Positions 1-42,345 of a DNA stretch of 42,345 bases are shown here, in pieces. The stretch is from assembly GCA_022800525.1 (NCBI GenBank), contig JAAWQM010000024.1, positions 1-42,345 of the forward strand, read 5' to 3'. How positions within the stretch are numbered: the stretch's first letter is position 1; every line of letters starts with the position of its first letter. This stretch comes from Oscillospiraceae bacterium. GTDB lineage: Bacteria; Bacillota; Clostridia; Oscillospirales; Oscillospiraceae. Made by a program: the position numbers and the translations under genes. A model generated the notes under the pieces. It was not told the origin of the DNA. It did no database searches and saw nothing but the letters and a program-made list of their open reading frames with translations.

Positions 1-390
1 GACCTCCAATTCCAGCAGGTCCCGGTATTTCAGCCCCATGGCGTCCAGGCGGGCGTGGAACTTCTTGGCCCGCTCGGTCACTTCCCGGATGGCGGCCTGC
101 TCCTTGGCCGCGTCCTCCGCCGCAAACTCCATCAGCAGGGCCTCCGGGTCGATCTCCCCGGCGGCGATCTTCTGGCAGAACTCTTTGGCACCCTCCAGCG
201 TGAAATGGCGGTGGCCGGCGGTGGTGAAACCCAGGCTTTCAATGTCCTTGTGCCGGACCACCACGGAATAGGTCCCTTTGTCCGGGGCCGTTTGGCTTAT
301 GTCCGAATAAAGGGCAAAGGTCAAATTCCCCTGCTGCCCCTCCAGGACGTTGCCGCGCTCCCGAAACTTGATTTTCTTTTGCTTTGCCAT
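1..390 (-). CDS. Unknown protein of putative prophage operon (3' end cut by window)
   Basis: An open frame of 130 codons runs from an ATG at 390 to the window edge without a stop, so the C-terminus is missing. The visible product is soluble and charged, begins MAKQKKIKFRERG, and becomes alpha-helical and Glu/Lys/Ala-rich after about residue 75. No signal peptide, membrane segment or catalytic motif is visible and I do not recognise the family. It is the last visible gene of a tight minus-strand run (10-nt gap from the helix-turn-helix gene before it). A small gene cassette of unknowns with a helix-turn-helix protein and a zinc ribbon suggests phage or integrative-element origin; that is inference from style and spacing only. 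Confidence 0.7.
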   Translation of the reverse strand, partial: MAKQKKIKFRERGNVLEGQQGNLTFALYSDISQTAPDKGTYSVVVRHKDIESLGFTTAGHRHFTLEGAKEFCQKIAAGEIDPEALLMEFAAEDAAKEQAAIREVTERAKKFHARLDAMGLKYRDLLELEV

Positions 391-399
391 GGCGTCCTC

Positions 400-684
400 C
401 TATCTGCCGGCGGCCTCCGCCGCCTGGCTGCTGTCGGTGGGCTGTCCGGCCCGCTTGCCCCTCCGCTCCAGCGACGCCTGCACCCGGCGCTGGGCCACGT
501 CCGCGCTGTACCGCAGACGCCGATCCGGCAGGCGGGTCCCGTCCTGGCCCCTGGTCAGTTCCTTGTAGACCACATGAACAGACACGCCCGTGGTTTCGGA
601 AATTTCTTTCGGCGTCCGCCCGTCCTCCCACAGTTTTTCGATTTTCTGGCGGTCCTCCAGGGTTCTAAAAGCATAGTCAGCCAT
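400..684 (-). CDS. Small helix-turn-helix protein
   Basis: The 94-residue product has an N-terminal helix-turn-helix resembling the HTH found at the front of IS30-type transposases and phage regulators: the stretch DRQKIEKLWEDG then TPKEISETTGVSVHVVYKEL, roughly residues 11-44. The C-terminal half is basic and Ala/Gln-rich. The ATG at 684 follows an AAAGGGG site and lies 4 nt after the stop of the preceding zinc-ribbon gene, so the two are probably translationally coupled. A DNA-binding role is supported by the motif; the target is unknown. There is no catalytic domain, so it is not a transposase as it stands. Confidence 0.75.
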   Translation of the reverse strand: MADYAFRTLEDRQKIEKLWEDGRTPKEISETTGVSVHVVYKELTRGQDGTRLPDRRLRYSADVAQRRVQASLERRGKRAGQPTDSSQAAEAAGR

Positions 685-688
685 ATTT

Positions 689-1243
689 TCACCCCTTTCC
701 CTTTGCCAGTTCTTTCAGGTCCTCAACCTCTTTATAAAGTTCCTGGCGGCGTTTGTCCGTGATCATGCCCAGCTGTTGGGCCATATCCAACGCCCCGATA
801 TAGGACCAATACCACGCCAGCCTGCCGTCCTGCGTCTGGTTTTCGTTTTCGGACCGGATGGCGCGTTCCGCCTCCGCCCGCATGGCGGCGATCAGCTTTT
901 CCACGTCCTTGTCCATGTCTTTCCAGGCTGCCCCACAGCTGGGGCAATACTCAAATGGCGGCGTGTACTTGCCGCACACGGGGCAGGTTTCCCCCTCCTC
1001 GATCTGATACAGGATCGCAACGTCGCCTTTCTGGCCCTCCTCCAGATACAGGCCGCCACCGTCCACGGTCGCCTCGCTGCAGTTCAGGATAATGGCATAG
1101 TGGCCACAATACCGCTGGCCGTCCTCATACCGCAGCAGGTCCTCGATTTCATCCAGTGTCAGCTTACTGCGTTTCTTTTTGATCTCCAGGCCCATACGGT
1201 TCATGTAGTCGTAGACCCACGACATTTCAATACCGCGTTTCAT
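689..1243 (-). CDS. Zinc-ribbon protein of putative prophage operon
   Basis: 184 residues from the ATG at 1243, preceded by an AAAGGGGGAA ribosome site; the frame is open further upstream but the longer versions lack a ribosome site and would overlap the preceding gene. Four cysteines in the pattern CPVCGKY, then CPSCGAAW about 14 residues later (near residue 100 of the product) form a classical treble-cys zinc ribbon. The C-terminal third is helical and charged. Such ribbons serve for nucleic acid or protein binding; nothing further can be assigned. It overlaps no neighbour with this start and precedes the HTH gene by 4 nt. Confidence 0.75.
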   Translation of the reverse strand: MKRGIEMSWVYDYMNRMGLEIKKKRSKLTLDEIEDLLRYEDGQRYCGHYAIILNCSEATVDGGGLYLEEGQKGDVAILYQIEEGETCPVCGKYTPPFEYCPSCGAAWKDMDKDVEKLIAAMRAEAERAIRSENENQTQDGRLAWYWSYIGALDMAQQLGMITDKRRQELYKEVEDLKELAKGKG

Positions 1244-1289
1244 GCGTTCCCCCTTTCTTGCCCTCGTAACCTCCGGGGCGGGCTTTGGT

Positions 1290-1937
1290 TTATCTGTACT
1301 GTGCGCCCAGCAGGCCGCAGATGGAAGTGGGGAGGTCAAACGGGATCGCGTGGCCCTTATACACCTTGTCCAGCATGGCGTTGATCCCCGCGATCATCCA
1401 GTCCTCCACGTCCTCCTCCATGTTCACCAGAATGTCCACCGCCGCGATACAGTCAGTAATGCAGTTCATCATAACGCGGGCGTTGTTTTCGGCGGTCAGC
1501 ACCATGCACTTGATTTCCCCGCCCTCCGTTGCCGCATCCTCCATCTCTTTCACGGCGGCGTCCTCGCGCTTTTTGTTGTCCAATTCACGGACATATTCCT
1601 TGGTGTAATAGTAGGTAAACCGCTGGATCCGCTTTGCCGTCTCGCGCCTCTCCTCTCTGGTGGCGCTCCCGGTGTCCTCGGTGTTCTCGGTGCTGTTGCT
1701 GGTGGCGGTGGCCTCCGCCGGGGACTGGATCCAGATGTCAACACTCTTGCCGTCCGGCAGGTTGACCTCCAGGCGGTTGCCCAGGTCGCTGATCCAGGCG
1801 TTCACACCGGCGGCGGTGCTGTAATAAATGGGGTAGCCTGCCCGCTCGCTGCGGCTGGCGTCATGCTCATAACGGGTGGGGAAAATCTTTTGCACCTCTG
1901 CCCAGGCGTCCCGAATACTTGTAACTGTCATTTTCAT
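1290..1937 (-). CDS. Unknown soluble protein, first gene of the putative prophage operon
   Basis: 215 residues, ATG at 1937 with a GGAGG ribosome site. The N-terminal 70 residues look like a small globular domain (aromatic, mixed alpha/beta), followed by a Ser/Thr/Glu-rich linker near residues 75-95 and a long helical C-terminal region containing paired cysteines. No recognised motif, signal peptide or membrane span. It begins the minus-strand operon that runs to the window edge, and lies directly downstream of a strong minus-strand terminator at 1971-2016, so it must have its own promoter in the short interval between or be read from an antiterminated transcript. Confidence 0.7.
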   Translation of the reverse strand: MKMTVTSIRDAWAEVQKIFPTRYEHDASRSERAGYPIYYSTAAGVNAWISDLGNRLEVNLPDGKSVDIWIQSPAEATATSNSTENTEDTGSATREERRETAKRIQRFTYYYTKEYVRELDNKKREDAAVKEMEDAATEGGEIKCMVLTAENNARVMMNCITDCIAAVDILVNMEEDVEDWMIAGINAMLDKVYKGHAIPFDLPTSICGLLGAQYR

Positions 1938-1970
1938 GCCCTCCTCGCACGTTTTGGCGGTCGTATGTAT

Positions 1971-2016
1971 AAAAAAATTAGGTTACACTCGGTCGCTTGA
2001 CCTTGTGTAACCTAAT
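1971..2016 (-). terminator. Rho-independent terminator (minus strand)
   Basis: Two perfect 12-base arms, attaggttacac (1977-1988) and gtgtaacctaat (2005-2016), enclose a 16-nt loop; on the minus strand the stem is followed by a run of seven U. It lies upstream of the unknown gene starting at 1937, so it would stop or regulate transcription entering that operon. A leader/attenuator role is possible. Confidence 0.75.
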
Positions 2017-2040
2017 ATTAACGCCTGCCTCATTTTCCCC

Positions 2041-2069
2041 TTGCAAACGGCGGGAGGATGTGGTATACT
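2041..2069 (+). promoter_or_regulatory. Sigma-A type promoter reading towards hairpin 2111-2150
   Basis: TTGCAA (2041-2046), a 17-nt spacer and TATACT (2064-2069, preceded by TGG). Transcription would start near 2076 and run into the perfect hairpin at 2111-2150, giving a short RNA of about 75 nt, or, if it reads through, into the decarboxylase gene at 2366. Confidence 0.6.
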
Positions 2070-2110
2070 GGACATAACCAGTTACGGGCTCCAAAAAGCT
2101 CACCCCAGCA

Positions 2111-2150
2111 AAATGCCCCCCGGAGAGGCGCGACTCTCCGGGGGGCATTT
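2111..2150. terminator. Perfect 17-bp hairpin, probably a bidirectional terminator
   Basis: Arms at 2111-2127 and 2134-2150 (aaatgccccccggagag and its exact complement) close a 6-nt loop. On the minus strand the stem ends in TTTT just after the 34-residue peptide gene; on the plus strand in ATTT after the promoter at 2041-2069. It therefore separates two converging transcripts. Confidence 0.75.
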
Positions 2151-2164
2151 CGCCAGGGATGGAC

Positions 2165-2269
2165 TTACTGCCCTTCTCGGTTTTTGATGAGCCAATCAAG
2201 CCCTTTGCAGATGTAGCAGGCCACTGCACCCGCTGCGACTGACACCAGAAAACCAGCTGCAGCCTCCAT
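2165..2269 (-). CDS. 34-residue hydrophobic peptide, candidate type I toxin
   Basis: ATG at 2269 with an excellent AAAGGGAGG ribosome site seven bases upstream, stop at 2165. The product begins MEAAAGFLVSVAAGAVACY (one membrane helix, about residues 4-20) and ends in a short charged tail (KGLDWLIKNREGQ). Length, single helix and charged C-terminus fit the small membrane peptides found widely in Clostridia, some of which are toxins of type I toxin-antitoxin pairs. An extended -10 promoter lies at 2314-2322 and a hairpin terminator immediately downstream. A convergent promoter on the other strand could supply an antisense RNA. Coding status is well supported; toxicity is inference. Confidence 0.65.
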   Translation of the reverse strand: MEAAAGFLVSVAAGAVACYICKGLDWLIKNREGQ

Positions 2270-2313
2270 CTGCGCCTCCCTTTCCGTGCCAATGCAGAGA
2301 GGGCAGCATCAAG

Positions 2314-2322
2314 AGTATACCA
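2314..2322 (-). promoter_or_regulatory. Extended -10 promoter for the 34-residue peptide gene
   Basis: On the minus strand the sequence reads TGGTATACT, an extended -10 element; no good -35 is present at 17-18 nt. It places the start about 35 nt before the peptide ATG. Confidence 0.45.
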
Positions 2323-2365
2323 CTTTTTGACAATTTCTGCATCCCCTTGAATTGAGGTAACGCCA

Positions 2366-3622
2366 ATGAAAATACCCTTTGTAACAAAAACGCAGCTTGA
2401 CGAGATCGTCAAATCCTACCCCACGCCTTTCCACCTTTACGACGAGGCCGGACTGCGGGCCAACGCCCGCCGGGTCAACGCCGCCTTCGCATGGAACCCA
2501 GGCTTCAAGGAGTACTTCGCCGTCAAGGCCACCCCCAATCCCTCCCTGCTGAAGATCCTCCGTGAGGAGGGCTGCGGGGCGGATTGCTCCAGCCTGACCG
2601 AACTGATGCTGGCGGAGAGGTGCGGCTTCCGGGGCAATGAGATCATGTTCTCCTCCAATAACACCCTGGCGGAGGAGTACCGGCTGGCGGACCGTCTGGG
2701 CGCCATTATCAATCTGGACGACCTGACCCATGTGGACTTCCTGGAGGAGTCCATCGGGCATATCCCGGAGACCATCTTCTGCCGGTACAACCCCGGCGGC
2801 GTGTTCACCCTGGGAGAGAGCAAGGAGGGCTTCCAGGTCATGGACACTCCCGGCGACGCCAAGTACGGCATGACCCGGCCCCAAATCGCTCAGGCATTCC
2901 AGGCCCTGCGGGCCAGGGGGGCCAGGTATTTCGGCATCCACTGCTTCCTGGCCTCCAACACCATCTCCAACGACTACTACCCCGAGCTGGCGGGCATTCT
3001 GTTCCGGCTGGCGGCGGAGCTGAAGGAGGAGACCGGGTGTGATATCCGCTATATCAATCTCTCCGGCGGCATCGGCATCCCCTACCGCCCAGAGGAGGAG
3101 GCCAACGACATCGCCCTCATCGGCCAGGGCGTGCGCAGGCAGTACGAGAGCATCCTGGTCCCCGCCGGGATGGGCGGCGTGAAGCTCTGCGGCGAGCTGG
3201 GGAGGTTCATGACAGGACCCTACGGCTGTCTGGTGACCAGAGTGCTCCACTTCAAGCACATCTACAAGGAGTATGTGGGCGTGGATGCCTGTGCGGCGGA
3301 CCTGATGCGTCCCGCCGTCTACGGGGCCTACCACCATATCACCGCCGCAGGCAAGGAGGACGCACCCTGCACGCAGGTGGTGGACGTGACCGGATCCCTG
3401 TGCGAGAACTGCGACAAGTTCGCCGTGGACCGGCCCATGCCCGCGCTGGAGCGGGGCGACCTGCTGGTCATCCACGACGCCGGGGCACACGGCCACTCCA
3501 TGGGGTATAATTACAATGGGAAGCTGCGCTCCGCCGAGCTGCTGCTCCAGGAGGACGGCTCCGTGCGGATGATCCGCCGGGCGGAGACGCCCGAGGACTA
3601 TTTCGCTACGCTGATCTGGTGA
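2366..3622 (+). CDS. lysA: Diaminopimelate decarboxylase-like PLP enzyme
   Basis: 418 residues of the fold-III PLP decarboxylase family (alanine racemase-type barrel plus beta domain). Seen: the Schiff-base lysine in EYFAVKATPNPS (Lys54), the glycine-rich phosphate loop LSGGIGIPY (232-240), the C-terminal active-site motif GSLCENCD (343-350), and HDAGAHGHSMGYNYN (370-384). These match meso-diaminopimelate decarboxylases, which make lysine from DAP. One feature is unusual: the region where most DAP decarboxylases have a HIGSQ motif reads IHCFLASNT (191-199), so this is a divergent subfamily, and a related amino acid substrate cannot be excluded. ATG at 2366 follows GAGG with 8-nt spacing. It is monocistronic, ended by the terminator at 3635-3686. 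Confidence 0.85.
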   Translation: MKIPFVTKTQLDEIVKSYPTPFHLYDEAGLRANARRVNAAFAWNPGFKEYFAVKATPNPSLLKILREEGCGADCSSLTELMLAERCGFRGNEIMFSSNNTLAEEYRLADRLGAIINLDDLTHVDFLEESIGHIPETIFCRYNPGGVFTLGESKEGFQVMDTPGDAKYGMTRPQIAQAFQALRARGARYFGIHCFLASNTISNDYYPELAGILFRLAAELKEETGCDIRYINLSGGIGIPYRPEEEANDIALIGQGVRRQYESILVPAGMGGVKLCGELGRFMTGPYGCLVTRVLHFKHIYKEYVGVDACAADLMRPAVYGAYHHITAAGKEDAPCTQVVDVTGSLCENCDKFAVDRPMPALERGDLLVIHDAGAHGHSMGYNYNGKLRSAELLLQEDGSVRMIRRAETPEDYFATLIW

Positions 3623-3634
3623 ATGTACGGAACA

Positions 3635-3686
3635 GAGGGGCTGAACGCTTTTGCCTGTGCAGCAAAGCGTCCAGCCCCTCCGTTTT
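3635..3686 (+). terminator. Terminator after lysA-like gene
   Basis: A long hairpin pairs gaggggctg-acgcttt with aaagcgt-cagcccctc and is followed by a cgtttt tail. It lies 12 nt after the lysA stop and faces the convergent gene ending at 3817; bases 3690-3816 hold nothing else I can identify. Confidence 0.75.
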
Positions 3687-3816
3687 GCCATGTGAGGGCC
3701 AGAGCCAATGGCATCGCGGGCGGCGTGAAGGGAGGCCCGGGGCGGAGTCATTTCAGAAATGATATCCGTCCATGCACGGTCCGCCGAAACCGGACATGGA
3801 GCCCCCAGGCCGGCTG

Positions 3817-4395
3817 TCATCCCCTCTGCAGCCCGTCCAGGGTCAGCCCGAACGCCTCTGCAAAATGCTCCAGGAACCAGGACACCTCCTCCATCTCCAT
3901 GGCCCGCAGAGCCTCCAGGGTCTCGGAGGCGGCGTCGCCGAACTCATTGTTGCCCGCCTCCAGCTCCTCCAGGCACTTGATGTAGGCAGACAGCTTGTCC
4001 GCCGCCTTGACGATGCGCTTCACGCTGCCGTCCTCCTCCCGCAGTAGGGGGCTGTAGGCGGGCCGCAGCTCCTCCGGCAGCATGTTCAGCAGCTTTTCCG
4101 TGGCCTCCGTCTCCACCTGGCGGTAGGCGTCCAGGATAGCGGGGGTGTGGTACTTGATGGGGGTGGGCAGGTCGCCGGTGAAGATCTCGGAGGCGTCGTG
4201 GAACAGCGCCGCCTCCGCGCAGGCCGCGGGGTCGCAGGGCTGGCGGAAGACGTCCCGCCGGATTACGCCCAGGGCGTGGGCCAGCACCGCCACCATATGG
4301 CTGTGCTCCTGGACGTTCTCCGGTACGCTGCTGCGCATCAGCGACCAGCGGGTGATGTATTTCATTCTTGAGATGTAGGCGAAAAATTTGTGCAT
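3817..4395 (-). CDS. YfbR-like HD-domain 5'-deoxynucleotidase
   Basis: 192 residues from the ATG at 4395 (AAAGGA site nine bases upstream; a longer frame to 4446 has no ribosome site). Begins MHKFFAYISRMKYITRW, as in YfbR-family proteins. HD signature residues are visible: His in VQEHSHMV and the HD pair in ALFHDASEIFTGDLPTP, with the downstream Asp in KAADKLSAYIKC. This family dephosphorylates deoxyribonucleoside 5'-monophosphates with a divalent metal in the cytoplasm. Family assignment is firm; exact substrate is inferred. Single gene, convergent with the lysA-like gene. Confidence 0.88.
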   Translation of the reverse strand: MHKFFAYISRMKYITRWSLMRSSVPENVQEHSHMVAVLAHALGVIRRDVFRQPCDPAACAEAALFHDASEIFTGDLPTPIKYHTPAILDAYRQVETEATEKLLNMLPEELRPAYSPLLREEDGSVKRIVKAADKLSAYIKCLEELEAGNNEFGDAASETLEALRAMEMEEVSWFLEHFAEAFGLTLDGLQRG

Positions 4396-4468
4396 GGAAG
4401 GCAGTCCTTTCTCTGTGTATGGCATGATGTCGCTGTAAGGCACCATTCGTCTGGTTTGACGGATCCGG

Positions 4469-4497
4469 CGCAGGGGCGCACGATGCGCGCCCCTGCG
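4469..4497. repeat. GGGGCGC palindromic repeat (copy 1)
   Basis: Arms cgcaggggcgc and gcgcccctgcg flank a 7-nt centre. It belongs to the same family as the palindromes at 8501, 16101 and 37440. It lies in the 218-bp gap between the YfbR-like gene and the metallopeptidase; the rest of the gap shows only a possible -10 element (TATACT, 4579-4584) with a poor -35. Confidence 0.7.
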
Positions 4498-4613
4498 GAG
4501 GTCCCTTGTATAAAGGCCCGCCAGAAGATGAAATCAATTATCTACGGCAAAACCCTTCCCCTTTTTGGCGGAATGTGCTATACTTACTCCATAAATGAGA
4601 GGGGGGTAGAGCC

Positions 4614-5312
4614 ATGTCTTTTACAATCAGCTTCAAAGGTCTGAATGACTTGAAGGTGCTAGACAGCGACGCGTTTCACGCCTTGGATGACGGTGCTGAT
4701 ATCAGGGAGATCACTCAAAAACTGATAAATGACTTGAGCAATGAAGCTGCCGCGGTCTTTGGATATGGCAAGATCACCGTGCGGCAAAAATGGTTGCAAA
4801 TCGAATGGGATTTGACGAGGCCGATTTCCATTTTCTATAACGCAGGGATGTACAGCTCAACCGGCAGGCTGGTGTATAATCCTGTGCTCCTTGCGCAGGT
4901 GGTGAATCGGTTTGGCAAGGATACGCTTCTGGGAATCCTGGGGCACGAGGTTGGACACCGCATGGTCCACCTCCTCTTTATACAGCGAGGTATCCGTATC
5001 AATAATTGGCAGAACGAATACTGTGCAGATTATATTGCCGGTCTGCTCCTCCGGCTGGGCCAATGCTCTCCGCAGGGCATGAATCGTTTTTACCGCGAGG
5101 CCTGTGCTGACGGAGGGCGGGACCATCCGCCCGGAGCCAGCCGTGCCGCCGTTTTTATGCAGGGATATCAGATGATCGACCACGATCGGAAGACGGTTTT
5201 TCTGCGCACCCCGGAGTTTTCAAGGGTGATCGATACCAGACAGATCCTGACAGATGACTTCATGCGGGACAAGCTTTTGAACGATGTGATCAAACGAACG
5301 CAGAGAGTATAG
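4614..5312 (+). CDS. M48-like zinc metallopeptidase, first gene of three-gene cassette
   Basis: 232 residues, ATG at 4614 after GAGGGGGG. The zinc-binding HEVGH is at 111-115, followed by NEYCAD (134-139; Glu135 is the likely third ligand) and a DHPPGASR motif (170-177). HExxH, ExxAD and a HP..xR element in this order are the hallmark of M48-type peptidases. Unlike HtpX or Ste24 there are no membrane spans or signal peptide, so it should act in the cytoplasm. GC content is visibly lower than in the surrounding housekeeping genes and codon use is less biased, suggesting acquisition. It is followed after 13 nt by the 476-residue gene and then by the membrane protein gene, evidently one operon. 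Substrate unknown; one of its partners is an obvious possibility. Confidence 0.8.
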   Translation: MSFTISFKGLNDLKVLDSDAFHALDDGADIREITQKLINDLSNEAAAVFGYGKITVRQKWLQIEWDLTRPISIFYNAGMYSSTGRLVYNPVLLAQVVNRFGKDTLLGILGHEVGHRMVHLLFIQRGIRINNWQNEYCADYIAGLLLRLGQCSPQGMNRFYREACADGGRDHPPGASRAAVFMQGYQMIDHDRKTVFLRTPEFSRVIDTRQILTDDFMRDKLLNDVIKRTQRV

Positions 5313-5325
5313 GGAGAAATTGATA

Positions 5326-6756
5326 ATGGACTATTTTGATGATTTGTTAAATGTCTTCGGCTATCTGCGCAAAATGTCCAGAACTGCTGCCGAAAATCTG
5401 AATACTGCCATTCGCTGGGAAATAAAGGCTGGAGCGCAGTATGACGCGATCAGCGAGCAGCTTGATCACGTCACCCGGATGCTTCGTGAGACGGCCGAGG
5501 CCTGCGGCATCTCTGCTGACGTGGAGAGTCCTCCGGAGGCCGCCCCCGGCGCGGAAGCGGAAAATGTGCTCAAGAAAATTGTTCTTCCAGGCGACATGGA
5601 TTACGAACGGGAATTCCAGGAACTGGTCCGCAAGGCGCGGGAGGCGGGCTTCACTGATGTACATCCTGAGGATTTGCTCACTGCGGAAGAAATGGCTTTT
5701 GCAGAAGAATACAGCCAGGAGCTGGACCTGCAGTTTGCTGCGGCGACGGGTCTCACGCCGCAGGATATGTCTGTTGCGGCAATTGGTATCTGCCTCCATA
5801 TTCTGCGGATTTATCTGCCCAAGGCAAAGGGGCTCTCAGTGGTGGAGAGAATCCATGGTCAAGCGGTGGTTGATGGGCTCGATGGCGCTGCGGGCGGTGG
5901 CTTTAAAACGGCGCAGGACTTGCTCGGGGTTGTGAAGGAGCTTGACGGGATCATTCCGAACAAGAATTACATCCAGATCAAGACCCCCGCTCAAATACTT
6001 GAAGATCCCCCCTCTTTTCAATGCGTTTTCGATGAAAGATATCCGGAAAAGAGCTCCATACTCGGGTACGATCCTTTGTTGGGCTGGCTGTTCGGCGTAT
6101 ATAACATCTTAACAGATACGGTGACCTTCTCCGATATGCGCACGTTTCTCCCGGAACCCATGACGGAAAAGGACTACTTGACGCTGTCCAGGGACTATCT
6201 GCCTCTCCGGGACATCATGGTGCCCTTTGCCATGGAGGGGCTTTCCGGAAAGCGCGATGAGGTCATTGCCGGAGTCATTCGGGAAGCATACGCGCTTATC
6301 CCGGAGGAGATCGATTTTGCAAGCGTGGCGCAGCACTATGAGTACTGCAAAAATCTGACCTCCATGGCTTCTCAGGGGGTGGGAGTGATTGACACGGTCC
6401 GCCCGCTTGAGGGGATCGATCAGATATTCTCCCAAGCCGGCTGGGCCAGTGTGATCAACACGATCCTCATTGCCATACACGGATTGTTTCGCGGCAATGA
6501 GAGGGACATGAAGAAATATATGATCCGATCAATGAAGGTGGTTACCATGGCAAATTTTATTGGCAGCGCAGTTGGAAGCCTTCATGTGTTGGTTGACCAC
6601 AATTATCTGAACGCCGACTGGGGCGGCCTTGCAGCGTCGCTGATTGAGACGGTTCACATGACGCGGTTCTGGGTTGATGTGAAGGCGGAGTTCCTGGTAT
6701 CCGCATATCTGCCTGAATTGCAGAAGCGTTTGAATGAATTGGATCAGTATATTTGA
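5326..6756 (+). CDS. Unknown 476-residue protein, middle gene of three-gene cassette
   Basis: Start chosen at the ATG at 5326 (AGGGAG nine bases upstream) rather than the in-frame TTG at 5320. Not recognised. Residues 1-60 are helical with an amphipathic/coiled-coil look; 65-80 form an acidic Pro/Ala linker; 85-165 are alpha-helical. A striking conserved-looking stretch is GYDPLLGWLFGVYNILTD at about 247-264, then a mostly alpha-helical C-terminal half with hydrophobic helices near 373-388 and 405-423 that could be buried or membrane-associated. Several histidines (for example VDHNYLN near 423, ETVHMTRFW near 441) do not form a motif I can name. Its place between a protease and a glycine-zipper membrane protein suggests a sensor, scaffold or protease substrate; this is inference. 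Confidence 0.75.
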   Translation: MDYFDDLLNVFGYLRKMSRTAAENLNTAIRWEIKAGAQYDAISEQLDHVTRMLRETAEACGISADVESPPEAAPGAEAENVLKKIVLPGDMDYEREFQELVRKAREAGFTDVHPEDLLTAEEMAFAEEYSQELDLQFAAATGLTPQDMSVAAIGICLHILRIYLPKAKGLSVVERIHGQAVVDGLDGAAGGGFKTAQDLLGVVKELDGIIPNKNYIQIKTPAQILEDPPSFQCVFDERYPEKSSILGYDPLLGWLFGVYNILTDTVTFSDMRTFLPEPMTEKDYLTLSRDYLPLRDIMVPFAMEGLSGKRDEVIAGVIREAYALIPEEIDFASVAQHYEYCKNLTSMASQGVGVIDTVRPLEGIDQIFSQAGWASVINTILIAIHGLFRGNERDMKKYMIRSMKVVTMANFIGSAVGSLHVLVDHNYLNADWGGLAASLIETVHMTRFWVDVKAEFLVSAYLPELQKRLNELDQYI

Positions 6757-6796
6757 TATCCAATAAAAACCGGAGAAAAAGGAGAGGAGAATACAT

Positions 6797-7291
6797 ATGG
6801 GCAATGTGAATATCAAACAATTGGAAAAGGAGTCCGCAGAGCTCTTTGCGCTTATTGACTCAGCGAACCGCTCTTTGCAGCTCCCGGCATCTTCGGCAAA
6901 AGAAAGCTTTGAAGCCGGGCTTCAACAGTTTGTTTCCAAGGCTGGGCCCAAGCTTGCTGTGCAGTTCCAGAAAGCAATCAGTTCAGGGCGCATTGAATCG
7001 GCAATTTTGGGGGGTGTGATAGTCGGTACGGCGTATGGGGGCGCGGTTGCTTATGATGCGGTTAGAAATGCACTGGCTCATAACAAAGCGAAAAACGCCC
7101 TGTTGGGCTATTACCAGGAGCTGACAGTCAAACAAAACCTGATCATCAGCGAGCTTTATGAGAACACTAAGAAATACGCCGAACTTGCGGCCATACATTC
7201 CGCAGAAGCCAGTCGGCTTAAAAAGCGTTGTGATGAATTGGAGAGCCTTGCACAAAAAATTATTCAATTTCAGAAGAAGATCCAAGGTTAA
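6797..7291 (+). CDS. Glycine-zipper membrane protein with C-terminal coiled coil, third gene of cassette
   Basis: 164 residues, ATG at 6797 after GGAGAGG. Layout: a helical amphipathic N-terminus (1-62), one hydrophobic segment (about 66-88) containing a GxxxGxxxG glycine zipper (Gly73, Gly77, Gly81) plus a flanking GG, and a long heptad-like C-terminal helix (about 100-163) rich in Lys, Glu and Leu. No signal peptide. Glycine zippers pack membrane helices closely and are common in channels and pore-forming peptides, so an oligomeric membrane protein is plausible; the coiled coil may drive assembly. It is 40 nt after the middle gene and is followed by a terminator, closing the operon. Function unknown. 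Confidence 0.78.
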   Translation: MGNVNIKQLEKESAELFALIDSANRSLQLPASSAKESFEAGLQQFVSKAGPKLAVQFQKAISSGRIESAILGGVIVGTAYGGAVAYDAVRNALAHNKAKNALLGYYQELTVKQNLIISELYENTKKYAELAAIHSAEASRLKKRCDELESLAQKIIQFQKKIQG

Positions 7292-7314
7292 TGTAACTGG
7301 ATATCATTTGTTTT

Positions 7315-7344
7315 CGGGCGGACCTATACGCGTCCGCCCGTCTT
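7315..7344 (+). terminator. Terminator closing the three-gene cassette
   Basis: Nine-bp stem cgggcggac (7315-7323) with gtccgcccg (7332-7340), loop of 8, followed by tctt. It lies 24 nt after the membrane protein gene. Confidence 0.7.
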
Positions 7345-7420
7345 GCGGTTATAGCCCAATTTCTTAAGAAATCCCCGACGCAACCGCAAATTTACATCCA
7401 ATCCACCCAAACGCAACCGC
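7343..7420. promoter_or_regulatory. ACGCAACCGC direct repeats upstream of the XRE regulator
   Basis: The 10-mer acgcaaccgc occurs at 7378-7387 and 7411-7420, a 33-nt period (about three helix turns on the same face). An inverted ttgcggtt lies at 7343-7350. They precede the XRE-family gene at 7486 and could be its operators. I see no clear promoter hexamers in this 194-nt gap. Confidence 0.35.
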
Positions 7421-7485
7421 GTATCGCTGGATTCAACACTGCCGCGCGGGTAAGATAGCCCCATCTCAACAAGGAGGACACAACC

Positions 7486-8376
7486 ATGTCTCTAGCCGAA
7501 AACCTTCAATATCTCCGCGCCCGGGAGGGCATCACTCAGGAGCAGCTGGCGGAACGCCTGGACGTAAGCCGCCAATCCGTCTCCAAATGGGAGTCCAGCG
7601 CGAGCTACCCGGAGATGGACACCATCTTAAAGCTCTGCGACATGTTCCATGTAGATATGGACAGCCTGCTCCGGGGCAGCGTGGAGCGGACCCTCAGCGA
7701 GGACACCGCAGGCTATGACCGCTTCATGACCAGCTATGCCCGCAGGACAGCGGGAGCGATCACCGCCATCATAGCGGGGGCCGGGGCCATGATACTGCTC
7801 TACATGTGGATTGGAGACCTCAGTGCGGCGGTGTTCCTGCTGGATGTGGCAATTTCCGCCATGGTGCTGATGGCCGGCAGCATGACGGAGGATAATTTCC
7901 GCAAGCAGTATCCTACGATCCCCGATTTCTATACCGAGAAGCAAAAAAGGGATTTCCGCCGCCGGTACATCTGGTACATCTCCGGAGGCGTGGGGGCGAT
8001 TTTATTCGGGGTGGTTCTGCTGCTTCTGGCCTTCACGGTCCTGCCGGAGCAGGAGCCTTATGAATCGTTCATGGGCGCGCTGTTCGTGTTCATCGTAGCT
8101 GCCGCAACGTTTTTCCTGGTTTACGGCGGGATGCTGGAGGACAAGTACAACATACCGAAGTACAACTGGGAGAACAATCCCACCCCGGAGGAAAAGGCCA
8201 AGCGCCGCCTCACCGTCACCGCCTGCGCGGTCATTATGATCGTGGTCACTGCGGTCTATGTGGGGGTGGGGCTGGCGCTGGACAAGTGGGAGTGGGCCGT
8301 CTTCCTGTATCCCGTGGGCGGCATCCTGTGCGGCGCGGCGGCGGTGATCCTCATGCCCCGGTGGCAGGAGGACTGA
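7486..8376 (+). CDS. XRE-family regulator with C-terminal membrane domain
   Basis: 296 residues, ATG at 7486 after AAGGAGG. Residues 1-65 are a canonical XRE helix-turn-helix (LAENLQYLRAREGITQEQLA then VSRQSVSKWE and ASYPEMDTILKLCDMFHVDMD). The remainder carries about six hydrophobic helices in pairs (near 90-112, 115-135, 165-190, 200-222, 242-264 and 270-288), so the DNA-binding domain is tethered to the membrane. Such one-component, membrane-anchored XRE proteins are common in Firmicutes; the signal is usually unknown. It follows the three-gene cassette after its terminator, so it is likely a separate transcription unit but may sense the membrane state affected by the cassette. The latter is speculation. 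Confidence 0.85.
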   Translation: MSLAENLQYLRAREGITQEQLAERLDVSRQSVSKWESSASYPEMDTILKLCDMFHVDMDSLLRGSVERTLSEDTAGYDRFMTSYARRTAGAITAIIAGAGAMILLYMWIGDLSAAVFLLDVAISAMVLMAGSMTEDNFRKQYPTIPDFYTEKQKRDFRRRYIWYISGGVGAILFGVVLLLLAFTVLPEQEPYESFMGALFVFIVAAATFFLVYGGMLEDKYNIPKYNWENNPTPEEKAKRRLTVTACAVIMIVVTAVYVGVGLALDKWEWAVFLYPVGGILCGAAAVILMPRWQED

Positions 8377-8500
8377 TCCGCGTTCACGGCAGGAAGGTGT
8401 CGTCGATCCGGTACTCACCGCCGGTCAGGATGTAGTCCGCTCATCCCTCATTGCACGGAAATCAGGTTTCAACGCAGGAACCGGCGAACAGGAGAATCTA

Positions 8501-8529
8501 TGCAGGGGCGCACAATGTGCGCCCCTGCA
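8501..8529. repeat. GGGGCGC palindromic repeat (copy 2)
   Basis: Perfect 13-bp arms tgcaggggcgcac (8501-8513) and gtgcgcccctgca (8517-8529) around AAT. It lies between the XRE gene and the convergent ribbon-helix-helix gene and might act as a terminator, but there is no U tract. The rest of 8377-8551 shows no gene. Confidence 0.8.
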
Positions 8530-8551
8530 CTGGTGCGGTGGACCCTGGGGC

Positions 8552-8743
8552 CTATTCTTCTTGGGAACTGCCTTCCTCCTCCTTTAGATTCTCCAATGCA
8601 ACCCTGGTCGCCTCCACAACAAATGCTGTAAAGGTACAGTCCTTTTCACGAATCGCCTCTTCAACCTCTTCGATAATATCATTGGGAAAACGGACGGATT
8701 TGGTTGTTGACCGTGGCGTTTTCGGAATTTCAAATTTTCGCAT
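8552..8743 (-). CDS. Ribbon-helix-helix protein, YlcI/YnfO-like
   Basis: 63 residues, ATG at 8743 after a GAGGTG site. The core TKSVRFPNDIIEEVEEAIREK then TFTAFVVEATRVALENL (residues 14-53) has the beta-strand, helix, helix order of ribbon-helix-helix DNA-binding proteins, with a Glu-rich tail. These act as dimeric repressors, often autoregulated and often antitoxins or plasmid/phage regulators. It is transcribed divergently from a 55-residue unknown gene over an AT-rich region with repeated TTGCAAT-like sites, which is the obvious operator. Whether the pair is a toxin-antitoxin module is unproven; the partner does not look like a known toxin. Confidence 0.8.
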   Translation of the reverse strand: MRKFEIPKTPRSTTKSVRFPNDIIEEVEEAIREKDCTFTAFVVEATRVALENLKEEEGSSQEE

Positions 8744-8759
8744 AGCGCACCTCGCCTTA

Positions 8760-8859
8760 CATATTGTAGGACAAATTGTATTGCACTATACGCATTGTTG
8801 AATGCATTGCAAATTGCAATTATTTTATATTGCAATCCATACCAATACAGTGGTATGAT
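8760..8859. promoter_or_regulatory. AT-rich divergent promoter/operator region with TTGCAAT repeats
   Basis: For the plus-strand gene: TTGCAA (8830-8835), 18-nt spacer, TATGAT (8854-8859). For the minus-strand gene a TTCAAC/TACAAT pair with 16-nt spacing is possible. The strip contains at least four ATTGCA/TGCAAT-type words and an inverted pair atacca/tggtat next to the plus -10. It is far more AT-rich than its surroundings and is the likely binding region of the ribbon-helix-helix protein. Confidence 0.55.
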
Positions 8860-8882
8860 AGATGAGAAAGAGAGGTGTACTT

Positions 8883-9050
8883 ATGCCAGAATTATCAAGT
8901 ATCCCCAAATATTACGCCGCGCTTGTGGGCTATGTGGACAAGGTAATCAAGGCATTGGAGCAATGTGACGATGTACGGGCAAAAACGCTGCTGATACAAG
9001 GATTGGGCGAAGCGGAGAATATCTACCTGGAAATGTGGGCGGACGAATGA
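8883..9050 (+). CDS. Unknown 55-residue protein
   Basis: ATG at 8883 with AGAGAGGTG upstream; an earlier in-frame ATG at 8862 lies at the promoter and is unlikely. The product (MPELSSIPKYYAALVGYVDK...) is small, acidic, helical and soluble, without cysteine motifs. It is transcribed divergently from the ribbon-helix-helix gene and ends at a strong bidirectional terminator. Family not recognised. Confidence 0.65.
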   Translation: MPELSSIPKYYAALVGYVDKVIKALEQCDDVRAKTLLIQGLGEAENIYLEMWADE

Positions 9051-9055
9051 GGAAC

Positions 9056-9082
9056 GGGCGGGGCCGGATGGCCCCGCCCTTC
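9056..9082. terminator. Bidirectional terminator
   Basis: Stem gggcggggcc (9056-9065) with ggccccgccc (9070-9079), GGAT loop, followed by ttc. It lies between two convergent genes, the 55-residue gene and the PLP enzyme, and could serve both. Confidence 0.65.
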
Positions 9083-9092
9083 GTGCGATTCC

Positions 9093-10574
9093 TTACAGAT
9101 TTTTCAAAAGTCCGGTGGCCTCGTTGAACTCGTTGATCAGGTCGTCAAGCTCCTTGGCCTGGGCGTGGACGGCGTCCCAGGTGCCCTCGGTGTCGTACCA
9201 GAGGTCATTGAGGTCATGGACGTCTCTCGCCTGCTGCTCCACCCAGGTATAGTACTTGAGGTTGTGGACCCGCTTGCGCTCTACATACGTCAGCTCCAGC
9301 ATGTTGTCGGTCTTGAGACCCAGAATGTGCAGGTGGTGGTCAATAGCAGCCTCGGTGGGATTGTACGCGCCGTGCATCTCGTCCAGTTCCGTGATACGGC
9401 TGCCGTACATGGCGGCGGAGTCGGTGAGGACAGTGCCCACCACATCACGCTCGGTCAGCTCGTAGTACTTGGCCATTTTGATGCAGCAGAGCACGTTGGC
9501 GATGCCGGAGATACCCAGCCAGCTCAGCTTTTCGATCAACTCATCGTCCAGACCCAGCTCGTTTTTGAGGTAGGCGTGGCCGTCGGGGGTGTTGAACAGG
9601 CGCAGGAGGCGCTGGCTGTCCTCGTCGTCGATGGCGATTGCCATATCGGTGTTTTTGACGTTGTGAATCCAGGGAATGTGCTTGTCGCCGATGCCCTCAA
9701 TCCGGTGGCCGCCAAAGCCGTTGTTGACGATGGTGGGGCACTGAAGAGCCTCGCCGACGGCCAGCTTCAGGTGGGGATAGCGCTCCTTGAGCAGGTCGCC
9801 CGCGCTCATGGTCCCGGCGGAGCCGGAGGTGAAGCAGGCTCCTGCGAACCGGTCGCCGGGACGCTTCACAGCCTCGAACAGGTCGGCCAGGGCGTATCCG
9901 GTAACGTTGTAGTGCCACAGGGGGTTGCCCATTTCCTCGAACTGGTTGAAGATCATGTACTGGGGGTCCTGCTTGAGCTCCCAGGTCTTGTCAAAGATTT
10001 CCTTGACATTGGACTCGCAGCCCGGGGTGGCGATGACCTCGCCGGCGATGGATTTCAGCCAGTTGAACCGCTCCTGGCTCATCTCGGCGGGGAGGATGGC
10101 CACGGACTCGCAGGCCAGCAGCTTGGAGTTGAACGCGCCGCCGCGGCAATAGTTGCCGGTGGAGGGCCAGACGGCCTTGTGCCAGGTAGCGTCAAACTGT
10201 CCGGTCACCAGCCTGGGGGCCAGGCAGCCGAAGGACGCGCCCACCTTATGGCAGCCGGTGGGGAACCACTTGCCCGCCATAGCGATGATGCGGCAGGGTA
10301 CGCCGGAGAGCCTGGAGGGGATTTCCACATAGTTGGGGACGGCCTGATAGAGTCCGCCGGTCTCCTTGGCTTCATTTTTCCAGGTGATACGGAACAGGTT
10401 CAGGGGGTTCACGTCCCACAGGCCCACGCTCTTCAGCTTTTCCTGGATGGCGGCGGGGATGGTCTCGGGGTTCTGCATCTGGGCGATGGTAGGGATGATG
10501 ACGTTGTTTTCCCTGGCTTTCCGGACGTTCTTTTGCAGGATTTCCTTGTTGATAGTCAGATCAATTTTGCTCAT
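9093..10574 (-). CDS. Fold-II PLP-dependent enzyme linked to YgeY/YgeW locus
   Basis: 493 residues. It has the marks of the tryptophan-synthase-beta/threonine-dehydratase (fold II) superfamily: a Schiff-base lysine in CHKVGASFG (Lys110), an Asn/Ser-rich substrate loop nearby (PSTGNYCRGGAF, about 136-147) and a Gly/Ser-rich phosphate loop in CFTSGSAGTMSAG. It is about 90 residues longer than the diaminopropionate ammonia-lyase YgeX (about 400) usually found beside ygeY and ygeW, and does not carry the YgeX N-terminus, so I call it only a fold-II lyase, perhaps the functional counterpart of YgeX. It overlaps the regulator gene before it by 14 nt, showing co-transcription, and diverges from ygeY-ygeW-carbamate kinase. 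An ammonia-releasing amino acid lyase would fit the locus. Confidence 0.75.
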   Translation of the reverse strand: MSKIDLTINKEILQKNVRKARENNVIIPTIAQMQNPETIPAAIQEKLKSVGLWDVNPLNLFRITWKNEAKETGGLYQAVPNYVEIPSRLSGVPCRIIAMAGKWFPTGCHKVGASFGCLAPRLVTGQFDATWHKAVWPSTGNYCRGGAFNSKLLACESVAILPAEMSQERFNWLKSIAGEVIATPGCESNVKEIFDKTWELKQDPQYMIFNQFEEMGNPLWHYNVTGYALADLFEAVKRPGDRFAGACFTSGSAGTMSAGDLLKERYPHLKLAVGEALQCPTIVNNGFGGHRIEGIGDKHIPWIHNVKNTDMAIAIDDEDSQRLLRLFNTPDGHAYLKNELGLDDELIEKLSWLGISGIANVLCCIKMAKYYELTERDVVGTVLTDSAAMYGSRITELDEMHGAYNPTEAAIDHHLHILGLKTDNMLELTYVERKRVHNLKYYTWVEQQARDVHDLNDLWYDTEGTWDAVHAQAKELDDLINEFNEATGLLKNL

Positions 10575-11223
10575 GCCGTTTTTCCTCCTGTTTCAGGTCA
10601 ATATAAGAATAAAGTGTGTACTTTGAGATTCCGAAGTATCTGGCGACCTTGTCGCCGGACTTGGTGATAAGAAACGCGCCGTGCTCGTTGAGGAACCGGA
10701 TGGCCCGGACCTTGTCGTCCTTGTTCATCAGCGCCACCGGCTTGCCCACCAGCGCCACGCTCTGCTCAATGAGATCGTCCAGCATGTCGCTGACGTTCAG
10801 GACGGTGATGCGCTCCTCCTTTTCCTGACCGGTTCCGGCGGTGTGGAGCAGGCCGCTGAGGGCGTTCTCCACCATCAGCAGGGCGGAGATGTCGTAGTTA
10901 ATGGACAGGATGGCGGTTACCCGCCCCCGTCCGTCCCGGATGTAAACGGTGGAGGATTTGAGTATTTTGCCGTCGGGAGTGCGGGTCAGGTAGCCAAGGT
11001 GGTCCTTGGGGTCCTCGTTGGCGTGGAGGAGCTGCTCCATGACCACCGTGGAGGGGCCGTCGCCCGCCCTGCGCCCGGTGACATGCCCGTTTTCAATGAA
11101 AACGATGGACCGCTCCGGGTCCCTGGCGGTCAAGTCGTGGATCACCACCTCGCAGTTCGGCCCGAACTGCGCCGCCAGCGCCGCCGCAATTTGCTTGAGC
11201 ATTTCCAACCGTTTGCTGTCCAA
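10561..11223 (-). CDS. YheO/DauR-type transcriptional regulator (PAS plus HTH)
   Basis: 220 residues. The N-terminal half (about 1-120) matches the YheO-like PAS domain (QIAAALAAQFGPNCEVVIHDL, then IVFIENGHVTGR and ILKSSTVYIRDGRGRVTAILSINYD). The C-terminal part ends with a winged-helix type HTH (GDKVARYFGISKYTLYSYID). Members control amino acid and small-molecule catabolism, often acting on a divergent operon. Here it overlaps the PLP enzyme gene and faces ygeY across a 186-nt region with tandem repeats at 11288-11323, so it most likely controls both arms of this locus. The ligand is unknown; a purine or diaminopropionate-like compound would fit but is inference. Confidence 0.88.
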   Translation of the reverse strand: MDSKRLEMLKQIAAALAAQFGPNCEVVIHDLTARDPERSIVFIENGHVTGRRAGDGPSTVVMEQLLHANEDPKDHLGYLTRTPDGKILKSSTVYIRDGRGRVTAILSINYDISALLMVENALSGLLHTAGTGQEKEERITVLNVSDMLDDLIEQSVALVGKPVALMNKDDKVRAIRFLNEHGAFLITKSGDKVARYFGISKYTLYSYIDLKQEEKRHEQN

Positions 11224-11287
11224 GCCTCTATCACATCCTCGTTTGTTTCTATAGCTATCATAACAGCATCACAGACGGATTGCAAGG

Positions 11288-11353
11288 GGTTTTCAAAAAT
11301 TTTTTTAGGTTTTCAAAAATTTTGTTTGACATCGGCGTTTTCTGTGCTATGAT
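11288..11353 (+). promoter_or_regulatory. ygeY promoter with tandem GGTTTTCAAAAATTTT operators
   Basis: The 16-mer ggttttcaaaaatttt is present at 11288-11303 and again at 11308-11323, a 20-bp period (two helix turns). Directly after it lie TTGACA (11326-11331), a 16-nt spacer and TATGAT (11348-11353), a strong promoter for ygeY. The repeats are placed where an activator touching RNA polymerase would bind, and are the natural target of the divergent YheO-type regulator. Confidence 0.7.
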
Positions 11354-11409
11354 AGTGGTATAGGAAAAAGCAGCCACTGAAAATATATTTTTGATGGAGG
11401 AACAGGAGT

Positions 11410-12819
11410 ATGGACTTCGAAGCGATCAAAAAGGCGGCCCAGGGCTATCAGGCCGACATGAGCAGGTTTCTGCGCGCCATGATTTCCCACCCCAGCGAGA
11501 GCTGCGAGGAGAAGGAGGTGGTCATGTGCATCAAGGCCGAGATGGAGAAGCTGGGCTATGACAAGGTGGAGATCGACGGCCTGGGCAACGTCATCGGCTG
11601 GATGGGCGACGGCGAGAAGATCATTGCCATCGACTCCCACATTGATACCGTGGGCGTGGGCAACATCAGCAACTGGGAGGCCGACCCCTACAAGGGCTAC
11701 GAGACGGACGACATCATCTATGGCCGGGGCGGTTCCGACCAGGAGGGCGGCATGGCCTCCGCCGTGTATGGGGCGAAGATCATGAAGGACCTGGGGCTGA
11801 TTCCCGCCGGGTATAAGATCATGGTGGTCGGCTCCGTCCAGGAAGAGGACTGCGACGGCATGTGCTGGCAGTACATCGTTAACAAGTATTTTCCCAGCAA
11901 GGAAGAGGCCCAAAAGCAGATCGAGTTTGTCATCTCCACTGAGCCCACCGACGGCGGCATTTATCGCGGGCACCGGGGCCGGATGGAGATCCGGGTGGAT
12001 GTAAAGGGCATTTCCTGCCACGGTTCCGCTCCTGAGCGGGGCGACAATGCGATTTACAAGATGGCGGATATACTCCAGGACGTGCGGGCGCTGAACGAGA
12101 ACGACGACGCTGATGAGACGGAAATCAAGGGCTTGGTCAAGCGGCTGAATCCCAAGTACAATCCGGAGCACTGGGAGGACGCCCGTTTCCTGGGCCGGGG
12201 CACGTGCACGGTTTCCCAGATTTTTTACACCTCACCCAGCCGCTGCGCTGTGGCGGACAGCTGCGCGGTTTCCATTGACCGCCGCATGACTGCTGGGGAG
12301 ACCTGGGACAGCTGTTTGAAGGAGATCGAGGAGCTGCCCGCTGTAAAGAAGTACGGCGGGGATGTGAAGGTCAGCATGTATATGTATGACCGTCCGGCGT
12401 GGACTGGGACTGTGTATGAGACGGAGTGCTTCTTCCCGACATGGATTAACAAGGAGACTGCCGCGCATGTTCAGGCGCTGATAGACGCTCACCATGGGCT
12501 GTGGGGCGAGAATCGGATTGGTCACGCGGACGCTGATCCCAAGCTGGACGCCATGCATCTGCGGGAGCGGCCTTTGACGGACAAGTGGACCTTCTCGACC
12601 AACGGCGTGTCCATTCAGGGGCGGTATGGGATTCCGTGTGTTGGTTTTGGTCCTGGTGCGGAGAGTCAGGCCCATGCGCCCAATGAGATCACGTGGAAGC
12701 AGGATTTGGTGACCTGCGCCGCTGTATATGCGGCTGTACCCGGGCTGTATAAGGAGGAGAACAAGTCCGGTGATGTAACGCAGTTCCGGCAGAGTCTGAC
12801 GGACAATGAGATTCAGTAA
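11410..12819 (+). CDS. ygeY: YgeY family M20 metallohydrolase
   Basis: 469 residues, ATG at 11410 with GGAGGAACAGGAG upstream. It is an M20 dinuclear zinc hydrolase: AIDSHIDTV (His77, Asp79), [10 protein letters not shown] with the bridging Asp, and QEEDCDG with the catalytic Glu. Full length matches the YgeY family, described as a selenium-metabolism-linked hydrolase and induced with ygeW and ygeX during anaerobic purine (urate) breakdown in gut bacteria. The substrate is not established in general; cleavage of an amide from purine-ring opening is the current idea. It begins the plus-strand arm, read from the promoter at 11326-11353; ygeW follows after 406 bp that contain a dispersed repeat. 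Confidence 0.92.
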
Positions 12820-12914
12820 ATTTCCACAGATGTCAGTATGGTTCTGCCCTTGCGATACAGGCAAATGATATCCGCCCCTGCAACAGCTCTATCAACTTAG
12901 AAAGGACCGGCGAT

Positions 12915-13180
12915 AGAACGCCCCCCGTTGATGGCTCTGTCCCTTTCACAGGGCGTCAGCCGGAGTCGGAATATTACCAGTCTCCCAGACCAGATGCCCG
13001 TAGGGCCATTTGTTCACGGGGCAGCGCAGCTCTTCATTTGCAGGCGTGTCCGAAAATCCCCCGCCTAGGTCATGCCGCAGGCATCGCCGAGAAGGGAGTC
13101 CAGAACCGTAGGTTCTGGTGTGTTTTTGGTTACTTTTGTCACAGGACAAAAGTAACCGCCCGTCCGGGGCGCGGCGCCCC
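12915..13180 (+). repeat. Three-hairpin dispersed repeat, full copy 1
   Basis: About 265 bp highly similar to 16156-16430, same orientation. The end holds three hairpins: cagaacc/ggttctg (13101-13117), a 13-bp stem ggttacttttgtc/gacaaaagtaacc (13128-13157) and ggggcg/cgcccc (13166-13180). It occupies most of the ygeY-ygeW gap and ends about 30 nt before the ygeW ribosome site. The gap also has a half-palindrome atgatatccgcccctgc (12865-12881). Open frames through it are artefacts of the repeat. Confidence 0.85.
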
Positions 13181-13225
13181 CCCCCAGTATATCGAATAAA
13201 TCCAATAAAAAAGGAGAAAATACCG

Positions 13226-14419
13226 ATGAGCAAAACAGAGAACCTTGCCCAGCACCTGGAGAAGCTGCATATCAACAATATGTATAAGAACGACTTCTAC
13301 TGGACCTGGGACAAAACAGACGACGAGCTGGACGCCATCTTCACGGTAGCGGACGCCCTCCGGGACCTGCGGGAAAGAAACATCTCCACCAGGATTTTTG
13401 ATTCCGGCCTGGGCATCTCCATTTTCCGTGACAACTCCACCAGGACAAGATTCTCCTTCGCCTCCGCCTGCAACCTGCTGGGTCTGGACATCAAGGACCT
13501 GGACGAGAAGACCAGCCAGATTGCCCACGGCGAGACCGTCCGCGAGACTGCCAACATGGTCTCCTTTATGGCTGATGTGGTGGGCATCCGGGACGACATG
13601 TTCATTGAGGAGGGCCATAAATACCAGAAGACCTTCATGGACGCCTTGGACGAGGGCTACGAGAAGGGCATCCTGGAGCAGCGGCCTACCCTGGTCAACC
13701 TCCAGTGCGACGTGGACCACCCCACCCAGTCCATGGCGGACCTGCTTCATGTCATCCATGAGATGGGCGGCGTGGAGAACCTCAAGGGCAAGAAGATTGC
13801 CATGACCTGGGCCTACTCCCCCAGCTACGGCAAGCCCCTGAGCGTGCCCCAGGGCATTATCGGCCTCTTTACCCGGTTCGGCATGGACGTGGTTCTGGCG
13901 CACCCCGAGGGATATGAGGTCATGCCCGAGGTGGAGGAGATTGCGAAGAAGAACGCGGAGGAGAGCGGCGGCTCCTTTACAAAGGTCAACTCCATGGAGG
14001 AGGCCTTCAAGGACGCCGACATCGTCTATCCCAAGTCCTGGGCCCCCTTCAAGGCCATGGAGAAGCGCACGGAGCTGTACCGCGCAGGCGACAAGGCCGG
14101 TATCGACGCCCTGGAGAAGGAGCTGCTGGCGCAGAACGCCGGACACAAGGACTGGTCCTGCACCGAGGACATGATGAAGCTGACCAAGGATGGTCAGGCC
14201 CTCTACATGCATTGCCTGCCTGCCGACATCTCCGGCCTGAGCTGCAAGGAGGGCGAGGTGGACAACAGCGTGTTTGACCGCTATATTGAGCCGCTGTATA
14301 AGGAAGCCTCCTTCAAGCCCTATATTATCGCCGCCATGATCTTCCTGAGCAAGGTCAAGGATCCTGTGGCCGCCCTGCGCGACCTGGAGAAGCGCGGCGG
14401 GAAGCGCAAGGAATTCTGA
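13226..14419 (+). CDS. ygeW: YgeW-type knotted carbamoyltransferase
   Basis: 397 residues from the ATG at 13226 (AAGGAG ribosome site); the upstream in-frame extension falls in repeat DNA. Carbamoyl-phosphate binding motif FRDNSTRTRFSF (68-79) and HPTQ in DVDHPTQSMADL are visible, with a C-terminal MHCLPADISG. The long acidic region near LQCDVDHPTQ and the length fit the YgeW family of trefoil-knot carbamoyltransferases rather than ornithine transcarbamoylase (about 310-330). YgeW is thought to transfer a carbamoyl group from a purine-derived ureido compound to phosphate, giving carbamoyl phosphate for the kinase next door. Natural substrate uncertain. Followed after a hairpin by carbamate kinase. 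Confidence 0.93.
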   Translation: MSKTENLAQHLEKLHINNMYKNDFYWTWDKTDDELDAIFTVADALRDLRERNISTRIFDSGLGISIFRDNSTRTRFSFASACNLLGLDIKDLDEKTSQIAHGETVRETANMVSFMADVVGIRDDMFIEEGHKYQKTFMDALDEGYEKGILEQRPTLVNLQCDVDHPTQSMADLLHVIHEMGGVENLKGKKIAMTWAYSPSYGKPLSVPQGIIGLFTRFGMDVVLAHPEGYEVMPEVEEIAKKNAEESGGSFTKVNSMEEAFKDADIVYPKSWAPFKAMEKRTELYRAGDKAGIDALEKELLAQNAGHKDWSCTEDMMKLTKDGQALYMHCLPADISGLSCKEGEVDNSVFDRYIEPLYKEASFKPYIIAAMIFLSKVKDPVAALRDLEKRGGKRKEF

Positions 14420-14434
14420 TATCTCCACACATAG

Positions 14435-14463
14435 GAAAGGGAGTACCCCCGGTACTCCCTTTC
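14435..14463 (+). terminator. Hairpin between ygeW and carbamate kinase
   Basis: Perfect 13-bp stem gaaagggagtacc/ggtactccctttc with a CCC loop. The tail is not U-rich (tgaatcc), so it may be a partial terminator or an mRNA-stabilising processing element that sets different amounts of the two enzymes. Confidence 0.55.
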
Positions 14464-14504
14464 TGAATCCAGCGAAAGTTTTATGAAGAGCGAGGAAACG
14501 AACC

Positions 14505-15446
14505 ATGAGTAAACGCATCGTCATCGCCCTGGGCGGCAACGCCCTGGGAAGCACCCTGCCCGAGCAGGCGGAGGCGGTCAGGATCACCGCCCGCGCTATT
14601 GTGGACCTTATTGAGGACGGCAACCAGGTGGTCGTCGCCCATGGCAACGGCCCCCAGGTAGGCATCATCAACAACGCCATGTCCGCCCTCCAGCGGGAGG
14701 ACCCCGCCCAGGGGTACACCCCCCTCTCTGTCTGCGGAGCCATGAGCCAGGCGTATATCGGCTACGATCTGCAGAACGCCTTCCGGGAGGAACTGCTGGA
14801 CCGGGGCATCACCAACATGCCTGTGTGCTCCATCGTCACCCAGGTGGAGGTGGACCCGGCGGACCCCGCCTTTGACAATCCCACCAAGCCCATCGGAAAA
14901 TTCATGACGGAGGCCGAGGCCCGCGCCTACCACGCCTCCACCGGCAATCCCGTCAAGGAGGACGCGGGCCGGGGCTGGCGGCGCTATGTGGCCTCACCTA
15001 AGCCGAAACATATCATTGAGGCAGGGGCCATCCGCGCCCTTACTGAGGACGGCCATCTGGTCATCTGCTGCGGCGGCGGAGGCATCCCCGTGTACCGCAC
15101 GGAAAAAAACCATCTCAAGGGCGCGGCGGCGGTCATCGACAAGGACTTTGCCTCTGAGCTGCTGGCGGAGCAGCTGGACGCGGATATGCTCATTATCCTC
15201 ACCGCCGTGGAGAAGGTGGCGGTCAACTTCCGCAAGGAAAATGAGCGCTGGCTGGATGTCTTGTCCCCGGAGGAAGCCAGGGACTATGCCGCTGAGGGGC
15301 AGTTCGCTCCCGGCTCCATGCTGCCCAAGGTGGAGGCGGCGGTGAAATTCGCTGAGTCCAAGCCGGGCCGGGAGGCACTGATTACCCTGCTGGAAAAGGC
15401 CAGGGATGGCATCGCTGGAAAGACAGGCACCGTCATCCGGCAATAA
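14505..15446 (+). CDS. arcC: Carbamate kinase
   Basis: 313 residues, the usual length. Begins MSKRIVIALGGNALG, the amino acid kinase nucleotide loop, with HGNGPQVG near 48-55 and VICCGGGGIPVY further on. It makes ATP and carbamate (then ammonia and CO2) from ADP and carbamoyl phosphate. In this locus carbamoyl phosphate should come from YgeW, so the pathway yields ATP by substrate-level phosphorylation. ATG at 14505; the ribosome site is GAGG in aagagcgaggaa. Ended by a bidirectional terminator. Confidence 0.95.
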   Translation: MSKRIVIALGGNALGSTLPEQAEAVRITARAIVDLIEDGNQVVVAHGNGPQVGIINNAMSALQREDPAQGYTPLSVCGAMSQAYIGYDLQNAFREELLDRGITNMPVCSIVTQVEVDPADPAFDNPTKPIGKFMTEAEARAYHASTGNPVKEDAGRGWRRYVASPKPKHIIEAGAIRALTEDGHLVICCGGGGIPVYRTEKNHLKGAAAVIDKDFASELLAEQLDADMLIILTAVEKVAVNFRKENERWLDVLSPEEARDYAAEGQFAPGSMLPKVEAAVKFAESKPGREALITLLEKARDGIAGKTGTVIRQ

Positions 15447-15460
15447 TCACTTCCAAAGGC

Positions 15461-15496
15461 AAAAAGAGTATCCAGCTCCCGCTGGATACTCTTTTT
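15461..15496. terminator. Bidirectional terminator between arcC and rpsR
   Basis: Perfect 16-bp stem aaaaagagtatccagc / gctggatactcttttt with a TCCC loop, with A and U tracts on both sides. It serves the convergent arcC and rpsR transcripts. Confidence 0.9.
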
Positions 15497-15507
15497 CATC
15501 GAATGCC

Positions 15508-15762
15508 TTACTCGGTCACATAGGGCAGCAGAGCGATCTGACGGGCGCGTTTGATAGCCTCGGTCAGCTGGCGCTGATGCATGGCGCAGGTTCCGGTAGT
15601 CCTGCGGGGCAGGATCTTGGAGCGCTCGGAGATGAAGCGGCGCAGCTTGGCGGCGTCCTTATAATCAATGTGCTCGCACTTGTCTACACAAAACTGGCAG
15701 ACCTTTTTCCGCTTCCGGGGAGCCCCGGTGCGGGCGGGCCGGTTTTCACGTTCCATAGGCAT
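15508..15762 (-). CDS. rpsR: 30S ribosomal protein S18
   Basis: 84 residues. Contains the S18 core [20 protein letters not shown] and a basic C-terminus. The N-terminal [10 protein letters not shown] shows the cysteine-containing (zinc-type) form of S18. ATG at 15762 follows AAGGAGG. In most Firmicutes rpsR follows ssb closely; here ssb ends 714 bp away and the gap is filled with repeats, so rpsR may be uncoupled from the rpsF-ssb transcript or read through a long untranslated spacer. Confidence 0.97.
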
Positions 15763-16100
15763 GGATAGTGGTCCTCCTTATCAAATTTTTTCCTCTCTCG
15801 TCCCCCGGCAGGAGGACGGGAGCTTTATTCCGCCCCACAGGGCGGGACGGGGGCGTACTTTTCCCCCAAAGGAAAAGCACCAAAAGCTTGCCCAAGGGGG
15901 CGGACCCCCTTGAGAATCCCCTGAATGCTGTTATTTATTTTCCCTCCGGCGATACTCTGGTTTATTCTTCCACGATGCCTTCGTTGGCGCGCCGGACTTC
16001 TGCGGCTGCCCACAGGTTCTGACGGGAGATTCCGCTGCGGCGCCGCTTCGCTTCCTACTGCGAACCATCGCCGCCAGCGCGAAGCGGTCTTTCGGCTTGC

Positions 16101-16119
16101 GGGCGCACAATGTGCGCCC
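16101..16119. repeat. GGGCGCAC palindromic repeat (copy 3)
   Basis: gggcgcac (16101-16108) and gtgcgccc (16112-16119) around AAT, the same core as at 8501. It lies in the ssb-rpsR gap. The remainder of 15763-16155 holds no gene; a hairpin-like stretch (cttttcc/gggaaaag type, about 15857-15880) resembles the stems of the neighbouring three-hairpin repeat read on the minus strand. Confidence 0.7.
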
Positions 16120-16155
16120 CTACACAGCTGTTGCGGTCAGGAAGCATCCATCGTC

Positions 16156-16430
16156 AGAACGCCCCCCCGTTGATGACTCTGTCCCTTTCATAGGGCGTCA
16201 GCCGGAGTTGGAATCTTACCAGTCTCCCAGATCAGATGCCCGTAGGACCATTCGTTCACGGGGCAGAGCAGCTCTTCATTTGCAGGCGTGTCCGAAGATG
16301 CCCCGCTGAGGTCATGCCGCAGGCATCACCGAGAAGGGAGTCCAGAACCTACGGTTCTGGTGTGTTTTTGGTTACTTTTGTCACAAGACAAAAGTAACCG
16401 CAGGTCCGGGCCGCGCTGGCCCGGGGCAGC
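16156..16430 (+). repeat. Three-hairpin dispersed repeat, full copy 2
   Basis: Aligns along its length with copy 1 at 12915-13180 with scattered substitutions. Hairpins: cagaacc/ggttctg (16343-16359), ggttacttttgtc/gacaaaagtaacc (16370-16399), and ccgggcc/ggcccgg (16406-16424). It is inserted in the minus-strand ribosomal operon between ssb and rpsR, in the antisense orientation relative to those genes. Confidence 0.85.
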
Positions 16431-16476
16431 GAACAGAAAACGCTCCCCCGCGCCGGGACGGCGCGGAGAAATCCCA

Positions 16477-16965
16477 TCAGAACGGCAGGTCCCCGCCGTC
16501 CTGATCGTCCATCTCAGCGAACCCGGAAGATTCCCCGCCGGGGGCCCCGTAGCCGCCGTATGCGGGGGCCTGGCTCCCGCCGTAGGAGGGAGCCGGGTTC
16601 CCATAGGGCGGAGGGCTGTAGCTGTCTCCGCCGCCGCTGTCCCGTTTGCCGTCGCCGAAATAAACGTTGTCAGCGACTACCTCCGCGCTGCGGCGGTTGT
16701 TGCCGTCCCGGTCCTTCCACTCGCGGATCTGCAAGCGGCCCTCAGCAATGGCCATACGGCCCTTGGAGAAATACTTGCAGACGAACTCAGCCGTCTGCCT
16801 CCATGCCACCACGTCGATGAAATCCGTGCTCTTCTCACCGGAATCCCGGCTCTTGAAGTCACGGTCCACCGCCAGCGTGAAACTGGTCACAGATACGCCG
16901 GACTGCGTCGTGCGCAGCTCCGGGTCCCGCACAAGGCGGCCCATTATGATGATGCGATTCAACAT
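16477..16965 (-). CDS. ssb: Single-stranded DNA-binding protein
   Basis: 162 residues. OB-fold region at 1-105 begins MLNRIIIMGRLVRDPELR with VSVTSFTLAVDRDF and FIDVVAWRQTAEFVCKYF. A Gly/Pro/Tyr/Ser-rich linker follows, and the acidic tip ends DDQDGGDLPF, the conserved tail that recruits repair and replication proteins. It lies 11 nt after rpsF in the standard rpsF-ssb order. ATG at 16965, with an AGGGGGA ribosome site overlapping the intergenic gap. Confidence 0.97.
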   Translation of the reverse strand: MLNRIIIMGRLVRDPELRTTQSGVSVTSFTLAVDRDFKSRDSGEKSTDFIDVVAWRQTAEFVCKYFSKGRMAIAEGRLQIREWKDRDGNNRRSAEVVADNVYFGDGKRDSGGGDSYSPPPYGNPAPSYGGSQAPAYGGYGAPGGESSGFAEMDDQDGGDLPF

Positions 16966-16976
16966 ACGGCTCCCCC

Positions 16977-17273
16977 TTACTCGCCCTTACAGACGATCAT
17001 GGAGCGCAGAATGCCGTCGGTAATGCCCAGCACACGGTCCAGCTCCTTGGGGAACTCTGGATCGCTGGTGAAGGACATCAGGACATAATAGCCCTCAGTC
17101 TTGTAGTCGATCGCATAGGCCAGCTTCCGCTTGCCCCACTCCTCTACCTCCACGACAGAGCTGTGCTTTTCCGCCAGCGCCTTAAACTTCTCAACGGCGG
17201 CGGCAATCGCTTCCTCGCCCTGGGCAGGGTCGATGATATACACGACCTCATAGTTATCATTGATCTTTGCCAT
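16977..17273 (-). CDS. rpsF: 30S ribosomal protein S6
   Basis: 98 residues from the ATG at 17273, with AAGGAGG upstream; the longer frame to 17342 is leader sequence. Begins MAKINDNYEVVYIIDP and has WGKRKLAYAIDYKTEGYYVLMSF, typical of S6. S6 pairs with S18 on the 30S platform; rpsF heads the operon with ssb. Promoter at 17351-17378 on the minus strand and a structured leader in between. Confidence 0.96.
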   Translation of the reverse strand: MAKINDNYEVVYIIDPAQGEEAIAAAVEKFKALAEKHSSVVEVEEWGKRKLAYAIDYKTEGYYVLMSFTSDPEFPKELDRVLGITDGILRSMIVCKGE

Positions 17274-17298
17274 GGTTGCACCTCCTTTTGGACAGATG

Positions 17299-17320
17299 GC
17301 CCCCGCTCGACGGCGGGAGC
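17299..17320 (-). promoter_or_regulatory. rpsF leader hairpin, candidate S6:S18 autoregulatory site
   Basis: On the minus strand gctcccgc pairs with gcgggggc around cgtcga, within the 70-nt leader of rpsF. An S6:S18-binding element with a CCG-containing loop is known in rpsF leaders of many bacteria; the location and the CCG present here fit, but I have not matched the full consensus. Confidence 0.4.
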
Positions 17321-17350
17321 AAGGATAGCCCGCATTACGCAAGCCTCATT

Positions 17351-17378
17351 ATTATAACGGATTGGCTGAAAAAGTCAA
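17351..17378 (-). promoter_or_regulatory. Promoter of rpsF-ssb
   Basis: On the minus strand TTGACT (17373-17378), 16-nt spacer, TATAAT (17351-17356). It places the start about 70 nt before rpsF. Confidence 0.8.
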
Positions 17379-17484
17379 GCTGTTTTTCCAAAAATAAATA
17401 GCCTTTTTGCAATTTCCTGCCGCATTTGCCGCCTCCTGGGGAAATTTGCCGAATATTACATCTCTGTAACATTCAAATTCCCTC

Positions 17485-17513
17485 TTTACAGTTCGGCCAA
17501 AAACGAGTATACT
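17485..17513 (+). promoter_or_regulatory. Promoter of the IreB-family gene
   Basis: TTTACA (17485-17490), a 17-nt spacer and TATACT (17508-17513), about 34 nt before the GTG start at 17547. Confidence 0.75.
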
Positions 17514-17546
17514 AAAGACACATATCTTTAGGAAGGTGGTGCGGGA

Positions 17547-17792
17547 GTGGACGACTTTACCCGGAAATTTGACTTTGTCGTGGATCAGGACGCCGAGATC
17601 CATCGGATCATGTTGACGGTGTACCAAGCCCTGGAGGAAAAGGGATACAATCCGATCAATCAGATCGTGGGCTACATCCTCTCCGAGGACCCTACCTATA
17701 TTACCAATCACAATCAGGCCCGGACCCTCATCCGTAAAGTGGACCGGGACGAGCTGATGCAGATCCTGGTCAGAAACTACTTGGCAAACTGA
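17547..17792 (+). CDS. IreB family regulatory phosphoprotein (UPF0297)
   Basis: 81 residues, GTG start at 17547 behind AGGAAGGTGG. Begins with an acidic/aromatic segment ending [36 protein letters not shown] and [19 protein letters not shown] are the family signature. Members are small soluble phosphoproteins; in Enterococcus faecalis IreB is phosphorylated by the PASTA kinase IreK on N-terminal threonines and lowers cephalosporin resistance. Thr4 of this protein (DDFTRKF) sits where such a site would be. It is usually near alaS and ruvX; here it stands alone between the rpsF promoter and a terminator. Confidence 0.93.
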
Positions 17793-17800
17793 ACGACAGC

Positions 17801-17836
17801 GCGGCGCATGGCCTCCTGAGCCATGCGCCGCTTCTT
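17801..17836 (+). terminator. Terminator after the IreB-family gene
   Basis: Perfect 12-bp stem gcggcgcatggc / gccatgcgccgc with a 7-nt loop, then ttctt. A second inverted repeat (aatggccg / cggccatt, about 17837-17870) follows and may end the convergent anti-sigma-like gene. Confidence 0.75.
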
Positions 17837-17877
17837 GAATGGCCGCCCGGCTGAACGTCGGACGGCCATTCTCCGGT

Positions 17878-18468
17878 TCATGGGCTGTCCAGCTCCACCA
17901 GCTCCACCTGGACCACGCCCTCCGCCACGGCTTCGCCGCCCTCCCGGGTGATTGAGCCGCAGCGGATCATCACGACGCCCCCCGGATAGAACTCCGGCAA
18001 GCCCCCCAGTCCCGCCGTGGGGACGCGGACCAGACCCAGGTCTGCCGGTGCGCTGTCAAAGGGCTCTACCAGCAGGCCGTCCTCCAGGACCTCCACCACC
18101 TGAGCGGAGAACCGAAGCCCCTCCGCCTGCGGAGGCGGAGCCGTATCGGGTGGCGGGGCCGTATTCATGTCGCCGTCGCCCGGTTCAGGGTTCCCTTCGC
18201 CGGAGGGCGCGTCCGTGCTGTTCCCCGGCGGCATCTCCTCCGGCGCACTGGCGGTATTGCCGTCAAAGCTCGGCGCGGCCCCGCCGCAGCCTCTTGGCAG
18301 CGCCGCCAGCATCCCAAGAGACACCACCAGAACCAAACAGGCCGCGAGGCTCCCGAATTTCCGCCAGCCGGCGCGCCTCCTGCGGAACACATAGTCCTGC
18401 GCCTCCTCCACCAGATCCTCCCGCAGGAGGGTGACGGCGTCAAAAAACGTCTCCGCCTTCCGGCTCAT
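17878..18468 (-). CDS. Membrane-anchored partner of ECF sigma factor (putative anti-sigma)
   Basis: 196 residues. A cytoplasmic N-terminus of about 37 residues (helical, ending in an Arg-rich RRRRAGWRK) is followed by one membrane helix (about 39-57), a Pro/Gly/Ser/Asp-rich linker (about 65-115) and an extracytoplasmic small beta-like domain (120-196). It overlaps the sigma factor gene by 4 nt (ATGA), the usual coupling for an anti-sigma factor. No HxxxCxxC zinc anti-sigma motif is visible, so it is not a ZAS type. Role inferred from topology and context. Confidence 0.75.
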   Translation of the reverse strand: MSRKAETFFDAVTLLREDLVEEAQDYVFRRRRAGWRKFGSLAACLVLVVSLGMLAALPRGCGGAAPSFDGNTASAPEEMPPGNSTDAPSGEGNPEPGDGDMNTAPPPDTAPPPQAEGLRFSAQVVEVLEDGLLVEPFDSAPADLGLVRVPTAGLGGLPEFYPGGVVMIRCGSITREGGEAVAEGVVQVELVELDSP

Positions 18469-19022
18469 ACGCTGACCCCCTCTCGCTCCAGGCTGCGCCG
18501 CAGGCTCTCCCGCAGGCGCAGCAGACGTTTGGTCAGAGCGTTGGGCCGCAGGCCCAGCTCCCCGGCCAGCTCCTTCACCGCCTCGCCGTTCCAGTAGCGT
18601 CGGACGAACAGCGCCCGGTCCTCCCGGTCCAGCGTGTCCAGCCAGCTTCCAATCAGCTCGCTCAGCTCTCCCGCCTCAACGGTCCGCTGGACATTCTCCG
18701 GCGCGGGCACGCAGTCCGCCAGCTCGCTGAGCAGCACCTCCGCCCCGCCGAACCGCTTCTGGGCGTGGTATGCCCGGTAGCGGCTGATGGACAGGTTGCG
18801 GATGACCGTTCCCAGATACGCCCGCAGGCTCCCGGGACGCTGGGGCGGCATGGTGTCCCAGCAGCGGCCATAGGCGTCGCTGACGCATTCCTCGCTGTCC
18901 TGGAAGCTGTGCAGGATATTCATTGCCATCCGGTGGCAGAAGCCGCCGTATTTTATGTCGGTCTCGCGGATGGCGGACTCGTCCCGCAGCCAGTACAGGT
19001 CTATGATCTGAACGTCCTCCAT
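18465..19022 (-). CDS. ECF-type RNA polymerase sigma factor
   Basis: 185 residues. Region 2 is seen in FCHRMAMNILHSFQDSEECVSDAYGRCWDTMP and LRAYLGTVIRNLSISRYRA; region 4 in LDREDRALFVRRYWNGEAVKELAGEL followed by the recognition helix RPNALTKRLLRLRESL. Length and the absence of regions 1 and 3 define an extracytoplasmic-function sigma factor. The ATG at 19022 follows GAGAGGGGTG. The downstream overlapping membrane gene should hold it inactive. A mobile-looking inverted repeat (19051-19177) lies immediately upstream and may carry or interrupt its promoter. Confidence 0.9.
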   Translation of the reverse strand: MEDVQIIDLYWLRDESAIRETDIKYGGFCHRMAMNILHSFQDSEECVSDAYGRCWDTMPPQRPGSLRAYLGTVIRNLSISRYRAYHAQKRFGGAEVLLSELADCVPAPENVQRTVEAGELSELIGSWLDTLDREDRALFVRRYWNGEAVKELAGELGLRPNALTKRLLRLRESLRRSLEREGVSV

Positions 19023-19050
19023 AGGTCACACCCCTCTCTTTGGAGATGAA

Positions 19051-19177
19051 ATATTACTTCCGAACTGAAAGGTAGGAAGTAATATTTGCCATGTTTTGCG
19101 GTTGCCGCCTGTGGCGGCGAGCAAAACGGCTTGAATCAAAGATATTATTTCCGAATTTTTAATTCGGAAATAATATC
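19051..19177. repeat. TTCCGAA inverted-repeat element, copy A
   Basis: Contains atattacttcc/ggaagtaatat (19051-19085) and atattatttccgaa/ttcggaaataatat (19142-19176), with a GC-rich middle tgttttgcggttgccgcc. The same modules occur in reverse order and orientation at 34930-35020. AT-rich ends and no coding capacity suggest a MITE-like element. It lies just upstream of the ECF sigma gene; 19178-19287 shows no gene. Confidence 0.75.
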
Positions 19178-19287
19178 AAAGCTTTGGACCGCCTGGGCAG
19201 GGCCCAACACCCTCTTATGACGCAGGATAACGGAAAATGTGCCTCCAGCGCGGCAAGATCATCCGAACGGTGCGTACTTGCAAATAT

Positions 19288-19320
19288 GGACCGGGTCAGG
19301 CGCAGCCTGCGACCCGGTCC
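19288..19320 (-). terminator. Hairpin after the mnmE operon
   Basis: ggaccgggtc (19288-19297) pairs with gacccggtcc (19311-19320) and an inner aggc/gcct. It follows the last gene of the minus-strand operon, but the downstream U tract is weak (catattt). Confidence 0.5.
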
Positions 19321-19339
19321 TCCTTGTCTTTCTTTTAGG

Positions 19340-19594
19340 CTATCGCAGGGAGTCACTGAACGCCTTCAGCTCCCTTTTCTTCTCTGTGGAAAGGCTGTGA
19401 AACTCCGTATTGCTGACCGCACCCTCCAGGGCATACAGATGCACCAGGCAAACCTGGGGATATGCCGCCTTCAAACTGGAAAACGCCTGCTTCGAGCCTG
19501 CGGCCATGAGCGCTTCCGCTGAGCTGATCCCTATGGACGCCAGCTTTCGTTCCAGCTCCCTGCCAATATTCATCATAGACGTCAGTTTCGCCAT
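19340..19594 (-). CDS. Stand-alone TfoX C-terminal domain protein
   Basis: 84 residues, ATG at 19594 with GGAGG. The sequence MMNIGRELERKLASIGISSAEALMAAGSKQ and CLVHLYALEGAV match the C-terminal domain of TfoX/Sxy; the N-terminal TfoX domain is missing, as is common for stand-alone versions in Firmicutes. The domain has a helix-hairpin-helix-like fold. Its role here is unknown; it should not be read as a competence regulator. It is 11 nt downstream of mnmE, in the same operon. Confidence 0.88.
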   Translation of the reverse strand: MAKLTSMMNIGRELERKLASIGISSAEALMAAGSKQAFSSLKAAYPQVCLVHLYALEGAVSNTEFHSLSTEKKRELKAFSDSLR

Positions 19595-19605
19595 GCCGGC
19601 CTCCT

Positions 19606-20949
19606 TTACTTCCCAACGCAGAAACGCTCAAAAATGCGGGCAGTCAGGTCCTCCCGCAGCGTCCGGCCCGTCAGCTCTCCCAGGGCGTTCATGGCCCGCT
19701 CCACGTCCGACAGCGCGGCGTCAGGCGTCAGGCCGCCCTCCAGGGCTTCCCGCGCCCCCTGCAGGGCTGCTGCGGCACGGCCTGCCGCTTCCGTCTGGCG
19801 GACGTTGGTGAGAATCTGTCCCGGCGGCGTCTCCCCGGCGGGGCAGAGAGCCGCCACGGCTGCCTCCAGCGCGTCCAGGCCCGTCCCCTCCCTGGCGGAG
19901 ACCGGCAGCGCGGCGTCCGCCTCCATCGCCTGGGGCAGATCGCACTTGTTCTGGACAACGATCACATGGGGCGCGTTCCGGGCCGCCTCCGCCGCCAGAC
20001 GGTCCTCCTCCGTCAGCGGCTGGGATCCGTCCAGCACCAGCAGGACCAGCTCCGCCGCCTCCGCCGCCTTTCTGGCCCGCTCCACGCCCAGACGCTCCAC
20101 AGCGTCCCCGGCCTCGCGAATTCCGGCGGTGTCGATCAGCCGCAGCAGAACCCCGCCCACCACCGCTTTTTCCTCCACCGTGTCGCGGGTGGTGCCCGCC
20201 ACGCCGGTGACGATGGCCCGGTCGTAGCCCAGCAGGGCGTTGAGCAGGGAGCTCTTTCCCACGTTGGGACGGCCCAGGATAGCTGTAGGGACCCCCTGGC
20301 GCATGACTCTGCCCCGGTGGGCGGTGGCCAGCAGCGCCTGCAGCGTCTCCTCCGCACCTGCCAGCGTCCGCAGCATGTCCTCCCGGCGCAGGTCCTCGAT
20401 ATCCTCGTCCGGATAGTCCACCACGGCGTAAAACTGGCCGGCGAGGTCCAGGAGGGCGTCATATACCGGCTCAATCCTTTGGCGCAGAGCGCCGTTCAGC
20501 TGCCCAGCGGCGTTGTGGGCGGCCTGGACGGTCTCCGACTCGATGAGGTCAATCACTGCCTCCGCCTGGGTCAGGTCCATATGGCCGTTGAGGAAGGCCC
20601 GCTTGGTGAACTCGCCCCGCCCCGCCTGCCGCGCCCCGGCGGCGAAGAGCGCCTCCAACGCCTCCCGCAGGACTACCGGCGAGCCGTGGCAGTGGAGCTC
20701 CGCGCAGTCCTCGCCGGTGTAGCTGCCCGGGCCGGGGAAGCGGACGGCAAGGCAGGAGTCAATGGTCCGGCCCTCCCGGTCCAGCAGGCGGCCCAGGACC
20801 ATCTCCCGGGGACGGACGGCGGAGAAGGGTTTTCCGTTCATAGGCTGAAAAACCTTCCCGCACAGCGCAAAGCACCCCGCCCCGGACACCCGGACGATGC
20901 CGATGGCGGAGAGTGCGCTGGCGGTAGAAATGGCGGCGATGACGTCCAT
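19606..20949 (-). CDS. mnmE: tRNA modification GTPase MnmE (TrmE)
   Basis: 447 residues from the ATG at 20949 (AAAGGAG seven bases upstream; the in-frame TTG at 20967 overlaps that site). N-terminal tetrahydrofolate-binding domain begins MDVIAAISTASALSAIGIVR; helical domain; G domain with G1 GRPNVGKSS, G2 region GTTRDTVEE, G3 DTAG, G4 NKCD; C-terminal FCVGK carries the catalytic Cys. With MnmG it makes the 5-carboxymethylaminomethyl group at wobble uridine 34 of tRNAs. In many Firmicutes it is next to mnmG, rsmG and jag; here it follows a GNAT gene by 4 nt and precedes a TfoX-domain gene. Confidence 0.97.
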   Translation of the reverse strand: MDVIAAISTASALSAIGIVRVSGAGCFALCGKVFQPMNGKPFSAVRPREMVLGRLLDREGRTIDSCLAVRFPGPGSYTGEDCAELHCHGSPVVLREALEALFAAGARQAGRGEFTKRAFLNGHMDLTQAEAVIDLIESETVQAAHNAAGQLNGALRQRIEPVYDALLDLAGQFYAVVDYPDEDIEDLRREDMLRTLAGAEETLQALLATAHRGRVMRQGVPTAILGRPNVGKSSLLNALLGYDRAIVTGVAGTTRDTVEEKAVVGGVLLRLIDTAGIREAGDAVERLGVERARKAAEAAELVLLVLDGSQPLTEEDRLAAEAARNAPHVIVVQNKCDLPQAMEADAALPVSAREGTGLDALEAAVAALCPAGETPPGQILTNVRQTEAAGRAAAALQGAREALEGGLTPDAALSDVERAMNALGELTGRTLREDLTARIFERFCVGK

Positions 20950-20953
20950 AGGG

Positions 20954-21454
20954 TCACTCCTTTCCAAGCGGCAAGATGTAGCTGTGCCCCTTCTCGGTCT
21001 TCAACTCCGTCTGGAAGCCCAGGGAGGAGAAAAGCCGTTGGGACCCGGCGTTGAAATCGTAGACGCCGCCCACACGGACCCGCTCCCAGCCCAGGGCGCG
21101 GGCCCGTTCGATGAGGGCGGAGACTACCGCCCGGCCCACGCCTTTGGCGCGGTAAGCCTTTTCGCCGATGACGATGGCGAAATCGTCCAGGGAGAGGCAC
21201 ACGTCCCCGATGGGCCTCCAGCTGGACTCCTCCAGGGCTTCGATGAAGTACAGCTCCCCGTAGGCGTCCTGGTGGGCGTACATTTTGTCCAGCAGCTCCG
21301 GCGTGTAGGGGACCCGGTCGCCGTCCACCAGCCACACCGTCTCCGGGTCCAGGTACCAGGAGAGGGCGAAGGCGTGGCCGCCGCCGTATTTTCTCAGCCG
21401 GAGGACGTCCGTTACGGGCAGCAGCTCCGGCTGCGCAATGTTTTTAATGGGCAT
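20954..21454 (-). CDS. GNAT family N-acetyltransferase
   Basis: 166 residues from the ATG at 21454 (AAGGAG seven bases upstream). The acetyl-CoA loop is IGEKAYRAKGVGRAVVSALIERA (Arg/Gln-x-x-Gly-x-Gly/Ala type), followed by the C-terminal strand RVGGVYDFNAGSQRLFSSLGF typical of RimJ/RimL-like acetyltransferases. Substrate unknown. It overlaps the DUF6194 gene by 11 nt and precedes mnmE by 4 nt, so it is part of the operon. Confidence 0.85.
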   Translation of the reverse strand: MPIKNIAQPELLPVTDVLRLRKYGGGHAFALSWYLDPETVWLVDGDRVPYTPELLDKMYAHQDAYGELYFIEALEESSWRPIGDVCLSLDDFAIVIGEKAYRAKGVGRAVVSALIERARALGWERVRVGGVYDFNAGSQRLFSSLGFQTELKTEKGHSYILPLGKE

Positions 21455-21887
21455 GGAATTTCTCCTTTGCGTATTCATAGGATTCCCAAAGCAGGGGCTT
21501 GAGCTGTTCGAAGGTCTCCGCCGAGGGGTTCAGCACGCAGGCCCAGCTCATCCAGCCATAGACGGGGTGGGGCATGAGCCGGTCCGGCGCGGTGAAGTCA
21601 TGGCCCGTTTCCACCACGCCGCCTTTGGGCGGACGCTTGGGCTGGGGGCCGAACAGGGCGCGGTAGGTCTCCTTCCGCAGGCCCAGGTTTACCCGCCAGA
21701 CTCCCGGGCGGTCCAGGCGGGAGGCTCTGTCATTGCCGCCGTCCTTCTCCTTGACTGTGAGGACATAGACGCCCCGCTTGCGGACGCGGCCGGGGTTGTA
21801 GAAAATGCCCCGCTCCCCCCAGCTTTCGGCCAGGACGGTGTCCGCCAGGTTCTCCAGGCAGTATTGCAGGATCTCTTCCGGACGCAT
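21444..21887 (-). CDS. DUF6194 family protein
   Basis: 147 residues from the ATG at 21887 (AGGAGG). Family-like features: an N-terminal helix MRPEEILQYCLENL, a central RLDRPGVWRVNLGL and the C-terminal HPVYGWMSWACVLNPS. The family is a small soluble fold of unknown function. The frame stays open upstream to 22253 but that part lacks a good start and belongs to the unassigned region below. It overlaps the GNAT gene. Confidence 0.8.
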   Translation of the reverse strand: MRPEEILQYCLENLADTVLAESWGERGIFYNPGRVRKRGVYVLTVKEKDGGNDRASRLDRPGVWRVNLGLRKETYRALFGPQPKRPPKGGVVETGHDFTAPDRLMPHPVYGWMSWACVLNPSAETFEQLKPLLWESYEYAKEKFHAH

Positions 21888-22174
21888 CGGTTTTCCTCCT
21901 GTAGCATTCATCAAGATTGCGGCCCGTCTCCCATTTGTCATCAATTCCCCAAGTGGGGCCGCAGCAGCCGTCCCGTATCCGTTCCGCAGCCCGTCCAGCA
22001 GAAAGCTCCGGACCAGCAGCTCCTCCACCGCCGGCGCAGACGCGGCGACCCTGAAAAAGGCGGCTGCCGGAGAGCGCAGAAGCGCCTGCACCGTCTCCTG
22101 ACAGGCGCTCTCACCGGAGGGAAACCGCCGGGTCAGAAGAGGGTCCAGGCCGTGGTCCAGCAGAACCCAGAAGC
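21888..22174 (-). other. Unassigned stretch, possible frameshifted gene remnant
   Basis: Between the 44-residue gene (stop at 22175) and DUF6194 (start at 21887) the minus strand has an open frame continuous with DUF6194 that reads as a protein-like sequence (ILSFWVLLDHGLDPLL, then CQETVQALLRSPAAAFFRVA). It has no start with a ribosome site. It is one frame off the 44-residue gene, so the two together could be one membrane protein gene split by a frameshift near 22180-22200. No family recognised. Confidence 0.35.
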
Positions 22175-22309
22175 TCAGAATACAACCCGCCGCCAGGCCG
22201 TGATGTTCACAGCGACGCAGCCCAGCATGACGGCAAAATAGCCCATGCGCCAAAGCAGAGCCGATGAAATTTTCAGCGCGAAATTGTTCATATCATGTTT
22301 CTCAGACAC
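22175..22309 (-). CDS. Small membrane protein (44 residues), possibly a truncated gene
   Basis: GTG start at 22309 directly after GGAGGAGTG, 3 nt beyond the YesL-like stop; an internal ATG at 22291 is an alternative. The product has one hydrophobic helix (LLWRMGYFAVMLGCVAVNI) and ends AWRRVVF. Strong coupling to the preceding gene supports expression. The protein-like sequence that continues in another frame suggests a frameshift truncation. Unknown function. Confidence 0.5.
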   Translation of the reverse strand: MSEKHDMNNFALKISSALLWRMGYFAVMLGCVAVNITAWRRVVF

Positions 22310-22312
22310 GGG

Positions 22313-22945
22313 TCACTCCTCCGCTTCTTTCTCCTTCTTCAGCTCAGGCGCGTACCGCACGAATATTTTTTCAAAAAAGAAGGAGATCAAAAGGACTGTG
22401 ACCGCAGGCATGAACAGTACCGGCCACCATTTGTTCAGGCAGAACACCGCCGCCTCGGCTGTGAGCAGCACGACTACAAACGTGGTGGGCAGATGCCGCA
22501 CCGCCAGCTGGAGGGCGGTGACGAACAGCCCCTTCAGTCCGAACTCAAACCGCCCCAGCAGCGGGAACAGCCAGACCAGTACGCCCGCCGGCAAAATCAG
22601 CGCCGCGTAATAGGCCGCGAACATCACGCCGCCTATGGAGCCGTCCGCGTTGGCCCGCATTACCCCGTACCCGAAGGCCAGCGCAGCCGCCGCCAGCGCG
22701 CACAGCAGCGACGCCGGACATCCCTCCCTGAGATTCCTCCGGAAGGAGCGGAAATAGTCGCCGAAGGCCCCCGGCTCCCGGGGCCGGACGCAGACTGCCA
22801 CCGCGTGGTACAGCGCCGCCGTGGCCGGACCGGCGGTCACCACCGGCAGGCAGAGCAGGATCCACACAATCGACAGGCCGCATATGTCCACCAACGTGCT
22901 CAGCCACGCCCATATGCCCTTTTCCGGATTGAAAAAATTTTCCAT
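22313..22945 (-). CDS. YesL family (DUF624) membrane protein
   Basis: 210 residues from the ATG at 22945. MENFFNPEKGIWAWLSTL and the following WILLCLPVVTAGPATAALYHAV are the typical beginning of YesL/DUF624 proteins. About five membrane helices are visible. YesL-like proteins occur with carbohydrate ABC transporters in Firmicutes and are thought to be involved in sugar uptake; the biochemical role is unknown. It starts 5 nt before the end of the RpiR regulator gene's stop region, so the two form an operon; no transporter genes are present here. Confidence 0.85.
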   Translation of the reverse strand: MENFFNPEKGIWAWLSTLVDICGLSIVWILLCLPVVTAGPATAALYHAVAVCVRPREPGAFGDYFRSFRRNLREGCPASLLCALAAAALAFGYGVMRANADGSIGGVMFAAYYAALILPAGVLVWLFPLLGRFEFGLKGLFVTALQLAVRHLPTTFVVVLLTAEAAVFCLNKWWPVLFMPAVTVLLISFFFEKIFVRYAPELKKEKEAEE

Positions 22946-22949
22946 AGGA

Positions 22950-23816
22950 TTACAGCACCTTCTGCGCCAGCGCCTTGCCCACAGACTGGCGGCATTTCTC
23001 CGACTGCGCCGGCTCCCGGCGCTTGAACTCGCTGAGCAGCACCTCCACCACGTACAGCTGGGCAATCAGCGCCGCCGTGGACCCGAAGCGCATGGGCTGC
23101 TCGTTGGGGCCGCACAGCAGCACCGTGTCCGCGTAGGCGCTGGCGGGGGAGTTGAGGTACCGGGTCACCAGAATCAGCTTCGCGCCCCGCTCCCGGATGA
23201 CCTCCGCCGCCTCCATCACCTCGTGGGTGGCCCCGGTGTAGGTGAAGTACAGCACCGCATCCTCCGGCATCAGGGTGGAGAGGATGACTGTTTGCAGGTG
23301 GGAGTCCTGGATGGTCTTGAACTTGCCGGAGTTGGTGGAAAACTGGGCCCAGGCCGCCAGGGAGACGATGGAGTGGTTCCCCTGCCCCAGGCAGACGACC
23401 TGCCGCGCCTCCACCAGCAGCGACACCGCCCGGTCTACCGCAGACTCCGCCAGCATATGGTAGGCCCGGCCCGCCGCGTCCTGGACTGTGTGGAGCACCT
23501 TGCCCATGACGGCGGGCAGGGAGTCCCCGGACTGGATCTCACCAGCCTCCGCATCCTCCTGGCGCTGGGAGTCGTTCAGGAGGGCCGCCCGCGCCAGCTC
23601 CAGCTTGAAGTCGTTGAACCCGCCCAGCTTCAGCTTCCGGCAAAAGACGGAAATGGTGGATACCGCCACCTCACAGACCGCGCTCAGGTCCGTGATGCTG
23701 ATGTACTGCGTCTCCGCCGGGTGTTCCAGGACGTAGTCCACGATCTTCCGCTCCGATTTTGTAAACTGCTCATACTCCTGCAGCATCAGCGCCATGATGT
23801 TCTTACCCACTGCCAT
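22950..23816 (-). CDS. MurR/RpiR family transcriptional regulator
   Basis: 288 residues. N-terminal RpiR helix-turn-helix (FTKSERKIVDYVLEHPAET then VCEVAVSTISVFCRKLKLGG, about 18-75), followed by a SIS sugar-phosphate-binding domain (about 120-260: VVCLGQGNHSIVSLAA, VLYFTYTGATHEVMEAAE). Such regulators respond to sugar phosphates. It is the first gene of the minus-strand operon and has a strong promoter overlapped by a palindrome (23990-24029) and an inverted repeat in the leader (23908-23937), consistent with autoregulation. The effector cannot be told from sequence. Confidence 0.92.
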   Translation of the reverse strand: MAVGKNIMALMLQEYEQFTKSERKIVDYVLEHPAETQYISITDLSAVCEVAVSTISVFCRKLKLGGFNDFKLELARAALLNDSQRQEDAEAGEIQSGDSLPAVMGKVLHTVQDAAGRAYHMLAESAVDRAVSLLVEARQVVCLGQGNHSIVSLAAWAQFSTNSGKFKTIQDSHLQTVILSTLMPEDAVLYFTYTGATHEVMEAAEVIRERGAKLILVTRYLNSPASAYADTVLLCGPNEQPMRFGSTAALIAQLYVVEVLLSEFKRREPAQSEKCRQSVGKALAQKVL

Positions 23817-23907
23817 GCTCCTTTTCTATCGTTTGCCGCCTCCCGCTCCGGGGAGGCGCAATATACCTGCCGTCTTTCTGTTGGCGCCCGTTCCGCATGA
23901 AAACAAA

Positions 23908-23937
23908 ATCGACTGTAAACCTGCCGTTACAGTCGAT
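23908..23937. promoter_or_regulatory. Inverted repeat in the RpiR leader
   Basis: atcgactgtaa (23908-23918) and ttacagtcgat (23927-23937), perfect 11-bp arms with an 8-nt centre, about 90 nt before the RpiR start. It may be an operator or an mRNA hairpin. Confidence 0.5.
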
Positions 23938-23989
23938 CAGCGGCGGCGAACCGCCAGTCTCACCTTATACCGCGAACCGCTGCCTTATG

Positions 23990-24029
23990 ATACTGTATTC
24001 AGTATATCCCAGCAAGCTGAGCCTGTCAA
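23990..24029 (-). promoter_or_regulatory. Promoter of the RpiR operon with overlapping palindrome
   Basis: On the minus strand TTGACA (24024-24029), 17-nt spacer, TATACT (24001-24006). A palindrome atactg-tatt-cagtat (23990-24005) overlaps the -10, a good place for repression. Confidence 0.75.
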
Positions 24030-24100
24030 GTGGATGCACCGCTGTCATCCGGGAAATCAATTATTCGTTTTGTAGATCTCAGGACGAAAGAACAATCCCT

Positions 24101-24127
24101 GCAGGGACGGATATCATCCGCCCCTGC
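24101..24127. repeat. GGCGGAT palindromic repeat (copy 1)
   Basis: gcagggacggat and atccgcccctgc around atc/at, one mismatch. It belongs to the family also seen at 30691-30717 and 31089-31172. The rest of 24030-24160 shows no gene. Confidence 0.65.
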
Positions 24128-24161
24128 AAAATTGATTTCCGTGCGAGGACCGCGCTTCCAC

Positions 24162-24190
24162 TTGACAATTTCCCTTTGGGTGGATACAAT
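24162..24190 (+). promoter_or_regulatory. Promoter of proS
   Basis: TTGACA (24162-24167), 17-nt spacer, TACAAT (24185-24190). The leader is only about 60 nt, so there is no T-box riboswitch. Confidence 0.8.
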
Positions 24191-24255
24191 AGAGGTTCAG
24201 CAGACGGTTTAAATGTAAAATAGATTTCATCAGTTCATATTAGGAGACATACGTT

Positions 24256-25698
24256 ATGGCAAAGGATCAGAGACAGGTGGACGCCATCACCGCCCGCGAC
24301 GTGGACTTCACCCAGTGGTTCACTGATGTGTGCAAAAAGGCGGAGCTTATTGATTACTCCAGCATCAAGGGCATGTTCATCTACCGCCCCTATGGCTACG
24401 CGATCTGGGAGAACATGCAGAAGGAGCTGGACCGGCAGTTCAAGGCCACGGGCCATGAGAATGTGGCGATGCCTATGCTCATCCCGGAGAGCCTGCTGCA
24501 AAAGGAGAAGGACCATGTGGAGGGCTTCGCTCCGGAGTGCGCGTGGGTCACTTACGGCGGCAGCGAGAAGTTGGAGGAGCGCTACTGCATCCGTCCCACC
24601 AGCGAGACGCTGTTCTGCGAGCACTACAAGAATATCATCCACTCCCACCGGGACCTGCCCAAGCTGTATAACCAGTGGTGCAGCGTGCTGCGCTGGGAAA
24701 AGACCAGCCGTCCCTTCCTGCGCCACCGGGAGTTCCTGTGGCAGGAGGGGCACACCATGCACGCCACCGCCCAGGAAGCCGTTGACGAGACGGTGCAGAT
24801 GCTGAATATTTACGCGGATTTCTGCGAGAACGTTCTCGCAATGCCCGTCACCCGGGGCCGCAAGACCGACAAGGAGAAATTCTCCGGCGCGGAGGACACC
24901 TACTGCGTGGAGTGCATGATGCATGACCGCAAGGCGCTTCAGGCGGGCACCAGCCACTATTTCGGCGACGGCTTCGCCAGGGCCTTCGACATCACCTTCA
25001 CCGGCGCGGACAACCAGCCCCATTACCCCCATCAGACCAGCTGGGGCGTCAGCACCCGGCTCATTGGCGGCATCATCATGACCCACGGCGACGACAATGG
25101 CCTGGTGCTGCCTCCCAGGGTGGCGCCGGTCCAGGTGGTGGTTCTGCCCATCGCCATGCACAAGGGCGGCGTGCTGGAGGCCGCGCAGGGGCTGAGAGAG
25201 CGTCTGGAGAAGGCTGGGGTCCGGGTGAAGCTGGATGACAGCGACAAGGCTCCCGGCTGGAAGTTCGCGGAGTATGAGATGCGGGGCGTGCCTCTGCGGG
25301 TGGAGATCGGGCCAAAGGACCTGGAGAAGGAGCAGTGCTGTGTCGCCCGCCGGGACACTGGCGAGAAGGCGTTTGTGCCGCTGGCGGAGCTGGAGAGCGC
25401 GGTGCGGAAGCTGCTGGACGAGATTCATGACAACATGTTCGCTATGGCGAAGAAGAATCTGGAGGAGAACACCTTCGCTGCGGAGACCTGGGAAGAGGTC
25501 AAGGCGCTTGTTGAGAAGAACAGCGGCGGGTTTGTCCACACCAAATGGTGCGGGGAGCGGGAGTGCGAGCTGGCGATGAAGGAGAAGGCCGGCGTGACCA
25601 GCCGGTGTATGCCGCTGGCGCAGTCCGGGACCACCGGGAAGTGTGTCGTCTGCGGGAAGGAATGCGAGACGGACATTATCTGGGGTATTGCGTATTAA
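24256..25698 (+). CDS. proS: Prolyl-tRNA synthetase, short archaeal/eukaryotic type
   Basis: 480 residues. A class II synthetase without the inserted editing domain, hence the archaeal/eukaryotic-like ProRS group common in Clostridia. Class II motifs are visible: RPTSETLFCEHY and LRWEKTSRPFLRHREFLWQEGH around 108-165, and GGIIMTHGDDNGLVLPP near 270-286. The C-terminal domain has CGKECETDIIWGIAY with cysteines of a zinc-like site. It charges tRNA-Pro with proline in the cytoplasm. ATG at 24256 follows TAGGAG. Confidence 0.96.
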   Translation: MAKDQRQVDAITARDVDFTQWFTDVCKKAELIDYSSIKGMFIYRPYGYAIWENMQKELDRQFKATGHENVAMPMLIPESLLQKEKDHVEGFAPECAWVTYGGSEKLEERYCIRPTSETLFCEHYKNIIHSHRDLPKLYNQWCSVLRWEKTSRPFLRHREFLWQEGHTMHATAQEAVDETVQMLNIYADFCENVLAMPVTRGRKTDKEKFSGAEDTYCVECMMHDRKALQAGTSHYFGDGFARAFDITFTGADNQPHYPHQTSWGVSTRLIGGIIMTHGDDNGLVLPPRVAPVQVVVLPIAMHKGGVLEAAQGLRERLEKAGVRVKLDDSDKAPGWKFAEYEMRGVPLRVEIGPKDLEKEQCCVARRDTGEKAFVPLAELESAVRKLLDEIHDNMFAMAKKNLEENTFAAETWEEVKALVEKNSGGFVHTKWCGERECELAMKEKAGVTSRCMPLAQSGTTGKCVVCGKECETDIIWGIAY

Positions 25699-25930
25699 GC
25701 GCAGGTCTTCCGATGTTGCAGGACACTCAGGATTGATTTGCCTCTATGGATCAGCTGAATTGAGATGAAACGAGGTTCGGCGCCGCGCAAAACGTTAGGA
25801 GCAGGCGCCCAGGCGCGGCAGCGAAATGCAGCGAAAGAGCGTCGTGGGTAGACGCAAGGCGCCGGCGGGTTCTGATCTGAGCCAACTGGAGCGTGGAGAA
25901 CTGAGTTGTGCAAATAAAACAAAAAAATAG

Positions 25931-25953
25931 AGTGTCGCGCTCCGCGCGACACT
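25931..25953 (+). terminator. Hairpin downstream of proS
   Basis: agtgtcgcgc and gcgcgacact around TCC, a perfect 10-bp stem; no U tract follows. It abuts the partial repeat at 25954. The region 25699-25930 contains no gene that I can support. Confidence 0.45.
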
Positions 25954-26045
25954 AAGGGAGTCCAGAACCGTAGGTTTTGGCGTGTTTTTGCCTACTTTTT
26001 GCACGAGCAAAAAGTAGGCGCGGGGCCGGGCCGCGGAGGCCCGGG
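25954..26045 (+). repeat. Three-hairpin dispersed repeat, partial copy 3
   Basis: Only the 3' third of the element: cagaacc/ggttttg, then a 13-bp stem gcctactttttgc/gcaaaaagtaggc (25990-26019) and ccgggcc/ggcccgg (26026-26044). The second stem differs from copies 1 and 2 at several pairs yet stays fully paired. It ends about 55 nt before the TSCPD gene. Confidence 0.8.
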
Positions 26046-26101
26046 CTATCAAGGAGAAATCATTTGCCTGCGCCCGCAGGGCGCAAGAAAGGAAGGATAT
26101 C

Positions 26102-26356
26102 ATGACGTATACTTACAAGACCCACGGCACCTGCTCCTCCCAGATCGACCTGGAGCTGGAGGACGGCATCATCCAGTCCGTCGCGTTCACCGGCGGCTGC
26201 AACGGCAATCTGAAGGGCATCTCCTCCCTGGTGAAGGGCATGCCCGCCAAGGAGGCCATTGAGCGCCTCCAAGGCACGACTTGCGGCAGCAAGCCCACCA
26301 GCTGCCCCGACCAGCTGTCCAAGGCCCTCACCGAGGCTTTGGCCCAGGGCGAGTAA
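26102..26356 (+). CDS. TSCPD domain protein (TIGR03905-like)
   Basis: 84 residues, ATG at 26102 after GAAAGGA. Four cysteines at conserved positions: HGTCSS (11), GGCNGN (33), TTCGSK (61) and TSCPDQ (68), the last with the TSCPD signature that names the domain. Stand-alone TSCPD proteins are common in Clostridia; the domain also caps some ribonucleotide reductases and probably binds metal. Function unknown. Single gene, closed by a terminator. Confidence 0.92.
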   Translation: MTYTYKTHGTCSSQIDLELEDGIIQSVAFTGGCNGNLKGISSLVKGMPAKEAIERLQGTTCGSKPTSCPDQLSKALTEALAQGE

Positions 26357-26367
26357 ACCGCATATCC

Positions 26368-26397
26368 GCCTCCGGGGACGCCCCCGGAGGCTCTTTT
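26368..26397 (+). terminator. Terminator after the TSCPD gene
   Basis: gcctccgggg and ccccggaggc, 10 bp, loop of 4, followed by tctttt. Confidence 0.88.
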
Positions 26398-26445
26398 CAC
26401 ACTTGCATCATTTTGGCATCATCCCCTTAAATTTTTCCATCATGG

Positions 26446-26474
26446 TTGTGCTTTTTCAAAGGGTATGCTATAAT
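26446..26474 (+). promoter_or_regulatory. Promoter of trpS
   Basis: TTGTGC (26446-26451), 17-nt spacer, TATAAT (26469-26474). About 60 nt of leader, too short for a T-box. Confidence 0.7.
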
Positions 26475-26541
26475 ATGTATTTAACGTGGCTTAACCCGCG
26501 AAAGCGATAGAATAAAAGAAACTCTGAAGGAGCGAATCACC

Positions 26542-27546
26542 ATGGATGAGAAAAAAACAATGCTCTCCGGCATCAAGCCCAGCGGCGATCTGACACTGGG
26601 CTCCTATCTGGGACCCCTGCACCACTGGCCGAAGATGATCGAGGAGTATGACTGCTACTATTTCATGGCCGACCTGCACGCCATTACCGTGCGCCAGAAC
26701 CCCGCCGACCTGCGCCGCCGTACCCTGGAGCAGCTGGCCCAGTATATTGCCTGCGGTCTTGACCCGGAGAAATGCACCCTCTTTATCCAGTCCCATGTCC
26801 ACCAGCACGCCGAGCTGGGCTGGGTGCTCAACTGCTACGCCATGTTCGGCGAACTCAGCCGCATGACCCAGTTCAAGGACAAGTCCGCCAGGAACGCCGA
26901 CAACATCAACGGCGGCCTCTTCACCTACCCATGCCTTATGGCGGCGGATATCCTGCTCTATCAGCCGGATTTCATCCCCGTGGGCGACGACCAGCGCCAG
27001 CACGTAGAGCTGGCCCGGAATATCGTCCAGCGGTTCAACGGCGTGTACGGCGATGTGTTCAAAATGCCCGAGCCGTACATTCCCAAGGTGGGGGCCAGGA
27101 TCATGAGCCTGACGAACCCCGCCGCCAAGATGAGCAAAAGCGACAATGGCGACACCGGGCGCGTTACCCTCATGGACGACCCCAACGTCATCATGAAGCA
27201 GTTCAAGCGGGCCATCACCGACAGCGACACCGAGCGCTGCGTCCGCTACGACCCGGAGAACAAGCCCGGCGTAGCCAACCTTATGACCATCTATTCCTCC
27301 GCCACCGGCAGGAGCTTCGCGGAAATTGAGCGGGAGTTTGACGGCTTGGGCTACGGGAAGTTCAAGCCCGCCGTGGGCGAGGCTGTGGTGGAGATGCTGC
27401 GCCCCATCCAGGAGGAGGCCCGCCGGATCATGGCGGACAAAGCGTATCTGGAGGGCGTCTATCGCGCGGGCGCGGAGAAGGCGTCCCGTACGGCGGAGAA
27501 GACCTTGCGCAAGGTCTATAAAAAAGTCGGCTTCGTGGCCAGATAA
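26542..27546 (+). CDS. trpS: Tryptophanyl-tRNA synthetase
   Basis: 334 residues, usual for bacterial TrpRS. Class I motifs: the HIGH-equivalent KPSGDLTLGSYLG (12-24) and KMSKS in NPAAKMSKSD. Tryptophan pocket features such as YFMADLHAIT and GDDQRQH are present. It charges tRNA-Trp. ATG at 26542 after GAAGGAG. The WecA-like gene follows after 18 nt, so they may be co-transcribed. Confidence 0.97.
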   Translation: MDEKKTMLSGIKPSGDLTLGSYLGPLHHWPKMIEEYDCYYFMADLHAITVRQNPADLRRRTLEQLAQYIACGLDPEKCTLFIQSHVHQHAELGWVLNCYAMFGELSRMTQFKDKSARNADNINGGLFTYPCLMAADILLYQPDFIPVGDDQRQHVELARNIVQRFNGVYGDVFKMPEPYIPKVGARIMSLTNPAAKMSKSDNGDTGRVTLMDDPNVIMKQFKRAITDSDTERCVRYDPENKPGVANLMTIYSSATGRSFAEIEREFDGLGYGKFKPAVGEAVVEMLRPIQEEARRIMADKAYLEGVYRAGAEKASRTAEKTLRKVYKKVGFVAR

Positions 27547-27564
27547 GCGGAGGCAGACGGACAA

Positions 27565-28674
27565 ATGAATGAATTCTTTGACCGGCAGAGCGTCCTCCCC
27601 GTGATCCTCGCTCTGGCCGTGTCTCTGCTCGTCAGCTTCGCCCTCACCCCCGCCGTGAAGTGGCTGGCGGTGAAGATCGGCGCGGTAGACGTACCCAAGG
27701 ACAAGCGCAGGATGCACGACCACCCCATCCCCCGTCTGGGCGGGCTGGCAATCTTTATCGGCTTTGTGGCCTCCGTGCTGCTGTTCGCGGAGGTGGACCG
27801 GGCCCTGCGGGGCGTCCTGCTGGGGGCCTGCATCATCGTGGCCGTGGGCGTAGTGGACGACTCCCACCCCCTGGGGCCGGGAATCAAGTTTATTTTGCAG
27901 ATTGTGGCGGCTCTGATCGCCGTATGGCACGGCGTGGTGATCCAGGCCATAGCCAACCCCCTGCCCTGGGGGGAGCCCTATTGGGCATTCGGCATCATGG
28001 CGGTGCCCATCACCGTTATCTGGATCGTGGCCGTCACCAACTCCGTCAACCTAATCGACGGCCTGGACGGGCTGGCGGACGGCGTCAGCACCATCGCTGC
28101 CCTGACCATGCTCATCATCGCGCTGCTCATGGGCAACATGGGGATGGCGACGCTGTGCGCCGCCCTGGTGGGCGGATGCGTGGGGTTCATCCCCTACAAC
28201 CGCAACCCCGCGAAAATCTTCATGGGCGACACCGGGGCCACGTTCCTGGGCTATATCCTGGCCACCGTCTCGGTGATGGGGCTGTTCAAGCTCTACGCTA
28301 TCATCTCTTTTATCGTGCCCTTCATCATCCTGGGCTTCCCCATCTTCGACACCACCTCCGCCTTCCTGCGCCGCATCCTCAAGGGCCAGAACCCCATGAA
28401 GCCGGACCGCAGCCACACCCACCACAAGCTCATCGACATGGGCATGAACCAGAAGCAGGCGGTGGCGACGCTGTATATGGTGGCGGGGGTGCTGGGGCTG
28501 TGCGCGGTGATGATCGTCACCAGCGGGTATGTGAAGGTGATCCTGTCCGTCATCGCCCTGGCGGGCGTGGCCTATACGGTGGCCCGCATCGCCAGCTACC
28601 CGCATGAGCACCAGAGGTCCGCCGCGGACGCCCCGGAGGGCGCAGGTTCCAACAAGGAGGAAGAACATGAGTAA
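27565..28674 (+). CDS. Undecaprenyl-phosphate N-acetylglucosaminyl 1-phosphate transferase (WecA/TagO family)
   Basis: 369 residues with about ten membrane helices. Motifs of the PNPT family: PRLGGLAIFIGF, the metal-binding VGVVDDSHPLG (aspartates), NSVNLIDGLDGLADG, GDTGATFLGY and the C-terminal cytoplasmic loop PDRSHTHHKLI with the HHxx histidines. The enzyme links GlcNAc-1-phosphate to undecaprenyl phosphate in the membrane and so starts teichoic acid or other wall glycopolymer synthesis. The next gene, a UDP-GlcNAc 2-epimerase, overlaps by 8 nt and would supply UDP-ManNAc, the second sugar of such linkage units. Confidence 0.93.
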   Translation: MNEFFDRQSVLPVILALAVSLLVSFALTPAVKWLAVKIGAVDVPKDKRRMHDHPIPRLGGLAIFIGFVASVLLFAEVDRALRGVLLGACIIVAVGVVDDSHPLGPGIKFILQIVAALIAVWHGVVIQAIANPLPWGEPYWAFGIMAVPITVIWIVAVTNSVNLIDGLDGLADGVSTIAALTMLIIALLMGNMGMATLCAALVGGCVGFIPYNRNPAKIFMGDTGATFLGYILATVSVMGLFKLYAIISFIVPFIILGFPIFDTTSAFLRRILKGQNPMKPDRSHTHHKLIDMGMNQKQAVATLYMVAGVLGLCAVMIVTSGYVKVILSVIALAGVAYTVARIASYPHEHQRSAADAPEGAGSNKEEEHE

Positions 28675-29812
28675 GCTGCGCATTATGAGTGTGTTCGGCA
28701 CCCGGCCGGAGGCCATCAAGATGGCCCCCCTGGTGAAGGAGCTGGCGGGGCGGGAGGATATCGAGTCCATCTGCTGCGTCACCGCCCAGCACCGGGAGAT
28801 GCTGGACAGCGTGCTGGAGGTTTTCGGCCTGAAGCCGGACTGGGACCTGGACATCATGACCCCCAGGCAGACCCTCAGCGGCATCACCAGCAGGTGCCTG
28901 CTGGGTATGGACGAGGCTATTGACAGCCTGAAGCCGGACATGATCCTGGTCCACGGGGACACCTCCACCACCTTCGCCGGGGCGCTGTCGGCGTTCTACC
29001 ATCAGGTGAAGGTGGGACATGTGGAGGCCGGGCTGCGGACCTATGACAAGTATTCCCCCTATCCGGAGGAGATGAACCGGAAGCTGGTCACGGCTATTGC
29101 GGACCTGTATTTCTGCCCCACGGAGAACAATCGGGAGAACCTTCGCCGGGAGGGCATCAGCGAGGGTGTGTTCGTCACCGGCAACACCGTCATCGACGCG
29201 CTGAAGACCACTGTGCGGAAGGATTATGTCTTTGCCGCCGGAGAATTGAACCGGCTGCCCTATGACAGCAGGAAGATCATCCTGGTCACCTGCCACCGCA
29301 GGGAGAACTACGGCCAGCCCATGGAGGACATCATGTCCGCCCTGGCCCATATCGCCCGGACCCATGAGGATGTGGAGCTGGTCTATCCGGTTCACCTCAG
29401 CCCCGTGGTCCAGGAGTGCGCGAGACGCCATCTGGCGGACATTCCCAACGTCCGCCTGATCCCGCCGCTGGCGGCGGACGAGATGCACAATCTCATGGCC
29501 CGGTGCTATCTGGTGCTGACGGACTCCGGCGGGCTCCAGGAGGAGGCCCCCGCTTTGGGCAAACCGGTGCTGGTGATGCGCCGGGAGACCGAGCGCCCCG
29601 AGGCCGTGGCCGCAGGCACGGTGAAGCTGGCGGGGGTGAAGCATGACAGTATCGCGGGCATGGCCCATGAGCTGATTACAGACCCCGCCGCCTACGCCGC
29701 CATGGCCCGCGCGGTGAATCCCTACGGCGACGGGCTGGCCTGCCGCCGGATTGCCGACGCCATCCTGTGGTACTTCGGCAGGGGGAAGAGGCCGGAGGAT
29801 TTCCGGGCGTGA
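28667..29812 (+). CDS. wecB: UDP-N-acetylglucosamine 2-epimerase (non-hydrolysing)
   Basis: 381 residues from the ATG at 28667 (AAGGAGG upstream), overlapping the WecA-like gene by 8 nt. N-terminal VFGTRPEAIKMAPLV is diagnostic; HGDTSTTFAGAL, HVEAGLRT, TGNTVIDAL and TDSGGLQEEAPALGKPVLVMR follow in order, matching WecB/MnaA. It interconverts UDP-GlcNAc and UDP-ManNAc in the cytoplasm. With the preceding transferase it supports wall glycopolymer assembly. Confidence 0.96.
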   Translation: MSKLRIMSVFGTRPEAIKMAPLVKELAGREDIESICCVTAQHREMLDSVLEVFGLKPDWDLDIMTPRQTLSGITSRCLLGMDEAIDSLKPDMILVHGDTSTTFAGALSAFYHQVKVGHVEAGLRTYDKYSPYPEEMNRKLVTAIADLYFCPTENNRENLRREGISEGVFVTGNTVIDALKTTVRKDYVFAAGELNRLPYDSRKIILVTCHRRENYGQPMEDIMSALAHIARTHEDVELVYPVHLSPVVQECARRHLADIPNVRLIPPLAADEMHNLMARCYLVLTDSGGLQEEAPALGKPVLVMRRETERPEAVAAGTVKLAGVKHDSIAGMAHELITDPAAYAAMARAVNPYGDGLACRRIADAILWYFGRGKRPEDFRA

Positions 29813-29937
29813 ATGGGGAGCCCCGCAGAGGACGTCGGGTGCGGCGGCCCGCATGGGAGCGCGGCGGTCAACGTCAGAGCGGGCCGATGAGGGCGCCTGC
29901 CTCTGCGGGGGCGGAGCAAAGAAAGGGAGGTTCCCTG

Positions 29938-30702
29938 GTGGACAAGAAGCGTTCCATCTATCTGGCGCTGGGCTTTGGCGCGCTGCTGGCGGTGGTGATC
30001 CTGCTGCTGGTCTGGAGCGGGCGCAGGCAGTCTCAGGGCATCGTCCTGCCGGAGAGCCAGGGCGACAGCGCCAGCGTAGGCGAGGAGAGCGGCGAGAGCC
30101 GCCTGAACACCCTTGCCATCACCCCGGAGACCGTGCGCCCCGCCATCAGCATCCTCTCCCGCCCGGTGACCTATAGCCGGAGCCAGACGGTGGAGACCTT
30201 CTGGAGCGGCGGCAGCGGCCAATCCCTGTCCCAGGTCTACGTCAGCGGCGGCCGGACCCGGCTGGATACCCAGCTGGCGGACGGCGGCGTGCGGCATATG
30301 CTGGTGGAGGCGGACCCGGACGGCGGGAGCGTGGCCGGCGTGTGGTATGACGACGGGACGGACTGGAGGCTGTTGCGCTCCCCGGACCTGACCGCCGATA
30401 TGGCGGGACGGATGCTGAGCTATGAAACCGTTCAGGAGCTGCCGGTGGAGACCATCGCCATGGCGGACTACCGGAAGCGGGACGGGGTCAGCTGCGTCTA
30501 TGTGGAGACCGTTGAGGACGGCGAGGGCTATGTGGACCGGTACTGGGTCAGCGTGGACAGCGGCCTGCTGCACATGGCGGAGCGGCTGTGGAACGGGAAT
30601 CTGATCTACCGCTTCACCGCCGGCGCGCCCGAAATCGCCGCCCAGGACGAGAGCCTGTTCCTACTGCCGGACGGCAGGGCGCTGGAGGATGCGGGCGGAT
30701 GA
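29938..30702 (+). CDS. Membrane-anchored extracytoplasmic protein, unknown
   Basis: 254 residues, GTG start at 29938 after AAAGGGAGG; the frame is open further upstream but that overlaps wecB. A short cytoplasmic tail (VDKKRS) and one membrane helix (about 8-28) are followed by a Ser/Glu/Gly-rich linker and a beta-rich domain with paired strands (VYVSGGRTRLDTQLADG, GVSCVYVETVEDGEGYVDRYWVS). The layout recalls LolA/GerS-type outer-leaflet proteins, but I cannot confirm the family. It follows wecB by 125 nt. A palindromic repeat overlaps its last codons and supplies the stop. Confidence 0.7.
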   Translation: MDKKRSIYLALGFGALLAVVILLLVWSGRRQSQGIVLPESQGDSASVGEESGESRLNTLAITPETVRPAISILSRPVTYSRSQTVETFWSGGSGQSLSQVYVSGGRTRLDTQLADGGVRHMLVEADPDGGSVAGVWYDDGTDWRLLRSPDLTADMAGRMLSYETVQELPVETIAMADYRKRDGVSCVYVETVEDGEGYVDRYWVSVDSGLLHMAERLWNGNLIYRFTAGAPEIAAQDESLFLLPDGRALEDAGG

Positions 30703-30717
30703 TATCCGCCCCTGCAA
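30691..30717. repeat. GGCGGAT palindromic repeat (copy 2)
   Basis: ggcggat-gat-atccgcc core followed by cctgca, the same family as 24101 and 31089. The stop codon TGA of the preceding gene lies inside it. Confidence 0.65.
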
Positions 30718-30754
30718 GGATTGATCGTCACAAAAATGAATCAGTGTGTTTTAG

Positions 30755-30785
30755 GCCCACCCCGGGTATTGGGGTGGGCTTTTTT
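30755..30785 (+). terminator. Terminator
   Basis: gcccacccc (30755-30763) with ggggtgggc (30771-30779), then a run of six T. It ends the unit of the membrane-anchored protein. Confidence 0.92.
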
Positions 30786-30793
30786 GCGCCTTA

Positions 30794-30830
30794 ATAGGTC
30801 AATTTCACCCTAGCAAAGATAGGTCAAATT
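30794..30830 (+). promoter_or_regulatory. ATAGGTCAA direct repeats upstream of small XRE gene
   Basis: ataggtcaattt (30794-30805) and ataggtcaaatt (30819-30830), a 25-nt period, 24 nt before the XRE start. They probably form the operator of that gene; no clear pair of promoter hexamers can be chosen. Confidence 0.45.
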
Positions 30831-30853
30831 GCCATACTAGTGATGGTGATTTT

Positions 30854-31081
30854 ATGACCAGATTGAAAGAATTGCGCAAGAAGCGTGGATATACTCAGAT
30901 CAAAATGCAAATACTGACAGGAATCGATCAGAGCGATTATTCCAAGCTGGAGACGGGAAAACGGTATTACACGTATGACCAGCTGCGCCGCATAGCCCTG
31001 GCGCTGGACACCAGTATGGACTATCTGGCAGGTTTGACAGATGAGCCAAAGCCGTATCCACGGGCGCAGGGGCGGTCCTGA
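30854..31081 (+). CDS. Small XRE-family helix-turn-helix regulator
   Basis: 75 residues; the ATG at 30854 is preceded by only a weak GGTGAT site. Almost the entire protein is the XRE domain: RLKELRKKRGYTQIKMQILTG, DQSDYSKLETGKRYYTYDQL, RRIALALDTSMDYLAGLTD. Such single-domain regulators often repress their own promoter; the ATAGGTCAA repeats upstream are candidate sites. Target genes unknown. It is flanked by terminator and repeat DNA and looks like an isolated accessory gene. Confidence 0.88.
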   Translation: MTRLKELRKKRGYTQIKMQILTGIDQSDYSKLETGKRYYTYDQLRRIALALDTSMDYLAGLTDEPKPYPRAQGRS

Positions 31082-31088
31082 TTCGCTG

Positions 31089-31172
31089 GTGTAGGGGCGG
31101 GTATTGCCCGCCCGCTTCTCAAGAGCTGCTGTGTGTGCCGGCAGAGCGGGCGGATGATATCCGCCCCTACAC
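31089..31172. repeat. 84-bp MITE-like element with 12-bp terminal inverted repeats
   Basis: gtgtaggggcgg (31089-31100) and ccgcccctacac (31161-31172) are perfect inverted ends; each side carries an inner palindrome (cggg-tattg-cccg and ggcggat-gat-atccgcc). No coding capacity. The ends resemble those of the GGGGCGC palindromes elsewhere in the window. Confidence 0.75.
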
Positions 31173-31219
31173 AGATGAATCAGATCTCATAACACTATCA
31201 ACAAACGAAGGAATGACCC

Positions 31220-31930
31220 ATGACCATCATTCTCGATCTCCTGTTTCCGCCCCGCTGCGCCTTCTGCGGCAGGCTGCTGGACGCCTCCGGGGATGTCTGC
31301 GGGGAATGTGAAGAAGCCCTCCCGCTCCGCGCTGAGGGAAAAATCCTCCGCACAGTGGGGGAAAATCAATATCCCTGCGCGGTGGCGGCATACTATGACC
31401 ATCCTGTCTCCACCGGGATAAAAGCCCTGAAATTCGGCAAAAAGTCATGGCGGACAAAGGTGTTCGCCCGTTACGTCGCCCGGGCGGCGGAGGACACGCT
31501 CTCCGGCCGGTTTGACGCTGTGACCTTCGTTCCCGTCAGCTGGAGGCGGAATTTCTCCAGAGGCTTCGACCAGGCCCGCCTGCTGGCGGCGGAGACGGCG
31601 AAGCTCTGGGGCGTGAAGGCCGAGCCCACCCTGCGGAAGGTACGCCATAACCGGGCCCAGTCCTCCATCATCAGCTCCGCCCAGCGGGCGTCCAATGTGA
31701 AGGACGCTTACGCCGTCCCCCACCCGGACCGGGTGCGGGGGCGGAGGTTCCTGCTCATCGACGACGTATGCACCACCGGCAGCACCATTTCCGCCGCCGC
31801 TGACGCACTGATGGCCGCCGGAGCGGCCGGCGTGGTCTGCGCCGTACTGGCCGGAGGCCACCGGAGAAGACATTCCACAGAAAAACCGCCGGAATCCCGG
31901 AAAATTTGTGAAAGAAAGTGTCGGGAATAG
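31220..31930 (+). CDS. comF: ComF family protein (phosphoribosyltransferase-like)
   Basis: 236 residues, ATG at 31220 after GAAGGAA. An N-terminal zinc-finger-like cluster (RCAFCGRLL and CGECEEAL, about 12-35) is followed by a PRTase domain with the PRPP loop FLLIDDVCTTGSTI (about 176-189). ComF/ComFC proteins are needed for DNA uptake in transformable species and are widely conserved elsewhere with unclear role. Full length for the family. Monocistronic, with mreB next behind its own promoter. Confidence 0.92.
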   Translation: MTIILDLLFPPRCAFCGRLLDASGDVCGECEEALPLRAEGKILRTVGENQYPCAVAAYYDHPVSTGIKALKFGKKSWRTKVFARYVARAAEDTLSGRFDAVTFVPVSWRRNFSRGFDQARLLAAETAKLWGVKAEPTLRKVRHNRAQSSIISSAQRASNVKDAYAVPHPDRVRGRRFLLIDDVCTTGSTISAAADALMAAGAAGVVCAVLAGGHRRRHSTEKPPESRKICERKCRE

Positions 31931-31931
31931 C

Positions 31932-31960
31932 TTGCAAAATTTGGCTGGGCAAAGTATAAT
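31932..31960 (+). promoter_or_regulatory. Promoter of mreB
   Basis: TTGCAA (31932-31937), 17-nt spacer, TATAAT (31955-31960). It lies directly after the comF stop. Confidence 0.85.
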
Positions 31961-32025
31961 GATTATTTAGAGTACAAGCAAGATTTTTGCTTACAATAGA
32001 ATGGACAACTTACGAGGTGGAAATT

Positions 32026-33054
32026 ATGAGCGCTTTCGCTAAAGATATAGGCATCGATCTGGGTACCGCGTCCGTACTGGTGTATGTGAAGAACAAGGGC
32101 ATCATCCTCAACGAGCCCTCCGTGGTGGCCATGGACAAGAACACCGGCAAGCTGCTGAAGGTGGGCGAGGAGGCCCGCCAGATGCTGGGCCGCACCCCCG
32201 GCAACATCGTCGCCATCCGTCCCCTGCGGGAGGGCGTCATCTCCGACTACGACATGACCGAGCGGATGCTTCGCGAGTTCATCCGCAAGGTGGCGGGCTT
32301 CATGGTCTTCAAGCCCCGGGTCATCATCTGCGTCCCCTCCGGCATCACCGAGGTTGAAGAACGCGCGGTGGTGGACGCGGGCATCCAGTCCGGCTGCCGC
32401 CGGGTGTACCTCATTGAGGAGCCCATCGCCGCCGCCATCGGCGCGGGCATCGACATCATGAAGCCCGACGGCCATATGGTCGTTGACATCGGCGGCGGCA
32501 CCGCCGACATCGCCGTCATCTCCCTGGGCGGCGTGGTGGAGTCCGCCTCCATCAAGGTGGCCGGGGACCAGTTCAACGAGGCCGTGGTCAAGTATATGCG
32601 CCGCAAGCACAACATCCTGGTGGGCGACAGCACCGCCGAGAAGATGAAGATTGCCATTGGCTGCGTCTATCCCCGGGAGGATGAGGCGTTTATGGACGTA
32701 AAGGGCCGCTGCCTGCTGACGGGCCTGCCCAAGACCATCACCGTGTCCTCCAAGGAGATGATGGAGGCTTTCGAGGAGCCCACCGAGCGCATCCTGGAGA
32801 GCATCCACGCCGTGCTGGAGCGCACGCCGCCGGAGCTGGTGGCGGACGTGTCCACCAACGGCATCACCATGACCGGCGGCGGCAGTCTGGTGTATGGCTT
32901 CGACAAGCTCATCACCTCCCGCACCGGCATCGCCACCAGCGTGGCGGAGAATGCCATCGCCTGCGTGGCCGAGGGCACGGGCCGCAGTCTGGACATGATT
33001 ACCGACATGCAGGAGGGTACCATCAACCTCTCCCGCCGCCGTCAGGTCAACTGA
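32026..33054 (+). CDS. mreB: Rod-shape determining protein MreB/Mbl
   Basis: 342 residues from the ATG at 32026 (GAGGTGG). Actin-fold ATPase signatures: phosphate loop 1 GIDLGTASVLVYV, phosphate 2 VVDIGGGTADIAVISLGG, adenosine motif TGGGSLVYGFDKLI. It polymerises on the inner membrane face and guides lateral wall synthesis. mreC and mreD are not next to it, which fits an Mbl-like solitary paralogue. The predicted transcript begins about 60 nt upstream. Confidence 0.96.
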   Translation: MSAFAKDIGIDLGTASVLVYVKNKGIILNEPSVVAMDKNTGKLLKVGEEARQMLGRTPGNIVAIRPLREGVISDYDMTERMLREFIRKVAGFMVFKPRVIICVPSGITEVEERAVVDAGIQSGCRRVYLIEEPIAAAIGAGIDIMKPDGHMVVDIGGGTADIAVISLGGVVESASIKVAGDQFNEAVVKYMRRKHNILVGDSTAEKMKIAIGCVYPREDEAFMDVKGRCLLTGLPKTITVSSKEMMEAFEEPTERILESIHAVLERTPPELVADVSTNGITMTGGGSLVYGFDKLITSRTGIATSVAENAIACVAEGTGRSLDMITDMQEGTINLSRRRQVN

Positions 33055-33107
33055 CCGGGCCGGTTTCCCCCTCTTTCAAGAAGATTTTACAAAAATTCTT
33101 TTTTCTC

Positions 33108-33136
33108 TTGCAAATCCCGGGAGAATCTGATAGAAT
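33108..33136 (+). promoter_or_regulatory. Promoter of the multi-span membrane protein gene
   Basis: TTGCAA (33108-33113), 17-nt spacer, TAGAAT (33131-33136), about 75 nt before the ATG at 33211. Confidence 0.65.
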
Positions 33137-33210
33137 AATTCAGCGTCACGCCGCTGCGGCAAAAATTCCCCCCATTTGAGGGTCTACTATACCGTTGGAG
33201 GTTTCGATAC

Positions 33211-33996
33211 ATGGCTTCTACGAAAAAATCAATCAGTCAGAAAAAGGCGGACAAGGAAAAGCAGGACAATCTGGTCCTCAGCCGCGTCTATTATGTGTTC
33301 CTGGTGGGTCTGGTGGCTGAATGCTACCTGTTTCTGGTCTATCGCGGCTATGCTGTGGGCTCGGTGGACTCCATGCTGGCATGGAACACCGTGCTGAAGG
33401 TTCTGATGTGGGTTGGACTGGCGGCGCTGGTCATCGGCGCGGTTGTCTGGTATATGAAGCGCGAGGACAAGAAGCTGCGGAGGATCATGCCCTGGGTGGC
33501 TGGCGCAGGGGCGTTCTTCGCCCTGTCCGGCTGGGTCATGACCCACTTCTTCAGCAACGGCATGGGCGTTACCACCATGTGCGTGCTGGTGCCGATTGTG
33601 GCCGTTTTCGTTCTGGTGTACCTGCTGTACCAGCATGAGTGCGCTCTGAGCACCGTGGCCCTGGGCGGCGCCATGTTCACCGTGTGGGTCCGGAGCGCCT
33701 CCGCCAGCTCCAATCACTGGAAGATTCCTGTGATCGTGGGCTGTATCGCAGCGCTGGCTCTGCTGGCTGCTGCGGCGTATCTGGCGAACAAGGCCCAGAA
33801 GGACGAGGGCAAGCTGAAGAAGATCCAGGTGCTCTCCCCGGAGTGCGATTACCGCATCCTCTACGCCGCCTTGGCGGTGGCTGCTGTGGGCGTGCTGCTG
33901 GCCGTGCTGCTGCCCGCGATTTCCGTTTACCTCATGTGGCTGCTGGGCGTCGCGCTGTTCGCGGAGCTGGTGTATTTCACCACGAAGCTGATGTGA
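33211..33996 (+). CDS. Multi-span membrane protein of unknown function
   Basis: 261 residues. A Lys-rich cytoplasmic N-terminus (TKKSISQKKADKEKQ) is followed by seven or so hydrophobic helices (about 25-45, 60-80, 92-112, 118-140, 146-162, 172-192, 215-258 as a pair), with Lys-rich loops (KREDKKLRR, NKAQKDEGKLKK). No transport or catalytic motif is visible; I do not recognise it. Own promoter and own terminator, so monocistronic. Proximity to mreB hints at the envelope but proves nothing. Confidence 0.85.
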   Translation: MASTKKSISQKKADKEKQDNLVLSRVYYVFLVGLVAECYLFLVYRGYAVGSVDSMLAWNTVLKVLMWVGLAALVIGAVVWYMKREDKKLRRIMPWVAGAGAFFALSGWVMTHFFSNGMGVTTMCVLVPIVAVFVLVYLLYQHECALSTVALGGAMFTVWVRSASASSNHWKIPVIVGCIAALALLAAAAYLANKAQKDEGKLKKIQVLSPECDYRILYAALAVAAVGVLLAVLLPAISVYLMWLLGVALFAELVYFTTKLM

Positions 33997-34008
33997 AAAT
34001 TAATTTGT

Positions 34009-34038
34009 GGGGCGGGCCTGCGGGCCCGCCCCGCTTTT
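34009..34038 (+). terminator. Terminator after membrane protein gene
   Basis: ggggcgggcc and ggcccgcccc, 10-bp stem with a TGCG loop, then gctttt. Confidence 0.9.
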
Positions 34039-34195
34039 ACTGTCCGGCGGCTGGTATGCGCAGCGGTCCGCCCCTGGGAGGATTGTGCCAGCAAGTTTGA
34101 ACTCGATCAGAAATTGATCTCCCTGTTTTTTGGAATGCAGTTGCGTAAAGCTGGGGAGATGTGGTAAACTGAAGGGGAGAAAGGAGGCGGGGGAG

Positions 34196-34831
34196 ATGCA
34201 TGTTCCCGGCTGCCTGACAACTGAGATGGAGCTTCTGCGCTTCGAGCAGGCTTTGGAGGAGGCGCTGGCCCCCTCTGCGGACTATGATGTAAACCGCTGG
34301 CTGTATGTACCCAATACCTACCAGGAGTACCGGTATCTGCTGGGCACACGGGGGGAGAGGCCCCTGCTGTGTATCGGCGTCAATCCCTCCACCGCAAAGC
34401 CCGGCGAGCTGGACAATACCCTCAGGAGCGTGGAGCGGGTGGCTCTGCGCAACGGCTTCGACAGCTTCATCATGTGCAACGTCTACGCCCAGCGGGCCAC
34501 CCGCCCGGAGGACATGGAGCGGGAGCCCAACCCGGACCTCCACCGGGAGAATCTGTCGGCCTTCGCCTACGCCCTGTCCCTGTCGCGGGAGCCGGCGGTC
34601 TGGGCCGCCTGGGGGGCGGTGATCGAACGGCGGCCTTACCTGCCGCAGTGCGTTTACGATATGATCGAGGTGGGGCGGCAGTACAATGCCCGGTGGTACA
34701 CCGCCGGGGCGCGGTCCAAGAGGGGCCACCCCCATCACCCGCTCTACCTCCGCAAGGACAGCGCGCTGGACCCGTTCGACGCGGCGGAATACTGTGAGAT
34801 GTTGGGCGTACATACCCAGGGTCTGGTTTAG
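34196..34831 (+). CDS. DUF1643 family protein
   Basis: 211 residues from the ATG at 34196 (AAGGAGGCGG). Family features: LLCIGVNPSTAKPGELDNTLRSVERVA split over residues 60-86, the NPSTA loop being diagnostic, then FIMCNVYAQRATRPEDM and a C-terminal GHPHHPLYLRKDS. DUF1643 proteins are small soluble proteins of unknown function, frequent in defence or mobile contexts as well as in core genomes. No other accessory genes adjoin. Upstream 34039-34195 has nothing clear beyond the ribosome site. Confidence 0.92.
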   Translation: MHVPGCLTTEMELLRFEQALEEALAPSADYDVNRWLYVPNTYQEYRYLLGTRGERPLLCIGVNPSTAKPGELDNTLRSVERVALRNGFDSFIMCNVYAQRATRPEDMEREPNPDLHRENLSAFAYALSLSREPAVWAAWGAVIERRPYLPQCVYDMIEVGRQYNARWYTAGARSKRGHPHHPLYLRKDSALDPFDAAEYCEMLGVHTQGLV

Positions 34832-34929
34832 GGCTGGCTGTATTCACAGGCGTTGAACGCTTCGAAAATCCCCCGGCCATCCGACATTCTCTGCCTGTGA
34901 ATGCAGCTTCTTCCTTCCAGGCTTCAGGC

Positions 34930-35020
34930 TCGGAAATAATACTTTTGGTTCAAGCTGTTTTGCGGCGGCAACCGCAAAACATGGCAGATATTACTTCCGG
35001 CCCTTCAGTTCGGAAGTAAT
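34930..35020. repeat. TTCCGAA inverted-repeat element, copy B
   Basis: cggaaataat near the start, then the middle gcggcggcaaccgcaaaaca, the reverse complement of the middle part of copy A (19051-19177), and a closing attacttccgg/ccttcagttcggaagtaat. It is inverted relative to copy A, lies 19 nt before the pyrophosphatase ATG and may supply part of its leader. The 34832-34929 stretch shows no gene. Confidence 0.75.
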
Positions 35021-35038
35021 AAATAAGGAGAGGATATC

Positions 35039-36655
35039 ATGGAGCAAATTTATGTGACCGGACACAGGAACCCCGACACCGATTCGGTGGTCTCCGCCAT
35101 GGCCTACGCGGCTTTGCAGAACGCCCTGGGGGAGCGGCAGTACGTGGCCGCCCGGCTGGGGCATATCAGCGACGAGACCCGGCTGATTCTGGACCGGTTC
35201 GGCTTTGAGCCGCCGCTGCTCATCAAGAGTATGCGCACCCAGGTGCTGGACCTGGATTACGACGTGCCGCCCATCCTCCACGAAGCCGTCACCGTCAGCC
35301 GTGCGTGGTCCGCCATGGAGGAGGACACCCAGATTTCCGCCATCCCCGTCACCGATGACGAGGGCCATCTCCGGGGGATGCTCACCGCCGGGGATATCGC
35401 GGGCTTCGACATGAAGACCATCGAGGCCCCGGACCTGCGGGCGGTGCCGCTGTTCAACATCCTCAGCGTCCTGGAGGGCCAGCTGCTGGGGGAGACGGAG
35501 GACGTCATCAACACAATTTCCGGCGAGGTCATTCTGGCCCTGCCCCAGATGGGGGACCTGCCGCCCTTCCGGCAGAGGGAGACCATCCTCATCTGCGGCA
35601 ACCAGCCGGACATGCTCCGGCTGGCAGTGGAGTTCGGCGTGGCCTGCGTCGTCCTCTGTCAGACTGAGCTGCCCGACGACATCCGCGCGCAGGTGAAAAA
35701 TACCTGCGTCATCTCCACGCCCTATGACAGCCTGCGGGCTGTGCGGCGCATCTTCCAGGCTATCCCTGTGGGCCGTCTGGCCCAGCACGAGGAGGTCCTC
35801 GCCTTCCACCTGAACGACTATATCGACGACGTGCGGGAGGAGGTGCTGCAAAGCCGCTACCGCAGCTATCCCATCCTGGACCATGAGGAGAAGGTGGTGG
35901 GCACCCTGTCCCGGTACCACCTCATCAAGCCCAGGCGCAAGCGGGTGGTCCTGGTGGACCACAACGAGGCCGCCCAGTCCGTCCCCGGGCTGGAACAGAC
36001 GGACATCCTGGCGATCATCGACCACCACCGTCTGGCGGACATCCAGACCAAGAACCCCATCTATGTCCGCAATGAGCCGGTGGGCAGCACCTGCACCATC
36101 GTGTCTGGGATGTACCAGGAGCGGGGCATGATGCCCTCCCCCAAGCTGGCGGGGCTGATGGCGGCGGCCATCGTGTCGGACACGGTCATGTTCAAGTCTC
36201 CCACCAGCACCGCCAGGGACCGGAAAATGGCGGAGCGCATGGCCCATATCGCCAACATCTCCCTGGACGAGCTGGGCCGCGCCATCTTCTCCGCTTCCAC
36301 CCCGGAGGACAAGCCGGTGGAGCAGATGTTCTTCGGCGACTTCAAGGAGTTCCACATCGCCGGACACGACTTCGGCGTCAGCCAGATTACCTGCGTGGAC
36401 TCCGACCGCCAGCTGACGCGGAAGGCGGCGTTCATTGAGCTGATGGAGAAGACACGGGAGGAGCGGCAGTACAGCATGATCCTGCTCATGCTGACGGACG
36501 TGCTGATGGAGGGCAGCAAGGTGCTGTGCGTCGGCGGGGAGGACATCTTCCAGCAGGCGTTCAACACCGAACTGAAGGACGGCGAGGCGTTCCTGCCGCG
36601 GGTCATGTCCCGTAAGAAACAGATCATCCCCATGCTGTCGGCATTGTGGGGCTGA
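35039..36655 (+). CDS. Manganese-dependent inorganic pyrophosphatase with CBS and DRTGG domains
   Basis: 538 residues, ATG at 35039 after AAGGAGAGG. DHH family: GHRNPDTDS (8-16) and IIDHHRLADI (about 324-333). Between the two halves of the DHH domain lies a regulatory insert of about 240 residues: a CBS domain (AIPVTDDEGHLRGMLTAGDI), a DRTGG-like domain, and a second CBS segment (SYPILDHEEKVVGTLSRYHL). This is the CBS-pyrophosphatase type of Clostridia, which hydrolyses PPi in the cytoplasm and is inhibited or activated by adenine nucleotides bound to the CBS pair. Full length. Confidence 0.95.
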   Translation: MEQIYVTGHRNPDTDSVVSAMAYAALQNALGERQYVAARLGHISDETRLILDRFGFEPPLLIKSMRTQVLDLDYDVPPILHEAVTVSRAWSAMEEDTQISAIPVTDDEGHLRGMLTAGDIAGFDMKTIEAPDLRAVPLFNILSVLEGQLLGETEDVINTISGEVILALPQMGDLPPFRQRETILICGNQPDMLRLAVEFGVACVVLCQTELPDDIRAQVKNTCVISTPYDSLRAVRRIFQAIPVGRLAQHEEVLAFHLNDYIDDVREEVLQSRYRSYPILDHEEKVVGTLSRYHLIKPRRKRVVLVDHNEAAQSVPGLEQTDILAIIDHHRLADIQTKNPIYVRNEPVGSTCTIVSGMYQERGMMPSPKLAGLMAAAIVSDTVMFKSPTSTARDRKMAERMAHIANISLDELGRAIFSASTPEDKPVEQMFFGDFKEFHIAGHDFGVSQITCVDSDRQLTRKAAFIELMEKTREERQYSMILLMLTDVLMEGSKVLCVGGEDIFQQAFNTELKDGEAFLPRVMSRKKQIIPMLSALWG

Positions 36656-36753
36656 GTACTTTGCTCTTGAAACAGCCTCCGCTCCTGCATCCCTGCGCAG
36701 GGACGGGAGACGGCGGGCCGGCCGGGAGCGGATATCAACAAAAGGAGTCATCC

Positions 36754-37371
36754 ATGGAAGTCGTCAACAACAAGGAGGGCAAACCTCTGGAGTTTTACCT
36801 GGAGCGGTTCCAGGCCGGGGACCCGGCGGAGATGGCGGCGCGGTGCGGCCTTCCCTACGACGGGGAGCGCCGCGCGGTGGACATCACCCTGCTGGGGGAG
36901 ACCTTCTCAGTCTCCCACCCGGATTTCACGATCACAGGCCCGTCGCCTCTGACCAACGCGGAGCGCATCCTGGCGCTGCGCTATCTGACCGACGGACGCT
37001 GCGCCATGCCCGGCGGGACCTACCTGCCCTACCGGGAGTTTCCCTGGGGGGAGGTCTACCTCCAGCAGTTCACCGGACGGTGCATCAAGCGCTTCGCGTT
37101 TTCCTACAGCGGCAGGCCGGAGCTGCTGAACCGCGTGATGGAGCGCCTGCCCGCAAAGAAGCTCTCCCGCAGCGACGCGGGCTGGGAGGTGGAGCTGATG
37201 CCGGGGCTGACGGTGCAGTTCCTGCTGTGGCTGGCGGACGAGGAGTTTCCGCCCAACGCCCAGATTCTATTTTCCGATAATTTCCGTTACGCGTTTACCG
37301 CTGAGGATATGGCGAATATCGGGGACATTATTCTCAACAGGATGAAACGGATTGGGCTGGAGCTGGCATAA
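36754..37371 (+). CDS. DUF3786 family protein
   Basis: 205 residues from the ATG at 36754 (AAAGGAG). Family-like features: RCGLPYDGERRAVDITLLG, LTNAERILALRYLTDG, and the C-terminal PNAQILFSDNFRYAFTAEDM. DUF3786 proteins are soluble, of unknown function, and mainly found in anaerobes; some are linked to corrinoid or CO-dehydrogenase/acetyl-CoA synthase genes, but none of these is in view. Single gene about 100 nt after the pyrophosphatase. Confidence 0.9.
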   Translation: MEVVNNKEGKPLEFYLERFQAGDPAEMAARCGLPYDGERRAVDITLLGETFSVSHPDFTITGPSPLTNAERILALRYLTDGRCAMPGGTYLPYREFPWGEVYLQQFTGRCIKRFAFSYSGRPELLNRVMERLPAKKLSRSDAGWEVELMPGLTVQFLLWLADEEFPPNAQILFSDNFRYAFTAEDMANIGDIILNRMKRIGLELA

Positions 37372-37439
37372 GCGGCCTTAAGGCGGCGCGGCAGGAGGAG
37401 CGGTTCGCAGGGCCGTTGTGAACAAATGATCTGATTTTT

Positions 37440-37466
37440 GAAGGGGCGCACAGTGTGCGCCCCTTC
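37440..37466. repeat. GGGGCGC palindromic repeat (copy 4)
   Basis: Perfect 12-bp arms gaaggggcgcac and gtgcgccccttc around AGT. In the 257-bp gap after the DUF3786 gene, which otherwise holds only the promoter at 37567-37596. Confidence 0.8.
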
Positions 37467-37566
37467 ACTGTCTGGCGCGATTGGGGAGATGGTCCTTCTG
37501 AAAATCGATTTCCGTGGCCGGCGGGATAAAAACAAGCGGCAGTTGTTTTTATCCAAATCCGCGTGC

Positions 37567-37596
37567 CTTGTATACAAGCATTCTTTGGGCTATAAT
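37567..37596 (+). promoter_or_regulatory. Promoter of XRE-ABC operon with perfect operator palindrome
   Basis: TTGTAT (37568-37573), 17-nt spacer, TATAAT (37591-37596). The perfect 12-bp palindrome CTTGTATACAAG (37567-37578) covers the -35, so a dimeric repressor, most likely the XRE protein encoded just downstream, would block polymerase. Confidence 0.7.
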
Positions 37597-37628
37597 CCAA
37601 TTAACACTTAAGACAGGGAGGCCATGCA

Positions 37629-38534
37629 ATGAACAGCAGCTTACTTGGCGAGCAAATCGCCAGATTCCGGAAAGCGGTGGACATGACCCAGGAGGAGTTG
37701 GGCAGAGCCGTGGGCATCAGCGCCCAGGCGGTGAGCCGCTGGGAGTGCGGCGGCGCGCCGGACGTGACGCTGCTGCCCGCTGTGGCGGACACGCTGAGGG
37801 TCACGGTGGACGCCCTCTTCGGGAGAGAGGGTGGGGAAAGAATCCGTATAGAGGACGCTGTGCGCCGTTGGATGCTCACCGTCCCCCAGGACCAGCGGGC
37901 AGACCGGCTGTGCCGTCTGGTCTGGGCTGCGGCGGGACCGGTCATGAGCGGCAAGCCGGAGGACAAGCTGGACATCAGCGGGTATGAAGCCTGCTGCGAG
38001 ACGGTGACGCCGGAGGACGGCAAAACCATCCGCTGGCTGCGGCGGACCCAGGTCATCATGGAGGACGGGTGCATCCTTGGAGTCCGGGCCGATGACATGT
38101 CCTTTGCCGCCGTCTTCCCGGAGCCGGAGGCGGGGTGGGAAGCGTTTATGGAGGACAACGGTCTTTACCGCCGTCTGTTTGAGGTTCTGGCGCGGCCTCA
38201 TTGCCTGGAGCTGCTGGAGTATCTGTGCAGTAAGCCGCCCTTCCCCAGCCGCCGCTATACGCCAGGGGCCATCGCCAAGCCCATGGGCCTGACAACGGCG
38301 GAGGCGGACAGCCTGATGGAGGCGCTGGCGGAGGTGAACCTGCTGGGCAGGGCGGAGCTGGAGACGGAGGACGGACTCATCCACGCCTATTTGCTGGGCG
38401 ATGAAAGCGGACTGGTCCCCTTCCTTTACTTTGCCCGCTGGCTGACCACAGGCGGCAGCGGGTTCCTGAACGGCACATACCGGAAATCTCCCGTACTGCG
38501 GGGCGGGAAGTGGAAAGAGAAGGGGGAAAACTGA
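37629..38534 (+). CDS. XRE-family regulator with a large C-terminal sensor-like domain
   Basis: 301 residues, ATG at 37629 after AGGGAGG. XRE helix-turn-helix at about 5-65 (IARFRKAVDMTQEELGRAVG, SAQAVSRWECGGAPDVTLLP). Residues about 80-185 form a soluble mixed domain with several cysteines; 190-265 resemble a winged helix (LELLEYLCSKPPF, GAIAKPMGLTTAEADSLMEAL), so there may be two DNA-binding units. It is followed after one base by an ABC half-transporter gene, so it presumably controls that transporter, with autoregulation through the palindrome at 37567-37578. The inducer is unknown. Confidence 0.85.
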   Translation: MNSSLLGEQIARFRKAVDMTQEELGRAVGISAQAVSRWECGGAPDVTLLPAVADTLRVTVDALFGREGGERIRIEDAVRRWMLTVPQDQRADRLCRLVWAAAGPVMSGKPEDKLDISGYEACCETVTPEDGKTIRWLRRTQVIMEDGCILGVRADDMSFAAVFPEPEAGWEAFMEDNGLYRRLFEVLARPHCLELLEYLCSKPPFPSRRYTPGAIAKPMGLTTAEADSLMEALAEVNLLGRAELETEDGLIHAYLLGDESGLVPFLYFARWLTTGGSGFLNGTYRKSPVLRGGKWKEKGEN

Positions 38535-38535
38535 C

Positions 38536-40149
38536 ATGAACTATTATTTTAGGAAGAATTGGAAAAGGATTGCTCTGGCTTGTTCTCTGGGCCTGACCTG
38601 CGAGGGCGTCTACGTGCTCCTTCAGCTTATCATGATGCAGTCCTTTGACGCGGCCATCGGCCTGGATTTCCGGCGCTTCCTGCTATGGACGGCGGCGGAG
38701 ATAGGCGGCTATATACTCTACCTCACCCTGGCCGCGCTGGAGGGCGTCCTGGAGGCCCGGGCCATCCGGGCCATGAACAACCAGGTCCGCCATGACCTGT
38801 ATATTTCCCTGCTGGACAAGACCCACACAGCCTACCACAGCCGGGATACCGGCGAGTACATCTCCTGGCTGACCACCAACGTCAAGCAGATGGAGAACCT
38901 GGCCTGGACGCCCTTTTTCAGCTGCGTCAATCAGGCGGGCCTGATTGTGTGGTGCATTCTGGCCCTGATTTCCCTGCACTGGCTCATGCTGGCAGCGGGA
39001 CTGGTCTCGGCGGCGGTGATGCTGGTGGTCCCCAAGCTGTTCCAGAAGCGGATGGAGCGTCTGGGCGAAGCCTGCGCCGCCGCCGAGGCGGAGGGCGTCA
39101 GCAAGCTGAAGGACCTGCTCTCCGGCTTCGATGTGCTGCGGTCCTTCGGCCACGCGGACCGCTTTCTGGACCAGGGGGACTCCGTCAGCGGCCGGATCGA
39201 GACCCCCAACTGCCGCCGGAGCAGCGCCCAGAACGGCATCTCCTGCTTCATGGGATTTTTCAGCGTCTCCCTGCAAATCCTCCAGCAGGTGGTAACAGTG
39301 GCCCTGGCCTTTCAGGGGAAGATCATCCTGGGCGCGATGGTCAGCGCCAGCAACCTCACAGCCGGTATCGTCAATGGCCTGCGGACCATCGCCAACCACC
39401 GCATGTCCCTGGCCTCCGCCAAGCCCTATTTCAAGAATATCACCGTTCACGCCGGGGAGGCGCGTGAGAGTACCGGGGCTGTCATGGCCCCGGTACAGGA
39501 CGCCATCACCATCGAAAACCTGAGTTTCCATTACGGCAGTAAGTCCATCCTTGAAGATTTGTCCCTCCAGTTCAAAAAGGGCGGCAAGTACGCCATCACC
39601 GGCCCCTCCGGCTGCGGGAAGTCCACCTTGCTCAAGCTCCTGTTGGGCTGGCTGCCGGACTACGGCGGGACAATCCGCTTCGACGGCAGGGACGCCAGGG
39701 ACTTCACCCCGGAGCAGCTCCAGCAGCAGATGAGCTGTATTGAGCAGAACGTCTTCCTGTTCAACGCCACCATCCGGGAAAATATCACCCTGGGCGGGAG
39801 CTTCAGCGAGGAGCGGCTGGGAAAGGCCCTGCGGGACAGCGCATTGGCTGGGGATCTAGCGTCCATGCCCGACGGCCTGGACACCGCCGTGGGCGAGGAG
39901 GGCGGAAATCTCTCCGGCGGGCAGCGGCAGCGGGTCGCCATCGCCCGCGCCTTGATCCATGGCCGGTCGGTTCTCCTGGTGGACGAGGGCACCAGCGCCC
40001 TGGACCAGGAAAACGCGGATATTGTGGAGAAAAGCCTGCTGGCGAATCCAGACCTGACCCTCATCCTGGTCAGCCACCACCTCACGCCGGAACGGAAGGC
40101 GCAGTTTACGCAGGTGTTTGACTTGCAGGGGGCAGCGGCAGGCGTGTAA
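38536..40149 (+). CDS. ABC half-transporter (exporter type, fused membrane and ATPase domains)
   Basis: 537 residues, ATG at 38536, one base after the regulator stop, so translation is coupled. Membrane domain about 1-300 with six helices; ATPase domain 325-537 with Walker A GPSGCGKST (356-364), Q-loop in QMSCIEQNVFLFN, signature LSGGQ (459-463), Walker B VLLVDEGTSALD (479-490) and H-loop LVSHH (His514). The catalytic Glu is present. It is a type IV exporter half, which must work as a homodimer or with a partner elsewhere; drug, peptide or lipid export are possible. At 537 it is slightly short of the usual 570-600. Confidence 0.93.
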   Translation: MNYYFRKNWKRIALACSLGLTCEGVYVLLQLIMMQSFDAAIGLDFRRFLLWTAAEIGGYILYLTLAALEGVLEARAIRAMNNQVRHDLYISLLDKTHTAYHSRDTGEYISWLTTNVKQMENLAWTPFFSCVNQAGLIVWCILALISLHWLMLAAGLVSAAVMLVVPKLFQKRMERLGEACAAAEAEGVSKLKDLLSGFDVLRSFGHADRFLDQGDSVSGRIETPNCRRSSAQNGISCFMGFFSVSLQILQQVVTVALAFQGKIILGAMVSASNLTAGIVNGLRTIANHRMSLASAKPYFKNITVHAGEARESTGAVMAPVQDAITIENLSFHYGSKSILEDLSLQFKKGGKYAITGPSGCGKSTLLKLLLGWLPDYGGTIRFDGRDARDFTPEQLQQQMSCIEQNVFLFNATIRENITLGGSFSEERLGKALRDSALAGDLASMPDGLDTAVGEEGGNLSGGQRQRVAIARALIHGRSVLLVDEGTSALDQENADIVEKSLLANPDLTLILVSHHLTPERKAQFTQVFDLQGAAAGV

Positions 40150-40201
40150 TATTCTTTTCTCCTGAAATCTGCAAAACGCAAAGTCTCTTCTCCGATTTCT
40201 C

Positions 40202-40230
40202 TTGCAATTCAGTTTATATTTTAGTATGAT
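40202..40230 (+). promoter_or_regulatory. Promoter of aldose epimerase gene
   Basis: TTGCAA (40202-40207), 17-nt spacer, TATGAT (40225-40230), about 55 nt before the ATG at 40286. Confidence 0.75.
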
Positions 40231-40285
40231 GCTGTATGAAAAGCGGCGGCTTTTTCCACGCCAAACAAAGAGAGGAGAAACAACC

Positions 40286-41158
40286 ATGCAGACCATCCGC
40301 AACGACGCCATGACCGTTACCATCGACGAGCTGGGGGCGCAGCTTATGTCCATCACCTCCGCCGGAGGCGTTGAGTACCTGTGGTACGGCGATCCCGCCT
40401 ACTGGAGGGGCCGGGCCATCAACCTGTTCCCCTATGTGGGCCGCCTTACCAACGACCGCTATACCTACGGCGGGAAGGAGTATGAAATGGTGCGCCACGG
40501 CTTCGCCAAGCTCACCCGATTCACGCCTGTGGACGTCCAGCCGGACCGCGTGACCCTGCGCATCACCGACAGCGAGGAGACCAGGAAATCCTACCCCTTC
40601 GCGTTCGCCTACGAGGTGACCTGCGCCCTGGAGGGCAGCACGCTGTCCGTCACCTACGCCGCAGAGAACCGGGGCGGTCAGACCATGTACTTCGGCATGG
40701 GGGGGCACCCTGGCTTCCGGCTGCCTCTGGAGGAGAGGAAGACGTTCACCGACTACCGTCTGACCTTCGCCCACCCCGCCCAGCCCTGGCAGGTGCTCAT
40801 GAGCGACAGCTATATGATCAGCGGCCACGAGGCCCCGTATCCTCTGGAGGACGGCGTGACCCTGCCTCTGCGCCATGAGCTGTTTGACCATGACGCCATC
40901 ATTCTGAAGAATTTTGACCGCACGGTTACCCTCTCCGCTGGAGAGGGCACCAGGGGGCTGACCATGACCTGTCCGAAAATGCGGTATCTGGGCATCTGGC
41001 ACGCGCCGAAGACGGACGCCCCCTATGTATGTCTGGAGCCCTGGCTGAGCCTGCCCTCCCGGCAGGACATCGTGGAGGACCTGAGCCAGCAGAACGACCT
41101 TCAGTCCCTGGAGCCCGGCGAGCGGTACGAGAACGGCTGGGCGGTCACCATCTTCTGA
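40286..41158 (+). CDS. Aldose 1-epimerase family protein
   Basis: 290 residues from the ATG at 40286 (GAGGAG); the upstream in-frame extension lies in the promoter. Galactose mutarotase-like beta sandwich: INLFPYVGRLTNDRYTYGGKEY near 48-69 with the conserved Arg, HGFAK, the catalytic His in MGGHPGFRLPL, and a Glu in VCLEPWLSLPS. This sub-group resembles YeaD/LacX-type proteins. It would interconvert anomers of a sugar or sugar phosphate in the cytoplasm; substrate unknown. Followed after 10 nt by the MGMT gene, possibly co-transcribed. Confidence 0.92.
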   Translation: MQTIRNDAMTVTIDELGAQLMSITSAGGVEYLWYGDPAYWRGRAINLFPYVGRLTNDRYTYGGKEYEMVRHGFAKLTRFTPVDVQPDRVTLRITDSEETRKSYPFAFAYEVTCALEGSTLSVTYAAENRGGQTMYFGMGGHPGFRLPLEERKTFTDYRLTFAHPAQPWQVLMSDSYMISGHEAPYPLEDGVTLPLRHELFDHDAIILKNFDRTVTLSAGEGTRGLTMTCPKMRYLGIWHAPKTDAPYVCLEPWLSLPSRQDIVEDLSQQNDLQSLEPGERYENGWAVTIF

Positions 41159-41168
41159 GGAACTGGGC

Positions 41169-41630
41169 ATGTGCCGGATGACAATTCAGAGTCCCATAGG
41201 GCCGCTGACACTGACCGCCGCGGAAAACGCTTTGACGGGCATCACCTTTGGGGACGCCCGTGAGGGTGCGGACACGCCGTCGCCGGCGCTGGAGCTGGCC
41301 GCCAGGGAGCTGGCGGAATATTTTGCGGGGGAGCGGCGGGAGTTCACCGTGCCGCTGGCCCCGGAGGGGACTGCGTTCCAGAGGAGCGTCTGGGATGAGC
41401 TGCGAAGGATTCCCTACGGGGAGACTGCCAGCTATAAGGACGTCTCCACGCGCCTTGGAAAGCCCGGCGCGGCCATCGCCGTCGGGCAGGCCAACAGCAA
41501 GAATCCGATTCCGATTATCATTCCCTGCCACCGGGTCATCGGGGCCAACGGGAGGATGGTTGGATATACGGGAGGAATGCATATCAAAAAGGCGCTGCTG
41601 GCAATTGAAGGAATCACCTGTAAAGATTGA
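41169..41630 (+). CDS. Methylated-DNA--protein-cysteine methyltransferase
   Basis: 153 residues, ATG at 41169 with GAGGAA. The acceptor motif IIPCHRVIG puts the methyl-accepting Cys at 120; FQRSVWDELRRIPYGETASY (70-89) is the DNA-binding helix region. It removes O6-alkyl groups from guanine in a suicidal transfer. It lacks an AdaA-type HTH and is the usual Ogt length. The preceding gene is 10 nt upstream; a strong terminator follows. Confidence 0.95.
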   Translation: MCRMTIQSPIGPLTLTAAENALTGITFGDAREGADTPSPALELAARELAEYFAGERREFTVPLAPEGTAFQRSVWDELRRIPYGETASYKDVSTRLGKPGAAIAVGQANSKNPIPIIIPCHRVIGANGRMVGYTGGMHIKKALLAIEGITCKD

Positions 41631-41634
41631 CCGG

Positions 41635-41660
41635 AGGGAGGGCCCCAGGCCCTCCCTTTT
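41635..41660 (+). terminator. Terminator after MGMT gene
   Basis: agggagggcc and ggccctccct with a CCA loop, followed by a T run. Confidence 0.9.
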
Positions 41661-41729
41661 GGTCCGGACGCCCGGCGGAGGCGCCAGGAGAACATTCCCC
41701 ATTTTCCCGCAAAAACTTCGCAAATCAAA

Positions 41730-41758
41730 TTGACGTAGCCGGAAGGCTGTGCTAAAAT
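41730..41758 (+). promoter_or_regulatory. Promoter of nfnA-like gene
   Basis: TTGACG (41730-41735), 17-nt spacer, TAAAAT (41753-41758), about 65 nt before the ATG at 41830. Confidence 0.8.
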
Positions 41759-41829
41759 AGAGATGTACGCCCATAAGGCGCAAAAGAAAAACAACCAGCT
41801 ACCGAATCTAAGTGGAAAGAGGACACACT

Positions 41830-42345
41830 ATGTATCGGATCGTAAAGAAGCGGGTTCTGAACCCCACCGTGACCCTCATGGAGGTCGAGGCCCCCGCCGT
41901 GGCCCGGAAGTGCGAGCCCGGCCAGTTCATCATCCTCCGGGTGGATGAAAACGGCGAGCGCATCCCCCTGACCATCGCTGCATATGACCGGGTGAAGGGG
42001 ACCGTCACCATTATCTTCCAGCTTGTGGGCGCTACCACAGAGAAGCTGAATCACAAGGAGGAGGGCGAGTACCTCCAGGACTTCGTCGGCCCCCTGGGTA
42101 AGGCCACCGAGACCGAGGGCCTCAAGCGCGTGGCCGTCATCGGCGGCGGCGTGGGCACCGCCATCGCCTACCCCGTGGCGAAAAAGCTCCACGACGTGGG
42201 CTGCCACGTGGATTTGATCGTGGGCTTCCGCAACAAGGACCTCATTATCCTCAAGGAGGAGTTCGAGGCCGCCAGCACCAACCTCATCATCGGCACCGAC
42301 GACGGCTCCTACGGCAAGAAGGCCCTGGTCACCGACCTGCTCAAG
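41830..42345 (+). CDS. nfnA: NfnA-like ferredoxin-NADP+ reductase/sulfide dehydrogenase subunit (3' end cut)
   Basis: 172 codons from the ATG at 41830 (AAAGAGG) to the window edge; about 280 are expected. The N-terminal FAD domain shows EPGQFIILRVDENGERIPLTI, and the NAD(P) domain begins GLKRVAVIGGGVGTAIAYPVA with GGGVG. This is the small subunit of the NADH-dependent reduced ferredoxin:NADP+ oxidoreductase (also annotated as sulfide dehydrogenase beta), which bifurcates electrons with the gltD-like NfnB expected just beyond the edge. Dihydroorotate dehydrogenase electron-transfer subunits are similar, but the ERIPLTI sequence favours NfnA. Confidence 0.85.
   Translation, partial: MYRIVKKRVLNPTVTLMEVEAPAVARKCEPGQFIILRVDENGERIPLTIAAYDRVKGTVTIIFQLVGATTEKLNHKEEGEYLQDFVGPLGKATETEGLKRVAVIGGGVGTAIAYPVAKKLHDVGCHVDLIVGFRNKDLIILKEEFEAASTNLIIGTDDGSYGKKALVTDLLK

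Follow-up and report, generated by a model that had tools for sequence, protein, structure and literature searches.

A putative Bunzi-like module with an M48-like peptidase gene in an Oscillospiraceae genome

Described systems and the present locus

Bunzi, which consists of BnzA and BnzB, is grouped with those systems whose mechanism is unknown in the available part of a review (PMC12926258), and TerB is given as a Bunzi domain in the accessible text of another paper (PMC10952713). The Pfam TerB test was not useful for BnzA, since a plasmid BnzA itself gave no TerB match at E 0.05. A phage-protective island of E. coli includes an M48-family peptidase gene, but its partners are restriction and toxin-antitoxin genes, and the available part of the paper mentions no BnzB-like gene (PMC12255303). 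The CoCoNuT (type III-A) extensions encode a bacteriocin-like glycine-zipper protein in a defence-type locus, but the neighbour there is a SpoVK-type ATPase, and a BnzB-like gene is again unmentioned in the accessible portion of the source (PMC11090510).

We analysed a window of 42,345 nucleotides from an Oscillospiraceae bacterium (contig JAAWQM010000024.1), in which three genes form a compact cassette (Table 1). One gene of the cassette (gene 2) carries the signature of BnzB, to which it is related at family level, and a second one (gene 3) has a product that weakly resembles the glycine-rich membrane part of BnzA. However, the alignment of gene 2 with the PADLOC BnzB profile covers no more than 25 residues, and a peptidase gene (gene 1) is added. 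None of the three genes matched BnzA in PADLOC up to E 10, so the cassette, lacking BnzA, is not a canonical Bunzi.

Another similar arrangement is found in loci composed of a WYL regulator, a glycine-rich partner and a BnzB-like gene (e.g. L071, L087, L098 and L111), for which, as a group, we found no description in the literature (titles and abstract openings). In these loci too, a small glycine-rich, putative membrane protein adjoins the BnzB-like protein. The partner, however, precedes the core there but follows it in our cassette, and those loci have a WYL regulator, which is missing here, and no peptidase. The nearest relative of gene 2 that we found, with 29 % identity over the full length, is located in Oscillospiraceae RGIG7255 (L061). 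It has a gene-3-like neighbour, but a different gene of 204 aa stands upstream in place of the peptidase; a phage-type integrase gene also lies upstream.

The explanation we consider best, with a probability of about 0.5, is that the cassette is an acquired, membrane-acting, Bunzi-like defence module in which an M48-like peptidase occupies a variable third slot.

Gene layout and insertion

Table 1. Features of the cassette (positions in the window)
Feature	Position	Strand	Description
gene 1	4614..5312	+	M48-like predicted zinc metallopeptidase, soluble, 232 aa (HEVGH, EYCAD, DHPPGASR)
gene 2	5326..6756	+	divergent BnzB-like protein, 476 aa from ATG; signature YDPLLGWLFGVYNILTDTVT
gene 3	6797..7291	+	164 aa, glycine-zipper segment and coiled coil; probable membrane partner
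9-bp hairpin 3′ of gene 3	7315..7340	+	candidate weak terminator; read by eye
inserted segment	4418..7368	.	from flank alignments to same-genus relatives; left edge uncertain

The preliminary description of this DNA spoke of three tightly packed genes, lower in GC than their flanks and closed by a terminator. The ORFs were found at these positions, separated by only 13 nt (genes 1 and 2) and 40 nt (genes 2 and 3), and their GC content is 0.48-0.53 against 0.59-0.64 in six flanking genes. The same is seen for GC3, with 0.51-0.63 in the cassette and 0.79-0.88 in the flanking genes. For gene 2 the mechanical ORF list gives an alternative start, TTG at 5320, which extends the protein to 478 aa. 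The terminator held only in part: the hairpin exists, but its T tract is weak and the consensus terminator scan reported nothing there.

The cassette represents an insertion, about 2.8-3.0 kb in size, between a nucleotidase gene and an XRE gene. In seven of 20 same-genus loci (our own excluded) no more than 1.1 kb separates the XRE gene from the nucleotidase gene, and genes 1-3 are present in none of the 20. Clear homology to the same-genus relatives ends on the left at 4390-4417 and restarts on the right at 7369-7380; a match of 23 bases at 4562-4582, weak in itself (E 0.011, L144), makes a left edge near 4583 possible. All three genes are inside this one insertion, in which no integrase-type ORF was seen by eye. 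Horizontal acquisition is the best reading of the cassette.

Those M48 peptidases whose role is established (HtpX, BepA, OMA1) serve membrane quality control, and this would suit an envelope-stress or housekeeping membrane complex. We regard such a function as very improbable given that the inserted segment differs in composition and the distribution is patchy, with a gene 2 match in none of 24 other genomes of the genus (67-98 % complete) and absent from 314 of 320 genomes of the family.

The BnzB-like core and its glycine-rich neighbour

Gene 2 had originally been left unrecognised, which still applies to Pfam, NCBIfam and PHROGs, but not to PADLOC, where it has a short match to BnzB (E 8.1e-5, alignment of only 25 of 504 positions). 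A profile of 76 relatives, with gene 2 and its L061 relative left out, finds gene 2 at E 1.5e-41, with a match that spans residues 96-477 of the 478-aa ORF. The value is not independent because gene 2 had served as confirming query when the 76 relatives were collected. The match includes GHDPxLGWIFGTxNIxTxTxT, the signature of the BnzB-like family as delimited here, and the same profile recovers canonical BnzB at 1.9e-8. Judged by these comparisons, gene 2 belongs, as a divergent member, to a large BnzB-related family. It has relatives on plasmids (E 3e-11 to 6e-11) and a single hydrophobic window (Kyte-Doolittle, 1.66 at residue 405), which is absent from the preliminary description. As a single query against genome contigs it gave no useful match, nor did it in phages, and PDB sequence searches gave nothing useful. 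Matches to a 5′-3′ exonuclease and to rubrerythrin were below threshold and were dropped.

BnzB-profile matches were present in 16 of 293 class genomes, our own included. From the genome-contig scan, 80 of 146 relatives were taken in, and the ORFs of the loci come from a simple script that takes the longest first, and not from a gene finder. A glycine-rich partner adjoins the BnzB-like gene in 47 of 80 named-genome loci and at 54 of 96 cores (not counting a 72-aa BnzB-like fragment in L059). These counts lean upward because the partner profiles derive from neighbours of BnzB-like genes that were picked for hydrophobicity, and they are not of independent cases since some loci nearly duplicate genomes obtained by another route (e.g. 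L123/L034, L136/L035, L085/L057, L177/L087, L178/L078, L180/L107). WYL regulators were found within four ORFs of 22 of the 96 cores, and the third genes differ between loci (dynamin, beta-helix and others). On a Lactococcus plasmid, a BnzA/BnzB pair (5.1e-128 and 2.7e-150) immediately adjoins a gene 2 relative. BnzA itself matches the broad partner profile at E 4.1e-7, with poor alignment outside its glycine-rich part. A quick tree, from which four loci, cores outside 300-560 aa and cores below 100 bits were left out, groups gene 2 with its L061 relative (99 %), both on long branches; its rows are mostly from Bacillota, with others from Bacteroidota, Spirochaetota and Lentisphaerota.

Gene 3 had been described as a protein with one hydrophobic segment containing GxxxGxxxG and a long coiled coil, and both features were recovered. 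The motif occupies residues 73-81 within a single modest segment (Kyte-Doolittle maximum 1.42), which makes a membrane span plausible but weak by hydropathy, and the latter half is charged and coiled-coil-looking. Against a profile of 41 BnzB-adjacent partners gene 3 scored E 2.6e-6, while the next ORF of the window reached E 2, and none of 1000 segment shuffles attained the same score. It also adjoins a BnzB-like gene, as the partner family does. Pointing the other way, profile-profile comparison with six partners gave a probability of 7 %; in direct comparison with the L061 partner, the score was equalled by one of 200 shuffles. Gene 3 is thus probably one of the short glycine-rich coiled-coil proteins adjoining BnzB-like genes, an assignment that is supported, not settled. 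Sub-threshold matches to HAUS2 and to TrpE-like proteins were dropped, and searches with gene 3 in plasmids and viral contigs gave no useful match.

The surroundings of the relatives also bear on whether such a module protects the host or serves competition between mobile elements, as in superinfection exclusion, plasmid or prophage maintenance, or toxin-antitoxin-like addiction. Besides the plasmid-borne relatives and the integrase of L061, Pfam detected phage-type integrases and resolvases near relatives (two members each among 110 neighbours), and by eye we noted recombinase genes beside relatives in L057 and L028 and a relative within a phage packaging region in L059. Since the insert itself showed no integrase-type ORF and the relatives in PADLOC are defence components, we consider a role in element competition decidedly unlikely. 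A PADLOC comparison took in 110 of the 256 ORFs near BnzB-like genes and 110 of the 196 far ones (labelled system genes, ORFs below 150 aa and proteins above 1000 aa left out). It gave 185 families for the near set and 131 for the far set at E 1e-10, and among the first 25 listed, defence genes were recorded in both sets. The comparison was between these two sets alone, and we base no statement about defence-island enrichment on it. Searches with the L061 protein in plasmids and with P0004 in phages gave nothing useful.

The peptidase gene and a possible mechanism

The M48 motif set comprises HExxH, ExxAD and HPxxxxR. Gene 1 contains these in the same order, with HEVGH at residues 111-115, EYCAD at 135-139 and HPxxxxR at 171-177, and a second ExxAD at 162-166. 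No 19-residue window exceeds 1.2 (Kyte-Doolittle), in agreement with the first description, which noted M48-type motifs and no membrane spans. The match to Pfam M48 (PF01435) has E 0.0079 and 16.5 bits, missing the gathering cut-off of 20.3, and the sole match among PDB sequences was a transcription regulator at E 0.75.

Apart from our own genome, included in each sample, we found no close relatives of gene 1 in 250 genomes of the family or in 291 of the class, and its searches in plasmids, phages and viral contigs gave no useful match. Six matches in other family genomes (E 0.01) were not accepted as relatives. Four of them were examined (L051-L054): the match in L052 lies inside a 525-aa ORF with its own HEIAH and EYQAD and represents a distant metallopeptidase, and the other three ORFs, two of transporter type and one regulator-like by eye, are apparently unrelated. 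The match in L055 contains four internal stops.

The three-gene order is not conserved. By the yardstick of the preliminary description itself, that the genes should be neighbours in other genomes too, gene 1 fails, whereas the pair of genes 2 and 3 passes. This pair does recur in other genomes, but among the fetched loci an M48-signature gene stands beside a BnzB-like gene only here, and for this reason gene 1 may be unrelated cargo. Genes 2 and 3 would then form a complete two-gene module, in line with the commonest arrangement, a partner directly beside the BnzB-like gene, and with the nearest relative, L061, which has no M48 gene; gene 1 would be a separate passenger that shares the insertion by chance. 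This is quite possible, if somewhat unlikely, as gene 1 lies only 13 nt from gene 2 on the same strand, has a similarly low GC3 and is part of the same insertion, and as in L061, too, the pair is immediately preceded by a further gene, which would suit a first slot of changing content.

The idea of a membrane module of immunity whose effector is the glycine-zipper protein remains sensible, because gene 2 and probably gene 3 belong to families that are repeatedly found next to each other and that include Bunzi components. In the preferred reading, that of a Bunzi-like defence module, the BnzB-like core would probably be a sensor or scaffold. The small membrane partner encoded by gene 3 would likely be the effector, which damages or depolarises the membrane as the infected cell is sacrificed. 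Gene 1 would be a cytosolic M48-like metallopeptidase in the slot held elsewhere by BnzA, dynamin-like and other proteins, and would most likely license the response through cleavage of the partner, the core or a phage protein. A more specific version, which we find doubtful, is a peptidase-armed branch in which the core keeps the glycine-zipper protein inactive until the protease senses infection and cuts the complex, so that a pore opens.

If true, this version would be the bacterial equivalent of pore formation triggered by a protease, in which protease and pore are both unrelated. It would represent a peptidase-armed branch of a large family of modular membrane immune systems that is apparently undescribed. 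Our survey suggests that BnzB of Bunzi is part of a wider family in which the third gene is swapped. The small glycine-rich protein is kept beside the BnzB-like gene in 47 of the 80 loci, which points to the membrane partner as a recurring effector. The protease variant, if working, would tie proteolysis to this glycine-rich membrane effector.

The cassette and its insertion site

The three genes of the cassette are separated by gaps of 13 nt (genes 1 and 2) and 40 nt (genes 2 and 3). Their GC contents are 0.52, 0.53 and 0.48 compared to 0.59-0.64 in six flanking genes, and the GC3 values are 0.62, 0.63 and 0.51 compared to 0.79-0.88. The preliminary description of three ORFs packed tightly, with lower GC than the flanks, was correct. 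Gene 3 is followed by a 9-bp hairpin whose T tract is poor, and the terminator scan did not report it.

Coordinates of the cassette genes and of core-adjoining genes with a GMxAGAxPFEEKF-like N-terminus
Feature	Locus	Position	Strand
Gene 1	window	4614-5312	+
Gene 2	window	5326-6756	+
Gene 3	window	6797-7291	+
GMxAGAxPFEEKF-like	L096	9089-10879	
GMxAGAxPFEEKF-like	L103	6760-8532	
GMxAGAxPFEEKF-like	L110	9213-11102	
GMxAGAxPFEEKF-like	L117	8666-10429	
GMxAGAxPFEEKF-like	L124	8744-10921	
GMxAGAxPFEEKF-like	L134	3428-5662	

Judging from alignments within the genus, the cassette is an insertion between the nucleotidase and XRE genes, with a size of about 2.8-3.0 kb. The nucleotidase gene was found in 21 of 25 genus genomes, the window's own counted. 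The XRE gene is next along from it in seven of the 20 other loci (L143-L148 and L153), at 0.18-0.55 kb in six of them and about 1.1 kb in L146; the remaining 13 give no information on the XRE gene, as the fetched flanks did not exceed 1.5 kb and some contigs stop earlier. Genes 1-3 had no tblastn match in the fetched flanks of any of the 20. Clear homology to same-genus loci ends on the left at 4390-4417 and restarts on the right at 7369-7380, the left edge being uncertain because L144 also aligns weakly over 23 bases at 4562-4582 (E 0.011). As relatives carry the XRE gene beside the nucleotidase gene without the cassette, it is an old neighbour outside the cassette. In L146 a different, AT-rich stretch of about 1.1 kb separates the two genes. 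This intergenic site is thus variable and may be an insertion hotspot.

At the left edge of the window, not contiguous with the cassette, a run of reverse-strand ORFs (55-1937), including a zinc-ribbon and a helix-turn-helix protein, looks phage-derived by eye.

Gene 2 and the BnzB-like family

The known anti-phage system Bunzi, composed of BnzA and BnzB, is said to have been originally described by Millman et al. in 2022. Searches of gene 2 against Pfam, NCBIfam and PHROGs gave nothing useful, and the PADLOC profile of BnzB matched it with E 8.1e-5 over only 25 residues. Of 72,556 plasmid records searched by tblastn, 6 contain relatives. On one of these, a Lactococcus plasmid, the uninterrupted order is WYL, a short coiled-coil-looking gene, the gene 2 relative, BnzA and BnzB; PADLOC recognised the last two (5.1e-128 and 2.7e-150) and scored the relative as BnzB-like (1e-17). 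The class-wide search with the BnzB profile matched 16 of 293 genomes (window's own counted), and a ten-sequence alignment recovered 146 relatives from genome contigs, 80 of which were kept. A profile of 76 relatives, built without gene 2 and its nearest relative (L061, Oscillospiraceae RGIG7255) and run on 55 sequences, matched residues 96-477 of the 478-aa ORF with E 1.5e-41, which reflects family coherence and not independent discovery, because gene 2 itself had been used to confirm these relatives. Canonical BnzB scored 1.9e-8 with the same profile, and none of the other window ORFs came under 0.1. Gene 2 and its L061 relative form a separate deep branch (99%) with long branches in a quick, unfinished tree. 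All 24 other genomes of the genus, whose completeness is 67-98%, lacked a match to gene 2, as did 35 additional relatives.

Bunzi is placed among systems of unknown mechanism in PMC12926258, a table in PMC10952713 assigns it TerB as a domain, and its two genes are recorded for one strain in PMC11206119. Among the matches listed, titles and abstract starts in the open-licence literature did not describe the wider BnzB-like family or a peptidase variant.

Genes 2 and 3 as a probable recurring pair

A gene for a short glycine-rich coiled-coil protein (the partner) directly adjoins the BnzB-like gene (the core) on the same strand in 54 of 96 cores from 95 loci, and a WYL regulator lies within four ORFs of 22; the 80 named-genome loci taken by themselves give 47 and 15. 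Third genes differ among loci, with a dynamin in L003, a DUF533-like match below its cut-off in L086 and coiled-coil-looking proteins in others. Several core-adjoining genes share a GMxAGAxPFEEKF-like N-terminus followed by a divergent remainder (dynamin in L003, beta-helix in L096), and resemble an interchangeable set of effectors or sensors; those of L110, L117, L124 and L134 had no Pfam match at E 0.01. HExxH occurs in 12 of 1594 ORFs from 102 loci, and the only one fitting a loose M48 pattern is an annotated PepO in L004, on the opposite strand and 2.7 kb away. The strict pattern fits none of the 80 named-genome loci, and seven further loci, some near-duplicates, contain no HExxH ORF. The idea of a conserved three-gene order did not hold, as gene 1 stands beside genes 2 and 3 in this window alone among the loci compared. 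Given the adjacency counts and pattern scans, genes 2 and 3 therefore look like a recurring pair.

In six loci (L028, L029, L035, L049, L057 and L059) a gene for a 146-187-aa protein lies immediately upstream of the core, and in these partners a short N-terminal part leads into a hydrophobic part rich in glycine and alanine, with a coiled-coil-looking end. A profile of 41 such partners, with no row from the window or L061, matched residues 74-157 of gene 3 with E 2.6e-6 (next window ORF E 2). None of 1000 shuffles preserving the three-segment make-up reached this score (best 14.5 vs 23.9 bits), and the C-terminal half alone scored 16.7 bits. However, a profile-profile test against six partners counts against membership: gene 3 reached a probability of just 7%, and the neighbour in L061 one of 0.4%. 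This L061 neighbour matched gene 3 with 24 bits (E 6e-4), reached by 1 of 200 shuffles, and the broad partner profile with E 0.0055 only. BnzA matched the broad profile as well (E 4.1e-7) over residues 296-484; the alignment is of low accuracy (0.57) and the match is owed mostly to the glycine-rich part. By sequence, gene 3 is a probable member of the partner family.

ORFs of 541-793 aa in L032 (8838-11171), L033 (1785-4166) and L036 (1607-3232) gave phmmer matches to canonical BnzB (E 1.7e-17, 3.3e-17 and 5.1e-5). They also contain between one and five hydrophobic segments as well as GxxxGxxxG, resembling a partner-core fusion.

Gene 1 and the putative mechanism

M48 peptidases carry HExxH, ExxAD and HPxxxxR in this order. 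Gene 1 contains all three, so ordered, has no hydrophobic span, and scored 16.5 bits with Pfam M48, below the cut-off of 20.3. Searches of plasmids, phages and viral contigs recovered no relative, and nothing but the window's own copy passed E 0.001 in 291 class genomes. Six non-own matches passed E 0.01 in 250 family genomes; four of these were inspected, and three look unrelated. The fourth is a HExxH protein of another, longer kind: a 525-aa ORF of a same-family genome (L052:619-2196) with HEIAH, EYQAD and HPHFEDR motifs, distantly like gene 1. The two samples have the window's own genome in common, and other genomes may be shared too.

Gene 1 is probably co-transcribed with genes 2 and 3, because it shares their insertion, strand and composition and lies 13 nt upstream; its place in the system is the most doubtful point. 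A possible precedent is an M48-family gene inside an E. coli island, where protection from phage is ascribed to the island (PMC12255303). A glycine-zipper protein is mentioned for another defence-type locus in PMC11090510. The earlier proposal of an immune system acting at the membrane is plausible; the family relation of gene 2 backs it, and that of gene 3 probably does too.

The pair occurs on plasmids, close to genes for integrases or recombinases, in one region that by eye resembles phage packaging, and alongside WYL regulators, a type that the title of PMC4012209 ties to defence systems. The recurring small glycine-rich membrane protein, the changing third genes and the mobile, WYL-associated context fit an abortive-infection module. 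The core (gene 2) would sense infection and the partner (gene 3) would act on the membrane; since the protease gene lies upstream of the membrane effector, cleavage by the gene 1 peptidase may be the trigger.
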